NCBI RefSeq assembly: GCF_029910215.1
Contig: NZ_CP110396.1
Coordinates: 1,798,001-1,862,000, forward strand
Length of the DNA stretch: 64,000 nucleotides
Reading direction: 5' to 3'
Origin: Paraburkholderia sp. D15
GTDB lineage: Bacteria; Pseudomonadota; Gammaproteobacteria; Burkholderiales; Burkholderiaceae
Part shown: in pieces, positions 1 to 64,000 of the stretch
Position numbering within the stretch: position 1 is the stretch's first letter
Layout: each line of letters opens with the position of its first letter
Notes under the pieces: model-generated
What the model was told of the DNA's origin: nothing
What the model saw: the letters and a program-made list of their open reading frames with translations, nothing else
Database searches by the model: none
Program-made: the position numbers and the translations under genes

Positions 1-1
1 C

Positions 2-1873
2 ACGCTACGCACGCGTCGTTATCACGCGCTGCTGCTGTCGGCGACGCGTCCGCCCGGTGGACGCATGGTGCTGGTCAATGGCCTGGAGGCATGGGTCGAA
101 GCGAACGGCGAGCGCGTGCCGTTGAGCATGCAACGTTATGTGCCGGACGTGATCTATCCGGACCTGACCGCGCGGCTTCTCGCATTCGATACCACGCCTT
201 GGCCGACGTGGCGTTTTGCGCTCGGTACGCACACCACGATCACGGCGGAAGTGTTCGTGAGCAAGGCCACCTGCGAGACGGTGCTGCGATGGCGGCTCGA
301 CCGTGCGCAAACAAACGCGGAAGAAACGACTGCGCCGGTACTGAAAGTCCGTCCGCTGCTTTCGGGCCGCGACTACCACGCACTGCATCACGAGAACCCC
401 GCGTTCAACTTCAACGCGCGAACCAGCGACGATCTGACGTGCGCCAGCTGGCAGCCGTATGGCGACGTTCCTGCTATTCACGCGTCGACGAACGGCGCAT
501 ACACGCATGCGCCCGATTGGTACCGGAACTTCTGCTACGCACGCGAGCAGGAACGTGGTCTGGATTTCAGCGAAGATCTCGCGACGCCTGGTGTCTTCAG
601 CTTCGACCTCGCGCGTGGCGAAGCGGTCATGATCCTGAGCGCGTCGGGTAACGCGCAATCATCGAATGCCGCGACTCGTGCCGCCGCCCTCGCGCTTGCC
701 GAACAACAGCGCCGCGTCGCGTTGGGCTCGCGTCTGCAACGTTCCGCGGACGCCTACATCGTCGCGCGCAATCAAGGCCGCACGATACTCGCGGGCTTCC
801 CGTGGTTCACCGACTGGGGCCGCGACACGTTCATCTCGATGCGCGGCCTGCTGATCGCGTCGGGGCGCCTCGACGAAGCCGAGGCGATCCTGCTCGAATG
901 GTCGGACACGCTGTCCGAGGGCATGCTGCCGAACCGTTTCCCCGACTATGGCGACGCGCCGGAATACAACTCGGTCGATGCATCGCTATGGTTCGTCGTC
1001 GCCGTGCACGACTATCTCGCCTCGGGCCATGCGAGCGACGCCACACGTCAGCGTCTGCAGCAGGCCGTGGAGGCGATCCTCGCCGGCTACACGCGCGGCA
1101 CCCGCTTCAACATTCAGGCGTCCGCGCAAGACGGTCTGTTGCGCGCGGGCGTTCCCGGCGTGCAGCTCACGTGGATGGATGCGAAAGTCGGCGACTGGGT
1201 GGTGACGCCGCGCATCGGAAAACCGGTCGAAGTGCAGGCGCTCTGGATTAACGCTTTGCGCATTGCAGCAAGCTGGAATACGCAATGGCAGCAGCCCGCG
1301 CAAACCGCGCTGCAAGCGTTCAAGGAACGCTTCGTCGACCCGGCCACGCAGGCGCTGTTCGATAACGTCGATGTCGATCACGTCGCCGGCACGATAGATC
1401 GCGCGATCCGCCCGAATCAGATCTTCGCGATCGGCGGCCTGCCGTTTCCGTTACTGGAAGGCGATGCGGCTCGCGCAGTACTCGATCAGGTCGAAGCGCA
1501 GTTGCTCACGCCGTCTGGCTTGCGAACGCTGGCGCCGTCCGATCCTGCCTATCGCGGGCACTACGGCGGTCCGCCACTCGCACGCGACGGCGCCTATCAC
1601 CAGGGCACCGTATGGCCGTGGTTGCTGGGGCCATTTGTGGAAGGCTGGCTGCGGGTTCATGGCAGTGCAGCAGAAACCTGCGACGAGGCGCGCACGCGTT
1701 TTCTGGCTCCGCTGTACGCGCAACTCGACCGTGCCGGGCTCGACCATCTATCCGAAATCGCCGACGGCGACGCGCCTCACGCGCCGGCCGGCACGCCGTT
1801 TCAGGCGTGGTCGCTCGGCGAACTGCTGCGGCTCGAACGACTGCTTGCGCGCCTGAGGCCCATTGCGGCGTAA
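2..1873 (+). CDS. Glycogen debranching enzyme (amylo-alpha-1,6-glucosidase type), 5' truncated by window edge
   Basis: Bacterial/archaeal-type debranching enzyme expected to hydrolyse alpha-1,6 branch glucose of glycogen-like glucans in the cytoplasm. The first in-frame ATG (65) is not the true start: the reading frame is open from base 2 and encodes TRRYHALLL and PPGGRMVLVNG, which fit the conserved N-terminal block of the GDE_N domain, so the start lies outside the window. The C-terminal six-hairpin catalytic domain shows FTDWGRDTFISMRGLL, EYNSVDASLWF and YHQGTVWPWLLGPF. The following glucosidase start lies 52 bases past the stop, on the same strand, suggesting an operon of glucan breakdown. 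Family call is strong; exact substrate is inferred. Confidence 0.88.
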   Translation, partial: TLRTRRYHALLLSATRPPGGRMVLVNGLEAWVEANGERVPLSMQRYVPDVIYPDLTARLLAFDTTPWPTWRFALGTHTTITAEVFVSKATCETVLRWRLDRAQTNAEETTAPVLKVRPLLSGRDYHALHHENPAFNFNARTSDDLTCASWQPYGDVPAIHASTNGAYTHAPDWYRNFCYAREQERGLDFSEDLATPGVFSFDLARGEAVMILSASGNAQSSNAATRAAALALAEQQRRVALGSRLQRSADAYIVARNQGRTILAGFPWFTDWGRDTFISMRGLLIASGRLDEAEAILLEWSDTLSEGMLPNRFPDYGDAPEYNSVDASLWFVVAVHDYLASGHASDATRQRLQQAVEAILAGYTRGTRFNIQASAQDGLLRAGVPGVQLTWMDAKVGDWVVTPRIGKPVEVQALWINALRIAASWNTQWQQPAQTALQAFKERFVDPATQALFDNVDVDHVAGTIDRAIRPNQIFAIGGLPFPLLEGDAARAVLDQVEAQLLTPSGLRTLAPSDPAYRGHYGGPPLARDGAYHQGTVWPWLLGPFVEGWLRVHGSAAETCDEARTRFLAPLYAQLDRAGLDHLSEIADGDAPHAPAGTPFQAWSLGELLRLERLLARLRPIAA

Positions 1874-1925
1874 ACCGCGCTACGATGTGTGTCCCGCTGC
1901 CAAGCCTGCTGCAAGGACGGAAGTC

Positions 1926-4760
1926 ATGCCACCGCTGCGTGCTGCCAATGTGCTCGCTACCCTCGAAGGCTCACGCCTGCATTCGGCCGACTGTGCCCAC
2001 TGGCAGCGCTGGGGGCCGTACCTCAGCGAGCGGCAATGGGGCACGGTGCGCGAAGACTACAGTCCGGGCGGCACCGCATGGGACTCGTTCCCGCACGATC
2101 ACGCGCGTAGCCGCGCATACCGCTGGGGCGAAGACGGCATCGCCGGTTTCGGCGACGACAAACTGAGCTGGTGCGTGTCGCTCGCGCTGTGGAACCGCAA
2201 GGACCCCATCCTCAAGGAACGCCTGTTCGGTCTCACGAACGCCCAGGGCAATCACGGCGAGGACGTGAAGGAGCTGTACTTCTATCTCGACGGTACGCCC
2301 ACGCATTCGTACATGCGAATGCTCTACAAGTACCCGCACGCCGCCTATCCCTACGAAGACCTCGTTCAGGAGAACGCGCGCCGCGGCAGCGACATGGCGG
2401 AGTACGAAGTGCTCGACACGGGCGTGTTCGACGATTCGCGCTATTTCGACGTTCAGGTGGAATACGCGAAGCACACGCCCGACGACATCCTGATGCGCGT
2501 GACGATCGAAAACCGCGCGGACGAGGCCGCTTCGCTCGACGTGCTGCCGCAGATCTGGGCGCGCAATTCGTGGTCGTGGAAAGAGAACAAGGACAAGCCG
2601 TCGCTGACCGCCGCCACGGACCATGACGGCAACGTGCAATTGCTCGGTCATCAGCACGGTCACGAACCGATCGTCGTGACCGCCTGGTCGAAAGACGCGC
2701 CGTCGGTGAACTGGCTGTTCTGCGAGAACGACACCAACGTGAAGCGTCTGTTCAACATGGACGGCACAGGCCCGTTCAAGGACGGCTTCAACGATTACCT
2801 CGTGCACGGCGACGAGCAGGCTGTACGCCGCGACAAAGGCACGAAGGCGGCCGCGCATGCCGCGATCGAACTCGGGCCGCATGGGCGAGCGGTGGTGTAC
2901 CTGCGCTGGCGTCTGCAATCGACACCCGACGACACCCCGCTCGACGCGGACGCGCTCTTCGCGCGCCGTCTTGCCGAGGCCGACGAGTTCTACGGCGCGC
3001 TGCAGCACGAGATCGCCGATCCGGACGCGCGCCTTGTGCAACGCCAGGCGCTCGCCGGCATGCTGTGGTCGAAGCAGTACTACCAGTACGACGTGCAGCG
3101 CTGGCTGGAAGGCGACCCGCTGCAACCGCCGCCGCCCGAGAGCCGCAAGCATGGCCGCAACGCGGACTGGCGGCATCTGTGCAACGCGGACATCGTATCG
3201 ATGCCCGACAAGTGGGAGTATCCGTGGTACGCGTCGTGGGATCTCGCGTTTCATGCCGCGGCGTTCGCATTGATCGATCCGGCGTTTGCCAAGCGCCAAT
3301 TGCTACTGCTGGTGAAGGACCGCTATCAGCATCCCAATGGCCAGATGCCTGCCTACGAGTGGGCGCTGGGCGATGCCAATCCGCCCGTTCATGCATGGGC
3401 CGCGTGGCGCGTCTATGAGATCGACCGGGCGCTGACCGGCAAGGCGGATCGCGATTTTCTCGAACTCGTGTTCCACAAGCTGCTGCTGAATTTCTCGTGG
3501 TGGGTCAACCGCAAGGACGCGGACGGCCGCAATATTTTCCAGGGTGGCTTTCTCGGACTCGACAACGTCGGTATTTTCGATCGCTCGTCGCCGCTGCCCA
3601 CCGGTGGCCATATCGACCAGGCCGACGGCACCGCATGGATGGCCGCATATGCGCTCGACCTGATGCGGATCGCGCTGGAACTCGCGTACGCGAATCACGT
3701 ATTCGTCGATATCGGCGTGAAGTTCTTCGAGCATTTCCTGTACATCGCCGAAGCCGTGAGTTGCGACGACGATTGCGACACGGGGCTGTGGGATACGCAA
3801 GACGAGTTCTTCTACGACAAGCTGCGTCTGCCCGACGGTACCAACATTCCGATGCGGGTGCGCTCGATCGTCGGGCTGATTCCGCTGTTCGCGGTGCACG
3901 TGCTCGAACATCGTCTGCATGGCGGCTTGCCGGGTTTGCGCGAGCGCCTCACGTGGTTCCTCGAACATCGTCCGGATCTCGCGCGGCTGGTGTCGCGCTG
4001 GAACGAACCGGGCAAGGGCAATGCGTTGCTGCTTTCGCTGTTGCGCGGGCATCGAATGAAAGCGCTGCTGCGGCGCGCGCTCGACGAAAGCGAGTTCCTG
4101 TCCGATCACGGCGTGCGGGCGCTGTCGCGCGTGCATCGCGACGAGCCGTTCGTGTTCCGCCACAACGGCGACAGTTTCACGGTCAAGTATCTGCCGGCCG
4201 AGTCCGACTCGCGTGTATTCGGCGGCAATTCTAACTGGCGCGGGCCGGTGTGGATGCCCGTCAACTATCTGCTGATCGAATCGCTGTACGAATTTCATCG
4301 CTATTACGGCGACGATTTCCGTGTCGAATATCCGACCGGTTCGGGCCAGAAGTTCTCGCTCAGCGAAATCGCGGATGAACTCGCGCGCCGCTGCACCACG
4401 TTGTTCCTCAAGAACAAGGACGGCGAGCGTCCGGTGATGGGCGCGTATCCGCTGTTGCAGGCCGACCCGCGTTCGCGCGACCTGGTGCTGTTCCACGAGT
4501 ATTTCCATGGCGACGACGGGCGCGGCGTGGGCGCGTCGCATCAGACCGGCTGGACGGGGCTCGTCGCATTGCTGTTGCAGCCGCGCGCGATGGGCGCGTC
4601 GGGCAGCGTGCCGATGACAGGCGAGAGCGACACGGCGCCGATTCCGACCGCGCCGAATGCGGCGAGCACGCAAGCTGCGGCGCCGGCGCCGGCAACGGAG
4701 GCCGCGCCTGTCGCGGCGGTGGATCCCGCACCCGCGCTCGTGACGGCGGTGACGAAATAG
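1926..4760 (+). CDS. GH63-family glucosidase
   Basis: Large cytoplasmic glucosidase of the GH63 / MOGS-like (alpha/alpha)6 family, 944 residues from the chosen start. The frame stays open back to a TTG at 1863 inside the preceding gene, but ATG 1926 follows an AAGGACGG-type ribosome site and begins just before conserved sequence (LHSADCAHWQRWGPYLSERQ). Diagnostic stretches include RAYRWGEDGIAGFGDD near the N-terminus, ASWDLAFHAAAFALID in the middle and SNWRGPVWMPVNYLLIESL near the C-terminus. The last ~45 residues are an Ala/Pro-rich tail that looks disordered. Sits between a debranching enzyme and G6P dehydrogenase, so it probably frees glucose from a glucan, trehalose-like or mannosyl-glycerate-like substrate; the substrate itself cannot be read from sequence. 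Confidence 0.85.
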   Translation: MPPLRAANVLATLEGSRLHSADCAHWQRWGPYLSERQWGTVREDYSPGGTAWDSFPHDHARSRAYRWGEDGIAGFGDDKLSWCVSLALWNRKDPILKERLFGLTNAQGNHGEDVKELYFYLDGTPTHSYMRMLYKYPHAAYPYEDLVQENARRGSDMAEYEVLDTGVFDDSRYFDVQVEYAKHTPDDILMRVTIENRADEAASLDVLPQIWARNSWSWKENKDKPSLTAATDHDGNVQLLGHQHGHEPIVVTAWSKDAPSVNWLFCENDTNVKRLFNMDGTGPFKDGFNDYLVHGDEQAVRRDKGTKAAAHAAIELGPHGRAVVYLRWRLQSTPDDTPLDADALFARRLAEADEFYGALQHEIADPDARLVQRQALAGMLWSKQYYQYDVQRWLEGDPLQPPPPESRKHGRNADWRHLCNADIVSMPDKWEYPWYASWDLAFHAAAFALIDPAFAKRQLLLLVKDRYQHPNGQMPAYEWALGDANPPVHAWAAWRVYEIDRALTGKADRDFLELVFHKLLLNFSWWVNRKDADGRNIFQGGFLGLDNVGIFDRSSPLPTGGHIDQADGTAWMAAYALDLMRIALELAYANHVFVDIGVKFFEHFLYIAEAVSCDDDCDTGLWDTQDEFFYDKLRLPDGTNIPMRVRSIVGLIPLFAVHVLEHRLHGGLPGLRERLTWFLEHRPDLARLVSRWNEPGKGNALLLSLLRGHRMKALLRRALDESEFLSDHGVRALSRVHRDEPFVFRHNGDSFTVKYLPAESDSRVFGGNSNWRGPVWMPVNYLLIESLYEFHRYYGDDFRVEYPTGSGQKFSLSEIADELARRCTTLFLKNKDGERPVMGAYPLLQADPRSRDLVLFHEYFHGDDGRGVGASHQTGWTGLVALLLQPRAMGASGSVPMTGESDTAPIPTAPNAASTQAAAPAPATEAAPVAAVDPAPALVTAVTK

Positions 4761-4955
4761 CGTCGGTGGTAGCAAGCCGTGGGCCGCAGGCGAACCAGGG
4801 GCTGAGGAGGTTACATAAGCCCTACAAAAATCCCTGTCAGCAACACTTGGCAGCGAGATAACGAGGTAACGGGGATCGTTTTTGAACTGTGTGGCTTCAA
4901 GCGTGGTCTTTCATAAACCGCCACGTCCGTTCCATTGGCTTCCTGAGTGAATCCC

Positions 4956-6599
4956 ATGTCGACTACACCGAATACCACCGCTTCCAACCGTCCCACCGAT
5001 GCCACCGATGCCACTGCGGCCGAACCCAGCTGCAAGGTCAGCGTGAGTCCGCACGAACGCACCACGTCGTCCGCGCCCGCTTCGCCGGCCGGCAAGCGGC
5101 CGGCGCCGCCCTGCACGCTGGTGATCTTCGGCGCGGGCGGCGATCTGACCAAGCGTCTGCTCATGCCCGCGCTGTACAACCTCGCCGTCGATGGCCTGCT
5201 CGACGACGGCATGAAGATCGTCGGCGTGAATCACGGCGAGCGCGAGACGAGCGTGTGGCGCGACGATCTGCACAAGTCGCTCGAACAGTTCGCCGCCGAC
5301 AAGGCCAGCACCTTCCACGCCGGCAAGCTCGACGACAAGGCGTGGGACTGGGTCGCGCAACGCCTCGAATACATGGCCGGCGAATTCGAAACCGACGATG
5401 TGTTCACGAAGCTCAAGCAGAAGCTCGATCAGGCGCAAGGCGGCAACGTCATTTTCTATCTCGCGGTCAGCTCGCACTTCTTCAAACCGATCGTCGAGCG
5501 TCTTGGCAAGGCGGGGTTGTTGAAGGAAGGCGAGGGCGACGGTGGGTGTTTCCGCCGCATCGTGGTCGAGAAACCGTTCGGTACCGATCTCGCGTCGGCG
5601 CAGGATCTGAACGCGCACATCCTGTCGTATGCGAAGGAATCGCAGGTGTACCGCATCGATCACTTTCTCGGCAAGGACACCGTGCAGAGCATTCTCGCGG
5701 TGCGCTTCGCGAATGCGCTGTTCGAGCCGATCTGGCGGCGCGAGTATATCGACAGCGTGCAGATAACGGCGGCGGAAACCATCGGCGTGGAAGGGCGCGG
5801 CAAGTTCTACGAGCAGACCGGCGCGTTCCGCGACATGCTGCCGAACCATCTCTTCCAGTTGCTCGGCATGGTCGCCATGGAGCCGCCCAATTCGTTCGAT
5901 GCCGAAGCCGTGCGCGACAAGAAGGCCGACATCATGCACGCGATCCAGCCGCTGACCGCGGATGACGTGGTGTTCGGTCAGTACGAGAAAGGTCCGGCGG
6001 GCGTCGGCTATCGCGAGGAACCGGATGTGGCGCCGGACAGCACCACGGAAACCTACGCCGCCGCGCGTGTGTTCGTCGAGAACTGGCGCTGGGCCGGCGT
6101 GCCGTTCTATCTGCGCACCGGCAAGCGGCTCGCCGCGCGTCGCACGGAAATCTCGGTGCAGCTAAAGCCCGTGCCGTTCCGCCTGTTTCGCGACACGCCC
6201 GTCGACGCGCTCACGCCGAACGTGTTGACGCTGCGCATCGATCCCGCGCACGGCACGAGCTTCGACTTCAACGTGAAAACGCCGGGGCCGGTGATGCAGG
6301 TCGGCGCGGTGCAATCGTCGTTCGACTATGCGGACTTCTTCGCGGAACGCGCGAACGTCGGCTACGAAACCTTGCTCTACGACTGCATGCTTGGCGACGA
6401 GACGCTGTTTCAGCGCGCCGACAGCATCGAAACGAGTTGGGCCGCCGTGGACGACGTGCTGCATCCGAAGCACGGTGGCGCGCAACCGGTGCACGGTTAT
6501 GCGGCCGGCAGCGAAGGCCCCGCGGAAGCGGACGCGCTGCTCGCGCGCGACGGTCACGCATGGCGGCCGTTGAAGCAGGACCCTGTCGAGAAGAAGTAA
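4956..6599 (+). CDS. zwf: Glucose-6-phosphate 1-dehydrogenase
   Basis: Oxidises glucose 6-phosphate to 6-phosphogluconolactone with NAD(P)+, the entry step of the pentose phosphate and Entner-Doudoroff routes. Visible signatures are the Rossmann GAGGDLTKR (residues ~59-67), EKPFGTDL and the substrate-binding RIDHFLGKD with its catalytic-region His. The protein (547 residues) is longer than usual because of a ~52-residue Thr/Ala/Ser/Pro-rich N-terminal extension before TLVIFGAGG. A GTG at 4947 is an alternative start three codons earlier; ATG 4956 is preferred. It lies between a glucosidase and a glucokinase, so the three enzymes could convert glucan glucose directly to 6-phosphogluconolactone. 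The extension is unusual and may be unstructured. Confidence 0.93.
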   Translation: MSTTPNTTASNRPTDATDATAAEPSCKVSVSPHERTTSSAPASPAGKRPAPPCTLVIFGAGGDLTKRLLMPALYNLAVDGLLDDGMKIVGVNHGERETSVWRDDLHKSLEQFAADKASTFHAGKLDDKAWDWVAQRLEYMAGEFETDDVFTKLKQKLDQAQGGNVIFYLAVSSHFFKPIVERLGKAGLLKEGEGDGGCFRRIVVEKPFGTDLASAQDLNAHILSYAKESQVYRIDHFLGKDTVQSILAVRFANALFEPIWRREYIDSVQITAAETIGVEGRGKFYEQTGAFRDMLPNHLFQLLGMVAMEPPNSFDAEAVRDKKADIMHAIQPLTADDVVFGQYEKGPAGVGYREEPDVAPDSTTETYAAARVFVENWRWAGVPFYLRTGKRLAARRTEISVQLKPVPFRLFRDTPVDALTPNVLTLRIDPAHGTSFDFNVKTPGPVMQVGAVQSSFDYADFFAERANVGYETLLYDCMLGDETLFQRADSIETSWAAVDDVLHPKHGGAQPVHGYAAGSEGPAEADALLARDGHAWRPLKQDPVEKK

Positions 6600-6635
6600 C
6601 TCCATCACGCGCACTCACACTATCGGGGGGATACC

Positions 6636-7544
6636 GTGGCAACACGTCAAACGAGCAAGGCAAGCAAAACAGGCACCAAAAGCCCGGCAAGCACCAGAGC
6701 CGCCAAAAGCACGAACGGCACGAAAAGCGCCAAAAGCGCCAAAAGCGCGCCACGCAACGCGAAAGTGCAGAGCAGCACCGAGCGGATTCTGGCGATCGAC
6801 GTCGGCGGCACGGGTCTGAAAGCGGCGATCATCGACGCGGACGGTCAGATGAAGACCGAGCGCCTGCGGGTACCGACGCCGCATCCGTGCACGCCGGATC
6901 AGCTGGTGGATGCGCTCGCGAAACTGGTCGAGCCGCTGGTCGAGAAGGAGCCGGCCACGTTGATGTCGATCGGCTTTCCCGGCGTGGTGCGCAACAACCG
7001 CATCCTGACCGCGCCGCACTTCGGCGTGGAGGGATGGCACGACATTCCGCTCGCGGATGAACTGGCGCAGCGCCTCGGCGGTTTGCCGGTCCGCATGATC
7101 AACGACGCGGAAATGCAGGGCTTCGCCGCGATCGAGGGGCATGGTCTCGAATTCGTGCTGACGCTCGGTACGGGCGCGGGCACGGCCCTATTCCGCGACG
7201 GCGAGCTGATGCCGCATCTGGAACTCGCGCACCATCCGGTCAGCAAGAAAGGCGTTGCGTACGACGAATACATCGGCGACGCGGCGCGCGAGAAAGCCGG
7301 CAACAAACGCTGGAACAAGCGCGTGCAGAAAGTGATCGAGATTCTCAGTGCGCTCGTGAATTACGACAAGCTGTGGATCGGCGGCGGCAATGCCGCGCGC
7401 CTGACGTTCGATTTGCCGGCCAACGTGGCGACCGTGTCGAACGATGCGGGCATCGAAGGCGGCGCACGTCTGTGGCATCCGCGTTCGTTGCGCGACACGC
7501 GGCAACTGCCCGAAGCAACTGCTCGCACGGGCAAGTTCAAGTAA
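6636..7544 (+). CDS. ppgK: ROK-family polyphosphate glucokinase
   Basis: Phosphorylates glucose to glucose 6-phosphate, by family resemblance with polyphosphate (and possibly ATP) as donor. The ROK core begins with LAIDVGGTGLKAAIIDADG (residues ~52-70) and continues with SIGFPGVV, INDAEMQGFA (catalytic Asp region), TLGTGAGTALF and a C-terminal WIGGGNAARL. The ~48 residues before it are Lys/Ser/Ala/Thr repeats (KSAKSAKSAP), encoded by near-identical aaaagcgcc units, so probably a disordered basic tail. GTG start at 6636 sits 5 bases after a G-hexamer (6625-6630). Stop to stop spacing from zwf is short (36 bp), consistent with one operon. PpgK rather than ATP-ROK glucokinase is judged from overall sequence, not from a decisive motif. 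Confidence 0.82.
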   Translation: MATRQTSKASKTGTKSPASTRAAKSTNGTKSAKSAKSAPRNAKVQSSTERILAIDVGGTGLKAAIIDADGQMKTERLRVPTPHPCTPDQLVDALAKLVEPLVEKEPATLMSIGFPGVVRNNRILTAPHFGVEGWHDIPLADELAQRLGGLPVRMINDAEMQGFAAIEGHGLEFVLTLGTGAGTALFRDGELMPHLELAHHPVSKKGVAYDEYIGDAAREKAGNKRWNKRVQKVIEILSALVNYDKLWIGGGNAARLTFDLPANVATVSNDAGIEGGARLWHPRSLRDTRQLPEATARTGKFK

Positions 7545-7637
7545 GCCCCGGGGTGGTGCGCGGCAGGTGCCCCGACCAGCGCGTACGAATGCGAGGCGAG
7601 GCGGCGTTGCTCACCGCTTCGCCTGGCGCTCAAACGC

Positions 7638-8633
7638 TTACCGCGCCGCGTCACCCCAGCGATAGTCGACGCTCGCGTCGTCGAGTTGCGTCTTGATCTG
7701 CGGATCGAGCACGAACTCGGCGGCCGCGAGCGTATCGGTCAACTGCTCGGCGCGGCTCGCGCCGATAATCGCCGACGTAATCGCCGGATTCGCCATCACC
7801 CACGCGAGCGACACGCGTGTCAACGATTCGCCGGTCGGCGCCACGATCGCCTTCAGGCGTTCGATCGTTTCGAACTCGCGCTGGTGCCAGTAACGCGCCT
7901 GATACATCGCGCCCGCCTTGCCGACCGTTTCGGTGAAGCGTCCCTCGGCCGGCGTTGCGTCGAGCTTGTGCTTGCCGGTCAGCAAGCCACCCGCGAGCGG
8001 GTTGTAGGGAATCACGGCCAACTGTTCTTCCGCGGCGAGCGGCAGCAATTCGCGTTCGATCTGGCGGAACAGCAGGTTGTAGCGCGGCTGCACCGACACG
8101 AAGCGCGCGACGCGCAACACGTCGGCGCGACCCAGGGCGCGCGCCAGACGGTACGCGAGAAAGTTCGACACACCGACATAGCGCGCTTTCCCCGATCGCA
8201 CGATCGTGTCCAACGCTTCGAGCGTTTCGTCGAGCGGCGTGTTCGCGTCATCGGAATGGAGCTGGTAGAGGTCCACGTAATCCGTGCCGAGCCGGCGCAG
8301 CGATGCGTCGATCGCGTCCAGCAGATGTTTGCGCGACGCACCCTGATCCCATGCCGAAGGCCCCATCTTGCCGACCGCCTTGGTCGCGAGGATGAAGCGA
8401 TCGCGCTTGCCCTTCAGCCAGCGCCCGACGATTTCCTCCGTGCGTCCGGCCAGATCCTCGCCGCCGCCGAGCGGATAGACGTTGGCGGTATCGATGAAAT
8501 TCACGCCGGCGTCGGCGGCCGTATCGAGAATGCGCCGCGATGCGTCCTCTTCCGTCTGCAAGCCGAAGGTCATCGTGCCGAGACACAGTCGCGAAACGCT
8601 CAGGCCGGTACGGCCGAATTGGCGGTATTGCAT
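7638..8633 (-). CDS. Aldo/keto reductase
   Basis: NADPH-dependent aldo/keto reductase of 331 residues with the (beta/alpha)8 hallmark segments: MQYRQFGRTGLSVSRLCLG at the N-terminus, FIDTANVYPLGGGE with catalytic Asp and Tyr, FILATKAVGKMG with catalytic Lys, and YQLHSDD with catalytic His. The frame extends 31 codons further upstream (to 8726) but those residues lack family likeness, whereas ATG 8633 has a CGGAG site about 7 bases upstream. Converges with the glucokinase gene (93 bp between stops). Substrate unknown; these enzymes reduce assorted aldehydes and ketones. No operon partner. Confidence 0.88.
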   Translation of the reverse strand: MQYRQFGRTGLSVSRLCLGTMTFGLQTEEDASRRILDTAADAGVNFIDTANVYPLGGGEDLAGRTEEIVGRWLKGKRDRFILATKAVGKMGPSAWDQGASRKHLLDAIDASLRRLGTDYVDLYQLHSDDANTPLDETLEALDTIVRSGKARYVGVSNFLAYRLARALGRADVLRVARFVSVQPRYNLLFRQIERELLPLAAEEQLAVIPYNPLAGGLLTGKHKLDATPAEGRFTETVGKAGAMYQARYWHQREFETIERLKAIVAPTGESLTRVSLAWVMANPAITSAIIGASRAEQLTDTLAAAEFVLDPQIKTQLDDASVDYRWGDAAR

Positions 8634-9084
8634 GGTCAACTCCGAAGTTGGGCAGGATGGTGACAACAGGTGTTGCAAAAAGGATAAACGCTGCCGGAAT
8701 TTTTTGTCGGCGGTCTGGCTCGGCATTCGTTATTTATTTGAAAGATTTGAGCGGCGTTATTCATGCCGGTGAAATCGGCCGGAGCGGCCTCAGCCTTGTC
8801 TGAACATTACAAATAAGTAATAAATGCAAAAGGAAATTGAATTGAAAATTACAATAAGCCTTCGTTCGTAAAACGCCGAAACAATCCAATTACAGCGAGT
8901 AAGCTTTGCCGCCGTTGAAGCGTCTTTATGCATATGGAATGATAGCGATTCTCATTTAATCATCAGCCAGCCAACCCGTCGTCTTTGCTCCACGCAAGAG
9001 AGCGGCAGCCAGCCAATGCAGCTTCGTCAGTAATCGCATGCGCAGACATGCGAGCCGGACAAGTGCACCTTCGACGGGATTTCC
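8634..9084. other. Divergent intergenic region (451 bp) upstream of aldo/keto reductase and TonB receptor
   Basis: AT-richer than its surroundings, with runs such as attgaaaattacaataagcc around 8841-8860, and no supportable ORF. It carries the promoter for the minus-strand reductase at its left and, at its right, the Fur-box-like dyad annotated separately. The ~125 bp between that dyad and the receptor start would be the 5' leader of the iron operon. No other structure recognised. Confidence 0.6.
8938..8956. promoter_or_regulatory. Fur box (candidate)
   Basis: The 19-mer aatgatagcgattctcatt is an interrupted palindrome (AATGA...TCATT arms) and resembles the classical Fur box built from GATAAT hexamers. 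It lies 129 bp upstream of a TonB-dependent siderophore receptor followed by PiuC and PepSY genes, exactly where iron repression is expected. Inference: Fe-Fur represses the operon when iron is plentiful. Confidence 0.65.
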
Positions 9085-11277
9085 ATGCTCAATCACACGC
9101 CGCTTGCGACCGCGTTAGCGCTAGCTTTTGCCATTCCGTTCGCGACGCCGGCCGTCGCGCAGACCGCCGTGCAAAGCACCGCGCAGTCGTCGGCCGATAA
9201 GAACACGGCGGGCAAGACGGCCGACAACGCGACCCTGCCGACCATCGGCGTGTCGGCGCAAGCCGAGCAGCAAGACTTCCAGGCGGAAAAATCGAATGTC
9301 GGCGCGAAGACGCCCACGGCGCTGCGCGACATCCCGCAAACCGTCACGGTGATCAACAAGGATCTGTTGTCCTCGCAAGGCGCGACGTCGTTCCAGGACG
9401 CGCTGCGCAATGCGCCGGGCGTGACGATCGGCGGCGCCGAGGGCGGGCAGATCGGCAACAACATCAACCTGCGCGGCTTCACCGCGCAGAACGACATCTA
9501 TCTGGACGGCTTCCGCGACCGCAACCAGTACTATCGCGACACCTTCGACCTCGAAGAACTCGAAGTGCTGTACGGCCCGTCGTCGATGCTGTTCGGCCGC
9601 GGCTCGACCGGCGGCGTGATCAACCAGGTCAGCAAGAAGGCGAACCTGAAGGACTCGGCGGAAATCAGCGAAATGGTCGGGACCGACGACCGTTACCGCA
9701 GCACCGTCGACGTGAACCATAAGCTCACCGACACCGCCGCGATCCGCCTGAACGCCTTCGGCCAAAGCCTCGGCTCGACGCGCGACGTGATGAAGAACAA
9801 GGACTACGGCATCGCGCCGGAAGTGCGTTTCGGTATCGGCACGCCGACCGAAGTAACGCTCTCCGCGCTGATCCAGCACAACGACGACATGCCCGACTAC
9901 GGCGTGCAGGCGTTGAACGGCCGGCCCTCGCCGGTGCCGAAGAACACCTTCTACGGCCTGACCACCGACCGCACGATCCAGGACGTGCAGACCTTCACCG
10001 CGGCGATCAAGCACAAGTTCTCCGACTCGCTCACGCTGACCAACCAGACGCAGTTCTCGCACTCGATGACCGACGCGCGCGAAACCGCGCCGCAATCGGT
10101 GCTGACGGGGCCGCTCGCCAGCAGCACCGCGTTGGTCAACGGCAATTTCACGACCCTGTCGCCGTCGCAACTGTTCATCAAGCTGCAGAGCCACGACCGC
10201 GTGATCGAAAACCATTCGCTGTACAACGACACGATGCTCGAATACAAATTCAACACCGGTCCGGTCAAGCACGACCTGATCGCGGGTGTCGAGCTCGGTC
10301 ACGACAGCTACTCGAATCAGGCATACACGCGCAACAACCTGCCGGTCGTGTCGATGCTGAACCCGGCGTATCTGTCGTCGCCGGCCGGGGTGACCACGAC
10401 GGTCGGCAACTACGCGAATTCCGGCTCGAACGAAATCGCCGCGTACCTGAACGACACCGTGTCGCTCAACCAGCACTGGAAAGTGATCGGCGGTTTGCGC
10501 TGGGATCGTTTTCAGGCGCAGATCAACAACACGATCAGCTTGCCCGGCTACGCGAGCCAGACCAACTTCTTCACCAGCGTTCGTGCCGGCGTGATCTATC
10601 AGCCGACCGACTGGCAGTCGTATTACGTGTCGTACGGCACGTCGTTCGACCCGTCGCTCGAAGCATTGACTGTCACGAACCTGACGCAGAATCTCGCACC
10701 GGAGTCCACCAAGTCGTACGAAGTGGGCGGCAAGTGGGATCTGCTCGGCGGCAATCTGTCGGTGAATTCGGCGTTTTTCCGCGAGGAAATGACCAATGCG
10801 CGCACGCAGGTCTCGCCGACCGAATACGAACTCGACGGCGATATTCGCGTGGACGGTTTCCAGGCCGGGGTCACGGGTCACATCACGGACAAGTGGCAGA
10901 TTTTCGGCGGCTATACGTACATGGATGCCGTCGTGCTGAAGGCGCTGGACGGCACGCAGGGTCACACGCCGGCCAACACGCCGCGCAATACGTTGACGCT
11001 GTGGACCACGTACGCGATCACGCCGCACTGGGAAATCGGCGGCGGCCCGACCTACATGTCGCCGCGCTACGCGTCGAACACGAACTATGTCGAAGTGCCG
11101 GGCTACACGCGCTGGGACGCGACCGCCGCGTACCACGCCAAGAAATACGACGTGCGTCTGAACCTGTTGAACCTGACCAACAAGCAGTACTACGACGGCC
11201 TGATCCAATCGGACGGCGGACGCTCGGTGCCGGGTATCGGCCGCACACTGCTGGCCACGTTCGACTACCGCTTCTGA
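9085..11277 (+). CDS. TonB-dependent catecholate-type siderophore receptor (Fiu-like)
   Basis: Outer-membrane gated barrel for ferric siderophore uptake, 730 residues. A Sec signal peptide ([20 protein letters not shown]) is followed by a short linker, the plug domain ([54 protein letters not shown]) and a 22-strand barrel ending in the typical aromatic C-terminus DYRF. There is no N-terminal STN signalling domain, so it is unlikely to drive an anti-sigma cascade; Fur control fits better. The plug and the downstream PiuC/PepSY pair match the Fiu/PiuA group, which takes up monomeric catechol-iron complexes, but the ligand is inferred. ATG 9085 is chosen because the signal peptide starts there. 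Confidence 0.9.
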
Positions 11278-11299
11278 TGTCAGTCGAGCGGTTGCGGTA

Positions 11300-11332
11300 G
11301 GCTTGCCGTTTTTTTGTCGGAAACGGCAAGCC
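11300..11332 (+). terminator. Perfect 12-bp stem-loop between receptor and piuC
   Basis: Arms GGCTTGCCGTTT (11300-11311) and AAACGGCAAGCC (11321-11332) pair perfectly around a 9-base loop, 22 bases after the receptor stop and 21 before piuC. No T-tract follows the right arm, so it is a weak intrinsic terminator at best; an mRNA-processing or 3'-end-stabilising hairpin that lowers piuC expression relative to the receptor is equally possible. Confidence 0.45.
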
Positions 11333-11353
11333 CCGCGAAAGGAAAACCACCCT

Positions 11354-12037
11354 ATGTTGCTGCAGATTCCGAAGGTACTGAACGCCGAGCAGTTGCGCTT
11401 CGTGCGCGAGCGGCTCGACAGCGCCGGCGACGCCTGGGTCGACGGCCGTGCGACGGCCGGCTATCAGGGCGCGCCGGTCAAGCGCAATCAGCAGATCGCC
11501 GAGCATTCGCCGATTGCGCGTGAACTCGGCGACGTGATTCTGGCGGCGGTCGAACGGCATCCGCTGTTTATCAGCGCGGTGCTGCCGAATCAGGCCTACC
11601 CGCCGCTCTTCAATCGCTACGAGAGCGGCATGACCTTCGGCAGTCACGTCGACGGCGCGGTGCGGGTGTTGCCCAACGGCGTGAAACTGCGCACCGATGT
11701 GTCGGTGACGCTGTTCATCTCCGAGCCCGGCGAATACGACGGCGGCGAACTCGTGATAGAGGACACCTACGGCGTGCAGCAGGTCAAGCTGCCGGCCGGC
11801 GACATGATCGTCTATCCGGCCACCAGCCTGCATCAGGTGACGCCGGTGACGCGCGGCGCCCGGCTGGCGAGTTTCTTCTGGGTGCAAAGCCTGGTGCGCA
11901 GCGACGCCCAACGCGCGTTGCTGTTCGACATGGACACCGCGATTCAGCGTCTGAATGCCACCCACGCCGACGACGCCGCGCGCCGCAGCCTCGTCGGCTG
12001 TTATCACAATCTGTTGCGAACCTGGAGCGAAACGTGA
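11354..12037 (+). CDS. piuC: Fe(II)/2-oxoglutarate-dependent PKHD-type hydroxylase
   Basis: YbiX/PiuC-type dioxygenase, 227 residues, commonly linked to Fiu/PiuA receptors and thought to act on catechol siderophores or their breakdown. The double-stranded beta-helix metal triad is visible as HVD in [11 protein letters not shown] and His in TSLHQVTP, with the 2-oxoglutarate-binding Arg in [10 protein letters not shown]. The open frame runs back to a TTG at 11303 within the hairpin, but ATG 11354 has an AAAGGA site 10 bases upstream and matches the usual N-terminus MLLQIPKVL. Its stop overlaps the next start by four bases (GTGA), indicating translational coupling. Confidence 0.9.
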
Positions 12038-12756
12038 GCGTACCCGAGGCAATCGACCTTCAACCCGTGGCGGAAATCGATACCGCCAGCCGTGCGCCGC
12101 AGCGGCTCGACGGCGGCGAACTGAAGGCCCGTCAGCAGCGCTCGCGCCGCGCCACCTTCGTCAAATGGCTGCGCAAGGTGCACGGCTGGATCGGCTTGTG
12201 GGGCGCGGCGCTGGGGCTGCTGTTCGGTACGACCGGATTTCTGCTGAACCATCGCGGCGGTCCGTTGCGCATTTCCACCGGCGAGCCGCAAGTCTCGACG
12301 ATGCAGGTGCCGCTGCCGCAACCCGCGCCGGAAACGCCGCGCGAGCTGGGCAAGTGGCTCAAGCACGAGCTGAAGCTTGCCGGTACGCCGGGACGCGTGC
12401 AGAAGGAACCCGCGCATCCGGTCGCGTGGGGCGATCGCAGCGTCGAGCAGCCGGAGCACTGGCAACTCAATTTCGCGTCGCCGCATGAAAACACGTCGGC
12501 GGAATACTGGGTCGGCAATGGTTTCGTGACGGTCAAGCGCAGCGACAACACGTTCCTCGCGATGCTGACGAACCTGCACAAGGGTGTAGGCCTGAGCGTC
12601 GGCTGGGTGCTGCTGATCGATACGCTGGCGGGCAGCATCATTCTGCTGTCGTTGACCGGCGTGCTGCTGTGGACCGAGCTGAACAAGCGCAAGACCCTCG
12701 GCGCGGTGCTGGTGCTCGGCTCGATCGTCGCGGCGGTGTGCGTCGGACTGATGTAA
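12034..12756 (+). CDS. PepSY-associated membrane protein
   Basis: Inner-membrane protein of 240 residues in the PepSY-associated TM family, often found with PiuC. An N-terminal basic segment leads into a first membrane span ([20 protein letters not shown]), a periplasmic stretch with [19 protein letters not shown], then two more spans ([20 protein letters not shown] and [16 protein letters not shown]). GTG start overlaps the piuC stop. The family is implicated in iron or heme handling, probably reductive release or transport of ferric-siderophore iron; the biochemical role is not settled. Third and last gene of the iron operon; 282 bp separate it from the next gene. Confidence 0.83.
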
Positions 12757-13038
12757 AAATTTCCCTCCTTTCCCGGCGTGCCGCGTTTCGCGGCGCGTCG
12801 TCCCGAACCCCGCCTCGCCAACCTCGCGCCAGCCTCACGCCAGCCTCACGCCGCAAGCGGAAAATCCTCGCCTCTTCAGGCATTTACGCCCTCTCCCGAC
12901 TTCCTCCCGCGCGCTGCGGCGTGCGAGAATCGCGCAAGAAGAATTGCGCCACGTTGGCGCACCGGTCCGGCATCCCGGGCACCGTTTTTGCAACGGCGCT
13001 CGCACGTTTGCGACCCACCCCGCGTCGAGGAGACTGTG

Positions 13039-16000
13039 TTGAAAGAGCCGGACAGCTTTACGTCGGACATGCCGTCCGCCCCTCGCAGCACGCCGCCGTT
13101 CCTATCCGGCGGCGGCGAGCTGGGTTCGCTGATTCGCGCCTACGACTGGACCCAGACCACGCTGGGCGCTCCCGAGAGCTGGCCGCAGGGGCTGAAGATC
13201 GCGATCCGCATCATGCTGACGTCGCGGCAGCCCATCTGGATCGGCTGGGGCGACGAGCTGATCTACTTTTACAACGACCCGTATAAATCGATCATCGGCG
13301 GCAAGCATCCGGTGGCGCTGGGGCAACCCACGCGGGTCGTGTGGCGCGAAATCTGGAGCGAGATCGAGCCGCTGCTGAACACGGCGATGACGGGTACCGA
13401 GGGCATCTTCGTCGAACAGCAGTTCCTCATCATGGAGCGCAACGGCTTTCCCGAGGAGGTCTATTACACCTTCTCGTACAGCCCGATTCCCGACGACGAC
13501 GGCGAGCCCGGCGGCATCATCTGCGCCAATAGCGACGACACCCAGCGCGTGCTCGGCGAACGTCAACTGGCGCTGCTGAAGGAACTGGCGGCCGCGAGTC
13601 CCGACGGCCGCGACCTGCGCGAGGCGTGCGAACTGAGCGCGCGGGCGTTGCAGACCAATCCGCACGACTTGCCGTTCGCGCTGCTCTACGCGGCCGAACC
13701 CGGCAGCGACGTGGTCACGCTCGTCGGGGCGAGCGGCATCGCGCCGGACCATCCGGCGGCGCCCGCTTCGATGAACCTGAACGACAACCCCGCGTGGCCC
13801 GTCGCCGACGTGATGAGAAGCCAGATTCCGCAGACCGTGCACGGTCTGACGGAGCGGTTCGGCACGGAACTGCCGCGTGGCCCGTGGCATATCGCGCCCG
13901 GGCAGGCCGTCGTGCTGCCGGTATCGGCGGGCAGCGATACGACGCCGACGGTGGTGCTGATTGCCGGTCTGAATCCTTGCCGCCTGTTCGACGAGGCCTA
14001 TCGCGGTTTTCTGAATCTGACGGCGGGGCAGATCGGCGCGGCGATCGGCTACGCCCAGGCCTATGCCGAAGAGCGGCGGCGCGCGGAAGCGCTGTCCGAA
14101 GTGGACCGCGCGAAGACCACGTTCTTCTCCAACATCAGTCATGAATTCCGCACGCCGTTGACGCTGATGCTCGGCCCGCTCGAAGAACTGCTCGCGAAAC
14201 CGCGGCTGCAGACGAGCGTCGCCGACAGCGAGCCTGGCAATGGCAGCGGCATTGATGGTGACACCGACGATCGCGCGCTGATCGAAATCACGCATCGCAA
14301 CGGGCTGCGTCTGCTGAAGCTGGTCAACGCGCTGCTGGACTTCTCGCGGATCGAGGCGGGGCGTATCCAGATTCACACCCAGCCTACCGACGTCGCCGCA
14401 TTCACGGCCGAACTCGCGTCGCTGTTCCAGTCCGCGATCGAGGCGGCCGGCTTGAAACTGGAGGTGGAGGTTCCCGCGTCGCCGGTGGTCGTGCAGCTCG
14501 ATCGCGAGATGTGGGAAAAGGTCGTGATGAATCTGCTGTCGAACGCGTACAAGTTCACGTTCTTCGGCACGATTCGCGTGACGGTGCGAGTCGTCGAGGG
14601 CGGCGCCGTCGCGATCGGTTTCAGGGACAGCGGGATCGGCATCGCCGAGGAGGAAGTGCCGCGGCTGTTCGAGCGTTTCCACCGCGTGGCGGGCGCGCCT
14701 GGCCGTTCGGTCGAAGGCAGCGGCATTGGCCTCGCGATGGTGCAGGAGCTGGTCAAGCTGCACAACGGCACGGTGCAGGTGGACAGCGTGCTGGGCGAAG
14801 GCGCGTGCTTCACGGTGATGTTGCCGCGCGGCTCGGTGCTTTCGCAGACCGAGGACGAAGCCGTGCACGCGGCGATGAGCAAACTCGCCCGCACGTATGT
14901 CGATGCCGCGCTGCGCTGGAGTCCGGAGAACGAGATCCTTACGGACTTGACCGTCAGCGATGCGCATGACGATGCAGCTGGCGGACCCGCAGAAAACGGC
15001 GAGACCGCGGTCGCCGCCGCCGCGACGCCCACGAGCGTGGCGCGTGTGCTGGTGGTCGACGACAACGCGGATCTGCGCCAGTACATGAGCCGCATTCTGC
15101 GCACGGCGGGCCACGAGGTGCAGCTCGCCGCCGACGGCCAGACCGCGCTCGACGCGGCGCGCGCGGCGCCACCCGACCTGGTGCTGTCCGACGTGATGAT
15201 GCCGCGTCTCGACGGCTTCGGTCTGCTGCGCGAGTTGCGTGCCGATCCGGTGCTGCGCGATACGCCGGTGGTGATGTTGTCGGCGCGGGCGGGGGAAGAG
15301 GCGCGCGTCGGCGGAATCGAGCATGGTGCCGACGACTATCTGACCAAGCCGTTTTCCGCGCGCGAGTTGCTGGCCCGCGTGGCGGGCAATCTGCAACTCG
15401 CGCGTTTGCGGCGCGAGACGGAGATGAAGCTGCGCGAGGAATCGCGCACGCTGGAAATTCTCAATCGCATCGGCTCGACCGTGGCCGCCGAACTCGATCT
15501 GAACCGCGCGGTGCAGATCGTGACCGACGCGGCGACGGAGCTGACCGGCGCCGCCTTCGGTTCGTTCTTCTACAACGTGCTCGACGAGCAGGGCGGCAGC
15601 TACATGCTGTACACGCTGTCCGGCGTGCCGAAGGAAACCTTCTCGCAGTTTCCGATGCCGCGCAACACGGCGGTGTTCGAGCCGACCTTCAGCGGCGCGG
15701 GCATCGTGCGCGTCGACGACATTACGCAGGACCCGCGCTATGGACACAACGCGCCGCATCGCGGGATGCCGGAAGGGCATCTGAAGGTGCGCAGCTATCT
15801 GGCCGCGCCGGTGCAGTCGCGCAACGGCGAGGTGGTCGGCGGACTGTTCTTCGGTCATCCGGAACCGGGCGTGTTCACCGAGCGCGCCGAGCGCATCGTG
15901 GTCGGTATCGCCGCGCAGGCCGCCATCGCGATCGACAACGCGCGCCTGTATCAGGCCGCGCAATCGGAGATCGCCGAGCGCAGCAAGGCGCAGGATGCGC

Positions 16001-18009
16001 TGCGCGATCTGAACGAAACGCTGGAGCGCCGCGTGATCGAGACGGTGGCGGATCGCGACCGGCTTTGGGAGTTGAGCGAAGACCTGCTGGTGGTCGCCGA
16101 TATCGAGGGCCGTCTGCAGCGGGTGAGCCCGTCGTGGACCACCTTGCTCGGTCACAACAAACAGTGGTTGCTGTCGCGCTCGTATGTCGATTTCGTGCAC
16201 CCGGACGATAGGGACGTCGTCGCGGCGCACCTGGCGGAACTGCGCCGTACCGGCGTGCCGGTGCGTTACGAAAACCGTTGCAAACGAATCGACGGCACGT
16301 GGGCCTGGGTCGCGTGGACGCTTGCGCTCGATCCCGACACGGAACGTATTCATGGCGTGGGCCGTGACGTCACCGCCGACAAGGAAACCACCGAGGCGCT
16401 ACGGGTTGCCGAGGAAGCGCTGCGCATGGCGCAGAAGATGGAAGCGATCGGCAAGCTCACCGGCGGCGTCGCACACGACTTCAACAACCTGCTGCAAGTG
16501 ATCGGCGGCAATCTGCAACTGCTGGCGAAAGACGTCGCCGGGTCCGAGAAGGCCGAGCAACGCGTGCGCAATGCGCTGGCGGGCGTGGCGCGCGGTGCGA
16601 ACCTCGCGTCGCAATTGCTGGCGTTCGGGCGGCGTCAGCCGCTCGCGCCGAAGGTCGTCAATCTCGGCCGCTTCGTGCGCGGACTCGACGACATGTTGCG
16701 CCGGGCATTGGGGGATGGCGTCGAAATCGAAACCATCGTGTCGGGCGGCTTGTGGAATACGCTCGTCGACCCGTTCCAGGTCGAGAACGCGTTGCTCAAT
16801 CTGGCGATCAATGCGCGCGACGCGATGAGCGGCCACGGCCGTCTCACGATCGAAGCCGGCAACGCCGCGCTCGACGACGCCTACGCGAAGCGCAACGCCG
16901 AGGTGACGCCAGGCCAGTACGTGATGCTCGCGGTGACGGATACCGGCGCGGGCATGTCGCCGGAAGTGCGCGAGCGCGTATTCGAGCCGTTCTTCACGAC
17001 GAAGTCCGAAGGGCAGGGCACGGGCTTGGGATTGAGCATGGTGTACGGCTTCGTCAAGCAGTCCGGCGGCCATGTGAAGATCTATAGCGAGGAAGGGCAC
17101 GGCACGACCATCCGTATCTATCTGCCGCGCGTGCGCGAGGAAGAAGATCTCGAAACGAATGTCGATCCGGGTCCGGCCAAGGGCGGCACCGAAACCATTC
17201 TGGTCGTCGAGGATGACGAGGAAGTGCGGACCACCGTGGTGGAAATGCTGTCCGATCTCGGCTACCGCGTGCTGAAGGCGAAAGATGCGCAGAGCGCGCT
17301 GGCGATCGTCGAAAGCGGCGTGCCGATCGACCTGCTGTTCACCGACGTGGTGATGCCGGGTCCGCTGCGCAGCACCGAACTCGCGCGCAAGGCCCGCGAG
17401 CGGCTGCCCGCGATCGCGGTGCTGTTCACGTCGGGATACACCGATAACGCGATCGTGCATTCGGGACGGCTCGACGAAGGCATCGAGCTGCTCAGCAAGC
17501 CGTACACGCACGAGGCGCTGGCGCGCAAGGTCCGCTACGTGTTGCAGACGCAGAATCCCCAGGCGGCCGAAATCGCCGAGGCCGAGCAGCAGTTGTTGCA
17601 GGTCGATCCGCCGATCGCGCCGCAGGGCGCCGACAGTTTCGCCACGCCCGCCGCGACGCTGCGGATTCTGCTGGTGGAAGACGACCAGATGATCCGGGAA
17701 AGCACCGCCGATCTGCTGCGCACGTTCGACTTCGACATTCTCGAAGCCGATGGCGAGACGCAGGCCAAGCGGATTCTCAGCGAACACGCGATCGACGTGA
17801 TGTTGACCGACGTGGGTCTACGCGGAAAGTCCGGTGTCGATCTGGCGCTGGAGGTGTGCGGCGAACGGCCTGACCTGCGCGTGATCTTCCTGACCGGCTA
17901 CGACTTGGTGCTGACGCCGGAACAGCGCAAAGTGCTGCCTCACGCTATGCTGCTGCGCAAGCCGTACGAAGTGCTGGATCTGATCGATGCATTGAAGACG
18001 CCGCTGTAG
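13039..18009 (+). CDS. Multidomain hybrid sensor histidine kinase / triple response regulator
   Basis: Soluble, 1656 residues. Order: PAS-like N-terminus (~25-165), GAF (~180-335), kinase core 1 (FFSNISHEFRTPLTLMLGP, His368; N-box near 500), receiver 1 (phospho-acceptor Asp718 in LSDVMMPRLDG), GAF (~800-975), PAS (~1010-1130), kinase core 2 (GGVAHDFNNLLQ, His1146; G-box EGQGTGLGLSMVYGF), receiver 2 (Asp1436 in FTDVVMPG) and receiver 3 (Asp1591 in LTDVGLRG). No membrane span, so cytoplasmic cues such as light, redox or small ligands are likely. The start is TTG 13039, six bases after GAGGAGA; codons upstream to 12778 are open but low-complexity. A GTG at 13036 or ATG at 13069 are alternatives. 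No partner regulator gene is adjacent. Confidence 0.85.
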   Translation: MKEPDSFTSDMPSAPRSTPPFLSGGGELGSLIRAYDWTQTTLGAPESWPQGLKIAIRIMLTSRQPIWIGWGDELIYFYNDPYKSIIGGKHPVALGQPTRVVWREIWSEIEPLLNTAMTGTEGIFVEQQFLIMERNGFPEEVYYTFSYSPIPDDDGEPGGIICANSDDTQRVLGERQLALLKELAAASPDGRDLREACELSARALQTNPHDLPFALLYAAEPGSDVVTLVGASGIAPDHPAAPASMNLNDNPAWPVADVMRSQIPQTVHGLTERFGTELPRGPWHIAPGQAVVLPVSAGSDTTPTVVLIAGLNPCRLFDEAYRGFLNLTAGQIGAAIGYAQAYAEERRRAEALSEVDRAKTTFFSNISHEFRTPLTLMLGPLEELLAKPRLQTSVADSEPGNGSGIDGDTDDRALIEITHRNGLRLLKLVNALLDFSRIEAGRIQIHTQPTDVAAFTAELASLFQSAIEAAGLKLEVEVPASPVVVQLDREMWEKVVMNLLSNAYKFTFFGTIRVTVRVVEGGAVAIGFRDSGIGIAEEEVPRLFERFHRVAGAPGRSVEGSGIGLAMVQELVKLHNGTVQVDSVLGEGACFTVMLPRGSVLSQTEDEAVHAAMSKLARTYVDAALRWSPENEILTDLTVSDAHDDAAGGPAENGETAVAAAATPTSVARVLVVDDNADLRQYMSRILRTAGHEVQLAADGQTALDAARAAPPDLVLSDVMMPRLDGFGLLRELRADPVLRDTPVVMLSARAGEEARVGGIEHGADDYLTKPFSARELLARVAGNLQLARLRRETEMKLREESRTLEILNRIGSTVAAELDLNRAVQIVTDAATELTGAAFGSFFYNVLDEQGGSYMLYTLSGVPKETFSQFPMPRNTAVFEPTFSGAGIVRVDDITQDPRYGHNAPHRGMPEGHLKVRSYLAAPVQSRNGEVVGGLFFGHPEPGVFTERAERIVVGIAAQAAIAIDNARLYQAAQSEIAERSKAQDALRDLNETLERRVIETVADRDRLWELSEDLLVVADIEGRLQRVSPSWTTLLGHNKQWLLSRSYVDFVHPDDRDVVAAHLAELRRTGVPVRYENRCKRIDGTWAWVAWTLALDPDTERIHGVGRDVTADKETTEALRVAEEALRMAQKMEAIGKLTGGVAHDFNNLLQVIGGNLQLLAKDVAGSEKAEQRVRNALAGVARGANLASQLLAFGRRQPLAPKVVNLGRFVRGLDDMLRRALGDGVEIETIVSGGLWNTLVDPFQVENALLNLAINARDAMSGHGRLTIEAGNAALDDAYAKRNAEVTPGQYVMLAVTDTGAGMSPEVRERVFEPFFTTKSEGQGTGLGLSMVYGFVKQSGGHVKIYSEEGHGTTIRIYLPRVREEEDLETNVDPGPAKGGTETILVVEDDEEVRTTVVEMLSDLGYRVLKAKDAQSALAIVESGVPIDLLFTDVVMPGPLRSTELARKARERLPAIAVLFTSGYTDNAIVHSGRLDEGIELLSKPYTHEALARKVRYVLQTQNPQAAEIAEAEQQLLQVDPPIAPQGADSFATPAATLRILLVEDDQMIRESTADLLRTFDFDILEADGETQAKRILSEHAIDVMLTDVGLRGKSGVDLALEVCGERPDLRVIFLTGYDLVLTPEQRKVLPHAMLLRKPYEVLDLIDALKTPL

Positions 18010-18020
18010 CGGGCGTAGCC

Positions 18021-18046
18021 GCTGCCGCAGCATCCGCCGCGGCAGC
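18021..18046 (+). terminator. Weak stem-loop after the hybrid kinase gene
   Basis: GCTGCCGC (18021-18028) pairs with GCGGCAGC (18039-18046), 12 bases after the kinase stop. No T-run follows, so termination would be inefficient or Rho-assisted. Confidence 0.3.
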
Positions 18047-18102
18047 GCGCTGTTCGATCCGTTCGACGCGGCGCCACGTAACCCAACTTTCTCCGGATCG
18101 AC

Positions 18103-18417
18103 ATGAAACACTCTCGCCGCCAATTTCTGCTGGGACTGAGCGTGGGCGTCGGCTCATCGATCGTGCTGAGCGGCACGGCGTGGGCCGACGCGGCGAACAC
18201 GCTGAGCGAAACCGATCCGAAGGCGCAGGCGGTCGGCTACAAGGAAGACGCGACGAAGGTCGACAAAGCGAAATTCCCCACCTACGCGGCGGGGCAAAAT
18301 TGCGGCAACTGCTCGCTGTTTCAGGGCAAGGCCACCGATGCCTACAGCGGCTGCACCTTGTTCGGCGACAAGCAGGTCGCGGCGCGCGGGTGGTGCGATT
18401 CGTATTCGACTATGTGA
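18103..18417 (+). CDS. High-potential iron-sulfur protein (HiPIP)
   Basis: Small periplasmic [4Fe-4S] electron carrier of 104 residues. The N-terminus is a Tat signal (SRRQFLLGLSVGVG, then cleavage near AWADA), as expected for a protein exported folded with its cluster. Four cysteines, C67, C70, C84 and C98, sit in the HiPIP arrangement NCGNC...SGC...GWCDSY, and the aromatic-rich C-terminus is typical. ATG 18103 is clear. It follows the hybrid kinase by 93 bp on the same strand, but no functional link is evident. Likely donates electrons to a terminal oxidase or other periplasmic acceptor; partner unknown. Confidence 0.93.
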   Translation: MKHSRRQFLLGLSVGVGSSIVLSGTAWADAANTLSETDPKAQAVGYKEDATKVDKAKFPTYAAGQNCGNCSLFQGKATDAYSGCTLFGDKQVAARGWCDSYSTM

Positions 18418-18499
18418 CGAGCGGCGCGTCGCCGCCGTCGCTCATATCGCTGACGCGGCTCACGCCCGCACACGTCTACATCCCTGGACCGCCGCCGCT

Positions 18500-18850
18500 T
18501 TATCCCAACGCACTCAGCACCAGCTCATGCGAGCGGCCGATCCACACCGCCGCGTCGCGATGATCGCGCAACGAATCGCCGGTGTTCGGATGCAGGAACA
18601 CGTCGAGCGCGCCGTGATTCAGCGTGAGCCAGCCGACCAGTTCCGCGAATTGCCCGGGCGCGAAGGCAAGTTGATACGACCATTTCGGATGCGGTCCGAC
18701 CGGCCGCTCGTGAAAGCGGCCTAATTGCAGCTTGCCGTTCCAGTGCGCTTCGACTTGCTCGCGAAACGCCCAGGCGGCGTCGCGGCTGTCGGCATCGAAA
18801 TAGATATGAGCGTGCCAGCTCTCTATGGCTGAGGTGTCGCGAAAGGTCAT
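18500..18850 (-). CDS. DOPA 4,5-dioxygenase family protein
   Basis: Compact protein of ~116 residues belonging to the DOPA 4,5-dioxygenase-like family. The metal-binding type motifs are visible: WHAHIYFDAD at the N-terminus with paired His, HPKWSYQLAF in the middle and LTLNHGALDVFLHPNTGD towards the C-terminus. Such proteins in bacteria are mostly uncharacterised; plant and fungal relatives open catechol rings. ATG 18850 follows a GGA-type ribosome site by 7 bases; an ATG seven codons upstream (18871) is possible. Next to and co-directional with an acetyltransferase gene (38 bp apart), so possibly co-transcribed. Substrate unknown. Confidence 0.78.
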   Translation of the reverse strand: MTFRDTSAIESWHAHIYFDADSRDAAWAFREQVEAHWNGKLQLGRFHERPVGPHPKWSYQLAFAPGQFAELVGWLTLNHGALDVFLHPNTGDSLRDHRDAAVWIGRSHELVLSALG

Positions 18851-18888
18851 GACAGGTTCCGGGTTGAGCATCGGTCTTTATCCGACAT

Positions 18889-19362
18889 TCATTCTGCTTC
18901 AGTTTCCGCCGACGCGCGCGGCGCGCGCCGCATGTGAAACTCCTTCTCATCCTCGCCGACGATCTCGAAGCCGAGACGATCGTACAGGCGCTTCGCGGGA
19001 TTGCCCCTGAGCACCTTGAGCGTGACCGGCAGCGCGTCGGCCTGCGCCGTGCGCAGAATCGATCGCAGCACGCGTTCGCCGAGGCCGCGTCCTTGCAGCG
19101 CCGGCATGATCTGCACCTGCACGACGACCCACTCGGTGTCGCTGCGATGCGCTTTCAGCAAACCGCCAGGCGCACCGTCGATGCAAATTATCTGGGCCGC
19201 ATCGAAGCGATACTGCAAACGCGCGCGGTGGGCATCGTCGTCCGCGGGTTCGCCGACGCGGTTCAGATGCGGCGTCATCGTGGCCTTGCGCAGATCGAGG
19301 AGAAACGCTTCGTCCGCGGCTGTCGCCGGACGCAGCGTGACGGTAGGTTCAGGTGTCGGCAT
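18889..19362 (-). CDS. GNAT family N-acetyltransferase
   Basis: 157-residue acetyl-CoA-dependent acyltransferase. The acetyl-CoA pyrophosphate loop is seen as QIMPALQGRGLGERVLRSIL (R/QxxGxG/A form) and the C-terminal beta-strand pair as NPAKRLYDRLGFEIVGEDE. The N-terminus TVTLRPATAADEAFLLDLR is typical of the fold. Substrate cannot be told. Upstream partner of the DOPA-dioxygenase-like gene on the minus strand; its start opens onto a 716-bp non-coding region. Confidence 0.85.
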   Translation of the reverse strand: MPTPEPTVTLRPATAADEAFLLDLRKATMTPHLNRVGEPADDDAHRARLQYRFDAAQIICIDGAPGGLLKAHRSDTEWVVVQVQIMPALQGRGLGERVLRSILRTAQADALPVTLKVLRGNPAKRLYDRLGFEIVGEDEKEFHMRRAPRASAETEAE

Positions 19363-20078
19363 GACGGGCAGTGAGCGGCGCGGCGGCGAGTAAGAATGGT
19401 CGTGAATTGTCGCGCGCGCAGTGCATTTTTACCAAACGGCGATGTTAGTGCTTGCCCACTTTCCGTTGCAGCAGACGTATCCGCGCGACGACCGCAGGTC
19501 CGGCGCGGCTGCGGGCGGGTGCGCGGCAGCGTGTTCGGACCCAGGCGCTGTCAGGGTTTGCGACCGGCCACACGTCTGGCTTACTTGCATCGCGCCATGT
19601 CCGCGATCTGCGGCGCAAGTGCACGAGCACTCATTGGCATGGGGTTTGCTTTTTCCCAGATCGCGCGTGGCCGCCGCATGCGGTGCGGATCGCCGGCGCA
19701 TGAAGCAGCAAACCGCCGAACGAGGGCGCCAACCGGCGACCGGGGCGGTAAAGAGCATCGCAACAAGAACGGCAATAAAAACCACAAATGCTGACGACGA
19801 CACCACACTCATTAGCACGCGGGGCCGACGGCGAAGCGTTCACGCTCGCCATCCACTCCTTCGCCACCGATTGCCCACACACTCGACGCGCGTCGAATGC
19901 GTCCACGCCGCCCATGGGGTAGCGTGGCTCGACCCGTTTAAAGAATCCAACGCCTGGCCGGCGTATCCATTCAGTTTTTTCCGCCGTCGTTCGTTCAGAA
20001 ACGACGGTTCAAAACAGTGGTTCAAAAACAGCGCTTAAAAAACGGCGAGCGGCTTAACGAACTTTTGCGAGGTGGGCT
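19363..20078. other. Long intergenic region (716 bp), no supportable gene
   Basis: Several overlapping open frames exist on both strands, all with Arg/Cys-rich or erratic composition and none with a ribosome site plus codon bias. The right end has a small hairpin (CCGTCGTT at 19984-19991 with AACGACGG at 20000-20007) and a direct repeat of ggttcaaaa (20006 onwards), just upstream of the DUF1488 gene. Probably promoter/leader DNA and decayed sequence. Confidence 0.5.
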
Positions 20079-20351
20079 ATGGAGATGATCGAGTTTGAAC
20101 CTAGCGTCTCGGCAGACGGACGTTCGGTAATTTTCCAACTGTCGACGCGCGGTCGCGATCTCGAATGCGCGGTCACGCGCGAGGCGTTGGAGCAGCATTT
20201 CTGGCTGCAGCGCGGCGCCGCCGAGGCGCGCGTGCTGAAGACCTTCGAGGATGGACGCAAGCGCATCACCGCAGTCGCCGAGAGAAAGATGCTCGCGCGG
20301 CCCGGCGAAAAAGTGCTGCTGACCATCGGCGATTTCATCGCGCGCGGTTAA
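20079..20351 (+). CDS. DUF1488 domain protein
   Basis: 90-residue protein resembling the DUF1488 family, short proteobacterial proteins of unknown function. Visible traits: N-terminal FEPSVSADGRSVIFQLS beta-rich segment, ECAVTREALEQHFW (the family's conserved Cys then Ala-Leu helix) and a C-terminal basic segment KVLLTIGDFIARG. ATG 20079 with gaggtgggct upstream supplies a ribosome site. No operon partner; more than a kilobase of non-coding DNA follows. Confidence 0.72.
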   Translation: MEMIEFEPSVSADGRSVIFQLSTRGRDLECAVTREALEQHFWLQRGAAEARVLKTFEDGRKRITAVAERKMLARPGEKVLLTIGDFIARG

Positions 20352-21123
20352 GCGAATCCGCGTTTCGAACGAGCGGCGCCGATCGCGCGTCGCTCGCGCG
20401 TCGTTCGCATCGTCATTGCCGGTTTTCACCGCGCTGCGACCTGCTCCAGACGGAAGCCGTCGTTCATATTTCGCCTATACGTCCTACGAATTCGTGTCAG
20501 TTCGTGTCCGTGCGCCGATTCGTCAAATTGGCCCGCCAATTCCCCTCGCTTCGACCAATTGCATTCGCGACTTCGCGCCTAAACTGTTTTCCATGGCGCG
20601 ACAAATCACCGAGCCCATCGACGCGGACTCCCCCCGCGTTGTTTTGAACCGTACCGTTGATGGCAGTGTGCCGCGGTTGTCCTACGCGGCAGGCAGTAAA
20701 GCAGCAGGTAGTCGAAGCAATGAAAAATTACGCGCTACGGGTGTTGGAAGGCGCGAATCAGCAGGGGGTTGCGGCCAGGCGTGGTAGAAGGAAGTTGAAG
20801 TGGAAGTGGAAGTTGAAGGCGAGGACCGGGCCGCAATTAAGTAGTTTTAGTCTTTCGGTAGCAAGGATTTGAGTAGCAGACGTTCAAGCCGTTCAGGCAA
20901 TTGCAGTACATGCGGTACACGTATTTCTCGCAGCACAGGTAGCGCAGTACAGGTAGTACGGGTAGTACAGGCAGCAAAGGAACAAGCAGTTGGATTCAGG
21001 CAGCAAGAGTCAAAGCAGCAACCGTTTCTGCAGTAGCAGTTCGAGTAGCAACAGCATTTTCGCTTCGATGGTTAGAGGTCGGCAAGCATCCACGCGCGTG
21101 TACGACTGTTCCATCCTGTCCGG
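20352..21123 (+). ncRNA. Possible non-coding transcript or long 3' UTR ending at a strong terminator
   Basis: No convincing gene lies between the DUF1488 stop and a strong plus-strand intrinsic terminator at 21124. The right half (about 20690-21060) is unusually rich in purines and in AGT/CAG-type steps, with short-period repetition such as gtagtacgggtagtacaggc near 20953-20972, unlike the GC-rich coding DNA around it. A 71-codon frame at 20657 encodes a basic, Trp/Lys-rich end (KLKWKWKLKAR) but has atypical codon use. The simplest reading is an untranslated RNA; which promoter makes it is not known. Confidence 0.3.
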
Positions 21124-21155
21124 CCCTGTTCCCTCGCGGGAACAGGGTTTTTTTT
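21124..21155 (+). terminator. Strong intrinsic terminator
   Basis: Perfect 10-bp stem CCCTGTTCCC (21124-21133) / GGGAACAGGG (21138-21147) with a TCGC tetraloop and eight Ts (21148-21155). The T-tract fixes the direction as plus. It is 772 bp beyond the nearest plus-strand stop codon, implying an unannotated transcript. Confidence 0.92.
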
Positions 21156-21456
21156 CGTCGAAGCCGCGGGCGGCGACTTGCAATCCGCGTAATCGCGCCG
21201 ATATGCGGACGTTGCAATCCGCGCGCGGCGGCTGGATTCGGCGAGAATGAGCCGGATCGCCGGCGAGGGCGGCGCGATGCCGCACCTCAAACACGCAGCG
21301 CGGTGTTTAAGTCTGTCTTAATTGTTGCTTGCCATGATGGCTTCACAGACTCGCATCAAGGGCCTGTCAGGCCGCCGGAACATCGGCGGCGTTTGCCACC
21401 GGAGAGCAAGAAAGTTCGGTGGCGAAGCCGAGAGTAAGTGAGGAGGTTGAACCGTT

Positions 21457-21930
21457 ATGTCGAATAAGTCGCGAGTCCGCAAGCACCATCAGTCCGCCAT
21501 GTCGCCGCTGCTGCGTGCATTGACCTTCAGCCGCACGGCGCACGAGCCGGTCACGGCGGCCATGCTGATGCAGTGCTACACCGCCCTCGACGCGTTCCGG
21601 CGCGGCCATGGCTCGCGGGATCTGCATCTGACGTTGAGCCGGCATCTGCTGGTGTCGCAGGAATTGGCGCGGCTCGGTCTTGGCGAGGAAGTGCTTGCCG
21701 ACATCGAAAGCGCGCACGCGGCGATGGTGCGCCTCGACGCGATCGAACACGAGAACGACGGCTGGTCGCTCAATGACGACGACTACGCGCGTCTATGCAC
21801 GGCACTGGCGATTCTCGACGGGCAATTGTCGGTGGCGTCGCTGAGCGAAATCGCGAACGCCGAAGCGCGCATGATCGAAGGCTTGATGCGGTCGGCGCAG
21901 GTGCAGGCGATTGCGGAAGCTGCGGTGTAG
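21457..21930 (+). CDS. Conserved-type hypothetical protein
   Basis: 157-residue protein without a domain I recognise. It is predicted mostly alpha-helical and soluble: basic N-terminus (MSNKSRVRKHHQ), a helix containing TAHEPVTAAMLMQCYTALDAF, then LSRHLLVSQELARLGLG and a C-terminal amphipathic helix. It is supported as a gene by an AGGAGG ribosome site at 21441-21446 and normal high-GC codon use. A leader of ~140 bp precedes it. Converges with the GGDEF-EAL gene (134 bp between stops). The repeated helices could mediate regulation or protein contact, but no function is claimed. Confidence 0.7.
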   Translation: MSNKSRVRKHHQSAMSPLLRALTFSRTAHEPVTAAMLMQCYTALDAFRRGHGSRDLHLTLSRHLLVSQELARLGLGEEVLADIESAHAAMVRLDAIEHENDGWSLNDDDYARLCTALAILDGQLSVASLSEIANAEARMIEGLMRSAQVQAIAEAAV

Positions 21931-22064
21931 AAAAGCGTGCGCCGCGCACGTTGTATCGCGGCGCGCGAAACGGGTGAGCGACTCGTGCGCGAGCGGCGCA
22001 TTGCGCATTGGTCGCTGGCCGGCCGCCGCGAGTTGACCACCGGTTTTTATCTAGCCCCTGGCTT

Positions 22065-24980
22065 CTAGCTGTCCACCTTCAGGCGCACTTCGCTTGCATC
22101 TGACCGCTCGCTCGTGATCGCTTCGATCGCCGCCACGGCATCCCGTTGTTCCTGCACACGCGCTTCCTTCTGCTCCGCCGCGGACCGCAGCATGCCCGCG
22201 ATCGCATCGCTCGACACCGCGGCGCTATACAGAAAGCCTTGCCCTTCACTGCATCCGTGCTTGACGAGGAAGCCGCGCTGCTCGTCGGTCTCCACACCTT
22301 CCGCGATCACGTCGAACTTCAACGCGTCGGCGATCGCGATCACCGCGAGCGTCAGCGCTTCGCATTCCGTGCCTCGGCCGATCTCCTGCACGAACACCTT
22401 GTCGATCTTGATCCGGTCGACGCTAAAGCGTTGCAGATAGCTCAAGCTCGAATAGCCCGTGCCGAAATCGTCGATCGCGATCTTGACGCCGAGTTCGCGC
22501 AGATCGTGCAGCACGCGCGCGGCGTCGGCGGCATTGCGCATCAGCGCGCCTTCCGTCACTTCGAGTTCGAGCATGTCGGGCTGGCAACCGGCGTCCTGCA
22601 ACGCCGAGCGCACCACGCCGACCAGATCGGAGCGCTCCAGTTGTACCGGCGACACGTTCACCGAGACACGGATCGGCGGCAGACCTTGCGCGCGCCACCG
22701 CGCCGCCTGCTCGCAGGCGGTCCTCAGCACCCATTCGCCGATGCCTTGAATCAGCCCGGTCTCTTCCGCAATCGGAATGAACAGCGCCGGCGAGACGACG
22801 CCGAGTTCCGCGTCGTGCCAGCGCAGCAGCGCTTCCACCCCAAAAATGCGCCCCGTCACCATGTCGATCTGCGGCTGATACGCGACCTGCAGCGATTTCG
22901 ACTTCGCCGCGCGGCGCAGCCGGGTCGATAGATGCAGCCGTTCGGCGGCCGCGCGATTCAGTTCGGGACGATAGAACTGGTAGCCGTTGCGGCCGCGCGA
23001 TTTCGCGAGATACATCGCCGCGTCCGCGTTGCGGATCAGCGTATCGGCATCCCCGCCGTCCTGCGGGAACGTGCTCACGCCGACGCTGGCTTCCACGTAC
23101 AACTCGCGCTCGCCGCAATAGAACGGCTCCGCCATCGCGGCGATCAGGCGTTCGAGCATGGGCACCAGTTGTTCGCTGCTGGCGCGCGCGGCGACGATGA
23201 TGAATTCGTCGCCGCCGTAACGCGCGACCAGATCGTTGGCGCGCACGAGCCGCTGCAGACGCTGCGCGACGCTCGCCAGCAGCGTGTCGCCGACGCGATG
23301 ACCCAGCGAGTCGTTGACCTCCTTGAAGCGGTCAAGATCGAGGAACATGACCGAGACCTGGCTGCTCGAATCGGCGGCGCGCTTGATCGCTTCGGCGAGG
23401 CGCTCGTCGAGCAGCATGCGATTGGGCAGGTCGGTCAGCGCGTCGTAGCGCGCCTGGTGTTCGAGGCGCGCCTGATATTCGACCAGCGCCGTGACGTCGC
23501 TCATCACGCCCACGTGATGCGTGACCTTGCCCTGCTCGTCGCGTACTGGCGCCACCAGCACGTTGTTCCAGAACTGCTCGCCGTTCTTGCGCAAGCAGGG
23601 CAACGTGACGTTGGCCTCCGCGTGCTGCTCCAGCGCCGTGCGGATCTCGAACCATTTCTGCGGATCGCCGGCGAGCTGGAACAGCGAATCGCAGTCCGAA
23701 CCCGTGACATCTTCGGACGAGTAACCGGTAATGCGTTCGAACGACGGATTCGCGAAGATCACGATGTTGCCCTCGGGCCGCACTTCCGCGATCACGATGC
23801 CGTTGATGCTCGCGTCGATCGCGCGCCCTTGCAGACGCAGTGCGAGTTCGGATTTGCGCCGCGCGGTGATGTTCTCGTAGGCGATCAGCACGCCGTCGGT
23901 GTTGCCGTGCTGGTCCTTCAGCGGCAGCTTGGTTTCGGAGATCCACACTTCCGAGCCATCCACCGCCGTGGCGGCGCGTTCGTGATGCCGCCGCGTCAGT
24001 TCGCCCGACATCACGCGCACGTCTTCGTCCCGCGCGACGTTGGCGTCGGTGCCCCACAGCAGGTCGTGATCGCTGAGGCCGATCAGCGCATCGCGTGAAG
24101 CGAGGCCCGCGTCGCGCGCATAGATCTCGTTGCCGCCGACATAGCAGTGCTTCGCGTTCTTCCACGCGATGCCTTGCGGAATATTGTCGAGCACGTATTC
24201 GAGCGTCTGCTTCGACTCGAACAGTTTGGCGCGCGACGAATCGGCAAGACGCAGCGCGGCACGCAGCCGCCGCGCGATGCGAGCATTCAGGCGCAGCAGC
24301 GCGAACAGCAGCGCCGCGGCCGTGAAGCCGCTGACGAGCAGCGCATCGGACACCCACTTCGCGTCCGACGACGATTTGCTGACGACGGAATCGAGCGCGC
24401 CGTCCGCCTCCATCCGCACATCGACGACGTGTTCGAGCACGCTATAGAAATACGCGTCGATCTCGTTGAGCGCCGGGTCGCCGAGGCTGACGCTGCCGGG
24501 CCGCTGGTTGACGCGCACCGCCAGCGTCTCGCTGCGCGCGCCCAGCTCGCGCATCATGTCGTCGAGTTCGTCGAGACGCGACAGACAGTCCTTGCGTTCG
24601 CGGCAACCGACGCGCGCGTCGTTGGTCAGATCGAGCAGCGTCGTCATGGGAAAGAAATACGGCGCGCGGTTGTAGAACGCGCGCGTGCCGATCAGCGTGT
24701 TCAACTCGCCGTGCTCGTCCAGCATGATCTGCTGCACCTGATCGAGGTCGCGTTTCAGGCGGCCCCATTCGTGCAGCGTGCCGACCGAATTCTCCTGCTC
24801 GTGCGTCTGCCGGCGCGCCAGAAACGTGTTCAGGCCGATCGCGGAGAGAATGAACATCACGACGATGCCGGTAAACACCCTGGCGGCGAGTTCGCGTTGG
24901 AATACCAGCCCCGCGAAACTGGTGGTGTCGCGCCGTTTCGACGGTCCGCTTTGTGTGCGGTTATTTTGCGGCTTTACCAT
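22065..24980 (-). CDS. Membrane-bound PAS-GGDEF-EAL cyclic-di-GMP enzyme
   Basis: Bifunctional-type cyclic-di-GMP turnover protein, 971 residues. A first membrane span (~33-55), a periplasmic sensor of ~155 residues containing a Cys pair (CRERKDC), and a second span (~215-235) precede two PAS domains (~260-370 and ~385-495), a GGDEF domain (motif intact at 589-593, with LTDLPNR before it) and an EAL domain (EAL at 716-718, DDFGTGYSSLSYL and IDKVFV downstream). Both active-site signatures are intact, so it could synthesise and hydrolyse c-di-GMP; net direction cannot be read. It likely couples a periplasmic cue to biofilm or motility decisions. Confidence 0.92.
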   Translation of the reverse strand: MVKPQNNRTQSGPSKRRDTTSFAGLVFQRELAARVFTGIVVMFILSAIGLNTFLARRQTHEQENSVGTLHEWGRLKRDLDQVQQIMLDEHGELNTLIGTRAFYNRAPYFFPMTTLLDLTNDARVGCRERKDCLSRLDELDDMMRELGARSETLAVRVNQRPGSVSLGDPALNEIDAYFYSVLEHVVDVRMEADGALDSVVSKSSSDAKWVSDALLVSGFTAAALLFALLRLNARIARRLRAALRLADSSRAKLFESKQTLEYVLDNIPQGIAWKNAKHCYVGGNEIYARDAGLASRDALIGLSDHDLLWGTDANVARDEDVRVMSGELTRRHHERAATAVDGSEVWISETKLPLKDQHGNTDGVLIAYENITARRKSELALRLQGRAIDASINGIVIAEVRPEGNIVIFANPSFERITGYSSEDVTGSDCDSLFQLAGDPQKWFEIRTALEQHAEANVTLPCLRKNGEQFWNNVLVAPVRDEQGKVTHHVGVMSDVTALVEYQARLEHQARYDALTDLPNRMLLDERLAEAIKRAADSSSQVSVMFLDLDRFKEVNDSLGHRVGDTLLASVAQRLQRLVRANDLVARYGGDEFIIVAARASSEQLVPMLERLIAAMAEPFYCGERELYVEASVGVSTFPQDGGDADTLIRNADAAMYLAKSRGRNGYQFYRPELNRAAAERLHLSTRLRRAAKSKSLQVAYQPQIDMVTGRIFGVEALLRWHDAELGVVSPALFIPIAEETGLIQGIGEWVLRTACEQAARWRAQGLPPIRVSVNVSPVQLERSDLVGVVRSALQDAGCQPDMLELEVTEGALMRNAADAARVLHDLRELGVKIAIDDFGTGYSSLSYLQRFSVDRIKIDKVFVQEIGRGTECEALTLAVIAIADALKFDVIAEGVETDEQRGFLVKHGCSEGQGFLYSAAVSSDAIAGMLRSAAEQKEARVQEQRDAVAAIEAITSERSDASEVRLKVDS

Positions 24981-25125
24981 GAATGGCCCCGAGTCCGTCT
25001 GTCGACGGGATAACGGCTTTTTCCGCGCGGTTCTTGAGTATTGCCAGGATTACCAAAAAATACCCGCGCAAGGTGCAACCCGGCGCGGCGGCGCCGTGAC
25101 AGGCATACCGGGTTGTGTGTGCCAC

Positions 25126-25404
25126 TCAGGCGCGCCAGATTGCCTTCAGACGCCCGAGTTCGGCGGGCCGCGTGTACGAGCGATACAGCTCGCCGACGGT
25201 GCCGAAAGCCAGCGCGGGCTTCAGGGTTGCGCCGGGTAGCGCTTCTTCCAGCCAGTCGAACGCGTTCATGTCGCGCCGGGCGGCGTGGATCGCCGCCGTG
25301 AGCGCCGATAGCGCCCGTTCCGCCGAGTGGCCGCCAAGGTCGACGAAGCAGCTCTCAAACGGATGTTTCGCCGGACTGTCGATGTGCAAGGCTGACTTTT
25401 GCAT
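25126..25404 (-). CDS. Hypothetical small protein
   Basis: Short acidic-neutral protein (~92 residues) with no recognised domain. Visible parts: an early FESCFVDLGGHSAERAL, a central helix SALTAAIHAARRDMNAFDWLEEALPG and a C-terminal YRSYTRPAELGRLKAIWRA. A GGAG ribosome site stands 12 bases before ATG 25404 and 6 before an in-frame TTG at 25410, so the start is uncertain by two codons. Codon use matches its neighbours. Divergent from a secreted small protein gene. Confidence 0.6.
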   Translation of the reverse strand: MQKSALHIDSPAKHPFESCFVDLGGHSAERALSALTAAIHAARRDMNAFDWLEEALPGATLKPALAFGTVGELYRSYTRPAELGRLKAIWRA

Positions 25405-25558
25405 GGGCAAATCGATCTCCTACGCTGAGTGCCCATCCTGTATAGCAAGCGATTGTGACAATGCGTGACACACGACACGTCGAATCCAATCGCGTGGCCT
25501 TCCCGTATATCAGGTTGTGCCACGCAATCACGCGTGGCGTCATTGCTGGGGAACGATC

Positions 25559-25846
25559 ATGGAAAAATCGACGTTGAAGGTGGTGTTGGCCCGTATCGCT
25601 GTCGTTTCGATCTGCGCGAGCACGGCAACGTTTGCGCAGGCCGGCGGCAACGGTAATGGCGGTAACGGCAGCGGCGGCTCGCATGGCGCGGCCACCTCCG
25701 GCATGACGTATCACAGCGAGCCGGTGACGAGCCCGTGGAGCACCGTGCCGGGCCGCATGAAGAGCGACATGAACATGAGCATGAGCAATGCCGCGATGCC
25801 CGGCATGCCGGCCGACGATATGGCGAAGATGAAGCCCGCGCAGTGA
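25559..25846 (+). CDS. Small secreted Gly/Met-rich protein
   Basis: 95-residue exported protein. The Sec signal peptide (VVLARIAVVSICASTATFAQA) ends near residue 28; the mature part begins with a glycine/asparagine-rich run (GGNGNGGNGSGGSHG) and ends in a methionine-rich tail (MKSDMNMSMSN, then AAMPGMPADDMAKMKPAQ). Nine or more Met in the last 30 residues plus His suggest periplasmic copper or silver binding, by analogy with Met-rich metallochaperones; that is inference. ATG 25559 follows GGGGAA by five bases. Stop lies 7 bp from the convergent acyltransferase stop. Confidence 0.72.
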   Translation: MEKSTLKVVLARIAVVSICASTATFAQAGGNGNGGNGSGGSHGAATSGMTYHSEPVTSPWSTVPGRMKSDMNMSMSNAAMPGMPADDMAKMKPAQ

Positions 25847-25853
25847 GCGCGTG

Positions 25854-26564
25854 TCAGAGCCGCGGCAATTCGTTTTTCATCCACTCGTGCACGGCGCGGC
25901 TCAAATCCTGTTGCGACATCTCCTGCGACGAGAACGCCGGCCCAACCACCACGCGAATGTGGCCGCGTTGGGTGGGCCAGCCTTTGGCCGGCCACACCTT
26001 GCCCGCATTCAACACGACGGGCACCGCCGGCACACCCGTCGCGCACGCGAGGCGCACGCCGCCCGAGGTCAAACGCAGCGGCGCGTCGTGCGGCACGCGC
26101 GTGCCTTCCGGAAAGATCACCACGACATCGCCCTTCGCGAGCTTCTCGGCGCTTTCCTGCGTGACGGCCTGATGTGCCTGACGCGCGGAGCCGCGATTCA
26201 GGCTGACCATGTCGAGCCCCCGCAGCACCCAGCCGAAAAACGGAATACGTAGCAGGTCTTCCTTGAAGACGAAACTCACGCGGCGCGGAAACAGCGCCAT
26301 GAACGTGAGCGTTTCCCATGTCGATTCATGACGGCACAACAGGATCGCGGGCCCGGCGGGAAGATGTTCGAGGCCTTCGATCGAGCACGAGACGCCCGGC
26401 AGAAAACGCATCACGAACACCAGCGCGCGGCACCATTGTCTGGCGAGCCAGTAGCGTCCCGCGCGTCCGACGAACGGAAACAGCAGCAGGATGACGATCG
26501 AATACAGCGTTCCGCTACCGAGCAGGTAAACGATGAATAACCATTTGGTGAGAGTCGTGCGCAT
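25854..26564 (-). CDS. plsC: 1-acyl-sn-glycerol-3-phosphate acyltransferase
   Basis: Converts lysophosphatidic acid to phosphatidic acid at the inner membrane. 236 residues from ATG 26564; the frame is open 72 codons further but that part is Arg-rich and unlike the family. An N-terminal membrane segment (LFIVYLLGSGTLYSIVILLL) precedes the catalytic box RHESTWET (His79, with Glu84 where the H-x4-D Asp usually stands, a known variant in proteobacterial AGPATs) and the substrate box FPEGTR (151-156). VPVVLNAGKVW completes the fold. No operon partner on this strand. Confidence 0.88.
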   Translation of the reverse strand: MRTTLTKWLFIVYLLGSGTLYSIVILLLFPFVGRAGRYWLARQWCRALVFVMRFLPGVSCSIEGLEHLPAGPAILLCRHESTWETLTFMALFPRRVSFVFKEDLLRIPFFGWVLRGLDMVSLNRGSARQAHQAVTQESAEKLAKGDVVVIFPEGTRVPHDAPLRLTSGGVRLACATGVPAVPVVLNAGKVWPAKGWPTQRGHIRVVVGPAFSSQEMSQQDLSRAVHEWMKNELPRL

Positions 26565-26927
26565 GGGAAGCGGAGAAAAAGGTGGGCGGTAGTGCGATTC
26601 AGCGGTGACGCGGTGAGACCGCGATGCGCGCGATACGTTCGTTTGCCGGCGTCGATGCCGTGTGGCGCGGCGTGGTGAGACTGTGTTGCAACAGTAACTG
26701 AAAAATAAAATGTCCCTTGCGAGCATTGCCGGTTTTGCCTGCTTCCGCGGCCTCTCAGGCCTCTCAAGCCTCGCGGGCATCGGAACGTTGGCTTGACCGC
26801 CAACCGGCGCGGCCGTGAAGTGTATGATTTCCCGACCGCGTCGACCGGCGAAAATCGCATGTCGATTGATTTATTCGTGTTCGCCCACATGTGCCCGATT
26901 GCTTCAACGCATTCGGCCCCGACAGAC
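26565..26927. other. Divergent intergenic region (363 bp)
   Basis: Lies between plsC (minus) and a hypothetical gene (plus). It contains an AT-rich stretch (ctgaaaaataaaatgtccct, 26699-26718) followed by a short imperfect repeat of ggcctctca around 26748-26768. An in-frame ATG at 26859 could extend the downstream gene by 23 codons; otherwise nothing recognisable. Confidence 0.5.
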
Positions 26928-27272
26928 ATGATCAAACCCGAATTCAACGAGCGCGACAGCGCGCGCCCCGACCTGCTGTGTCTTCTCGTCGCGATCGCGG
27001 CGGCTTCGTATGCCCTGACCAACGAATGGCGGGTGGACCACGTCGTCACGATCTGCCGTCAGTGGCTCGAGAAAAACCGCCTGACGATGAACTGGCTGGA
27101 CCGCGTGCGTATCGGCCAGCTGGCGCTGAAAATCGCCAGCGAGGATCTGCTCGAAGCGGGCGTTGCGGTGCGCCTGTCCAGCGTGAATGCGCTGTTCACG
27201 AGCGAGATGGAACTCAACGAATCCAGCACGATGGTTCAACGCATGATGGCGCTTTGCAACGAGGCGCTTTAA
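26928..27272 (+). CDS. Conserved-type hypothetical protein
   Basis: 114 residues from ATG 26928 (137 from the alternative ATG 26859). No domain recognised. A hydrophobic helix (PDLLCLLVAIAAASYALTNE) near the N-terminus may be membrane-associated, followed by WRVDHVVTICRQWLEKNRL, a helix rich in Arg/Lys, and a C-terminal MVQRMMALCNEAL. The composition and codon use are those of a real gene. Converges with the LysR gene. No functional assignment. Confidence 0.6.
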   Translation: MIKPEFNERDSARPDLLCLLVAIAAASYALTNEWRVDHVVTICRQWLEKNRLTMNWLDRVRIGQLALKIASEDLLEAGVAVRLSSVNALFTSEMELNESSTMVQRMMALCNEAL

Positions 27273-27390
27273 GTACTCCACTCGCCGGGCGGTCCATCGC
27301 GGTCTCCACGCTGTCCGTCCGGCTTCACGCCGCATCTCATCGCATCTGACGTCGCGCCGCGCCGCTTTGCCTGGTTCGCTTTGCTTCGCG

Positions 27391-28341
27391 TTATGCGAGC
27401 TTGACCTGCGCCGGGTCGAAGCATTCCGCCAGCGCGGTCTGCACCTTGACCACCGCCGCATCGCGCAACGCGTTGATGCGCCAGCCCACTTCGATCGGAT
27501 ACTCGGGCAGCGCCAGCGGGCAAGGCAACAGCAAGAGTCCCGTCATGCCCGCGATCGCATGCGCCGCGTGCGTCGGAATGGTGGCGACGGCCTCGGTGCC
27601 TTTCAGCAGATAAGGCAGTGCCGCGAAGTGCGTGGTGGATGCCGCCACGCGCCGTTTGCGTCCTGCCGCCGCCAGCATCTCGTCGACGATCCCCACCACG
27701 CCGCCCGACGACACGAGGATGTGATCGCGCGCCGCGAAGTCGTCGAGCGAAAGGTGCGGTGGGTGGCGCGGGTCGTGCGGGCTACGGCCGTGCAGGCTGT
27801 CCGGGTCGACGAGACAGGCGTAGCGGCCCTTGCCCAGCACTTGCCGCCCCAAACCCCGCAACGAGAAACCGCCCGCGGCGATCGCGAGGTCCATTTCCTG
27901 ATTGGCCAGCGCGTCGGTGACGATCTGGCTGTGGGTCTGGCGAAAGATCACGCGCAACCCGGGCGCGCGCTTCGCCATCAGCGCCATCAGCTTGCGGCCG
28001 ATCGCCAGCTCGAAATCGTCGGACATGCCGATCGCCACCGCGCGGCCTGAAAAATCCGCCGGATTCGGCGCTGCAATCGCGAGACTCTGGCGGAATTTAT
28101 CGAGCGCTTCGCTGACGAGCGGTTTCAGTTCGCTCGCGCGCGAGATCGGCGTGAGCCCTCGGCCCGTGCGGACGAACATCTGGTCGGCATAGAGCGCGCG
28201 CAGCCTGCGCAGCGCCGCGCTGACGGCCGATTGCGTCATATCCAGCCGGATCGCCGCGCGGCTCGCGCCGCCTTCCTCGTACAGCGCCTCGAAGATTTTC
28301 AGCAGATTCAGATCGACGTCCGAGATATCACTGCGATTCAT
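27391..28341 (-). CDS. LysR-family transcriptional regulator (divergent to nitrilase)
   Basis: 316-residue regulator with an N-terminal winged helix (DLNLLKIFEALYEEGGASRA, then MTQSAVSAALRRLR) and a C-terminal co-inducer domain beginning around residue 95. The DLNLLKIF start is typical of the NodD/PecT-like LysR subgroup. It is transcribed away from the nitrilase gene with 100 bp between starts, so it most likely controls nitrilase in response to a nitrile or the acid product. ATG 28341 is the only sensible start. Confidence 0.88.
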   Translation of the reverse strand: MNRSDISDVDLNLLKIFEALYEEGGASRAAIRLDMTQSAVSAALRRLRALYADQMFVRTGRGLTPISRASELKPLVSEALDKFRQSLAIAAPNPADFSGRAVAIGMSDDFELAIGRKLMALMAKRAPGLRVIFRQTHSQIVTDALANQEMDLAIAAGGFSLRGLGRQVLGKGRYACLVDPDSLHGRSPHDPRHPPHLSLDDFAARDHILVSSGGVVGIVDEMLAAAGRKRRVAASTTHFAALPYLLKGTEAVATIPTHAAHAIAGMTGLLLLPCPLALPEYPIEVGWRINALRDAAVVKVQTALAECFDPAQVKLA

Positions 28342-28441
28342 ATCGGAAAGTTAGAGATAGCGTTCCATTCATTTTATGGTGGACGCAAGATTCCGCACAT
28401 CGACACCTTCACTCCCCCTCACTTTTTTCAGGTTGAACGTC

Positions 28442-29386
28442 ATGTCCAGATCGAAAGTCGCCGCGCTGCAAATCGGATCGTCGCCCGAGGGCAAACAGCA
28501 GACGCTGGAGCACATCCTGTCCTACGAGACGGCAATCCGCGAATCGGGCGCGGCGGTCGTGGTGATGCCCGAGGCGCTGCTGGGCGGTTATCCGAAGGGT
28601 GAGATCTTCGGTACGCGGCTGGGATATCGCCTCCCCGAGGGGCGCGAAGCGTTTGCGTCGTACTTCCAGAACGCGATCGACGTGCCCGGCCCCGAGACCG
28701 ACGAACTCGCCGCGTTGTCCGCGCGCTGCGGCGCGTCGATCGTGATCGGCGCGATCGAACGCGCGGGTTACACGCTTTACTGCACCGCGCTGTTCTTCGA
28801 CCCGCAGGCGGGTCTCGTCGCGAAGCACCGCAAGCTGATGCCGACCGGCACCGAGCGCCTGATCTGGGGACAAGGCGATGGCTCGACGCTGCCCATCGTC
28901 GAGACGCGCGCGGGGCGCATCGGCGCGGCGGTGTGCTGGGAAAACCACATGCCGTTGCTGCGGACCGCGATGTACGCGAAGGGCGTGCAGATCTGGTGCG
29001 CGCCGACCGTCGATGAACGCGAAATCTGGCAGTGCTCGATGCGCCATATCGCGCACGAGGGGCGCTGCTTCGTGATCAGCGCGTGTCAGGTGCAGCCGTC
29101 GCCGAACGAGTTGGGGATCAGCGTGCCGGGCTGGGACGACAACCGCCGGTTGATCAACGGCGGCAGCGTGATCGTTGGCCCGCTCGGCGACGTGCTCGCG
29201 GGGCCGTTACGCGGCGAGAGCGGCTTGCTGGTCGCGGAGATCGACACCGGCGAGCTGATCCGCGCGCGGTACGACTTCGATGTGGTGGGGCACTATGCGC
29301 GGCCCGATGTGTTCTCGCTTAACGTCGACGAACGCGCGAAGCGGCCGGTGGCGTTTTCCAGCGACGCGGCGGGCGCGGATGCGTGA
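28442..29386 (+). CDS. Nitrilase
   Basis: Hydrolyses organic nitriles to carboxylic acids plus ammonia. 314 residues, cytoplasmic. The catalytic triad is visible: Glu44 ([13 protein letters not shown]), Lys131 ([12 protein letters not shown]) and Cys165 in [13 protein letters not shown]; CWENxMPLLR separates true nitrilases from amidases. The aromatic/aliphatic preference cannot be told. ATG 28442 is chosen over upstream codons to 28376, which carry no family sequence. The adjacent divergent LysR gene is its likely regulator. An intrinsic terminator downstream belongs to the opposite strand. Confidence 0.93.
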
Positions 29387-29411
29387 ATCGACGGCGCGCG
29401 CCGACGCCAAT

Positions 29412-29434
29412 AAAAAACGCCCCTCGCGGGGCGT
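29412..29434 (-). terminator. Intrinsic terminator of the lipoprotein gene
   Basis: ACGCCCC (29417-29423) and GGGGCGT (29428-29434) form a 7-bp stem with a four-base loop; read on the minus strand it is followed by six Ts (29417-29412). It stands ~35 bp after the minus-strand lipoprotein stop and also separates the convergent nitrilase gene. Confidence 0.85.
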
Positions 29435-29467
29435 CGCGACATCGTCGCAAGTCGTTACGTTAAGACG

Positions 29468-31429
29468 TCAGTCGTTGTACTTCGTGATGTCGAAATAGCT
29501 GACGCCGTTCTGATAGCCGCTCAACTGCACGAGCCGCGAATTGCCCGGCACCAGCGGCGCGAACTGGCAATTCACGCAGGTCAGCGTGCCGGCCGAATTG
29601 ACGCCTGCGCTGACGGTGGTCTGATATTGACCGAACGTGGTGTTGTTCGGGAAGCCGACCGAGAAGCCATCGACTTCGAACGGTCCAGCGGCGGCCATGC
29701 CCGAGGTCTGAATCTGCACCGACGTGACCGGATACGCGAGATTCTTGCCGTTGATCAGGCTCGACCACGTGACGCTCATCGCGTATTGCGAGCCGGCCAG
29801 CGTGCCGGTCGGCGTCAGGAATTGCGTCGCGAAGTCCGGCAGCAGCGAGGGCCACGGTACCACGCTGCCCGCCGCGGCGTTCAGCGGACTGCCGGTATTG
29901 ACCACCGACGACTGGCCCAGCTGCGCGCCGTTACTATCGTAGAACGTCACCGTGTAGGAGGCGTAAAGCGGGACCGTGCTCGCATCGACGGCTTGCGGTG
30001 CGTAATAGCCGGTCGAAGCCGGCGGCGTGAAGCTCGCCGTCGACGACAGCGATTGCCACGACCAGCGGTACAGCGTGGTATTGCTGTTGGTCGTCGCGGG
30101 CGCGACCGGCGCGGCGCTCAGCGGCGTGTCCGACAGTCCGAGCGTGCTGGCGCCCACCGCATTGCGCGCCAGCAGCCACACCGGCGCGGCGAGACCCGGC
30201 CCGGAGACGGAAGCCGAATACACCGGCGGATTCGTCGTCTGCGGAATCGAGATGGTCAGCCCGGCTTCGTAGCGATTGACGTCGGCGAGGCGCGCATCGA
30301 GGAAGGTGTGGCGCGAGAGCTGCGAGGTTATCGTCGCCGCGAATTGCGACTGGTTGCCGATCAGGTCCCAGCCGAGTTGCGTGCCGTTGGGCAGCGTGAC
30401 CGGCGTCGCGCGTTGCTGCGCGAAGCTGTACAGAATACCGGCGTCGATGCCGTTCGCGAGCGTGAACGGCAGTTGCACCAGCGCTACCTGCTTGCCGTTG
30501 CGCGTGAGGAAGGCCAAGGTTTTCGGCGAGCCGAACACCGCGCCGACGAACGTCGCGTCAGTCAGGCCATGCGCGACGGCGAGATCGGTCGAACCGTTTT
30601 CCAGGTAGGCCGGGTCGATGGCCGGCGAGCAGGCCGTGTTGAGTACGCCCGACGCCGCGCAGGTGGTGAGCAGCGACGCCAGCGGTTCCAGATAATTCGC
30701 GGGAGCGGGCGGCGCGACGAAGGTGGTCGATGCGCCGGTCTGCCTGTTCAGCGGCACGACGGTGCCCGGCGCCGCGGTCGAGATCAGCGACAGGCCGCCG
30801 TTCGGCCCGTTGATCAGCGCGAGCGCGTCGATCACTGCGTCCGCGCCGGTGTGGTTCGGCGTGAAGGCCGTGCCGATCGGATCGTAGCCTGCCGTCTGCA
30901 CGCCGTTCTGCGTGAGGATGTTCGCGAGCATCGTGTCCAGCGCGATGGTCGCGATCTGCACCGAGGGCAACGTGACCTTGGCCAACGCCGAGTTGGCGAG
31001 CAGGTCGAGCGGGTTGCCGGACGCGGTCAGCATCGCGGCGATCGCGGTGGTCAGCGTGGTCACGTTGGCAATGACCGGCGCTGCGCCGCTCGGCTGTTTG
31101 GCCAGCACCGTCACGAGCGGTGTGGCGAGCCCGGTGGCATCCGTCGCGACGATCAGGAACGGCGCGGTCATGCCCTTCACCGGGATCGTGTACGCGCCCT
31201 GGGCGCCGCTGGTCGTGGTGGCCGTCGCGCCGGTCGCATCGGTCAGCGTGACGCTCGCGCCGACCAGCGGGCTGCCGGACGCCACCGTGCCGCTGACCGA
31301 GCCCGCGGCGGCCACCTGGCCGCTCGATGTCGCCGCCGCGCCGGAGCCGCTGCCGCCGCATCCGCCGAGCTGGAAAAAGACCACGGCCACGGCCGCCGCG
31401 ACGGCGGTACGCACTGACGATCGATACAT
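29468..31429 (-). CDS. Large putative lipoprotein
   Basis: 653 residues. The N-terminus is a lipoprotein signal (AAVAVVFFQLGGCGGSGSG; lipobox LGGC with Cys24), so the mature protein should be lipid-anchored. Residues ~40-110 resemble a carboxypeptidase-regulatory-like / Ig-like domain (GSVSGTVASGSPLVGASVTL), followed by a long Ala/Thr/Gly/Ser-rich region of no known family. Two Cys near the end (TCVNCQF) could form a disulfide. It is followed by an intrinsic terminator and has 387 bp of leader upstream. Likely cell-envelope, possibly surface; no enzymatic motif is seen. Confidence 0.75.
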   Translation of the reverse strand: MYRSSVRTAVAAAVAVVFFQLGGCGGSGSGAAATSSGQVAAAGSVSGTVASGSPLVGASVTLTDATGATATTTSGAQGAYTIPVKGMTAPFLIVATDATGLATPLVTVLAKQPSGAAPVIANVTTLTTAIAAMLTASGNPLDLLANSALAKVTLPSVQIATIALDTMLANILTQNGVQTAGYDPIGTAFTPNHTGADAVIDALALINGPNGGLSLISTAAPGTVVPLNRQTGASTTFVAPPAPANYLEPLASLLTTCAASGVLNTACSPAIDPAYLENGSTDLAVAHGLTDATFVGAVFGSPKTLAFLTRNGKQVALVQLPFTLANGIDAGILYSFAQQRATPVTLPNGTQLGWDLIGNQSQFAATITSQLSRHTFLDARLADVNRYEAGLTISIPQTTNPPVYSASVSGPGLAAPVWLLARNAVGASTLGLSDTPLSAAPVAPATTNSNTTLYRWSWQSLSSTASFTPPASTGYYAPQAVDASTVPLYASYTVTFYDSNGAQLGQSSVVNTGSPLNAAAGSVVPWPSLLPDFATQFLTPTGTLAGSQYAMSVTWSSLINGKNLAYPVTSVQIQTSGMAAAGPFEVDGFSVGFPNNTTFGQYQTTVSAGVNSAGTLTCVNCQFAPLVPGNSRLVQLSGYQNGVSYFDITKYND

Positions 31430-31816
31430 GAAATTCCCCGATGCCTGGATTATTGATGTGTGGTGTTCAAGCGGGCCAACCGACGATTCGCGATGGCTTG
31501 CGATGACTGGCGATTATTAACGGCCCTTGAAAGTGAACGGCATTTTGCCGGCCGACTTGAGCGAGTTCGGAGAATACTTCAAAGCGGAATGAGCGTGTCG
31601 CACGCTCAGCGTAAAACCTGATACGAGACGGATATTACGAGTGCTCGTAAGCGCCACGGCCGGGCGGGGCTCCCGCGCCGCATCGCGTTTGCGGGCGCCT
31701 TACGGCCTTGTTAGACTGGCTGCCCACACTCGCCGCCGACGCGACGCGATCCATGCGCCCGCCGTCGAGCACCCGCCGCGAGTTCACGCCGGCGGCACGA
31801 ATAATCGGAGACGCCC
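31430..31816. other. Divergent intergenic region (387 bp)
   Basis: Separates the minus-strand lipoprotein from the sigma-factor cluster. No ORF with a ribosome site and codon bias is present. It must hold both promoters; I could not identify a convincing -35/-10 pair for the first DGPF gene here. Nothing else recognised. Confidence 0.5.
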
Positions 31817-32170
31817 ATGTCCTACATGCTGCTTATCGTCGAACCTCCTCATCAGCGCGCCGAACGTGGCGACATCGCCGGGCGCGAAGTCTACGACCAG
31901 ATGGTGCGTTTCGCGACCGGCCTGAAAGAGCGCGGCAAGCTGGTCACGGCTGAATCGCTGACTTCGTTGAACGACGCGGTGCGCGTTCAGGTCCGCGACG
32001 GCCAGACGAAATTGCTCGACGGTCCGTTCGCGGAGGCGAAGGAAATGGTCGGCGGCTTCTACCTGCTCAACTGCGAGACTCGCGAGGAAGCGCTGGAGAT
32101 TGCGCAGGCGTGTCCGGCCGCCGCGTGGTGCACCGTCGAGGTCCGCAAGCTCGGGCCGTGCTTCATGTAG
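31817..32170 (+). CDS. DGPF (YciI-like) domain protein
   Basis: 117-residue YciI-related protein carrying the family signature DGPF (KLLDGPFAEAKEMVGGFYLL). YciI-like folds are dimeric alpha+beta barrels; DGPF proteins are the genes most often linked to ECF42 sigma factors, and here that factor is encoded 1.1 kb downstream. Enzymatic role unknown. ATG 31817 follows GGAGACGCCC. It lacks an obvious signal peptide, so is cytoplasmic. Confidence 0.85.
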   Translation: MSYMLLIVEPPHQRAERGDIAGREVYDQMVRFATGLKERGKLVTAESLTSLNDAVRVQVRDGQTKLLDGPFAEAKEMVGGFYLLNCETREEALEIAQACPAAAWCTVEVRKLGPCFM

Positions 32171-32237
32171 GCGAAGGCCGTTGAACCGCTTAGGCTTGTT
32201 GTCCGGTTGAGGGTTTTCCCTGGCGTACTGATCGGCG

Positions 32238-32264
32238 TGTCGATCGGACTGCGCGTGATTCGTC
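32238..32264 (+). promoter_or_regulatory. Candidate ECF-type promoter
   Basis: TGTCGA (32238-32243), a 17-bp spacer and CGTC (32261-32264) lie 89 bp upstream of the second DGPF gene. The two boxes resemble the -35/-10 elements I recall being reported for ECF42-type sigma factors. Single occurrence, so this is a guess that a start-site map would settle. Confidence 0.25.
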
Positions 32265-32352
32265 GTGTGAGTAAGGAGCCGGGCGTTTGACGCGCGGCCC
32301 CCTCTCTCACAACGAACGTCGCGCACGCGAAACAAGCTCAAGGAGAACGGCC

Positions 32353-32766
32353 ATGCGATTCATGATTCTGGTCAAGGCGACCGCCGACAGCGAAGCCGGC
32401 AAGATGCCGGAGGCCTCGCTGATCGCCGCGATGGGCGCGTATCACGAAGAACTCGCCAAGGCGGGCGTGCTGCTCGATGCCACCGGCCTGCAACCCAGCT
32501 CGAAAGGCTGGCGTATCCGCTACAGCGGCGGCAAGCGCACGGTGATCGACGGTCCGTTCGCGGAAACGAAGGAACTGGTTGCCGGCTACACGCTGATCCA
32601 GGTGCGCTCGCGCGAGGAAGCGATGGAATGGGCGCGGCGCTTTCCGTCGCCGTTCGGCGAACACGCCGACGGGGAAATCGAGGTGCGGCAACTGTTCATG
32701 CTCGACGATTTCGAGCCCGGCCCCGAGGTGGACAGGATGCGCGAGGTGGAAGCGAACCGGCGCTGA
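32353..32766 (+). CDS. DGPF (YciI-like) domain protein, second copy
   Basis: 137 residues, same family as the previous gene, with the signature VIDGPFAETKELVAGYTLI and a long C-terminal tail (DDFEPGPEVDRMREVEANRR). Starts MRFMILVKATADSEAG, the usual N-terminus of the subfamily. AGGAGA at 32341-32346 places ATG 32353 six bases downstream; the frame is open upstream but unsupported. Probably a target of the ECF42 sigma factor encoded downstream. Function unknown. Confidence 0.87.
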   Translation: MRFMILVKATADSEAGKMPEASLIAAMGAYHEELAKAGVLLDATGLQPSSKGWRIRYSGGKRTVIDGPFAETKELVAGYTLIQVRSREEAMEWARRFPSPFGEHADGEIEVRQLFMLDDFEPGPEVDRMREVEANRR

Positions 32767-32821
32767 AACGCGCGGCGTTCCGCTCTTCGTCGATTAACCC
32801 GGTCTTCGGATGCTATCCATC

Positions 32822-33229
32822 ATGCACAAGCAAATCTACGTCAATCTCGCCGTCGACGATCTCGAACGCTCGAAGGCGTTCTTCAGCGACATCGGCTTCA
32901 AATTCGATTCGCAATTCACCAACCAGCAGGCGGCCTGTCTGATTCTTGGCGAGAATCTGTACGCCATGCTGCTGGTCAAGGACCTGTTCAAGTCGTTCAC
33001 GCGCAAGCCGCTGTGCAATCCGAAGGAGGGCACGGAGGTGTTGGTGGGGTTGTCGTGCGCAAGCCGCGGCGAGGTGGACGCGCTGGTCGCGAAAGCGCGT
33101 GCTGCCGGCGGCACGGTGCCGCGCGCGCCGCAGGACTATGGCTTCATGTACGGCCACGGCTTCGAGGACATCGACGGACATATCTGGGAGCTGATCTACA
33201 TGGATTCGAACGGCAAGGCGGCGGGTTGA
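32822..33229 (+). CDS. VOC (glyoxalase/bleomycin-resistance) superfamily protein
   Basis: 135-residue vicinal-oxygen-chelate protein made of two beta-alpha-beta-beta-beta modules. Starts QIYVNLAVDDLERSKAFFSD, with YGFMYGHGFEDIDGHIWELIYMD at the C-terminal module containing the His/Glu metal-ligand type residues. Stop is four bases before the sigma-factor start, so co-transcription is likely. An in-frame ATG at 32810 is an alternative start. In ECF42 neighbourhoods VOC proteins co-occur with DGPF proteins; substrate unknown. Confidence 0.85.
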   Translation: MHKQIYVNLAVDDLERSKAFFSDIGFKFDSQFTNQQAACLILGENLYAMLLVKDLFKSFTRKPLCNPKEGTEVLVGLSCASRGEVDALVAKARAAGGTVPRAPQDYGFMYGHGFEDIDGHIWELIYMDSNGKAAG

Positions 33230-33233
33230 GGCC

Positions 33234-34508
33234 GTGACGCGACAGGCTACCCACCGTGCCATCGAGGCAGTCTGGCGGATCGAGTCCGCCAAGGTCATCG
33301 CTCACGTCGCGCGGATCGTGCGCGACGTCGGGCTCGCCGAGGAACTGGCGCAGGACGCGCTGGTCGCGGCGCTCGAACATTGGCCCGACGCGGGCGTGCC
33401 CGACAACCCGGGAGCGTGGCTGATGGCGACCGCGAAGAACCGCGCGCTCGACCGCTTGCGTCAGGAAGCGCTGCATGCCCGCAAGCACGAGGAGCTGGGC
33501 CACGACCTCGACGCGCTGGAGGCGCACCTCGTGCCCGATTTCGTCGACTCGCTCGATGCCGCCCGCGCCGACGACATCGGCGACGATCTGCTGCGGCTGG
33601 TGTTCACCGCGTGCCACCCGGTGTTGTCGATGGAGGCGCGCGTCGCGTTGACGCTGCGTCTGCTGGGCGGGCTCACCACGGACGAAATCGCGCGTGCGTT
33701 TCTCGTGCCGGAGCCGACCGTCGCGCAACGCATCGTGCGGGCCAAGCGCACGCTGAGCGCGGCCAAGGTGCCGTTCGAGGTGCCGCAGGCGGAGGCGCGC
33801 GCGGCGCGGCTCGCGTCGGTGTTGCAGGTGATCTATCTGGTCTTCAACGAAGGCTACTCGGCCACGGCCGGCGACGACTGGATGCGCCCGGCGTTGTGCG
33901 AGGAAGCGTTGCGGCTCGGGCGCGTGCTGAGCGGTCTCGTGCCGGATGAAAGCGAGGTGCACGGACTGGTCGCGCTGATGGAGATCCAGGCGTCGCGCAC
34001 GCCTGCCCGCACGGATGCGCAGGGCAAGCCGGTGCTGCTGATGGATCAGGACCGCAGCCGCTGGGACCCGCTGCTGATTCGCCGCGGACTGAGCGCGCTT
34101 GGCACCGCGCAGTCGTTGGGCGGCGCGAGCGGTCCGTACGCGTTGCAGGCTGCGCTGGCGGCGTGTCACGCGCGGGCACGCCGTGCCGAGGACACCGACT
34201 GGGCGGCGATCGTCGCGCTGTACGACGTGCTCGCGCAGGTCGCGCCTTCGCCGGTGGTCGAGTTGAATCGCGCGGTGGCCGTGGGCATGGCGTTCGGCCC
34301 CGAGGCCGGCTTGAAGATCGTGGATGCGCTCGCGGCCGATGCGGCGCTCGCGAATTATCAATGGCTGCCGAGCGTACGTGGCGATCTGCTCGCGAAGCTC
34401 GACCGCCGCGACGAGGCGCGCGCGGAATTCGAACGCGCGGCGGAGATGACGCGCAATGCGCGCGAGCGGGAGTTGTTGCTCGAGCGTGCGCGGAGTATGG
34501 CGCTTTAG
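33234..34508 (+). CDS. ECF42-type RNA polymerase sigma factor with C-terminal extension
   Basis: 424-residue ECF sigma factor. Sigma-2 is seen as IVRDVGLAEELAQDALVAALEHWP and sigma-4 as ALTLRLLGGLTTDEIARAFLV. Unlike short ECFs, it carries a long C-terminal helical region with LVFNEGYSA, the hallmark of the ECF42 group (YCII/DGPF-associated), and later tetratricopeptide-like helices. In this group the extension, rather than an anti-sigma factor, is thought to control activity; none is encoded nearby. GTG start 33234 is four bases after the VOC stop. Likely directs transcription of the upstream DGPF genes and itself. Confidence 0.88.
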   Translation: MTRQATHRAIEAVWRIESAKVIAHVARIVRDVGLAEELAQDALVAALEHWPDAGVPDNPGAWLMATAKNRALDRLRQEALHARKHEELGHDLDALEAHLVPDFVDSLDAARADDIGDDLLRLVFTACHPVLSMEARVALTLRLLGGLTTDEIARAFLVPEPTVAQRIVRAKRTLSAAKVPFEVPQAEARAARLASVLQVIYLVFNEGYSATAGDDWMRPALCEEALRLGRVLSGLVPDESEVHGLVALMEIQASRTPARTDAQGKPVLLMDQDRSRWDPLLIRRGLSALGTAQSLGGASGPYALQAALAACHARARRAEDTDWAAIVALYDVLAQVAPSPVVELNRAVAVGMAFGPEAGLKIVDALAADAALANYQWLPSVRGDLLAKLDRRDEARAEFERAAEMTRNARERELLLERARSMAL

Positions 34509-34653
34509 TTGCCGGCGGATCATTTCGACGCGGCTTGCTCTTCAAGGATGGCCGTACGAAGTGTTCCCGAAGCAGGCAACGCGAAGCATGCAACGAGAAG
34601 CACGCAACGCGTTGCGCGAATGCGCACCCGTCACCGCGCTACGCGTCAACGTT

Positions 34654-35364
34654 TTAGGCGGCACTCGCCCGCAGCAGATAAAACTCTCGCGGCGCATCCC
34701 GCAGCGCGGGTGGATCGGCCAACGGGTCCAGCGACGGTTCGACGAACCGCCCCACGCTGACGCGTTCGAAACCCGCTACGATGCAGGCCGCCTCCAATGT
34801 CGCCGCATCATGCACGGCGAAGCCGAACACCGCGAATGGCATTTCTGCCGCCGACTCCGGCGTGATTGCCGCGATCACCAGCGTGCCGTCCTGACGCAAC
34901 ATTCGCCGTATCGCCTTCAGGCCGGCCGTGAGGTCGGGCCAGAAATACGTGCAGTTGATCGTGATGGCTTTGTCGAACGATGCAGTGGAAAACGGCATGG
35001 CGACGACGTCGGCGGTTTCGAGCAGCACGCGGCCTTCGCGGACCAGCGTCGCGTTACGACAACGCGCCACCGCGATCATGGTGGGCGACAGATCCACGCC
35101 GCTGTACATCACGCCCGGCGCCTGGGTGAGCACGAACGGAATGTGCGCGCCGTTGCCGAGGCCGACTTCGAGTACCTGTTCGTGCATGCGCAGATCGAGC
35201 AACTCGAACGCGGCTTCGATCACGGCGCGATTCGAGTGTCCCAGCATGTCGCCGACCGCGATACCGATGCTGCCCGCGGGACAGCCGAGTTGCGGCAGCA
35301 GGATGCTTTCGTCGAGACTCGCGACCTCGATGCCCGACCTTGAAGACAACGTAGTTTGACTCAC
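34654..35364 (-). CDS. Class I SAM-dependent methyltransferase
   Basis: 236 residues of the Rossmann-fold methyltransferase type. SAM-binding motif I is LEVGLGNGAHIPF; motif II/III follows as SGVDLSPTMIAVA, and FDKAITINCTYFWPDLTAGL precedes the post-motif region. Relatives include small-molecule and quinone/UbiE-type enzymes; the target cannot be inferred. Starts MSQTTLSSRSGIEV. No partner gene on this strand; a low-complexity 145-bp stretch separates it from the sigma-factor gene stop. Confidence 0.82.
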   Translation of the reverse strand: MSQTTLSSRSGIEVASLDESILLPQLGCPAGSIGIAVGDMLGHSNRAVIEAAFELLDLRMHEQVLEVGLGNGAHIPFVLTQAPGVMYSGVDLSPTMIAVARCRNATLVREGRVLLETADVVAMPFSTASFDKAITINCTYFWPDLTAGLKAIRRMLRQDGTLVIAAITPESAAEMPFAVFGFAVHDAATLEAACIVAGFERVSVGRFVEPSLDPLADPPALRDAPREFYLLRASAA

Positions 35365-35579
35365 AGCGATTCCTCCATGACGGATTGCGCCGGATCGCGC
35401 GACGATCGTGTCGCACGCAGATTAATCCGGGTTCCTTAATTTATGTCATGGAGTGGGGTGAGCGGGTATCTCTTTAATGCAGGTCTTCAAGCGAGGTCAT
35501 GCCGCGCCGTGTCACGTCATGTCGCGCGGACCCTGGACGGGCCGCGCGACAGATTCACGCATCAGGTCGATCAGGCTGG

Positions 35580-36158
35580 TCAGGCCGAGAGCAGCGCCAT
35601 CGCACCCGTGACGACACCGGCCGCCGCGACCACGAACGACAGATTGCGCAGCCATTTCTTGCGCGTCAGCAGGGTGATCGCGCACAGCGCGATAGCCACC
35701 TGAATCAGCGTGGTGGCCTGCGCCCAGCGATGATGTCCGTGCAGCAGCGCTTCGCTTTTCGCATCGTTATCCACCACTTCCTTTTCGATCGATTCGGCTT
35801 TCGCGCGGATCGGTTCCTTCTGCGACTTGTACTTGTCGACGTCGGCGAGGAACTTGGCGTGGGCATCCGCGTTATCAGCCGATAGCGCCGCGCCGAGTTC
35901 CGCGAGGTTCTGCTTCTCGCCCTTGGCCTGGTAGTAGTTCCACTGGTTCGATGCCTCGGTCTTCTTGATCGCGGCTTCGTTCTTGTAGTACAGCGCGAGG
36001 TTTTCGCTGTTGCCGCTCTGATACGCGCACAGCGCGCCGATCGTCGCGAGGATCGCCGTCATCACGGCCATGCGGCTCGCGAACGGGTCGGCGTCGTGAT
36101 GACCGGCGTGTTCCACTGCATGGTCGTGCGGACCATGGACTTCATATTCTTCTGACAT
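35580..36158 (-). CDS. DUF4337 membrane protein
   Basis: 192 residues. Starts with a His/Asp-rich segment (EVHGPHDHAVEHAGHHDADPF), then a span (MAVMTAILATIGALCAY), a long helical, charged middle (~50-145; coiled-coil-like KYKSQKEPIRAKAESIEKEV) and two C-terminal spans (LIQVAIALCAITLL and NLSFVVAAAGVVTGAMALL). This order fits DUF4337, a family of unknown function. A GGAG site eight or so bases upstream supports ATG 36158. The His cluster may bind metal. No partner gene. Confidence 0.8.
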   Translation of the reverse strand: MSEEYEVHGPHDHAVEHAGHHDADPFASRMAVMTAILATIGALCAYQSGNSENLALYYKNEAAIKKTEASNQWNYYQAKGEKQNLAELGAALSADNADAHAKFLADVDKYKSQKEPIRAKAESIEKEVVDNDAKSEALLHGHHRWAQATTLIQVAIALCAITLLTRKKWLRNLSFVVAAAGVVTGAMALLSA

Positions 36159-36512
36159 CCGATTCTCCGAGGCAATGCTTTTTTGTCGTCTTCGGGCGGC
36201 ACGCGGGATCGCGGCGCGTGGATAGCGCGCACCACAGTGTGGCGCGCCAGCCCGGCGGGCTCAATCTTAGCGTGTGACGCACGGCGATGGAAAAGGTGCC
36301 CGGCGGAAGGGCGGCGCGGCAACGCTCGTCGGTGATGAACTGGGGTGCGTTGCCGCTTGGGGAGGGGATGTACTCGGGTGCGGGTGTGGCGTGAAGCGAG
36401 TGTGATGCGGATGTGGTTCGAACGTGAAGTGATCGGCACGTACGGTGCACTGTGGCCCGTGCTCCGTACGTGCGCTCAGTGCGCTCCGTGCGTGCGCGAT
36501 TCGGCCGCGGGT
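36159..36512. other. Intergenic region (354 bp)
   Basis: Lies between DUF4337 and the XapX gene on the minus strand. Only short imperfect repeats are seen around 36440-36500 (ctccgtacgtgcgctcagtg style, with gtgcg cores). No gene, terminator or conserved RNA recognised. Confidence 0.4.
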
Positions 36513-36689
36513 TTAATGCAGACCGGCGGCGAGCCAGGTTCGCACCAGCGGGATCACGTGCTCGCCGCCCAGCATGCCGAGCAGGCCGACCAGCGCGACG
36601 GTCGGCGGTGCGGGCGATTTCACGTTCATCACGCTGTACAGCAATCCGACCACCACGCCGGCAGCCAGCGAGACCAGGTAGGCTTTCAT
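36513..36689 (-). CDS. XapX domain protein (small, translated by hand)
   Basis: 58 residues, too short for most automatic calling. Translation from ATG 36689 gives MKAYLVSLAAGVVVGLLYSV, then NVKSPAPPTVALVGLLGMLG and GEHVIPLVRTW to a TAA at 36513. KAYLVSLAAGVxVGLLY and the SPAPP-xxALVGLLGxLxGE core match the XapX family, a short two-span membrane protein of unknown function. A GAGGAC site lies 8-9 bases upstream. It sits downstream of the quinone-oxidoreductase gene with a low-complexity repeat between. Confidence 0.85.
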   Translation of the reverse strand: MKAYLVSLAAGVVVGLLYSVMNVKSPAPPTVALVGLLGMLGGEHVIPLVRTWLAAGLH

Positions 36690-36731
36690 GAGGTTGTCCT
36701 CGGCTTGGGTTTGAGCTAGAGGTTCAGCGTT

Positions 36732-36799
36732 GGCCTCGGCTTTAGCTTCAGGCCTTAGCTTTGGCTTCGGCTTCGGCTTCCGCTAAGGCTTCCGCTTCC
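36732..36799. repeat. Imperfect ggctty tandem repeat
   Basis: A run of ~11 degenerate 6-mers (ggcttc, ggcttt, ggcctc, gcttcc) between the quinone-oxidoreductase stop and the XapX gene. Read on the minus strand one frame gives alternating Glu-Ala/Lys-Ala (EAEALAEAEAEAKAKA) ending in a stop. It is in a different frame from the upstream gene, so is probably a decayed coding tail or replication-slippage product. Confidence 0.7.
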
Positions 36800-36803
36800 A
36801 ACG

Positions 36804-37769
36804 TTACATCGTGATCACAACCCGGCCGCGCGTGCCGGCGGCCACTGCCGCATACGCATCGCGAGCGCGTTCGAGCGGGAAGGTCTGCGCGATGACTGGC
36901 GCCGTCAGATTGCCGCTCTCGAAGCCCTCCACCAGCGCCGTCATCAACGGCGCCGAATCCGCGACACCAAGCTTCGCGCTATCCACGCCGAGCAACTGCG
37001 TCTCGTTGTGATAGAAGTCGATCACGTCGAATTCGACGCGGCGCTTGCCCGTGCTGCTGATTTCCAGCACCCGGCCGCGCCGTTTCGCGAGACTCAGCGC
37101 GGTTTCGAACGCGACCCCGCCGACGCTGTCGTACACCACGTCCGCGCCTGCGCCGCCGGTCAGCGCGCGCACGCGTTCGGCGGCGTGTTCGTCGAACGGC
37201 ACGTAGTCGTCGAGCAGGCGCCCGGCGGGCGTTTGCGGATCCAGCGGATGACGGTCGATCGCGATCACGCGCGCGCCGCGCGCCTTGGCGATCTGCACCA
37301 CCGCGCCGCCGACGCCGCCGCCCGCGCCGATCACCGCGATGGTTTCACCCGCTTGCAGATGCGCGTACTCGACTGTGCCGAGCCAGGCGACCACGAAGTT
37401 CACGCCGATCGCCGAGGCTTCCGCGTGGCTCAGCGTCGACGGCTTGCGCGACAGCGCGGCGAGCGGGATCTTGATGAACTCGGCGTGCGTGCCGTCGCGC
37501 GTGAAGCCGATGTCGCCGCCGGTGCCCCACACCTCGGCGCCGAGCCAGGCTTGCGGACCGTCCACCACCACGCCGCTGAAGTCGCGGCCCGGCGTGCGGG
37601 GCAGCGCGGTGTGTTCGAAATGGCCGGAGACGTTCTTGACATCGCTCGGGTTGACCGAGGCCGCCTTGATCTGCACGACGGCGCTGTCGGCGTCCGCCTG
37701 CAGGGCGGGCAGGGTGACGTAGTCGAGGACGTCGGGCGTGCCGAAAGACGTGAATTGAATGGCTTTCAT
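36804..37769 (-). CDS. NADPH-dependent zinc-less alcohol dehydrogenase / quinone oxidoreductase
   Basis: 321-residue medium-chain reductase of the quinone-oxidoreductase type. N-terminal GroES-like half (MKAIQFTSFGTPDVLDYVTL, NPSDVKNVSG, PRTPGRDFSGVVVDGP) and a Rossmann half with AVIGAGGGVGGAVVQIAKARG and GADVVYDSVGG. No structural/catalytic Zn-Cys cluster is visible, as expected for this subgroup. Start ATG 37769 has a GGAG site eight bases upstream; longer frame upstream overlaps the AraC gene and is rejected. The AraC regulator gene just upstream on the same strand (77 bp between) is the likely controller. Confidence 0.87.
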   Translation of the reverse strand: MKAIQFTSFGTPDVLDYVTLPALQADADSAVVQIKAASVNPSDVKNVSGHFEHTALPRTPGRDFSGVVVDGPQAWLGAEVWGTGGDIGFTRDGTHAEFIKIPLAALSRKPSTLSHAEASAIGVNFVVAWLGTVEYAHLQAGETIAVIGAGGGVGGAVVQIAKARGARVIAIDRHPLDPQTPAGRLLDDYVPFDEHAAERVRALTGGAGADVVYDSVGGVAFETALSLAKRRGRVLEISSTGKRRVEFDVIDFYHNETQLLGVDSAKLGVADSAPLMTALVEGFESGNLTAPVIAQTFPLERARDAYAAVAAGTRGRVVITM

Positions 37770-37846
37770 CGCGGGATGCTCCTGTTGGGTCGGGGACCGC
37801 CGGTGCAGCGGATTGAGAGCAAGTTTAGTTGGCCGGTATGAAGGCG

Positions 37847-38689
37847 TCAGGACAAAGACTTTCGAATTTCGGACTTTCCATCCCCCAACGTGCTCTTCGC
37901 GTCGAACCCCGTCGGCGCCGCCCCCAGTTCCCGCCGGAACATATCGCTGAAGCTGCTCGGCTGGAACCCCAGCTCCCGCGCGATACGGCTCACCGGCCGC
38001 CCTTCGGCGAGTCCCGAGACGGCCACCGCCAGTTGCACCTGACGCCGCCACTCGGCGAAGCCCACGCCCAGTTCGCGCGTGAAGAGCCGCGCGAGGGTCC
38101 GCACGCTCGCGCCCACCGACGCCGCATGCTGCTCGAAGCTGATCGCGATCGACGGGTTGTCGATCACCGCGCGGCACAGCGCATCGAGACGCCGGTCCGA
38201 CGCGTCCGGCAGCGCGATGCGCAGCGATGAGCGCGGCGCGCGCGCCAGCTCCAGCACGGCGAGGCGGTAGGCGGCTTCGAGATAGGCGTCGGCGCCGGTC
38301 GGCGTGCGCTCCTGTTCCGCGATCGATGCGATCAGCTCGCGCAGCAGACCGTTCACTTCGAGCACGTCGCTGCGATGGCTCAAGTGACCGACGTTGCGTT
38401 CGTGGAAGTAGAGATTGCGCATCTCCACGTCGCTCATCATGTGGATGGAATGCGGGGTGCCGCCAGGCAACCAGACCGCGCGCTGCGGCGGCACCACCAG
38501 CGCCTCGCGGCCGACCTCGACCCACATCACGCCGGACACCGCGTACAGCACCTGCGCCCACGTATGCGAGTGCGGCTCGATCCGCAGCCCGCGCGGGTAG
38601 CGCCGCGCGAGCGCGCTGGCGCCGGCGGCATCACGGAGTTCAGGCGGGCGGGCTTTCGGCACGGCGGTCAGGGGCGGCTCGGGCCGCAC
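37847..38689 (-). CDS. AraC-family transcriptional regulator
   Basis: 280 residues. The N-terminal cupin-type sensor (RIEPHSHTWAQVLYAVSGVMWVEV, with LPGGTPHSIHMMSDVEMR) is followed by a double helix-turn-helix: SVGASVRTLARLFTRELGV and GRPVSRIARELGFQPSSFSDMFRRELGAAP, the latter the classical AraC signature. Probably binds a small ligand and regulates the oxidoreductase encoded downstream or a distant target. The start is GTG 38689, chosen by the length of the sensor; no strong ribosome site is seen. Confidence 0.85.
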   Translation of the reverse strand: MRPEPPLTAVPKARPPELRDAAGASALARRYPRGLRIEPHSHTWAQVLYAVSGVMWVEVGREALVVPPQRAVWLPGGTPHSIHMMSDVEMRNLYFHERNVGHLSHRSDVLEVNGLLRELIASIAEQERTPTGADAYLEAAYRLAVLELARAPRSSLRIALPDASDRRLDALCRAVIDNPSIAISFEQHAASVGASVRTLARLFTRELGVGFAEWRRQVQLAVAVSGLAEGRPVSRIARELGFQPSSFSDMFRRELGAAPTGFDAKSTLGDGKSEIRKSLS

Positions 38690-38807
38690 AGAGCGGATCG
38701 GCGTCGCGAATCGATGTCGCGCGTTGGCGTCACGGGTCGGCGTCGCGGATCAGGGTCGCGGACCATGGCGGTCCGTGTGCGAAGCATAGCGTGAGACGCT
38801 TGCTGCG

Positions 38808-39752
38808 TCAGGTGCGATGACCCATCGAGAGCAGCAGTAACGAGAGCGTCGCGATCGATCCGACCGTCGACAGCAGAATGGTCCGCGACGTGATGTGCGC
38901 TTCACGCCGATAGAACTCGGCGAGCATGAACGGCCCGGTGCCGGTGGGCAGCGCGGCCAGCACCACCGCCATCTCGACCAGCGCGGGCGAGAGCTTGAAC
39001 ACGCAGGCCGCGAGCCACCAGGTGAGCGCGGGTTGCAGCACGAGTTTCACGCCGGTCAGCAGCAGCGAAATGCCGTGTGCGCCGCTGTCGGACGGACGCC
39101 TCTCGGCGAGGAACAACCCGAGGCTCACGAGCGCGCAGGGACTTGCCGCGCCGCTCAGCAGCTTGAGAAACGTCTGCGCGCTGGCCGGCATCGCGACATG
39201 CAGGCCCGCCATCAGCATGCCCGCGATCGGCGACACGATCAGGGGATTGCGCGCCAGTGAACCCAGCACCTTCAAACCGAGCTTGTGGGGCGTGCGCTCG
39301 GTCTGCAGGCCGATCTCGATCAGCACGATCGCGAACGCGAACAGCACGCACGCGACGAGGATCGTGGCGATCGTGGTCGGCGTCAAACTGGCTGGGCCGA
39401 ACGCGATCAGCGCGAGCGGAAAGCCGATATAGCCGGTATTCGGATACGAGGCCGCGATCGCATCGACGCTGGCATCGGCCAGATGCCGGCCGTTCAGCAA
39501 ACGCAACGCGAGGATCAGCACGAACACGGCGGCGCACGCGATCGAGAATGTCGCGACGAATGCAGGTTGGTACAACTGCTCCCACGTGGCGCGCGCCATC
39601 GTGTCGAACAGCAACGCGGGCAGCGCGAGCCAGACCACGAAACGGTTCAGCTCCGACGCGGAGTTCGGGCCGAGCACGCCGCGCCGCCGGCAGGCGAAGC
39701 CCGCGAAGATCAAACCGAACACGGGGAGCAGGATTTCGAGGGTGGCTAACAT
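38808..39752 (-). CDS. AEC-family transporter
   Basis: Auxin-efflux-carrier (AEC) family inner-membrane permease of 314 residues, with ~10 spans. MLATLEILLPVFGLIFAGFA is the usual first span, and the central N-x-G-Y motif is seen as YPNTGYIGFPLALIAFG. Long internal spans LARNPLIVSPIAGMLMAGLH and PALTWWLAACVFKL follow. Members move malonate or other dicarboxylates/anions; substrate not predictable. ATG 39752 fits the first span; the open frame beyond it is not supported. The LysR gene is divergent (121 bp), likely its regulator. Confidence 0.87.
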   Translation of the reverse strand: MLATLEILLPVFGLIFAGFACRRRGVLGPNSASELNRFVVWLALPALLFDTMARATWEQLYQPAFVATFSIACAAVFVLILALRLLNGRHLADASVDAIAASYPNTGYIGFPLALIAFGPASLTPTTIATILVACVLFAFAIVLIEIGLQTERTPHKLGLKVLGSLARNPLIVSPIAGMLMAGLHVAMPASAQTFLKLLSGAASPCALVSLGLFLAERRPSDSGAHGISLLLTGVKLVLQPALTWWLAACVFKLSPALVEMAVVLAALPTGTGPFMLAEFYRREAHITSRTILLSTVGSIATLSLLLLSMGHRT

Positions 39753-39873
39753 CGGTAAAAGCAGGTTGAGCGGGCAGGAGGATGCGCCAGCGTAGTGGCT
39801 TGCGTTGATACAATCCAATACTGTTTTTCGAGTTCGACGATACCTTTTTTGCATCGTCAATCAGGATGGGCAC

Positions 39874-40851
39874 ATGGTGATCGATATCAAGCCGCTACGC
39901 TACTTCGTGACGCTGGCCGAAACGCGTCATTTCGGCCGCGCGGCGGCGCGTCTGAATCTGTCGCAGCCGCCGTTGAGCCGGCAGCTGGCGGCACTGGAGA
40001 CGAGCCTCGGCGTCACGTTGATCGAGCGCAGTCCGCGCAGCGTGACGCTGACCGCGGCGGGCGAGCGTTTTTATGCGGACGCGAAAGCGATCCTCGCCTC
40101 GCTCGATCAGGCGGTGAGCAACGCGCAGGCGGCGGCGCACGGCGACGCGGGCAAACTCGCGATCGGCTTCACGATGTGCGCGGCGTATAGCGTCGTGCCC
40201 GGCTACGCGCGCGTGTTCGGCGCCGCGTATCCCGATGTCGCGCTGAATCTGCGCGAGGTCGTGTCGAACGATCTTGCCGCGCAGGTACTCGCCGGGCAGA
40301 TCGACGCCGCGATCATGTTTCCGAACGTGCCCGACAAGGGGCTCGCCACGCGCACGATTCTCAGCGAGCCGCTGTGCGTGGCGCTGTCGCGTCGTCATCC
40401 GCGCGCGCGGGCGCGGCGTCTGAAGATCGCGCAGCTCGCCGGCGAGCCGTTCGTGCTGGCGTCCACGGAAGTCGCGCCGAGTTTGCGCGCGACCATCCTC
40501 GATCATTGCCGCTCGGGCGGCTTCGAGCCGGATGTGCGTTTCGAAGTGCAGTTGCAGCAGACCGTGTTGAGTCTCGTGGACGAGGGCGTGGGCGTCGCGC
40601 TGGTGCCGGCGTCGATGCGCAAGGCGCAACTGGCGGGCGTGGTGTTCAGACCGCTCGTCGATGCGCCGCTGATCGAGCAGGTGCTCGCGTGGTCGCCGGC
40701 GAATCGCAATCCGTGTCTGGCGCGGTTTCTCGAGTTGGCGTGGGGGCCGGCTGTGTCAGACCCGCAGCTAGTTAAGGTTGAAGGTGGGTCAGCGGCGGGG
40801 CGGCGGGCTTGTTTGATTCGTCGTCCGGATAGCGCAGCGCGTCCTGCCTGA
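39874..40851 (+). CDS. LysR-family transcriptional regulator (divergent to AEC transporter)
   Basis: 325-residue LysR regulator of the CatR/BenM type: PLRYFVTLAETRHFGRAAAR, LSQPPLSRQLAALE and a C-terminal effector domain with VVSNDLAAQVLAGQIDAAIM. ATG 39874 follows AGGA by seven bases. It probably controls the divergent AEC carrier gene in response to an organic acid. The last ~27 codons overlap the convergent membrane-protein gene by 80 bp, a long overlap; the LysR tail after ELAWGPA is non-conserved (VSDPQLVKVEGG...), so a read-through extension is likely. Confidence 0.88.
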   Translation: MVIDIKPLRYFVTLAETRHFGRAAARLNLSQPPLSRQLAALETSLGVTLIERSPRSVTLTAAGERFYADAKAILASLDQAVSNAQAAAHGDAGKLAIGFTMCAAYSVVPGYARVFGAAYPDVALNLREVVSNDLAAQVLAGQIDAAIMFPNVPDKGLATRTILSEPLCVALSRRHPRARARRLKIAQLAGEPFVLASTEVAPSLRATILDHCRSGGFEPDVRFEVQLQQTVLSLVDEGVGVALVPASMRKAQLAGVVFRPLVDAPLIEQVLAWSPANRNPCLARFLELAWGPAVSDPQLVKVEGGSAAGRRACLIRRPDSAARPA

Positions 40852-41446
40852 TGAGCCGGCGGCGCCAGAAGGTCCATGCGGTCAGCGCGGCGTAGACCGT
40901 GTAGCGCACCGCTTCCGAGCCGATCGCCGCGCGCGGATCGTTCGGCCATTGCCAGACGATCAGCACCCGCACGACGTTCTCGCCGATCATGCCGATGCCC
41001 CACACGAGCGTCATCAAGCGGATCGAGGCGGCGAGCATGGGACGCTCGCGCCAGTGCCGCTCGAAGCTCGCGGCGCCGAGCGGGTCTTCGCGCACCATCG
41101 TCGAGCGGGCGAGGTAAAACACCAGCGGCCGTCGCAACGCGAGCGACGCCAGGAACACGACGCCGATCGCGGCCGACACCATCGGATCTTCGAGCGCGCG
41201 CGTCTCGGGATTGTGGCTGACGGCGGTAACGGGAATCGCCAGCGCGATGCCGGCGAGCACCATCGCGCTGAGCGCATCGAAATGGCGATGCCGCAGCAGA
41301 TCCCAACTCATCCACGCGAGCAGCGGCAATGCCGAGGCGATCAACGCGCCGGGCAGGCCCCAGTGCGGCAAGGCGAGCCGGTAGACGAGCCAGGGGAGGG
41401 CCACGTTGACGACGAGTGCGGTGAGGTAGCGCGGGCGGAGTTTCAT
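40772..41446 (-). CDS. VC0807-like membrane protein
   Basis: About 224 residues, with at least five hydrophobic spans (LVVNVALPWLVYRLALP, LPGALIASALPLLAWM, LSAMVLAGIALAIPVTAV, AAIGVVFLASLALRRPLVFY and VRYTVYAALTAWTFW). The FYLARSTMVREDPL and FERHWRERP segment after span 4 is typical of the VC0807-type family (related to septation/permease-like proteins) of unknown function. ATG 41446 is used; an in-frame ATG at 41473 adds nine residues. Its 3' end overlaps the LysR gene on the opposite strand. Confidence 0.72.
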   Translation of the reverse strand: MKLRPRYLTALVVNVALPWLVYRLALPHWGLPGALIASALPLLAWMSWDLLRHRHFDALSAMVLAGIALAIPVTAVSHNPETRALEDPMVSAAIGVVFLASLALRRPLVFYLARSTMVREDPLGAASFERHWRERPMLAASIRLMTLVWGIGMIGENVVRVLIVWQWPNDPRAAIGSEAVRYTVYAALTAWTFWRRRLIRQDALRYPDDESNKPAAPPLTHLQP

Positions 41447-41687
41447 GAGCCAGGCCTTCGGGTGCGAGACCATGATGTTCGACGGCACTTCGAATGCGCC
41501 GGTGCGTCGTATCGAGCGCTTGCGACGCGGTTCGACGAGTGTAGGGCGAAGCCTGCTCACATGCTACCGTGCGCCGTGCGTAACGAGACCACGGTCGCCC
41601 GTGCGAACGAACCTGGCGAATGAAAAATCTGCGATGATCGAACGCACTTCAATCCGCGCGTCGTCACCCAACCGCTCGCACGTTCTC

Positions 41688-42233
41688 ATGACCTCTCTGT
41701 CCACCCCACCTACCCTCCTCACCACCGCCCGCCTGACCCTCACCCCGCACACCCCCGCCGATTTCCTCGACAGTTACGCGATGTGGTCCGATCCCGAGGT
41801 GATCCGCTACATCGGCGGCAAGCCGTTCACGCGGGAGGAGGTGTGGGCGCGTCTGCTCCGCTACGCCGGACACTGGGCGCTGCTCGGCTACGGCTACTGG
41901 GTGGTGCGGGACAAGGAGAGCGGCCGTTTCCTCGGCGAAGTCGGTCTTGCCGACTATCACCGGGAAATCGAACCGTCGCTGCTGGGGACGCCCGAAATGG
42001 GCTGGGCGCTGGACCCGGCCGGGCACGGCCGCGGCTACGCGACCGAAGCGGTGCTGGCCGCACTCGCGTGGGCCGATCTGAAGTGGCCCGGCAAGGACAC
42101 CGTCTGCATCATCGCGCCGGAAAACCAGCCGTCGCTGCGGGTCGCGCACAAGTGCGGCTACCGCGAGCGACTGCGTACGACCTACAAAGGCAATCCGACT
42201 ATCGTGCTGCGTCGAACGCCTGACGCGAGTTGA
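41688..42233 (+). CDS. GNAT family N-acetyltransferase (RimJ/L-like)
   Basis: 181 residues of the ribosomal-protein-acetyltransferase-like (RimJ/RimL) branch: LLTTARLTLTPHTPADFLDS, YIGGKPFTREEVWARLL, GRFLGEVGLADYHREI and an acetyl-CoA loop in GWALDPAGHGRGYATEAV. The C-terminal PENQPSLRVAHKCGYRERL is canonical. ATG 41688 chosen; ATG 41634 is an alternative. Its 3' end overlaps the following convergent GNAT gene by 35 bp. Confidence 0.86.
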   Translation: MTSLSTPPTLLTTARLTLTPHTPADFLDSYAMWSDPEVIRYIGGKPFTREEVWARLLRYAGHWALLGYGYWVVRDKESGRFLGEVGLADYHREIEPSLLGTPEMGWALDPAGHGRGYATEAVLAALAWADLKWPGKDTVCIIAPENQPSLRVAHKCGYRERLRTTYKGNPTIVLRRTPDAS

Positions 42234-42948
42234 GCCGTTCGCGTGCGACCAGATCGACGAGCTTGTCGATCTGCTGCCCTTGCGCGTCGAAATTGGCGGC
42301 GTCGAGCCAACGCGTGTAGCTCGTGCGCAGCGCCGGCCATTCGCCGTCGATCACCGAGAACCACGCGGTGTCGCGATTGCGCTGGTGATACACGATCGCC
42401 TGACGGAAGATGCCCTCGAAGGTGAAGCCGTAACGCGACGCGGCGGCGCGCGACGGACCGTTCAGCGAATCGCACTTCCACTCGAAACGCCGGTAGCCGA
42501 GCACGTCGAAAACCTGCGTCATCAGCAGGAACATCGCTTCGGTGGCGACGCGCGTGCGCTTCAGGCGTGGCGAATACGTGACGTGCCCCACTTCGATCAC
42601 GCCGTTCACCCGGTCGATGCGCATCAGCGCCAGCGTCCCCACCGCCTTGCCGGTCGCCAGATCGATCACCGCGTGGTGCAGCGGATCGGGCGACGCGGCC
42701 ATGCGCGTCAAGTGCTCGCGATAGGCTTCGAGGCTGTCGAACGGGCCGACGTTCAGATAGGTCCAGTCGCGCGCATCGGCGGCCGAGCTGTACGCTTCGT
42801 AGAGATCCGCCGCATGACGTTCGACGTCGACCGGTTCGATCCGGCAATACTGGCCGGTGAGCGGCGCGCGGCCGGGCGCCTGCGCGCCTGTCCAGTTCAG
42901 CACGGGCGCGCCGATGGGCTGCTCGAACTCGTTGCGTCTGGGTTCCAT
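42199..42948 (-). CDS. GNAT family N-acetyltransferase (RimJ/L-like)
   Basis: About 249 residues. The RimJ/RimL-like fold is seen in GQYCRIEPVDVERHAADLYE, EYREH-type helix (DSLEAYREHLTRM), GTLALMRIDRVNGVIEVGHV, and the RYGFTFEGIFRQAIVYHQRNRDT segment. The acetyl-CoA region is SPRLKRTRVATEAMFLLM. AGGAG lies seven bases before ATG 42948; a GTG one codon earlier is possible. Substrate unknown. Divergent from the MocR regulator gene (148 bp), and overlaps the convergent GNAT by 35 bp. Confidence 0.85.
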   Translation of the reverse strand: MEPRRNEFEQPIGAPVLNWTGAQAPGRAPLTGQYCRIEPVDVERHAADLYEAYSSAADARDWTYLNVGPFDSLEAYREHLTRMAASPDPLHHAVIDLATGKAVGTLALMRIDRVNGVIEVGHVTYSPRLKRTRVATEAMFLLMTQVFDVLGYRRFEWKCDSLNGPSRAAASRYGFTFEGIFRQAIVYHQRNRDTAWFSVIDGEWPALRTSYTRWLDAANFDAQGQQIDKLVDLVARERLNSRQAFDAAR

Positions 42949-43096
42949 CACTGTTCTCCTGTCTATCCGATCGATACGGGGTGGCGATTCATGGCTGGGT
43001 AGGCTCGTGCGCGCGATGCCGATGAAATAGGACGATACGGCAAACGTGGTATGTTAAAAAGATCCACGATCGAACCATTTCATAGGTCCAGCTACG

Positions 43097-44653
43097 ATGA
43101 TCGAGATCATTGGGCCGCTCACCGATCCGGCGGCGGCGAGCGCCATCAACCCGGTGAATCCGGCGAATCCACACGCGGGCGCGGGCGGCAACGGCGCTCA
43201 GGCCGGCAAGCCAGTGCCGCTGCAAAAACAGCTGATCGACCGGTTGCAGCAGGCGATTCTCTCCGGCCGTCTGCCGGCGAATTCCCCGCTGCCCTCGTCG
43301 CGCGTGCTGGCGGCCGAGATGGGCGTGTCGCGCAACACTGTGGTGATCGCCTACGAGCATCTGGCCGCCGTCGGCTTTATCGTCGCCGACAGGAAGGGCA
43401 CGCGCGTGAGTCCGCTGTCCAGCCCGGCCGCACGCGGCGAACCGGCGACCCCCGCCGCCGCGCCCGAGGTCGCGTACGCGACGCGCGTCGGCCAGTTCAC
43501 CGCTACGCGGACCCACGTCGACAACACGTTTCCGATGACGCCGGGCACGCCCGCGCTGGACCGCTTCCCGCTGAACGTCTGGCGCCGCGCGCTCGAACGG
43601 TCGCTGGAGCGCGCGCTGCCGCTGACGCTCGGCTACGGCGCCCCGGCCGGCGAGCCGGCGCTGCGCGACGCGATCGCCGCGCATCTGCGGATGGCGCGCG
43701 GCGTGCGCTGCGACGGCGAGCAGGTGGTGATTACCGAGGGCGCGCAGGAGGCGCTGAACCTGTGCGTGCGCCTGCTCACCAATCCCGGCGACGTCGCGTG
43801 GGTCGAGGACCCCGGCTATCGCGGCGCGAAGGCCGCGTTCAACGTCGGCGATCTGCGCACCGTGCCGGTTCCCGTCGACGCCGAAGGCATCGCCGTGCCG
43901 CCTGGCGCGTGGGCCGATCCGCCGAAGCTGATCTACACGTCGCCCGCGCACCAGTATCCGACCGGCGCGGTGCTCTCGGTGGCGCGACGTCTGGAGCTGA
44001 TCGCGCAGGCGCGCCGCTGCGGCGCCTGGTTGATCGAGGACGACTACGACGGCGAGTTCCGCCACACCGGCGAGCCGATCGCCAGCATGCAGGGCCTCGT
44101 CGACGACGCGCCGGTGCTCTACGTCGGCTCGTTCAGCAAGACGATGTTCCCGGCGCTGCGCATCGGCTTCGTGGTGCTGCCGCGAGCGATCGCCAGGCAG
44201 TCGGCGGTGGCGGTGCAGGAGATGCTGCGCGGCGGGCATCGGCTGGAGCAGATCGCGCTCGCGCATTTCATCGACAGTGGCGAATTCGGGCGGCACCTCG
44301 GGCGCATGCGGCGGCTGTACCGCGAGCGTCAGCAGGCATTGCGCGACGCGCTCAACGCGCATTTCGCGCCCGCCGAGATTCTCGGCGGCAACTGCGGCAT
44401 GCATTTGACGCTGCGTCTGCCGCCCGCGATCGACGATCGCGCGCTAGCGGCCGGAGCCGTCGCCAAAGGGCTCAATCCGCGCGCGCTGTCCAGTTTCGCG
44501 TTGCGGCCGCAACCGCGCACGAACGGCCTTGTGATCGGTTACGGCAGCACGCCCGGCGAACGCCTGACGCCCGCGGTGCGCGTGCTGGCGGCGCTCGCGG
44601 CCGAGCTGGACGGCGTGCCGCGGCAAACGACTTCGTCCCGGCATCGCGTGTAA
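43097..44653 (+). CDS. MocR-family regulator (GntR DNA-binding fused to aminotransferase domain)
   Basis: 518 residues. N-terminal GntR winged helix (PLQKQLIDRLQQAILSGRLP, LPSSRVLAAEMGVSRNTVV) is followed by a fold-type I aminotransferase-like domain. PLP is likely bound at Lys in SFSKTMFPALRIGF; LIEDDYDGEFRH and APGNPAYR-like YTSPAHQYPTGAVLS also match. MocR proteins use the PLP cofactor to sense amines or amino acids and typically control the divergent gene, which here is a GNAT enzyme. Residues 14-36 form an unusual Ala/Gly/Asn-rich insert at the start. Confidence 0.88.
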   Translation: MIEIIGPLTDPAAASAINPVNPANPHAGAGGNGAQAGKPVPLQKQLIDRLQQAILSGRLPANSPLPSSRVLAAEMGVSRNTVVIAYEHLAAVGFIVADRKGTRVSPLSSPAARGEPATPAAAPEVAYATRVGQFTATRTHVDNTFPMTPGTPALDRFPLNVWRRALERSLERALPLTLGYGAPAGEPALRDAIAAHLRMARGVRCDGEQVVITEGAQEALNLCVRLLTNPGDVAWVEDPGYRGAKAAFNVGDLRTVPVPVDAEGIAVPPGAWADPPKLIYTSPAHQYPTGAVLSVARRLELIAQARRCGAWLIEDDYDGEFRHTGEPIASMQGLVDDAPVLYVGSFSKTMFPALRIGFVVLPRAIARQSAVAVQEMLRGGHRLEQIALAHFIDSGEFGRHLGRMRRLYRERQQALRDALNAHFAPAEILGGNCGMHLTLRLPPAIDDRALAAGAVAKGLNPRALSSFALRPQPRTNGLVIGYGSTPGERLTPAVRVLAALAAELDGVPRQTTSSRHRV

Positions 44654-44888
44654 GTTTTTACGTTTGTCCGGGTGGCCCATGTCGCGCTATCGTGTCGCCT
44701 ATGCGTGGCGAAATCCGTCGGCCGGAGGCCGGCGCAGACGCCCGCAGCCCGTGCCCAGCGCGCCGCACCGCAACATCGCGCGGCAGGCGAAGCGCGCTGG
44801 CCGGGCCGCTTCCGGGCCGCCGTCGGCCCGGGCATGAAGCATGCCTTTGTTGTGGTTATCTATGACGATCTATCCGACCGGAGACGAC

Positions 44889-45221
44889 ATGAAGGAAATC
44901 GAACCGACCCCGTGGTTTGAGCTTGCCGCCCACACTCCCGTGCGCGAAGGCTGGTACGAGGTGCAATTGACGAGCGGGGACACGGCTTTCGCCAAATTCG
45001 GCGAAGGCGTCTGGACCGAGAAACCGTTGCTGGTCTTCACGCACTGGCGCGGGCTGTCCGCCGATCCGTCGAAAGCGGCCGAAGGCGAGGCCGAGTCGAT
45101 CGGCGCCGAAGCCACCGCGGCCCAAGGCGTGCGCGCCGCGTGGAACGCGTTCTTCCCGGGCCTCGGCGAAGAACAGCACAAACCGCTGGACGCGGTGCCC
45201 AACGGCAAGGCGCCGCACTAA
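44889..45221 (+). CDS. Hypothetical protein
   Basis: 110 residues from ATG 44889 (GGAG five bases upstream). No domain recognised. The first half looks like a beta-sandwich or WW-like segment (YEVQLTSGDTAFAKFGEGVW, PLLVFTHWRGLSAD), the rest is Ala/Glu-rich (AAEGEAESIGAEATAAQGV). Followed by a good intrinsic terminator 30 bp after its stop, supporting a real transcription unit. A 235-bp gap separates it from the MocR gene. Confidence 0.65.
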   Translation: MKEIEPTPWFELAAHTPVREGWYEVQLTSGDTAFAKFGEGVWTEKPLLVFTHWRGLSADPSKAAEGEAESIGAEATAAQGVRAAWNAFFPGLGEEQHKPLDAVPNGKAPH

Positions 45222-45251
45222 GCATTCACGCCTGACGTGCCAGAAAGACCA

Positions 45252-45287
45252 AAGCGGCGGCCCGCGTGACGGGTCGCCGCTTTTTTT
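45252..45287 (+). terminator. Intrinsic terminator
   Basis: AAGCGGCGGCCCG (45252-45264) pairs with CGGGTCGCCGCTT (45270-45282) with one G-T pair and a five-base loop; seven Ts follow from 45281. It terminates the plus-strand hypothetical gene whose stop is 30 bp upstream. Confidence 0.88.
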
Positions 45288-45354
45288 ACGTCTGATGACA
45301 AATGGGTGGCGAGCGTCGCGCGGTGTGTCTCTATCAGCCGCGCCCGCCGTCGAC

Positions 45355-45840
45355 TCACTCGACGCCTTCGGCAAACGCCTTGAGCGCCTCCCCCGCCAAC
45401 CGGTAGCGCACCCATTCGCTCTGCGCGCTCGCGCCGATCGACTCGTAAAAGCCGATCGCCGGTTCGTTCCAGTCGAGCACGCTCCATTCGAAACGTCCGC
45501 AGCCGCTTTCGCACGCAATCTGCGCGAGGTGGCGCAGCATCCGTTTGCCCGCGCCGCTGCCGCGCGCGGCCGGCGAGATGTACAGATCTTCCAGGTAAAG
45601 CCCGTGCTTGCCGAGCCACGTCGAGTACGAGTGGAAGTACACGGCGAAGCCGATCGGCTCGCCGTTCATTTCGCAGATCAACGCCTTCGCGGTGGAAGTC
45701 TCGGAGAACAGGCTCGTTTCGATGTCCGCGACGCAAGCCACGACTTCGTGCTCCGCCTTCTCGTAGATCGCGAGTTCGGTGATGAAGCGCAGGATCAGCG
45801 CAGCGTCGGCCGCGTGGGCGCGGCGAATGTGGATAGTCAA
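45355..45840 (-). CDS. GNAT family N-acetyltransferase (diamine/SSAT-like)
   Basis: 161 residues of the spermidine/spermine (SSAT) type of GNAT: IHIRRAHAADAALILRFITE, KHGLYLEDLYISPAARGSGAG (diagnostic GLYLEDLY plus the acetyl-CoA loop) and FEWSVLDWNEPAIGFYESIGA. This subfamily acetylates polyamines or small diamines/amino acids; the substrate is not certain. No operon partner. Its start faces the threonyl-tRNA synthetase leader region. Confidence 0.88.
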   Translation of the reverse strand: MTIHIRRAHAADAALILRFITELAIYEKAEHEVVACVADIETSLFSETSTAKALICEMNGEPIGFAVYFHSYSTWLGKHGLYLEDLYISPAARGSGAGKRMLRHLAQIACESGCGRFEWSVLDWNEPAIGFYESIGASAQSEWVRYRLAGEALKAFAEGVE

Positions 45841-45973
45841 GATGAAGTGCTCGCTCGGGTGAAAAGGGACCGGCGTTTTACGAGGACACGTCGGCTGCGA
45901 ATCGGATCGCTATCGTAGCGTCGATCGCTTCGCATTGGCCAGTTGCATGAACCACTTTTCCGCGCGATGACGA

Positions 45974-46001
45974 TTGACGCATCGTGTCCCGATCGTTTAC
46001 T
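45974..46001 (+). promoter_or_regulatory. Candidate sigma-70 promoter of the thr leader
   Basis: TTGACG (45974-45979), a 16-bp spacer and TTTACT (45996-46001) resemble -35/-10 boxes. The predicted start would fall at about 46008, only a couple of bases before the leader ATG, so the leader could be translated nearly leaderless. Pattern only; not verified. Confidence 0.4.
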
Positions 46002-46009
46002 GTCGATGC

Positions 46010-46096
46010 ATGGACTTCCACTCGATTCCCTTCGCTGCCGTCACCACCACGACGACCACCTTCACAGGCGGGTCGTCTGGAGGTTGCACACGCTAG
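46010..46096 (+). CDS. Threonine-rich leader peptide (attenuator)
   Basis: A 28-codon frame, MDFHSIPFAAV-TTTTTT-FTGGSSGGCTR, stopping at TAG 46094-46096. Six Thr codons in a row (ACC ACC ACG ACG ACC ACC, 46043-46060) plus two more make 8 Thr of 28. This is the hallmark of a ribosome-mediated attenuator leader, as in E. coli thrL or pheM, and it lies directly ahead of a threonyl-tRNA synthetase gene. No Shine-Dalgarno is visible. An alternative ATG at 46006 reads His/Asp in another frame and is disfavoured because only the Thr frame stops promptly and fits the downstream gene. Confidence 0.8.
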   Translation: MDFHSIPFAAVTTTTTTFTGGSSGGCTR

Positions 46097-46134
46097 CAGC
46101 ACGGAAGCAGTGGCAAACCACCGAAGGCCCCGCC
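46051..46134 (+). promoter_or_regulatory. Pause and antiterminator segments of the thr attenuator
   Basis: Segment 1 (GACGACC, 46051-46057, inside the Thr codons) pairs exactly with segment 2 (GGTCGTC, 46071-46077). If a ribosome stalls on Thr codons and covers segment 1, segment 2 can pair with segment 3: GGCGGG (46067-46072) with CCCGCC (46129-46134), and GGAGGTTGC (46079-46087) with GCAAACCACC (46113-46122; one mismatch, one bulge). Segment 3 overlaps the left arm of the terminator, so pairing 2:3 should block it. Derived by eye; folding energies not computed. Confidence 0.6.
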
Positions 46135-46161
46135 GGAAACGGACGGGGCCTTCGGCATTTC
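46121..46161 (+). terminator. Attenuator terminator hairpin
   Basis: CCGAAGGCCCCG (46121-46132) and CGGGGCCTTCGG (46144-46155) form a perfect 12-bp stem; inside it CCG/CGG closes a GAAA tetraloop with one bulged A. The tail CATTTCT is only weakly T-rich, so termination might be Rho-assisted or partial, as in some high-GC attenuators. Located 24 bases past the leader stop and 65 before the synthetase start. Confidence 0.7.
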
Positions 46162-46225
46162 TGGACCCTCCGTTTGCGGCATCTCTCGCCGCGTCGAGCG
46201 GCAATCGACATAACGGAGCGTGACT

Positions 46226-47440
46226 GTGAACGACATCGACCATCGTGTATTGGGCAACAAGCTCGATCTTTTCCATCAGCAGGAAGAAGGCGCCGGGATG
46301 GTTTTCTGGCATCCGCGCGGCTGGACCCTGTATCGCGTGCTGGAAGACTACGTGCGGGCGCGCATGCGCCGCGCCGGCTTTCGCGAGATTCGCACGCCGC
46401 AACTGCTGGCGCGCTCGCTGTGGGAAAAGAGCGGCCATTGGGAGAAGTTCGGCGCGGCCATGTACTCGCTCGCCGACGCGGAAGAAGGGCGCGCGCTGTG
46501 CCTGAAACCGATGAGCTGTCCGTGTCACGTGCAGGTGTTCAATCAACGCGTGCGCTCGTATCGCGAGCTGCCGGTGCGGTATAGCGAGTTCGGCGCGTGT
46601 CATCGCGACGAGCCGTCGGGATCGCTGGAGGGATTGAAGCGCACGCGCGCGTTCGTGCAGGACGACGCGCACGTGTTCTGCGCGCAGTCGCATATCGAAG
46701 CGGAAGTCGGACGGTTCTGCGCGTTGTTGCGCGCGGTGTACGCGGACCTCGGCTTTCCGGATTTCAAGGTCGCGCTCGCGACGCGCCCCGCGCTGCGCTC
46801 GGGCAGCGAGGCGACGTGGGATCGCGCGGAAAGCGCGTTGGCGAATGCCGCGCGCGCCGCGGGTCTGGCGTTCGATCTGCTCGAGGGCGAAGGCGCTTTC
46901 TACGGGCCGAAACTCGAATTCCATCTGATGGACAGTCGCGGGCGAAGCTGGCAATGCGGGACGATCCAGCTCGACTTCGTGCTGCCCGACCGGCTCGATG
47001 CGGAGTTCGTCAACGAGCGCAACGAACGCGAGCGGCCGGTGATGATTCATCACGCGGTGCTCGGCAGCATGGAGCGGTTCATCGCGATGCTGCTCGAACA
47101 TCATGAGGGATGGTTGCCGGTGTGGCTCGCGCCCGACCAGGTCGTCGTCGCGACGATCAGCGACGCGAATGCGGGCTACGCGCATGAAGTCATGCAGGCG
47201 CTGGACGATGCGGATATTCGCGTGGTGCTCGACAGCCGGCCGGAACGGCTGGAGAAGAAGATCGTCGATGCGCGGGAGAAGCAGGCGCCGCTGATGGTGG
47301 TGGTCGGTTCGCGCGACGAACGCGACCGCACGGTCAGCATTCGTCAGCGTGACGGGCAGCAGATTACGTTGCCATTGGCGGAAGGCGTCGAGCATTTGAC
47401 GCTCGCCGCGCGTGCGCCGAGGTTGCCGCCAAGACCGTGA
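46226..47440 (+). CDS. Threonyl-tRNA synthetase paralog, catalytic plus anticodon domains only
   Basis: 404 residues against ~640 for full ThrRS. It begins directly with the class II core (DHRVLGNKLDLFHQQEEGAG) and lacks the N-terminal TGS and editing domains. The active site looks intact: catalytic zinc ligands Cys98 (MSCPCHVQVF), His149 (VQDDAHVF) and His275 (PVMIHHAVLGS), plus EFGACHRDEPSGSL. Residues ~300-404 form the anticodon-binding domain (WLPVWLAPDQVVVATISD). The MNCPGH motif is altered to MSCPCH. GTG 46226 follows ACGGAG by seven bases; the in-frame GTG at 46220 is too close. The Thr-rich leader upstream suggests induction when threonyl-tRNA falls. A full-length thrS must exist elsewhere. 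Confidence 0.88.
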   Translation: MNDIDHRVLGNKLDLFHQQEEGAGMVFWHPRGWTLYRVLEDYVRARMRRAGFREIRTPQLLARSLWEKSGHWEKFGAAMYSLADAEEGRALCLKPMSCPCHVQVFNQRVRSYRELPVRYSEFGACHRDEPSGSLEGLKRTRAFVQDDAHVFCAQSHIEAEVGRFCALLRAVYADLGFPDFKVALATRPALRSGSEATWDRAESALANAARAAGLAFDLLEGEGAFYGPKLEFHLMDSRGRSWQCGTIQLDFVLPDRLDAEFVNERNERERPVMIHHAVLGSMERFIAMLLEHHEGWLPVWLAPDQVVVATISDANAGYAHEVMQALDDADIRVVLDSRPERLEKKIVDAREKQAPLMVVVGSRDERDRTVSIRQRDGQQITLPLAEGVEHLTLAARAPRLPPRP

Positions 47441-47496
47441 TGCAGCGAGGCACGGCCGCGCGCAACGCGCGGCCGTGCCATTCACGCGCGATGGCG

Positions 47497-48279
47497 TCAG
47501 ACCGCCATCGCCTCTTTCTGACGCAGCAGATGCGCGTGCAATCCATCCCACAGACGCATGCGCTCGTCGATCGCCGCGAGTCCCGCTTCCAGCGCCTCGC
47601 GCAGTTTGCGTTCGTCGCCGCCCGCCGCCTCGACGATCATCGCGCGCGCGGCGGGACCATGCTCGCCCGAATCCACTTCGATATGACGATCGAGATAGAA
47701 CGTGAGCAGGGGCACGCTCGTGCGCTCGATCTTCCAGCCGGCCAGCAGCGTGCGGAACATGTCGGGAATGACGTTCTCGCGCCCATAGAAGAAGTTGCCG
47801 AGCACCTGATGCGTCGCGCCGTCGTAGCAGGTCGCGAACGTCGAGTCGACGAAGCGGATCACCGGCGCGGGCGCATCGACCGCGCGCAGCGCGCCGTGCA
47901 CGCTCTCGCCCTCGGCGAGCAACGCGATCATCTGCTCGATGCGCCCGGTGCTCGCGCCGACATCGCGCATCGCATGCAGATACAGATCGAAGTGACTCAT
48001 CGGTCCGTTCGGCGTTTCATCGCATTCCTCGCCGAGCACGATCTCGTTGATCAGCCGCGCGGCGCTCGCATTGCGCGGCGCGATCCACGGCAGCGTGATG
48101 GTGGTGAGATCGGCTTGCAGACGTTTGACGAGCGACATGAAATCCCACACTGCGAACACATGCCACTCCATGAACGTGCGCAACCCCGGCACGGTATCGA
48201 TGGAGTGAAAAACCGGATGATGCGCGAGCGCCGCGTGGCGTTGCGCGAGCTGTGCTTCGAGTTGTTCGATGGTGCTCAT
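47497..48279 (-). CDS. DUF3050 heme-oxygenase-like protein
   Basis: 260 residues of the DUF3050 family, which has the heme-oxygenase-like all-helical fold used by several diiron oxygenases. Conserved blocks: [48 protein letters not shown] and [16 protein letters not shown]. Glu/His/Asp residues in these blocks could ligate two irons, so an oxidative C-C or N-oxidation activity is plausible but not shown. No biosynthetic partner gene is adjacent. ATG 48279 is supported by conserved N-terminus [21 protein letters not shown] (first 20). Confidence 0.8.
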
Positions 48280-48640
48280 GATGGTCGTTGTCCTCGGAAA
48301 ATTGCTCCGATAGCGGCCATGGGCGGCATGACAGCAAAGTCAGCCAGCGTCGCGCAATCGATGCGACAGTACCCATGCCGATTCGGGGCATGTATTAAGT
48401 CACGGCTTTGAGTTTGATAGAGAGTGCCGACAGGCGCGTCATACGCCTCGACACGGGCTTTGAAACCCGTGTCAGCGGATAAGATAGGCCAATTTCTTTT
48501 TTTAAGAACCGGTAATTGCGGAAATATTCTCTCTATATGCGATTTGAATCTTTTATATCGTTTGGCTTGATCGACATGCGCGTTGTTTTGCATGGCGATG
48601 GCGCGTTTGTCATGACCGTGCAAGATGTGGGAGCGAGCCG
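48280..48640. other. Divergent intergenic region (361 bp)
   Basis: The right part is AT-rich (e.g. gcggaaatattctctctata near 48515-48534), as for a promoter. A stem-loop GACACGGG (48450-48457) / CCCGTGTC (48466-48473) lies in the middle without a T-tract. No ORF supported. Probably leader and promoter DNA for both flanking genes. Confidence 0.5.
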
Positions 48641-49357
48641 ATGACCCGCATCGAACGAACGATGTTGCTTACGCTGGCGCTCGCGCTGTTTCCGGTGACC
48701 AGTCGCGCGGACGTGGGCAGCCTCGGCGGTCTCGCGATGTTCGCGTTGGAGGTGGGCGCCGTGCTGTGGGGCGTGCTGACCTTGCTGTTCTTTCTGTTGA
48801 TGCGTCGGCGTCTCACGTTGGGCAAGCGGATCGCGTGCACGGTGTTGTTCTGTTTTGCGCCTGTGTTGTACGTGGCGCTGCTGCTGCTCAAGTCGTACGC
48901 GTTCGGCGAGTTCGAGCGCGACGTGACCGAGACCACCCGCAAGCCCGTTGTCGTATCCGGCGCGACGTTTCCGCCCGGCAGCCAGGCGCATTACACGGAG
49001 ACAGGCGGCTTCCTCGGTCTAGGCGCGGACCGTACGCTTCTGGATATTCGCAGCCCGAAGCCGGTTTTGTTGGGCAGCATCCGGATCGACAGCATGAAAG
49101 TGGATAGCGGTGGTGACGAGCTCACCGTGGACCTGAGCGTCGAGCAGACGATCGACGGCTGGCTTTGCGCGGGAGGCGAATACACGGTGGTTTACGCCGA
49201 ACCGACCGGCATTTCCCTGTACTCGTGCTGGCTGTCCCAGCCGCGCGAGTGGCGCGGCAAGACGGTGCCGGCCGGGACCTTCGTGTCCCGCAATGGGAAC
49301 ACGGGAGACTGGCTTCTTGCCGAAGCGCAGGAGATGCCGCGGCCAGATCAGAACTAG
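48641..49357 (+). CDS. Hypothetical exported/membrane protein
   Basis: 238 residues with no recognised domain. A signal-like N-terminus (MLLTLALALFPVTSRA) is followed by two spans (MFALEVGAVLWGVLTLLFFLL and CTVLFCFAPVLYVALLLL) and a ~140-residue beta-rich C-terminal region (LLDIRSPKPVLLGSIRIDSM, GGEYTVVYAEPTGISLY). It looks like an inner-membrane protein with an exported or cytoplasmic beta domain. ATG 48641 preceded by weak GGGAGCGAGCCG. Start region follows an AT-rich promoter stretch. Confidence 0.65.
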   Translation: MTRIERTMLLTLALALFPVTSRADVGSLGGLAMFALEVGAVLWGVLTLLFFLLMRRRLTLGKRIACTVLFCFAPVLYVALLLLKSYAFGEFERDVTETTRKPVVVSGATFPPGSQAHYTETGGFLGLGADRTLLDIRSPKPVLLGSIRIDSMKVDSGGDELTVDLSVEQTIDGWLCAGGEYTVVYAEPTGISLYSCWLSQPREWRGKTVPAGTFVSRNGNTGDWLLAEAQEMPRPDQN

Positions 49358-49431
49358 GCAGCAGCGCTGTGCGGCGAGCTGCCGTGGCGGCGTTTTCATC
49401 GGCCGCCGCCACGACATGCCGCACCGATCGC

Positions 49432-50811
49432 CTAATCGGCGAGCAACTGCCGGACCCCTTCGGCTGCCGCGTCACGCAGCGCCTCCAGATCGAGGCCGGG
49501 AATCACGCCGTCGTCCACCACCACGCGGCCGTTCACCACGTTGTAGCGCACACGGGCCGGCTCGCCCGCCGTCACCGGCGCCACCGCGAGATCGTGGAAG
49601 CCGTTGAAGCGCAGATCGCCGACGTCGTACAGCACGAAGTCCGCCGCCTTGCCCACTTCGAGCGTGCCCACCGCGTCGAGACCGAGCACGCCCGCGCCAC
49701 CCGCGCTGCCCCAGTGAATCGTTTCCTCGACGGTGGTGGCCGACGCGCCCTGCGCCGCGCGATGCACGAGCCACGCGAAATGCGCCTCGTTGGTCATGCT
49801 GCCGGATTCATTCGACGCCACGCCGTCCACCGCCAGCGACATCGGCACGCCGGCCGCCGCCATCTGCGGCGCGGGCGCGATACCGCTGCCGAGCCGCGCG
49901 TTGCTGACCGGGCAATGCGCGCAACCGCTGCCGGTTTCCGCGAGCAATGCAATTTCGCTCGGCTGCAAATGGACCAGGTGTGCGAACCATACGTCGGGAC
50001 CGAGCCATTCGTGATCGGCGACGAATTCGACCGGCAGCTTGTCGAAGCGCTCGCGGCAGAAGTCGACGTAACGCGTCGTCTCCGATAGATGCGTGTGCAA
50101 CCGTAAGCCCATGCGCCGGGCGGCGCGCGCGACTTCCGGCAGCAGGTCGGGCGGCAGGGAAAAGGTCGGCGTGGTGGGCGCGACGACCACGCGACGCATC
50201 GAAGCATCGCTCGCATCGTGATAGCGCGCTTTCAGACGTTCGATGTCGGCCAGCATCTGGTCGAGCGTCTCCGGTTTGAGCGCGAGCTTCGAAAACCCCG
50301 GATGATCGCCCGCCGCCTGCAACGCGCCACCCCGGCACAGCACGAAGCGCAGACCGAACGACGCCGCTTCGTCGAACAGCAGATCGCCGGTTTCGGTGCT
50401 GCCTTCCGCGTGATACAGATAGTGGTGATCGGCGCAGGTCGTCACGCCGGACAACAGCAATTCCGCCATGCCGAGCCGCGCGGCGACCCGTGCCAGTTCC
50501 GGCGTGAAGCGCGCGAGCCGCGGATACGGCACGGCGGCGAGCCAATCCTGCAGGTCGGCATTGATGCCGGACGGCACCGCCTTCAGCAGGTTCTGGAACA
50601 GATGATGGTGGGTATTCACCCAGCCGGGGTAGACGACGCACGAACGCGCATCGATCACGCGTTCGTCGGCGCGCGGCGCCAGATTCGGCGCGATGGTCTC
50701 GATCCGCCCGTCGCGGATGCGCAGATCGACCTGGCCCAGCCGCGCGCGCTCGCCGCTCAGGCCGCTCATCACGGCGATGGGGTTCTTGATCAGCAACGCT
50801 TCAGTTTGCAT
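49432..50811 (-). CDS. Purine-type deaminase of the amidohydrolase superfamily (8-oxoguanine deaminase-like)
   Basis: 459-residue ATZ/TRZ-type amidohydrolase. Metal site residues appear as PGWVNTHHHLFQNLL, CADHHYLYH, HTHLSETTRYVDF and the C-terminal Asp in MSLAVDGVASNESG. The set with the adjacent NCS2 nucleobase permease (79 bp apart, same strand) fits uptake and deamination of a purine or pterin. 8-oxoguanine deaminase is the closest named subgroup I recognise, but guanine, isoxanthopterin or cytosine deaminase activity is possible. AAGGA stands nine bases before ATG 50811; GTG 50817 is an alternative start. Confidence 0.75.
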   Translation of the reverse strand: MQTEALLIKNPIAVMSGLSGERARLGQVDLRIRDGRIETIAPNLAPRADERVIDARSCVVYPGWVNTHHHLFQNLLKAVPSGINADLQDWLAAVPYPRLARFTPELARVAARLGMAELLLSGVTTCADHHYLYHAEGSTETGDLLFDEAASFGLRFVLCRGGALQAAGDHPGFSKLALKPETLDQMLADIERLKARYHDASDASMRRVVVAPTTPTFSLPPDLLPEVARAARRMGLRLHTHLSETTRYVDFCRERFDKLPVEFVADHEWLGPDVWFAHLVHLQPSEIALLAETGSGCAHCPVSNARLGSGIAPAPQMAAAGVPMSLAVDGVASNESGSMTNEAHFAWLVHRAAQGASATTVEETIHWGSAGGAGVLGLDAVGTLEVGKAADFVLYDVGDLRFNGFHDLAVAPVTAGEPARVRYNVVNGRVVVDDGVIPGLDLEALRDAAAEGVRQLLAD

Positions 50812-50896
50812 GCTCACGATTCCTTGTCCTTTCCGTTACTGCGAGGCGGCCCCGGTCTTCCCGACACACGCGGGCCGCCGTGCGTTTTGCCGCCGC

Positions 50897-52243
50897 TTAT
50901 TCGCGGACCATGTGGTGGGCCGGTACGACTTCCTTTTCTTCTTCGTGCGCGCCGTTGAGTACGGCGTTCAGCACCACCGAGACGAGGCAGGCCAGCACCA
51001 CGCCGCTATGCAGGAACGGCTGCGTCCAGTCGGGCATGTGCTTGAAGACCTGCGGCGCCATCACCGGAATCAGCGCGGTGGCGATCGTGAAGCCGACGAT
51101 CAGCACGTTGTAGCGATTGCGTTCGAAGTCGACCTTCGCCAATGTCTGCACACCGGCCGCGACCACCACGCCGAACATCGCGATGCCGGCGCCGCCGAGC
51201 GCGGCCGACGGCGTCGAGGCCACCACCGCGCCGATCTTCGGCACCAGCGCGACCACGCACATCAGCAAGCCGCTGATCGCGACGACCCAGCGGCTGCGCA
51301 CGCCGGTCAGGATCACGAGCCCGACGTTCTCCATGAACGCGATGAACGGAAACGCCGCGAACATGCCGGCAATCGCGCTCGCCAGACCGTTGGCGCGCAT
51401 GCCGCGCACCACGTCTTCCTCGCTGACGTCCTTCGCGACGATGTCGCCGATCGCGACGAACAGGCCCATCGATTCGACCATCTGCACGACCATCACGACG
51501 ATCATCGTCAGGACGGGGACCACGGAGAACACGGGCGTGCCGAAGTGGAACGGCACCGGCATCGTGAACCACGGCGCGGCGCCGACGCTCGCGAAATTAC
51601 CCATGCCGAGCGAGCACGCGAGAATGCCGCCCGCGATCAGGCCGATCAGCACCGACAGATTGCGCAGGAACGGCCCGGCGAAACGGTTGATCGCGAGAAT
51701 CACCAGCGCGACGAACAGCGTGACGCTGAGAAAGGGCAACGCGCCGAACTGCTGCTGCGCGGCCTCGCCGCCGCCCGCCCATTGATACGCAACGGGAAAT
51801 AGTTGCAGACCGATCACGGTGACGATGCAACCGGTGACGACAGGCGGGAAGAATCTTCGCAAGCGTCCCACCAGCGGCGCGGCGAACATCGTGAACAGGC
51901 CCGCGCCGATCACCGCGCCGCACACGCCCGCGAAGCCGACGCCCGGACTCGTGCCGATCGCGATCACCGGGCCGACGCTGCTGAACGCGACGCCTTGCAG
52001 GATCGGCAGACGCACGCCGAACTTCCAGACGCCGACGGTTTGCAGCAAGGTCGAGATGCCGGAGCAGAACAGGGCCGTGCTGATCAGCACGGTCGTATCG
52101 GCCGGCGACATCTTCAGTGCCGACGCAACGATCAGCGGCACCGCGATGGCGCCGATATAAGCCACTAGCATGTGCTGCAAGCCCAGCGTGATCATCTGAC
52201 GCTTCGGCAAAACGCGATCGACCGGGTGTATGGCGGTGTTCAT
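50897..52243 (-). CDS. NCS2 nucleobase:cation symporter (xanthine/uracil permease family)
   Basis: 448 residues, ~14 spans. The NCS2 signature appears as QMVESMGLFVAIGDIVAK; FMENVGLVILTGVRSRWVV and the first cytoplasmic loop QGVAFSSVGPVIAIGTSPG are also typical. The N-terminus LGLQHMLVAYIGAIAVPLIV is the first span. By location with the deaminase gene it probably imports a purine; xanthine/uric acid or guanine are candidates. ATG 52243 is clear. The C-terminus ends HEEEKEVVPAHHMVRE. Confidence 0.88.
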   Translation of the reverse strand: MNTAIHPVDRVLPKRQMITLGLQHMLVAYIGAIAVPLIVASALKMSPADTTVLISTALFCSGISTLLQTVGVWKFGVRLPILQGVAFSSVGPVIAIGTSPGVGFAGVCGAVIGAGLFTMFAAPLVGRLRRFFPPVVTGCIVTVIGLQLFPVAYQWAGGGEAAQQQFGALPFLSVTLFVALVILAINRFAGPFLRNLSVLIGLIAGGILACSLGMGNFASVGAAPWFTMPVPFHFGTPVFSVVPVLTMIVVMVVQMVESMGLFVAIGDIVAKDVSEEDVVRGMRANGLASAIAGMFAAFPFIAFMENVGLVILTGVRSRWVVAISGLLMCVVALVPKIGAVVASTPSAALGGAGIAMFGVVVAAGVQTLAKVDFERNRYNVLIVGFTIATALIPVMAPQVFKHMPDWTQPFLHSGVVLACLVSVVLNAVLNGAHEEEKEVVPAHHMVRE

Positions 52244-52361
52244 GACGTGTCTCCAATCCCATGCAAGGGGGATGCTGCGATGTGGTTATCGATCGGCGCG
52301 CGCCGCACGCCGCGCGGTCGCGGCTGTGCGTATCACGCTTGCGCGCCGAACGGATCTCCCG

Positions 52362-53534
52362 TCAGGCCGCTACGGATTCGGCGAGACAGGCTCGGAAGCG
52401 GTCGGTCAGCGCGGCGCGATCGAGATCGCGGCCGATGAAAACGATGCGGCACGTGCGCGGCTCGCTGCCCCACACCTGGGCGGCACGCAGTTCGATCACG
52501 TTGTGCACGCCTTGCAGCACGTAGCGATGCGACTGGCCCTGCACGGCGAGAATGCCCTTCATCCGGAACAGGTTGGTGGCGTCCGCGTCGCGCAGTTCGG
52601 CGAGCCAGGCTTGCAGTGCGGCGAGGTCGATGTCGGCGTCGACTTCGATGCCGACGGAGGACACGCTGTCGTCGTGCTGGTGGCCGGAGTGATCGTCGGA
52701 CTGGTGGGCGTGGGCTTCGTGTTGCTCATGCTCATGCTCGTGTTCATGCAGGTGGTCGTGCTCGTGCTCATGATCGTGAGCTTCGGCAGGCTGTTCGTGC
52801 GCGTGTTCGCTTGAGTGTGCGTGTGCGTGTGCATGCGCGTCTTCACCCAAGCCGTCGGTCTCCACCAGAATCTGCGAAAACTCGTTCGCGCCCACGCCGA
52901 GAATCCGGTCGAGGTCGATCTGCGCGTAGCTCGATTCCACGATTTCCGCCGTCGCGTTGAGCCCACGAATGCGCTGCGTCAACGAAGCGATCTCGGCGGG
53001 GCCGACCAGGTCCACCTTGTTGATGACGATCCGGTCCGCGCAGACGATCTGATCGACCGCCTGGTTGTCGCTGCCGTCCAGCACGATGTCGTCCAGATGC
53101 GCGGCGATATGCTTGGCGTCGACCATCGTGACGACCGCGTCCAGCGTGACCTGTTTCGCGATCGGATCGTCGAGGAAAAAGGTTTGCGCGACCGGATACG
53201 GATCGGCGAGCCCGCTGGTTTCCACGATGATGTGATCGAGCCGGTCCGGTCTTTCCACCAGCATGCGCACGATCCGCACCAGGTCCTCGCGTACCGCGCC
53301 GACGCAGCACACGCAGCCATTGGTCATTTCGTAGATCTCTTCGGTGGATTCGAGCACGAGGCCACCGTCGATACCGATCTCGCCGAACTCGTTTTCGATC
53401 ACCGCGATCTTGCGACCATGCTTCTCGCGCAGGATGTAGTTGAGCAGGGTGGTTTTGCCGGCGCCGAGGAAACCGGTCAGGACTGTGACGGGGATTTTCT
53501 CGATGTCGTTGTGGGTGGTGTGAATGTGATTCAT
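52362..53534 (-). CDS. CobW/COG0523 GTP-binding metallochaperone
   Basis: 390 residues. G-domain motifs: [12 protein letters not shown] (Walker A, ~20-31), GCVCC (Cys74, 76, 77; the CxCC metal motif), [10 protein letters not shown] and NKVDLVGP. A long His/Glu/Asp-rich segment (~225-305) contains [15 protein letters not shown] and later [19 protein letters not shown], followed by the C-terminal CobW domain ([20 protein letters not shown]). COG0523 proteins insert or deliver zinc, cobalt or iron; the His-rich loop implies strong zinc/nickel/cobalt binding. GGAG lies eight bases before ATG 53534. No Zur box or metal enzyme is adjacent, so the client is unknown. Confidence 0.9.
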
Positions 53535-53629
53535 GGCTCGTCTCCGTTTCAACGTTCGTACTGCGGTTCTGCGGCTTCCTGCTGATTTCTGCTGGATGCG
53601 GCGATGCGGTGTTCAGGGCGCACCGGCGT

Positions 53630-54220
53630 TCAGGCGTTTTGCGTCACGGGTGGATCGGTCTCCCGCCAGCGCTGGACCGTGCCCGCTTCCAGCCCGAACA
53701 GATCGAGCACGCGGCCCAGCGTGTGATCGATCATCTGGTCGAGCGAAGCGGGGCGCGCGTAGAACGCCGGCACGGGTGGCGCGACGATCGCGCCCATTTC
53801 GGTGACGGCGATCATGTTGCGCAAATGCGCCAGCGTGTACGGCGTTTCGCGCGCCAGCAGCACCAGCGGACGACGTTCTTTCAACGTGACGTCGGCGGCG
53901 CGCGAGATCAGGCTCGACGACAGGCCGCTCGCGATTTCGGCGAGCGTCTTCATCGAGCAGGGCGCGACGATCATGCCGAGCGACCGGAACGATCCACTGG
54001 AAATCGCCGCGGCCATATCGTCGCAACGGTAGGTGGTGGCGGCGAGCGCGCTGACTTCGGCGAACTTGTAGTCGGTTTCGTGCGTCATGGTCAGCAACGC
54101 GCTGCGAGACACGACCAGATGCGTGTCGATGTCGAGCCGGCGCAGCAGTTGCAATAGCCGCACGCCGTACACGAAGCCCGACGCGCCGCTGATGCCGACC
54201 ACCAGCCGCCGCGGGCTCAT
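53630..54220 (-). CDS. ubiX: UbiX-type flavin prenyltransferase
   Basis: 196 residues. Makes prenylated FMN from FMN and dimethylallyl phosphate, the cofactor of UbiD decarboxylases. Signature: LVVGISGASGFVYGVRLL at the N-terminus (FMN loop), SMKTLAEIASGLSSSLI, RRPLVLLARETPYTLAHLRN and PPVPAFYARPASLDQMIDH. Starts at ATG 54220, overlapping the UbiD stop by four bases (ATGA), so it is coupled to that gene. Here it most likely serves the adjacent UbiD-type decarboxylase rather than ubiquinone synthesis; an ubiquinone-pathway ubiX may exist elsewhere. Confidence 0.88.
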   Translation of the reverse strand: MSPRRLVVGISGASGFVYGVRLLQLLRRLDIDTHLVVSRSALLTMTHETDYKFAEVSALAATTYRCDDMAAAISSGSFRSLGMIVAPCSMKTLAEIASGLSSSLISRAADVTLKERRPLVLLARETPYTLAHLRNMIAVTEMGAIVAPPVPAFYARPASLDQMIDHTLGRVLDLFGLEAGTVQRWRETDPPVTQNA

Positions 54221-55671
54221 GACCGTGCTCCGGCGACACCGGCGATACCGGCAACACCGGCAACACCGGCAACACCGGCAACACCGGCAACACCGGCGCG
54301 CGAAAGAATCTCCACCGCGCGCTGTGCCGCACCTTCGTCGATGCGCGCACGAATGCCGTCGAAGTGCGAGCCGCGCGTCGCATCGATACCCATGCGCGAG
54401 GTCGTGCCCGCCGCCGAGGACGACGGATCGAGCGGACTGCCCGGCAAACCGTCGACGATAAACACGTCCTGATGCGGCTGAAAATGCGTGGCGATGGCCC
54501 ACAGCACCTGCGAGTCGCTGGTGATGTCGATGTCGCTGTCCACCGCCACGACGTTCTTCAGATACGGGTCCCAGCCGAGCAGCGCGAGCATGATCTGCCG
54601 CGCTTCGCCGTCGCGGGTCTGGTTCAACGCGACGTAGCAGTGAAAGTGCGTGCCGGAATTCGGGTAATGCAGTGCCGTGACCGACGGGAAGCGCGCCTTC
54701 AGCTTCTCGCTCATCTCGGCTTCGCGCGGCAGGCGAGCCAAGGTCAGATGTTCGGCGTAAGGGCCGCCCACGACGTCGACCAGCCACGCGTCGTTGCGCC
54801 GCATCAGCGTATCGACGCGCAATACGTTATTGGTCGAACGGTCCGACGAGTAGCCGGTGAACTCGCCGAACGGACCTTCCTCGGCGTGCGCTTCGGGATC
54901 GATCGTGCCTTCCAGCACGAACTCGGCCGACGCGGGTACGCCGATGCCGTGGCGCGGCGTACGCACCAGTTCGAGCGGCGCGCCGAACAGGCCGCCGGCG
55001 ATCGCGCGCTCGTCGGTGCCGAACGGCACGCGGGCGGCGGCGGCCAGCATGAATAGCGGATGCGCGCCGATCACCATCGCGACTTTCAGACTGTCGCCGC
55101 GCGACCTCGCGGTTTGCAGCATGCGCCAGAGATGGCCGCGCGAATGCAGACTCGTGGCCAGCGCGTTACGCGCATGACGCATCGAGCGGTGATAGCTGAG
55201 ATTGGCGACGCCCGTCACCGGATCTTCGGCGACGATCACCGCGTTGGTCACGTACGGGCCGCGGTCGGTGTCGAAGTGGCGGATCATCGGCAAGTGCGCG
55301 AGATCCACGGCGTCGCCTTCGATCACCTGATCCAGAACTGGACCGTTCGCGACGAACACCGGCGCCACGGGCGCATTTGCGCGCTGTTGATAGGCATCGA
55401 ACAGATGGTTTGCGTCGACGTCGAACAGGCGGCCGATGCGGGTGCGCGACGCGAAGAAATTGGTGGCCAGCGGCGTCGCGATACCGTCGACGTGCTCGCA
55501 GATCAGCAGCGGATGCTGGCCGCGCGCCGCGAGTTCGGCGACGACGGCGGTCACGTCCTGATCGGCGGAAAGCGGTTGCTTGAGCGTGAGGACATCGTCG
55601 GGATAGCGCTCGCGATAGTCGAGTGCGAAGCGATGAAAATCCTGCGTGGCGCGGAAGAGATGGTCCGCCAT
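54217..55671 (-). CDS. UbiD-family prenyl-FMN-dependent decarboxylase
   Basis: 484 residues. Decarboxylates an aromatic or alpha,beta-unsaturated acid using prenyl-FMN. The diagnostic AEEGPFGEFTGYSSDRS with its catalytic Glu pair is present, as are DVVGGPYAEHLTLARLPREA, and HFDTDRGPYVTNAVI. N-terminal ATG 55671 has GGAG six bases upstream. The C-terminus after EILSR is an odd run of Gly-Val-Ala repeats from a 9-bp tandem repeat (see separate entry). Third of four coupled genes with amidohydrolases and UbiX, hence an aromatic-acid route; substrate unknown. Confidence 0.88.
   Translation of the reverse strand: MADHLFRATQDFHRFALDYRERYPDDVLTLKQPLSADQDVTAVVAELAARGQHPLLICEHVDGIATPLATNFFASRTRIGRLFDVDANHLFDAYQQRANAPVAPVFVANGPVLDQVIEGDAVDLAHLPMIRHFDTDRGPYVTNAVIVAEDPVTGVANLSYHRSMRHARNALATSLHSRGHLWRMLQTARSRGDSLKVAMVIGAHPLFMLAAAARVPFGTDERAIAGGLFGAPLELVRTPRHGIGVPASAEFVLEGTIDPEAHAEEGPFGEFTGYSSDRSTNNVLRVDTLMRRNDAWLVDVVGGPYAEHLTLARLPREAEMSEKLKARFPSVTALHYPNSGTHFHCYVALNQTRDGEARQIMLALLGWDPYLKNVVAVDSDIDITSDSQVLWAIATHFQPHQDVFIVDGLPGSPLDPSSSAAGTTSRMGIDATRGSHFDGIRARIDEGAAQRAVEILSRAGVAGVAGVAGVAGVAGIAGVAGARS
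54236..54298. repeat. 9-bp tandem repeat at the 3' end of the UbiD gene
   Basis: Seven units of acaccggca (first and last vary at the ninth base; unit 2 reads ataccggca). Read on the minus strand they encode repeated Gly-Val-Ala (one Gly-Ile-Ala) just before the stop, so copy-number change would lengthen or shorten the C-terminus without a frameshift, because the unit is a multiple of three. Confidence 0.95.
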
Positions 55672-55834
55672 GGTGAACTCCGTGCAGAGCGAAAGCGATA
55701 ACGAATGCGGACGGGCGAGGTGAGGCAGCTGAGGCAGGAGGGGCGGGGACGAGCGCGGCGCGTGACCGCGCCCGCCCCGCACAACATCTGCGAGCGATGA
55801 AGCCGTGAAGCCTTGATAAAGCCGTGAATCAGCC

Positions 55835-56761
55835 TTAAGCCGGCTGCGTCACATCGTTCACGTACGTCGCTTTCAGACGTTTTTCCGCTTCAGCGAGATC
55901 CTTCGGCGGCTTGGTCGGTTCGATGCCGACCAGACGGGCGATGTTGTTGCCCATGTAGTCCTCGAGCCCGTCTTCATCCAGATTCATGCCTTGCGGCGCG
56001 GGACCGCACAGCATTTCCAGCTCGCGCAGCCACATGCCCGGCTCGTTCGGCGGCGAGTCCGTGCCGAACACGATCTTGTTGCGCGGCAACTCGCGAGCGA
56101 ACTCGACGATGCGCGACTGATAGCACCAGCCCGATTCGCAATACACGTTCGGCGTATCCATCGCCATCCAGAATGCTTCGAACGAGTAATTGCCGCCGGT
56201 CTGAATCCCGAAGTGGCCGATGATGAAATTCACCATCGGGAATTCGCGGATGATCGGATAGAACTGCGTTGGAATCGTGTACGGCCCGTCGCCGGTGTGA
56301 ATCAGCACCACCACGCCAAGCTCCGCGCACTTCTTCATGGCCGGACGCAGCCAGTCGAGCGCGCGATCCGGCCGGTAGCCGTGCATGTTCGCGTGCAGCT
56401 TGAGCATCTTGAAGCCGTACTCCTTCACGTGGAATTCGAGTTCGGCCGCGCCGTTCTCCGGACCCCAACGCGGGTTGTACGTGAAGTTGCCGATGAAACG
56501 ATCCGGGTACTTCTGCGTCAGTTCGGCGATATACGACATGTAGTCGCGAATGCCTTCGCGGCCGCGGCGGTTGCCGTCGCGATAGCCGGTGTTGCCCGGC
56601 GGCGGCTGGATAAAGCCCATGTCGATGCGGCGCGGCTTGCCGTTGATGATGTACGGACCGTCCATCATCTTCAGCAGACGTTCGCCGGTGAACGGTTCGC
56701 CGGTATGGCGCCACGCCTCGTCGACGAGATTCGTGGGGTGCAGATGGGTATCGATGATCAT
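55835..56761 (-). CDS. Amidohydrolase_2 family protein, metal site intact
   Basis: 308 residues of the COG2159 amidohydrolase family that includes aromatic decarboxylases (gamma-resorcylate, ACMSD, 5-carboxyvanillate types) and hydrolases. Metal-site residues are visible: HxH at 6 and 8 (DTHLHPTNL), His in VVLIHTGDGPY, His in NFIIGHFGIQTGG and Asp in VFGTDSPPNEPG. MDGPYIINGKPRRIDMGFI is shared with its paralog. ATG 56761 overlaps the paralog stop by one base (TGATG). Forms a coupled unit with UbiD and UbiX, pointing to aromatic-acid metabolism; reaction not known. Confidence 0.85.
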   Translation of the reverse strand: MIIDTHLHPTNLVDEAWRHTGEPFTGERLLKMMDGPYIINGKPRRIDMGFIQPPPGNTGYRDGNRRGREGIRDYMSYIAELTQKYPDRFIGNFTYNPRWGPENGAAELEFHVKEYGFKMLKLHANMHGYRPDRALDWLRPAMKKCAELGVVVLIHTGDGPYTIPTQFYPIIREFPMVNFIIGHFGIQTGGNYSFEAFWMAMDTPNVYCESGWCYQSRIVEFARELPRNKIVFGTDSPPNEPGMWLRELEMLCGPAPQGMNLDEDGLEDYMGNNIARLVGIEPTKPPKDLAEAEKRLKATYVNDVTQPA

Positions 56762-57717
56762 CAGCGGGCTCCTGCGTAGTCAGCCTGGCCGGCGTGGTGT
56801 CGCGCGGCGCCGGCGTGGTGTTTCAGATAGGCTTGGGCTTCCTCGACGCTGCGCGGCGGCGCGCTCGGTTCGAGACCGATCATGCGGGCGAGGTTGTTGC
56901 CGAGGTAATCCTCGAGCGTGTCCTCGTCGAGATTCAGTCCTTGCGGCGGCTCGTGGCACAGCACTTCGAGCAGACGCAGCCACATGCCCGGCTCGTTCGG
57001 CGGCGTGTCGGAGCCGTAGAGAATCTTGTGCGTGGGCAGTACCTTGGCGAATTCGACGATGCGCGATTGCAGGCACCAGCTCGATTCGCAGTAGACGTTC
57101 GGCGTATCCAGCGCCATCTGATACGGCTCGAAGCAATACACGCCACCCGTCTGCACGCCGAAGTGCGCCATGATGAAATTCACCGACGGGAACTCGCGGA
57201 TCAGCGGATACCACTCGCTCGGAATGCTGTACGGACCGTCGCCGGTGTGCAGCTTCACCAGCAGGCCGAGGTCCGCGCATTTGCGCAGCGCGGGGCGCAG
57301 CCAGTCGAGCGCGCGGTCGGGACGGTACGCGTGCATGTTGGCCTGCAGCTGCACCATCTTGAAGCCGTGCTCCTTCGCGTAGAACTCGATCGCCTCGGCG
57401 CCGTTCTCGGGACCGCAACGCGGGTTGTAGACGAAGCAGCCGAGCAGACGGTCGGGGTACTTCTGCGTCATCTCGACGGTGTACGCCATGTAGTCGTCGA
57501 TCGATTCGCGGCCCGAGCGTTCGCCGTCGGTCCACGTATAGATGGTGTTGCCTTGCGGCGGCTGAATGAAGGCCTTGTCGATGCGGCGAGGCTTGCCGTT
57601 GATGATGTAGGGGCCGTCCATCACCTCGATCAGACGCTCGCCCGAGAATGGCTCGCCGTCGTGGCGCCACGCGAGGTCGACCAGGTTGGTCGGATAACAG
57701 CTGGTGTCGATGATCAT
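56761..57717 (-). CDS. Amidohydrolase_2 paralog lacking the HxH metal motif
   Basis: 318 residues, close to its downstream partner throughout (MDGPYIINGKPRRID, YPTNLVDLAWRHDGEPFSGE, HTGDGPY, AHFGVQTGG and SDTPPNEPG are kept). However the N-terminal HxH becomes S6-C-Y8 (DTSCYPTNL), and a Leu-His-Ala-Asn stretch becomes Leu-Gln-Ala-Asn. It therefore cannot bind metal in the usual way and may be a non-catalytic subunit of a heteromer, or use another metal. ATG 57717 has AGGAG nine bases upstream. First gene of the operon, divergent from a LysR gene. The longer open frame upstream is not supported. Confidence 0.85.
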   Translation of the reverse strand: MIIDTSCYPTNLVDLAWRHDGEPFSGERLIEVMDGPYIINGKPRRIDKAFIQPPQGNTIYTWTDGERSGRESIDDYMAYTVEMTQKYPDRLLGCFVYNPRCGPENGAEAIEFYAKEHGFKMVQLQANMHAYRPDRALDWLRPALRKCADLGLLVKLHTGDGPYSIPSEWYPLIREFPSVNFIMAHFGVQTGGVYCFEPYQMALDTPNVYCESSWCLQSRIVEFAKVLPTHKILYGSDTPPNEPGMWLRLLEVLCHEPPQGLNLDEDTLEDYLGNNLARMIGLEPSAPPRSVEEAQAYLKHHAGAARHHAGQADYAGAR

Positions 57718-57880
57718 GTACTCGATCTCCTTGAGAGGAACTGGCGTATCCAGTTGCCGGATCGCGGGCAGGCGCATCGATGGGACTGCGCCCAGTGGGC
57801 TTGCCCATGCGGCCCTTTGCAAGGCACGCGGATTTTTGCGCGCCTTCCCCTCGCCGGCATCGAGTGTCACACTGATGTGC

Positions 57881-57900
57881 ACTGCTGCTTGCGATGCAGT
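57881..57900. promoter_or_regulatory. Candidate LysR operator dyad
   Basis: ACTGC (57881-57885), a 10-base gap and GCAGT (57896-57900) make an interrupted palindrome in the 244-bp divergent region between the amidohydrolase operon and its LysR gene. Position and dyad form suit a LysR recognition site, but no T-N11-A core was convincingly identified. Confidence 0.3.
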
Positions 57901-57961
57901 CTCACAAGAGAAAAACGCTCTGTACAATATTTTTTAACCACGATCTTGATACGTTCGCGAT

Positions 57962-58849
57962 ATGGACATCCGGTTGTTGCGTTACTTCGCGGTACTGGCC
58001 GACGAACTGCATTTCGGCCGCGCAGCCGCGCGGCTGCACATTTCGCAGCCCCCTCTCAGTCAACAGATTCGCATCCTCGAAGAGGAGATGGGCACCGCGT
58101 TGTTCGCACGCTCGCAGCACCGTGTCGAACTCACCGAAGCAGGGAAAACACTGAAGGAACAGGTGCCGTTGATCTTCGCGCAGTTCGAACGCGCGATCGA
58201 TCTGACGCGTTGCGCGGGGCGCGGCGAAGTGGGGAGTCTGGAGATCGGCATCATCAGCTCGGCGATGGTCGAACCGATTCCGCGCGCGCTGCGGGTGTTC
58301 GCGGAGCAGCATCCGCAGGTGCGCTGGACGCTGCATGAGATGACCCCGGCCGCGCAGATTCTCGCGCTGAAGGAGCGGCGCCTCGACGTGTGTTTCTTCC
58401 GGGTATCGCATGAGGACCCGGAGATACGCAGCGAAGTGGTGATGCGCGAGACCGCGGTGGTCGCGTTGCCGTTGGAACATCGGCTCGCGAAGCGTGACGA
58501 ACTGTCGTTGCGCGAGCTGGAGCACGAGCGCTTCGTGTCGTTCGGCTTGCGGCAGTCGCAGCTTGCGCGCTTTCTGCAGGACTGCTGCGTGGAGGCAGGG
58601 TTTACACCGCGCATCGAGCAGGAAGTGGTCGAGGTCCACACGTTGCTGTGCCTCGTGCGCGAAGGTCTCGGCGTCGCATTGCTGCCTTCGTCGACGCGGC
58701 AATTGTCGACCGGCGGCGTGGCGTTCGTGCCGGTGGCCGCGCCGCGTCCCGAGGTGTCGTTGCACGCGCGTTACCGCGCGCAGGCGCCTTCGCCGGTGTT
58801 GTCCCTGTTCCTCGATACGGTGCGGGACGTTGCCGCTAGCGTGGGCTGA
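57962..58849 (+). CDS. LysR-family regulator (CatR/BenM-type), divergent to amidohydrolase-UbiD-UbiX operon
   Basis: 295 residues. DIRLLRYFAVLADELHFGRA, LHISQPPLSQQIRILEEEMG and the C-terminal effector half match the CatR/BenM branch that senses aromatic acids and their ring-cleavage products. Transcribed away from the four-gene operon, so it very likely controls it. ATG 57962 has a weak ribosome site. The 14-bp end overlaps the convergent LysR gene that follows. Confidence 0.9.
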   Translation: MDIRLLRYFAVLADELHFGRAAARLHISQPPLSQQIRILEEEMGTALFARSQHRVELTEAGKTLKEQVPLIFAQFERAIDLTRCAGRGEVGSLEIGIISSAMVEPIPRALRVFAEQHPQVRWTLHEMTPAAQILALKERRLDVCFFRVSHEDPEIRSEVVMRETAVVALPLEHRLAKRDELSLRELEHERFVSFGLRQSQLARFLQDCCVEAGFTPRIEQEVVEVHTLLCLVREGLGVALLPSSTRQLSTGGVAFVPVAAPRPEVSLHARYRAQAPSPVLSLFLDTVRDVAASVG

Positions 58850-59732
58850 CCGTTTGCGCGACCAGCTCGCGGATCGCGGCGAGCAGCGGCGCCACGCGCT
58901 CGGCCTTGTCGCGCGGCCAGACCGCGTACAGGTTGTAATGCGTCGGAATTTCCACCTGCGTGAGTTCGATCAGCGTGCCGGCGCGGATCGCATCGGCGGC
59001 GAGCAGGCCGCGCGCCAGACCCGCGCCCACGCCCGCGCTGGCCGCCGCGATCAGCCCGGCGGCGTTGTCGAACACGGCGGTTGCGTCCGGCTCGACGGCG
59101 GGCAGATCGGCCGCCGTGAGCCACGGAATCCATGAGCGCTTGGTGTAGCCCAGCAGCGGCAACGCCATCAATTGCGCGGCCGTGAGCGGCGCGTCCAGTC
59201 CACGCTCGGCGAGCAGCGACGGCGCGCCGACGGCTGTCAGGCGGTCCGTGCAGATCAACGCGTTTTCGAAGCCGTCCCATTCTCCATACCCATAGCGCAG
59301 CGCGATATCCACGCGTTCGAACGCGCTGCGCTCGTGGCGCGGCGTGGACAGCACGGTCAGCGAGGTGTCGCGCAATGCGCCGAGCAGCGCGGGCAGGCGC
59401 GCGACCAGCCAGCTTTGCGCGAGCTCGGGATCGACGTCGAGCGTGATCGATTGCTTGACCGTGCGCTCCTTCACCGACGACAACGCGCGATCGATCTGCT
59501 CGAAGCCGTCCGCCAGCTGATTGGCGAACAGCACGCCGGCGTCCGTCAACACCACCCGGCCCGCTTCGCGCACGAACAGCGGCTGGCCGACGAACTCCTC
59601 GAGCGTACGGATCTGCTGACTGATCGCGCTGTGCGTAAGCGACAACTGCCGTGCCGCGCTCGAAAAACTGCCGATGCGCGCGGCTTGCAGAAAGGCCTGC
59701 ATCGACTGGATGGACGGATAGCGCTTCAACAT
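58836..59732 (-). CDS. LysR-family regulator (GcvA-like)
   Basis: 298 residues with PSIQSMQAFLQAARIGSFSS, LSLTHSAISQQIRTLEEFVG (GcvA-type helix-turn-helix) and an effector domain ending YNLYAVWPRDKAERV. The target is not clear: it faces the molybdenum-hydroxylase genes with 134 bp between starts, which makes iorAB its most likely target. ATG 59732. Its 3' end overlaps the preceding LysR by 14 bp. Confidence 0.88.
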   Translation of the reverse strand: MLKRYPSIQSMQAFLQAARIGSFSSAARQLSLTHSAISQQIRTLEEFVGQPLFVREAGRVVLTDAGVLFANQLADGFEQIDRALSSVKERTVKQSITLDVDPELAQSWLVARLPALLGALRDTSLTVLSTPRHERSAFERVDIALRYGYGEWDGFENALICTDRLTAVGAPSLLAERGLDAPLTAAQLMALPLLGYTKRSWIPWLTAADLPAVEPDATAVFDNAAGLIAAASAGVGAGLARGLLAADAIRAGTLIELTQVEIPTHYNLYAVWPRDKAERVAPLLAAIRELVAQTVSPR

Positions 59733-59866
59733 GGGTGTTAGCCGGACTTACGGGTGATGGAAGAAATCGTCGCTGGCGCTGGGCTTAACGGCTTTCAATA
59801 ATGGCCGCAAGTACGCGGCCCCTCTCTCGCACGCCGCGCCTCATAACGACACTGAGGAGACAGCAC

Positions 59867-60454
59867 ATGCTGGAGATCGTGGTCAACGATACGCGGCACT
59901 CGCTCGACAATGTACCGGAAGACATGCCCCTGTTGTGGGTGCTGCGCGACCGGATCGGCCTGACCGGCACCAAGTTCGGTTGCGGCGGCGGTTTTTGCGG
60001 CGCGTGTACGGTCCATCTGGAAGGCGAGGCGGTACGCTCGTGTTTGCTGCCGGCGGTGGCGGTGGCGGGCAAGAACATCACGACGATCGAGGGATTGTCG
60101 AAGGATGGCCGGCATCCGCTGCAACTCGCGTGGGTCGCGGAGGACGTGCCGCAATGCGGCTACTGTCAATCCGGCCAGCTGATGCAGGCGGCCGCGTTTC
60201 TGAAGGGCAAACCCGCCGTCGACGATCAGAGCATCGCGACGGCGATGTCCGGCAACGTGTGCCGCTGCGGCACCTACGCGCGGATTCGCAAGGCGATCAA
60301 GCGCGCGGCCTCGGGCGATCCGACGCTGGCCGACGTGGCGATGCCGGGCTGCACGCGTGAATGCGGGTTGCACGACGCTTCTGGGGTTACCGCGCAGGTC
60401 ACCACTCAGGTCACCACGCAGGTCACCACTCACGTCAAGTCCGGGGAGGTCTGA
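59867..60454 (+). CDS. iorA: Isoquinoline 1-oxidoreductase-type (2Fe-2S) subunit
   Basis: 195-residue small subunit of an IorAB-type molybdenum hydroxylase. Two [2Fe-2S] sites are visible: a plant-ferredoxin type (Cys39, 44, 47 and Cys59 in [15 protein letters not shown]...RSC) and a helical type (Cys97, 100, 132, 134 in QCGYCQSG and CRCGTYARI). GAGGAGA lies six bases before ATG 59867. The C-terminus after GLHDASG is an unusual QVTT repeat. Stop and next start touch (TGA then ATG), so coupled to iorB. Substrate may be an aldehyde or N-heterocycle. Confidence 0.9.
60386..60433 (+). repeat. 12-bp tandem repeat at the 3' end of iorA
   Basis: Four 12-bp units of the form gtcaccactcag (60386-60433; first unit gttaccgcgcag) encode Val-Thr-(Thr/Ala)-Gln repeats at the C-terminus of the iron-sulfur subunit. 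The unit is a multiple of three, so copy-number change would alter tail length in frame, just like the UbiD repeat. Confidence 0.9.
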
Positions 60455-62719
60455 ATGCGCCGCGACAAACACGTGCTGACGAAGCAACACGAAGTGACCC
60501 ATGATGCGGCCCACGGCGCAGCGCGCCGGCAATTCATCAAACAGAGTTCGGCCTTGCTGGTCGCTGGCCTCGCGATCGGGTTCCAATTGCCCGAGGCGTT
60601 GGCGAAGTCCGCGAATGCGAGCGGCGATCCGCAACCGGTGGCCGGTGAGTTCGAACCGAATGCTTGGGTCCGCGTTCTGCCGGACGACACGATCAAACTC
60701 GTGGTCCACAAACACGATTCGGGCACCGGTACGCGCACCGCGTTGGCCGCGGTGGTCGCCGAAGAACTCGACGTCGATCCATTTCGTGTCGAAGTGATCA
60801 CGCCGGAGAATCCGTTCTTCGGCGATTACATTCATCCGCTGTGGAAGGTGTTTTCGACGGGCGGCAGCACCAGCGTGTCGCTCGAATACGAGCGCTTGCG
60901 CCGCGCCGGCGCGACCGCGCGCGCGATGCTGATCGCGGCGGCCGCGCAGCAGTGGAACGTGGCGCCGTCCGCGTTGACGACGGACAGCGGTTTCGTGATC
61001 GATCCGGCGAGCGGCAAACGGGCGAACTACGGATCGCTCGCGCGGGTCGCCGCGCAGTTGCCCGCGCCGAAAGATGTCGCGTTGAAAGATCCGGCGCAGT
61101 TCAAATACATCGGCAAATTGCGCAAGAAGCGCGGCGCCGCGCAGAAAGCGATGGGCGCGTTTCCCTACAGCCTCGACGTGAAGTTGCCGGGCATGCTGGT
61201 GGCGGTGGTCACGCGCGCGCCGGTGGTCGACGCGCGCGTGCGCAGCGTGGACGCGAAAGAGGCGCTGGCCGTGCCCGGCGTGCGCCAGGTCGTGCAGATC
61301 CCGGGGCGGCCCGATATTCTCGGCGGCAATCAGGCGGGTGTCGCCGTTCTCGCCGACGACTACTGGTCCGCGCACAAAGGTCAGGCCGCGTTGCATGTGG
61401 AGTGGGACGACAGCCCGTTCGAGACCTTCGACAGTTCGACGCTCGCCGCGCGTCAGGCCGCGTGGCTCGACGATCCCGCCGCGCGCGTCGTGCCGACCAT
61501 TCAGCATGGCGACGGCAACACCGCGTGGCCGAAAGGCGCGCGCGTGATCGGCGCGTCGTATTCGATGCCCTATAAAGCGGCGAATCCGCTCGAACCGATC
61601 AACGTGACCGCGTGGGCGAAAGACGGCGGCATCGACTATTGGGGCGGCTTGCAGGTTCCGTCGACCGCGCAGGAAGCGGCCGAGGTGATCGGCGCGATTC
61701 CGGCCGATCGCGTCGTGTTGCACGAGCTCGTGTCGGGCGGCAGCTTCGGATCGCGTGAATCGAAGTACTGGCTGTTCGAGGTCACGTGGCTCGCGCTCAA
61801 AGTCGGCAAGCCGGTCAAGTTGATGAATAGCCGCGAAGACGAAATGCGCGCGCTGTACTACCACTCGGCGAGTTTTCACCGGGGACGCGCGGTGCTCGAT
61901 GCGCACGGCAATCTCGCGACGCTGCAGTTGCGCGCGGTGATGCCCGCATCGCCCGAGCAATGGGAGCCGGGTTATTTCGATCGTCCCGACCGGATGGACT
62001 ACAGCACGACCGAGGCGATCAGCAAATACGAATTCGCCTACGACGCGCCGCATGTCGATATCGGCTGGGTACGTCATGAGACGGGTGTGCCCACCGGCTG
62101 GTATCGGGCGGTGAGTTATATCCCGAACGTGTTCGCGGTCGAGTCGTTCATGGATGAAGCCGCGTTTGCGGGCAAGCGCGACCCGGTCGATTTCCGGCTG
62201 GCTCATATGAAAGATCCGCGTCATCAGGCGGTGCTGCGCGAGGCGGCGGCACGCGCCGGCTGGGGCAAGCCGTTGCCGCCCGGCACGGCGCTCGGCGTCG
62301 CGACGAATCAGGCGTACAGCAGCTATGTGGCGGTGGTGGCGCGCGTGAGTCGCAAGGGCGACGAGGTCGTGATCGACAAGCTGACCTGTGTCGCGGATGT
62401 CGGGCTGGCGGTGTCGCCGGGTGGCGTCGAGGAGCAGCTATACGGCGGGCTGATGTGGGGTCTGGGACACGCGACGGCGGACCGCATCGACATCCGGCAT
62501 GGGCAGGTCGAGCAGAAGAACTTCGATACCTATCGCGTGATGCGGATGACCGATATGCCCGAGGTCGATATCCAGATCGTGCAGGGCGACGTGGCGAAAC
62601 CCGGCGGCGTGGGGGAGTTGTCGAGTCCTTCGGTTGCGCCGGCGGTGGCGAACGCGGTGTTCCGCTTGACCGGCAAGCGCTTGCGGGATACGCCGTTCGA
62701 TTTGCAGAAGGTGGGGTGA
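60455..62719 (+). CDS. iorB: Isoquinoline 1-oxidoreductase-type molybdenum-binding subunit
   Basis: 754 residues. An N-terminal Tat-type signal (AARRQFIKQSSALLVAGLAIG) suggests export of the folded holoenzyme with IorA. The molybdopterin domain shows VFSTGGSTSVSLEYERLRRA, ELVSGGSFGSRESKYWLFEV and the C-terminal GGVGELSSPSVAPAVANAVF whose Glu is the catalytic base of the xanthine-oxidase family. ATG 60455 begins right after the iorA stop. A stem-loop follows 11 bp past the stop. Partner maturation genes (xdhC-type, cytochrome) are not in the window. Confidence 0.9.
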   Translation: MRRDKHVLTKQHEVTHDAAHGAARRQFIKQSSALLVAGLAIGFQLPEALAKSANASGDPQPVAGEFEPNAWVRVLPDDTIKLVVHKHDSGTGTRTALAAVVAEELDVDPFRVEVITPENPFFGDYIHPLWKVFSTGGSTSVSLEYERLRRAGATARAMLIAAAAQQWNVAPSALTTDSGFVIDPASGKRANYGSLARVAAQLPAPKDVALKDPAQFKYIGKLRKKRGAAQKAMGAFPYSLDVKLPGMLVAVVTRAPVVDARVRSVDAKEALAVPGVRQVVQIPGRPDILGGNQAGVAVLADDYWSAHKGQAALHVEWDDSPFETFDSSTLAARQAAWLDDPAARVVPTIQHGDGNTAWPKGARVIGASYSMPYKAANPLEPINVTAWAKDGGIDYWGGLQVPSTAQEAAEVIGAIPADRVVLHELVSGGSFGSRESKYWLFEVTWLALKVGKPVKLMNSREDEMRALYYHSASFHRGRAVLDAHGNLATLQLRAVMPASPEQWEPGYFDRPDRMDYSTTEAISKYEFAYDAPHVDIGWVRHETGVPTGWYRAVSYIPNVFAVESFMDEAAFAGKRDPVDFRLAHMKDPRHQAVLREAAARAGWGKPLPPGTALGVATNQAYSSYVAVVARVSRKGDEVVIDKLTCVADVGLAVSPGGVEEQLYGGLMWGLGHATADRIDIRHGQVEQKNFDTYRVMRMTDMPEVDIQIVQGDVAKPGGVGELSSPSVAPAVANAVFRLTGKRLRDTPFDLQKVG

Positions 62720-62729
62720 ACGCGCCCGG

Positions 62730-62757
62730 CCGTCAGCGCGCGACTGTTAGCTGACGG
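62730..62757 (+). terminator. Stem-loop after iorB
   Basis: CCGTCAGC (62730-62737) and GCTGACGG (62750-62757) pair perfectly with a 12-base loop, 11 bp after the iorB stop. No T-run, so weak or Rho-dependent. Confidence 0.4.
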
Positions 62758-62834
62758 TTGAGGCGATTCAATATAATTCATGCTCCTTTATGTCGATATG
62801 AACCTGATGCATGCGTCGGGTACAAGGAGCATCG

Positions 62835-63731
62835 ATGACGTTGGCCCAGTTGCAGGCGCTCGCCGCCGTGGTCGAACTCGGCTCGCTGACGGCCGCGGCC
62901 GAACGGCTCAGCCGCAGTCAATCCGCGATCAGTCACGCGTTGACCGAACTCGAAGACATCACGCAGATCAAGCTCCTGCTGCGTGACCGGCAGCCCGTCG
63001 TGTTGACGGCCGCCGGCGAGCGGTTATGGCCGTATATCCAGAACGTGACGCGCGAAACGCAGATCCTGCGCCAGCAGATCAGCCTTTCGCGCGGCAAGCT
63101 CGAAGGGCGTCTGGTGGTGGGCTCGTTGCCGAGCGTGTCGCTGGCGTTCGTCGCGCCTGCGTTCGAGGAGCTGAAGGCGATGCATCCTGGCGTGTCGGCG
63201 GTCTTGCTCGAAGGCACGGACCAGGAAATCGAAACGTGGATCGAGGACGGTACGGTCGACGTGGGCGTCGTCGCGGGCGAGAAGACCTTTGTGAACAACC
63301 TGCCTTTGCTCGACGACGATTTTGTGGCGGTCGTGTCGGCGGGCATGTTCGAAGGACGACGGAACGTGTCGGCCAAACAGCTATCCGCGTTTCCGTTCAT
63401 CTACTCCAAAGCTGGCTGCGGACCGTTGATCGCGGATTATTTCGCCGCGAACGGTGGCCAGTTGCGGCCTGCCTTCAACGTGGTGGAGATGCGCACGATT
63501 CTGGCGATGGCGGAGGCAGGCATGGGCGTTTCGATCGTGCCGCGCGTCACGCTCACCTACACGCCGTTCGGTGGCCGCGTGCTGGACTTGTCGCCGAAGC
63601 TGCACCGGTCCGTGCGGCTGTCGTGGACCACGAACGGGCACGCGGTGCTCGACGAGTTCGTCCGGCTTGTCACGGCGAAACGTGCTGGCGGCGGCAAGGC
63701 GCGCAAAACACCGGTGAGGAAGAAGCAATAA
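62835..63731 (+). CDS. LysR-family transcriptional regulator
   Basis: 298 residues with MTLAQLQALAAVVELGSLTA and LSRSQSAISHALTELEDITQ (winged helix) and a co-inducer domain containing FPFIYSKAGCGPLIADYF. AAGGAGC (62824-62829) sits six bases before ATG 62835; an in-frame start at 62811 is unsupported. A candidate TATAAT lies at 62772-62777. The C-terminus is Lys/Gly-rich (KRAGGGKARKTPVRKKQ). It is co-directional with the downstream LysE-type exporter (132 bp), which it could regulate. Confidence 0.88.
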   Translation: MTLAQLQALAAVVELGSLTAAAERLSRSQSAISHALTELEDITQIKLLLRDRQPVVLTAAGERLWPYIQNVTRETQILRQQISLSRGKLEGRLVVGSLPSVSLAFVAPAFEELKAMHPGVSAVLLEGTDQEIETWIEDGTVDVGVVAGEKTFVNNLPLLDDDFVAVVSAGMFEGRRNVSAKQLSAFPFIYSKAGCGPLIADYFAANGGQLRPAFNVVEMRTILAMAEAGMGVSIVPRVTLTYTPFGGRVLDLSPKLHRSVRLSWTTNGHAVLDEFVRLVTAKRAGGGKARKTPVRKKQ

Positions 63732-63863
63732 GCGATCGCCGGTCGTGATGAAAGGCGCTCATGGGGACGATGCAGATTATTCACGCTGGCCCAGCAGAAT
63801 ATGCAATACATTGATCCCCTTGAGTTTAAGCCGACCTCATTCACCGCCTGCAAGGAATCCGCT

Positions 63864-64000
63864 GTGCCCGCCCTGAACACGCTGCTTGGTTTCGCCTTCC
63901 TGTCACTCGGCATGGTCCTCACGCCTGGTCCGAACATGATCTATCTGATTTCACGCTCGATCTGCCAGGGCCGGCGCGCGGGATTGATCTCGCTCGGGGG
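63864..64000 (+). CDS. LysE/RhtB-family exporter, 3' truncated by window edge
   Basis: First 45 codons are present: GTG start 63864, six bases after AAGGAA (63852-63857). The sequence reads PALNTLLGFAFLSLGMVLTP and then GPNMIYLISRSICQGRRAGL, with the PGPN motif and first membrane span typical of LysE/RhtB-type amino-acid or metabolite exporters. The rest lies outside the window. The upstream LysR gene is on the same strand. Family assignment is firm; exported compound unknown. Confidence 0.85.
   Translation, partial: MPALNTLLGFAFLSLGMVLTPGPNMIYLISRSICQGRRAGLISLG

Follow-up and report, generated by a model that had tools for sequence, protein, structure and literature searches.

A putative threonine-codon attenuator, probably leaderless, upstream of a short auxiliary threonyl-tRNA synthetase gene in proteobacteria

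Results

The locus and its leader

The window, by which we mean the whole 64-kb stretch of DNA that was analysed, lies on contig 2 of an 8.3-Mb genome and contains a gene for a short threonyl-tRNA synthetase (ThrRS) preceded by a Thr-rich leader and a terminator-like hairpin. The neighbouring genes, which encode a GNAT acetyltransferase and a DUF3050 protein, are both on the opposite strand, and the unit therefore consists of a single gene. Its features are as follows.

45974..45979, + strand: -35 box TTGACG, of which TTGAC is conserved among leaders
45998..46003, + strand: probable -10 box TACTGT (TATTGT in some relatives), judged from its conservation, after an 18-nt spacer
46010..46096, + strand: leader peptide ORF of 28 codons (ATG 46010, TAG 46096), probably leaderless, with no Shine-Dalgarno motif
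46043..46060, + strand: six consecutive Thr codons, the putative sensor
46043..46057, + strand: segment 1, pairing with 46071-46084
46067..46087, + strand: segment 2, the left arm of the antiterminator, pairing with segment 3
46113..46134, + strand: segment 3, the right arm of the antiterminator, overlapping the left arm of the terminator
46121..46155, + strand: terminator hairpin (3:4) of 12 + 3 bp, followed by CATTTCT, with covariation
46168..46218, + strand: possible hairpin CTCCGTT...AACGGAG covering the ThrRS Shine-Dalgarno site, without significance in the window copy
46226..47440, + strand: short ThrRS of 404 aa, with catalytic and anticodon-binding domains only

The leader encodes the peptide MDFHSIPFAAVTTTTTTFTGGSSGGCTR. 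Only four ATG-started ORFs of 12-45 codons on either strand of the window contain a run of five or more identical residues, and the Thr run of the leader is the sole run of six among them. The original prediction had described this 28-codon leader with six consecutive Thr codons, a perfect 12-bp terminator hairpin and an alternative pairing with the left arm of that terminator, and each is present: the Thr run falls within the 46010-46096 frame, the hairpin has 12 perfect pairs (46121-46132 with 46144-46155) plus three above a bulged A, and segment 2 can pair with segment 3 at the positions listed. The pairing that the same prediction placed between a segment within the Thr codons and the next one is there too: the 1:2 stem (46043-46057 with 46071-46084) has 13 pairs, one bulged C and one A-A mismatch. 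It was also right to call the ThrRS gene a paralog, the same genome encoding a second, full-length ThrRS that is 51% identical over the shared part.

Six bases separate TACTGT (45998-46003) from the leader ATG at 46010, and transcription would be expected to start at or near A46010; a consensus promoter scan of the locus listed none. The terminator tail of the window copy is a weak U-tract (CATTTCTGGA), and the hairpin at 46121-46155 was not listed by a consensus terminator scan; several relatives have longer U-tracts. We consider GTG 46226, and not 46220, the most likely start of the ThrRS gene, because the proteins of two related loci begin ATGAACGAC (L008) and ATGAATGAG (L009) at this position; GGAG stands at 46215-46218. 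In part of the loci a hairpin may cover this Shine-Dalgarno site: such a hairpin reached 0.05 or less in 12 of 41 loci, 10 loci without GGAG or the terminator pattern having been skipped, and the window copy falls outside these 12 (0.113 of shuffles as long, not significant).

Conservation and distribution of the ThrRS leader

In a first sample of 35 genomes from the genus, the short ThrRS is present in nine, each time beside a normal ThrRS, and the Thr run and leader are found at all nine loci. A scan of one genome per species with two peptide patterns returned at least 80 loci; among the matches listed, 19 encode short ThrRSs and 58 long ones, and three at contig ends were left unjudged. A Thr-rich leader with the same kind of terminator precedes the gene at 19/19 of the short-ThrRS loci among the matches listed. 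The short loci, at least 19 in number, span Paraburkholderia, Burkholderia, Acidocella, Inquilinus, Bradyrhizobium, an Azospirillaceae genome and an uncultured bacterium, and plasmid records of Caballeronia and Burkholderia arboris supplied two more. These sources were combined into a set of 28 leaders (9 + 17 + 2, with L036 and L037 omitted because they repeat L007 and L009), most of them alpha- or betaproteobacterial. The Thr run and the leader frame proved to be conserved in relatives: all 28 leaders are Thr-rich, with 3 to 10 Thr residues per peptide, the lower end of this range being occupied by six Bradyrhizobium leaders in which Thr codons number just 3 to 4 and are in part separated by Ala or Ser.

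A covariance model built from the alignment of the 28 leaders was then run over larger genome sets. Within the genus it matched 123 of 144 genomes at E<=1e-4. The short ThrRS itself was found in 55 of the 144 (protein search, E<=1e-145), and every one of these 55 genomes has a strong leader match, which in 53 lies on the same strand and no more than about 360 nt upstream of the gene, adjacency having been read by eye from the match tables. The two exceptions are a genome in which the short ThrRS gene begins at a contig end (G071) and another whose leader and gene sit on opposite strands with about 5 kb between them (G152). Conservation of this kind in relatives places the element above chance.

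Two alternative structures covary

In the alignment of 28 leaders, 96% of the cells of the terminator are paired and 29 are double-change cells. None of 500 shuffles equalled it in paired cells, double-change cells or covariation score, while 68 of 500 had as many pairs with double changes and 154 of 500 as many pair types; for the antiterminator (2:3), in which 85% of cells are paired and 9 of 18 pairs show double changes, the corresponding counts were 0 of 500 for paired cells, double-change cells and score, 27 of 500 for pairs with double changes and 38 of 500 for pair types. None of these counts should be taken as a probability, since the shuffles ignore relatedness. Sliding the structures by 1 to 3 columns left 25-60% of cells pairing in the terminator and 32-62% in the antiterminator, the latter structure being that of the folded window copy plus one pair introduced once other sequences had been viewed. 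A compensatory case is provided by L069, where segment 2 changes from GGCGGG to GGTGGG while the terminator arm changes from CCCGCC to CCCACC.

The proposal that all three stems would covary thus stood for 2:3 and 3:4, which show compensatory changes, but not for stem 1:2, in which 78% of cells are paired in the 28 leaders with no sign of covariation. The sensor segment of the 1:2 stem is also constrained by its Thr codons. By duplex energy, native 2:3 partners were better than swapped ones among 13 hand-picked representatives (P=0.00035), and in the same 13 the native 1:2 partners were slightly better than swapped ones (P=0.029).

A probably leaderless start

In 25 of the 28 leaders, for which we chose the start codons ourselves, TTGAC stands at -35, -36 or -37 from the leader ATG; L040, L043 and L069 lack it. 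In a wider set of 68 leaders TTGAC lies within -33 to -38 in 63, of which count the 25/28 is the cleaner version because the start of 26 of the 68 was picked with a preference for the TTGAC box. None of the 68 has GGAG, AGGA, GAGG or AAGG at -15 to -4, and in 96% the base preceding the ATG is C. With the TTGAC box 35-37 nt before the ATG, and in the absence of any Shine-Dalgarno motif, a transcript starting at the AUG is the simplest reading, and we regard the leader mRNA as probably leaderless.

The short ThrRS

A domain search with the short ThrRS found the class II core and the anticodon-binding domain alone; the TGS and editing domains of bacterial housekeeping ThrRSs were absent from it. 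The protein passes the NCBIfam cut-off of TIGR00418 (462.8 versus 383.65 bits), and its match to chain 1qf6_A, which we take to be the E. coli ThrRS, starts at residue 243. The three zinc-binding positions, presumably equivalent to C334, H385 and H511 of E. coli ThrRS, and the motif arginines that were checked are kept in all 30 short ThrRSs, and the enzyme presumably charges tRNA-Thr.

In a tree made with a quick method, 30 short ThrRSs are separated from 35 normal ThrRSs by a branch with SH-aLRT 100, in a set that lacks the short L167 and L187 and from which other sequences were omitted by choice. The short ThrRS of Acidocella, an alphaproteobacterium, sits among the betaproteobacterial ones, and L207 has a long branch. 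Together, the single clade and the placement of Acidocella suggest that the sampled short ThrRSs had one origin and were later transferred. Seven alignment positions separate short from normal ThrRSs, among them two neighbours of zinc-binding residues: beside the first zinc-binding Cys the change is N to S, and beside the last zinc-binding His it is R to H, each in 30/30 short and 0/35 normal enzymes.

A hydrolase and other genes behind related leaders

The same kind of leader precedes a second type of gene. An isochorismatase-family hydrolase, matching Pfam Isochorismatase, was found in 17 of the 144 genus genomes (protein search, E<=1e-40), and a Thr leader stands directly upstream of it in all 17, as it does in another genus. 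In the genus these leaders end in runs such as TTTTTTTASGGS ahead of the stop codon. Native 2:3 partners were distinguished from swapped ones for the hydrolase leaders too, with P 0.0025 for 13 hand-picked representatives and 0.0039 for 22 leaders, the 22 being those of 25 that the terminator pattern caught. The Asp, Lys and Cys of the family, which we assume to be its catalytic residues, are kept in 24/24 aligned hydrolases (24 of 25, L224 not included). The position of a Thr leader of the same kind before its gene would tie this uncharacterised hydrolase to Thr-tRNA charging.

Short ThrRS and hydrolase were not found together in any of the 144 genomes (55 and 17 genomes, overlap 0, expected 6.5; naive P 0.00015), but this apparent mutual exclusion is largely a product of clade clustering. 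On a tree of the normal thrS from 35 genomes the two labels are clustered, with four changes each, and starred branches offer just two independent pairs.

Leaders that have no Thr run make up the weaker genus matches (about 44-64 bits), and in the inspected cases they mostly precede DUF2917 genes. At E<=0.001 the model matched 55 of 398 genomes of the phylum and 21 of 300 of the order. Of 37 phylum and order loci inspected, a Thr-rich leader precedes a short ThrRS gene in seven and a hydrolase gene in eight, and 19 have no Thr run. A further Thr-rich leader (L219, 32.2 bits) lies before an aspartokinase gene, presumably ThrA-like, whose reading frame continues up to the locus end, and is much like the known thr operon leader; weak Thr-rich matches were seen before a nucleotidyltransferase-like gene (L221, by eye) and before another gene without a clear assignment (L214). 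In the order of a Bradyrhizobium-like genome, 13 of 297 genomes match at E<=1e-6, including one more ThrRS (L243). A Thr/Lys-rich leader (L248, 40.1 bits) precedes a semialdehyde dehydrogenase gene, which we take to be an aspartate-semialdehyde dehydrogenase of the kind used in Thr synthesis.

A second genus of the same class, perhaps Pseudomonas, has matches in 103 of 249 genomes (E<=1e-6). Among 39 loci inspected there, which are the top 19 and 20 chosen lower ones and so not a random sample, 26 have a Thr leader before the hydrolase, which was recognised by its N-terminal motif. Another 11 have Met-rich leaders of the MNMMCSSMTASGGP kind before an acetyltransferase, which is GNAT by Pfam in the single one tested, one (L249) has a Thr leader before a ThrRS that diverges after about 15 residues, and one has no clear assignment.

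Discussion

The proposed mechanism

We consider the element, with a probability of roughly 0.88, to be a classical ribosome-mediated transcription attenuator, with charged tRNA-Thr as its signal and, as its target, an auxiliary ThrRS that lacks an editing domain. Its anatomy, its conservation and the compensatory changes in the 2:3 and 3:4 pairings are observed; the start site, termination and the response to Thr-tRNA are what we infer from them. Transcription would begin at or within 1-2 bases of the leader AUG, and a ribosome would load on the leaderless end. When Thr-tRNA is plentiful, the ribosome would reach the stop codon and cover segment 2, leaving the 3:4 hairpin to end transcription. 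When Thr-tRNA is scarce, the ribosome would stall on the Thr run and cover segment 1, so that 2:3 pairs, no terminator forms and ThrRS is transcribed. With no translation, 1:2 and 3:4 would form and transcription would end. The attenuator interpretation of the original prediction is thus supported at the level of sequence comparison. Three things go beyond what it contained: the leaderless start, which is probable, the occurrence in alphaproteobacteria as well, and the hydrolase as a second gene under such a leader.

Alternatives

The alternative that fares best keeps the same attenuator and changes its natural signal, which would be the poisoning of the housekeeping ThrRS by an inhibitor, with the short ThrRS as a resistant stand-in and the hydrolase as the enzyme that destroys the inhibitor. 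The sampled short ThrRSs form a single, patchily spread clade, all nine genomes checked also carry a normal ThrRS, the N to S and R to H changes beside the zinc-binding residues separate 30/30 short from 0/35 normal enzymes, and the family's Asp, Lys and Cys are retained in 24/24 hydrolases. Both an inhibitor-resistant ThrRS copy in a producer of obafluorin and the hydrolysis of the obafluorin beta-lactone are described (PMC10619133), and an auxiliary antibiotic-resistant TrpRS is, to judge by a title, under ribosome-mediated attenuation (Vecchione and Sello 2010, cited in PMC4787780). Against this, the inhibitor, a producer cluster and resistance are putative only here, and the separation of short ThrRS from hydrolase is largely explained by clustering on the tree. 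On balance we would not bet on this version, yet it deserves serious consideration. A reason is needed for a spare ThrRS in a cell with a normal one, and poisoning of the normal enzyme is an attractive candidate because of the resistant ThrRS copy, the auxiliary TrpRS precedent and the hydrolase as a possible antidote.

A more general form of this idea is speculative, and we hold it as doubtful: proteobacterial leaderless attenuators may act as sentinels, each sensing the poisoning of one aminoacyl-tRNA synthetase and switching on a remedy. The Thr leader would switch on an inhibitor-resistant ThrRS or an inhibitor-destroying hydrolase, and the sister Met-rich leader, in another genus of the same class, a GNAT acetyltransferase that disarms a methionine analogue or an inhibitor of MetRS.

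It is unlikely that the short ThrRS instead replaces the normal enzyme under zinc lack or another stress, like the cyanobacterial T2, with the leader merely reporting the drop in Thr-tRNA. In favour of it, T2 of Anabaena is an editing-impaired ThrRS (PMC4787780) and is induced at low zinc (PMC9437257). The retention of the three zinc-binding positions in 30/30 short enzymes speaks against it, if not decisively on its own, and it leaves the hydrolase under the same kind of leader unexplained.

Less probable again, and in our view quite improbable, is a leader that works at the level of translation, or in trans as a small RNA or peptide, its hairpin not being a terminator. Such a role would suit the weak U-tract of the window copy and the hairpin that may cover the Shine-Dalgarno site at some loci, and an attenuator peptide of Sinorhizobium has trans functions (PMC7298713); the covariation of both alternative structures and the longer U-tracts of several relatives argue in the other direction. 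A chance origin, with a Thr-rich ORF lying over an ordinary intergenic terminator, has the weak terminator tail and nothing else in its favour and is rejected, since leaders, terminator and antiterminator are conserved in two bacterial classes with compensatory changes.

Relation to known systems

The nearest parallel to the attenuator that we propose is in Streptomyces, where an auxiliary antibiotic-resistant TrpRS is reportedly under ribosome-mediated transcriptional attenuation. Both systems place a leader-peptide attenuator on a second, auxiliary synthetase; there it concerns Trp in actinobacteria, and here Thr in proteobacteria, with an enzyme lacking the editing domain, a probably leaderless transcript and a second type of controlled gene. 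The pheM-pheST leader peptide attenuator of E. coli likewise combines runs of cognate codons, alternative hairpins and a synthetase gene downstream, but pheST encodes the housekeeping enzyme of that species, whereas the short ThrRS is auxiliary. The Thr operon leader (Rfam RF00506), which controls Thr biosynthesis in gammaproteobacteria, resembles the element in having a Thr-rich leader before a terminator. Membership of RF00506 (Thr_leader) was rejected, the full-length match being weak at 14.6 bits against a gathering score of 55; at the gathering scores Rfam gave no match on the window element or in 13 related loci. ThrRS genes are known to be controlled by charging state or by their product, through the T-box in Firmicutes and the translational operator of E. 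coli thrS; the mechanism proposed here differs from these in that it depends on ribosome position. Membership of the T-box family was rejected as well, the T-box model giving no match.

The 5' end of the S. meliloti trpL RNA begins with the ATG of the leader ORF (PMC7298713), which is the kind of start that we propose for the Thr leader; trpL belongs to Trp biosynthesis, and its RNA and peptide also act in trans. Anabaena T2 is comparable as a second ThrRS with impaired editing (PMC4787780) and retains a degenerate editing domain, a domain that is absent from the short ThrRS. Leader-peptide attenuators are known or predicted for pheST and, in Streptomyces, for trpS and leuS (PMC1262725), and for His leaders before hisS paralogs in bacilli (PMC2965389). 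Titles and opening lines of abstracts in the open-licence literature yielded no description of a Thr leader before thrS in proteobacteria; a prediction of the kind may already stand in a paper that, by its title, deals with attenuation in aminoacyl-tRNA operons (Lopatovskaya 2010). Within that scope, the attenuation mechanism is known, and what sets this case apart is the genes controlled together with the probable leaderless form.

If the proposed attenuator is real, it would add a second well-conserved example of a spare tRNA synthetase controlled by shortage of its own product through a stalling ribosome, here in proteobacteria and with an enzyme that has no editing domain. A search for the substrate of the hydrolase, perhaps a ThrRS inhibitor, becomes directly testable. 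Should it be possible to read from a leader peptide which target a detoxifying enzyme shields, attenuators could serve as guides to unknown antibiotics and their antidotes.

The region of the normal thrS in the same genome has an arrangement of its own. The leader covariance model listed no match before this gene; between tRNA-Val and thrS lie a short ORF, MTPRTLTETASERR up to its stop codon, and a strong terminator, and a similar ORF and terminator precede the normal thrS in the genus loci that were looked at.

Other leaders

A second attenuator-like leader, laid out as is the Thr leader of the short ThrRS gene, is present elsewhere in the genome of strain D15, as is a His-containing leader:

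contig 2, 685376-685526: attenuator-like leader before a DUF2917 gene (L116)
contig 2, 130061-130226: His-containing leader whose ATG is preceded by a TTGACA box (L119)

The peptide of the former reads MLTHILIATANKHHTRAFIGWPLGVRAR*, and several relatives have an Ile-containing core of the FIAIAIN kind. Another His-containing leader (L189) likewise has a TTGACA box upstream of its ATG, and the gene downstream of it gives a Redoxin match.

Met-rich leaders of the MNMMCSSMTASGGP kind, built as is the Thr leader, precede an acetyltransferase gene (L269, L271, L274, L275, L277, L278, L279, L281, L283, L285 and L286) in another genus of the same class, in which Thr leaders also precede an isochorismatase-family hydrolase; at L275, the locus for which the family is given, the acetyltransferase is a GNAT protein by Pfam match. 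In genome G382 a Thr/Lys-rich leader, MTISTKATTKTKAPSGGSGAVRA, precedes a semialdehyde dehydrogenase gene (L248). Five inspected leaders (L204, L205, L206, L209 and L211), all from the genus of a Bradyrhizobium-like genome, lack an amino-acid run; they end in MTRFGWAVGGVVR or similar, and the genes downstream encode small proteins.

The normal thrS locus and apparently disturbed short copies

The stretch between tRNA-Val and the normal, full-length thrS is conserved between D15 (L002) and other loci of the genus among L017-L032. It contains a short Thr-containing ORF (MTPRTLTETASERR*), a strong terminator and possible hairpins; an Rfam search of three normal thrS loci (L002, L018 and L027) returned tRNA as the sole match at threshold. 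Two copies of the short ThrRS gene look disturbed: in genome G152 the gene is separated from its leader, and at L249 the ThrRS sequence departs after ∼15 residues.
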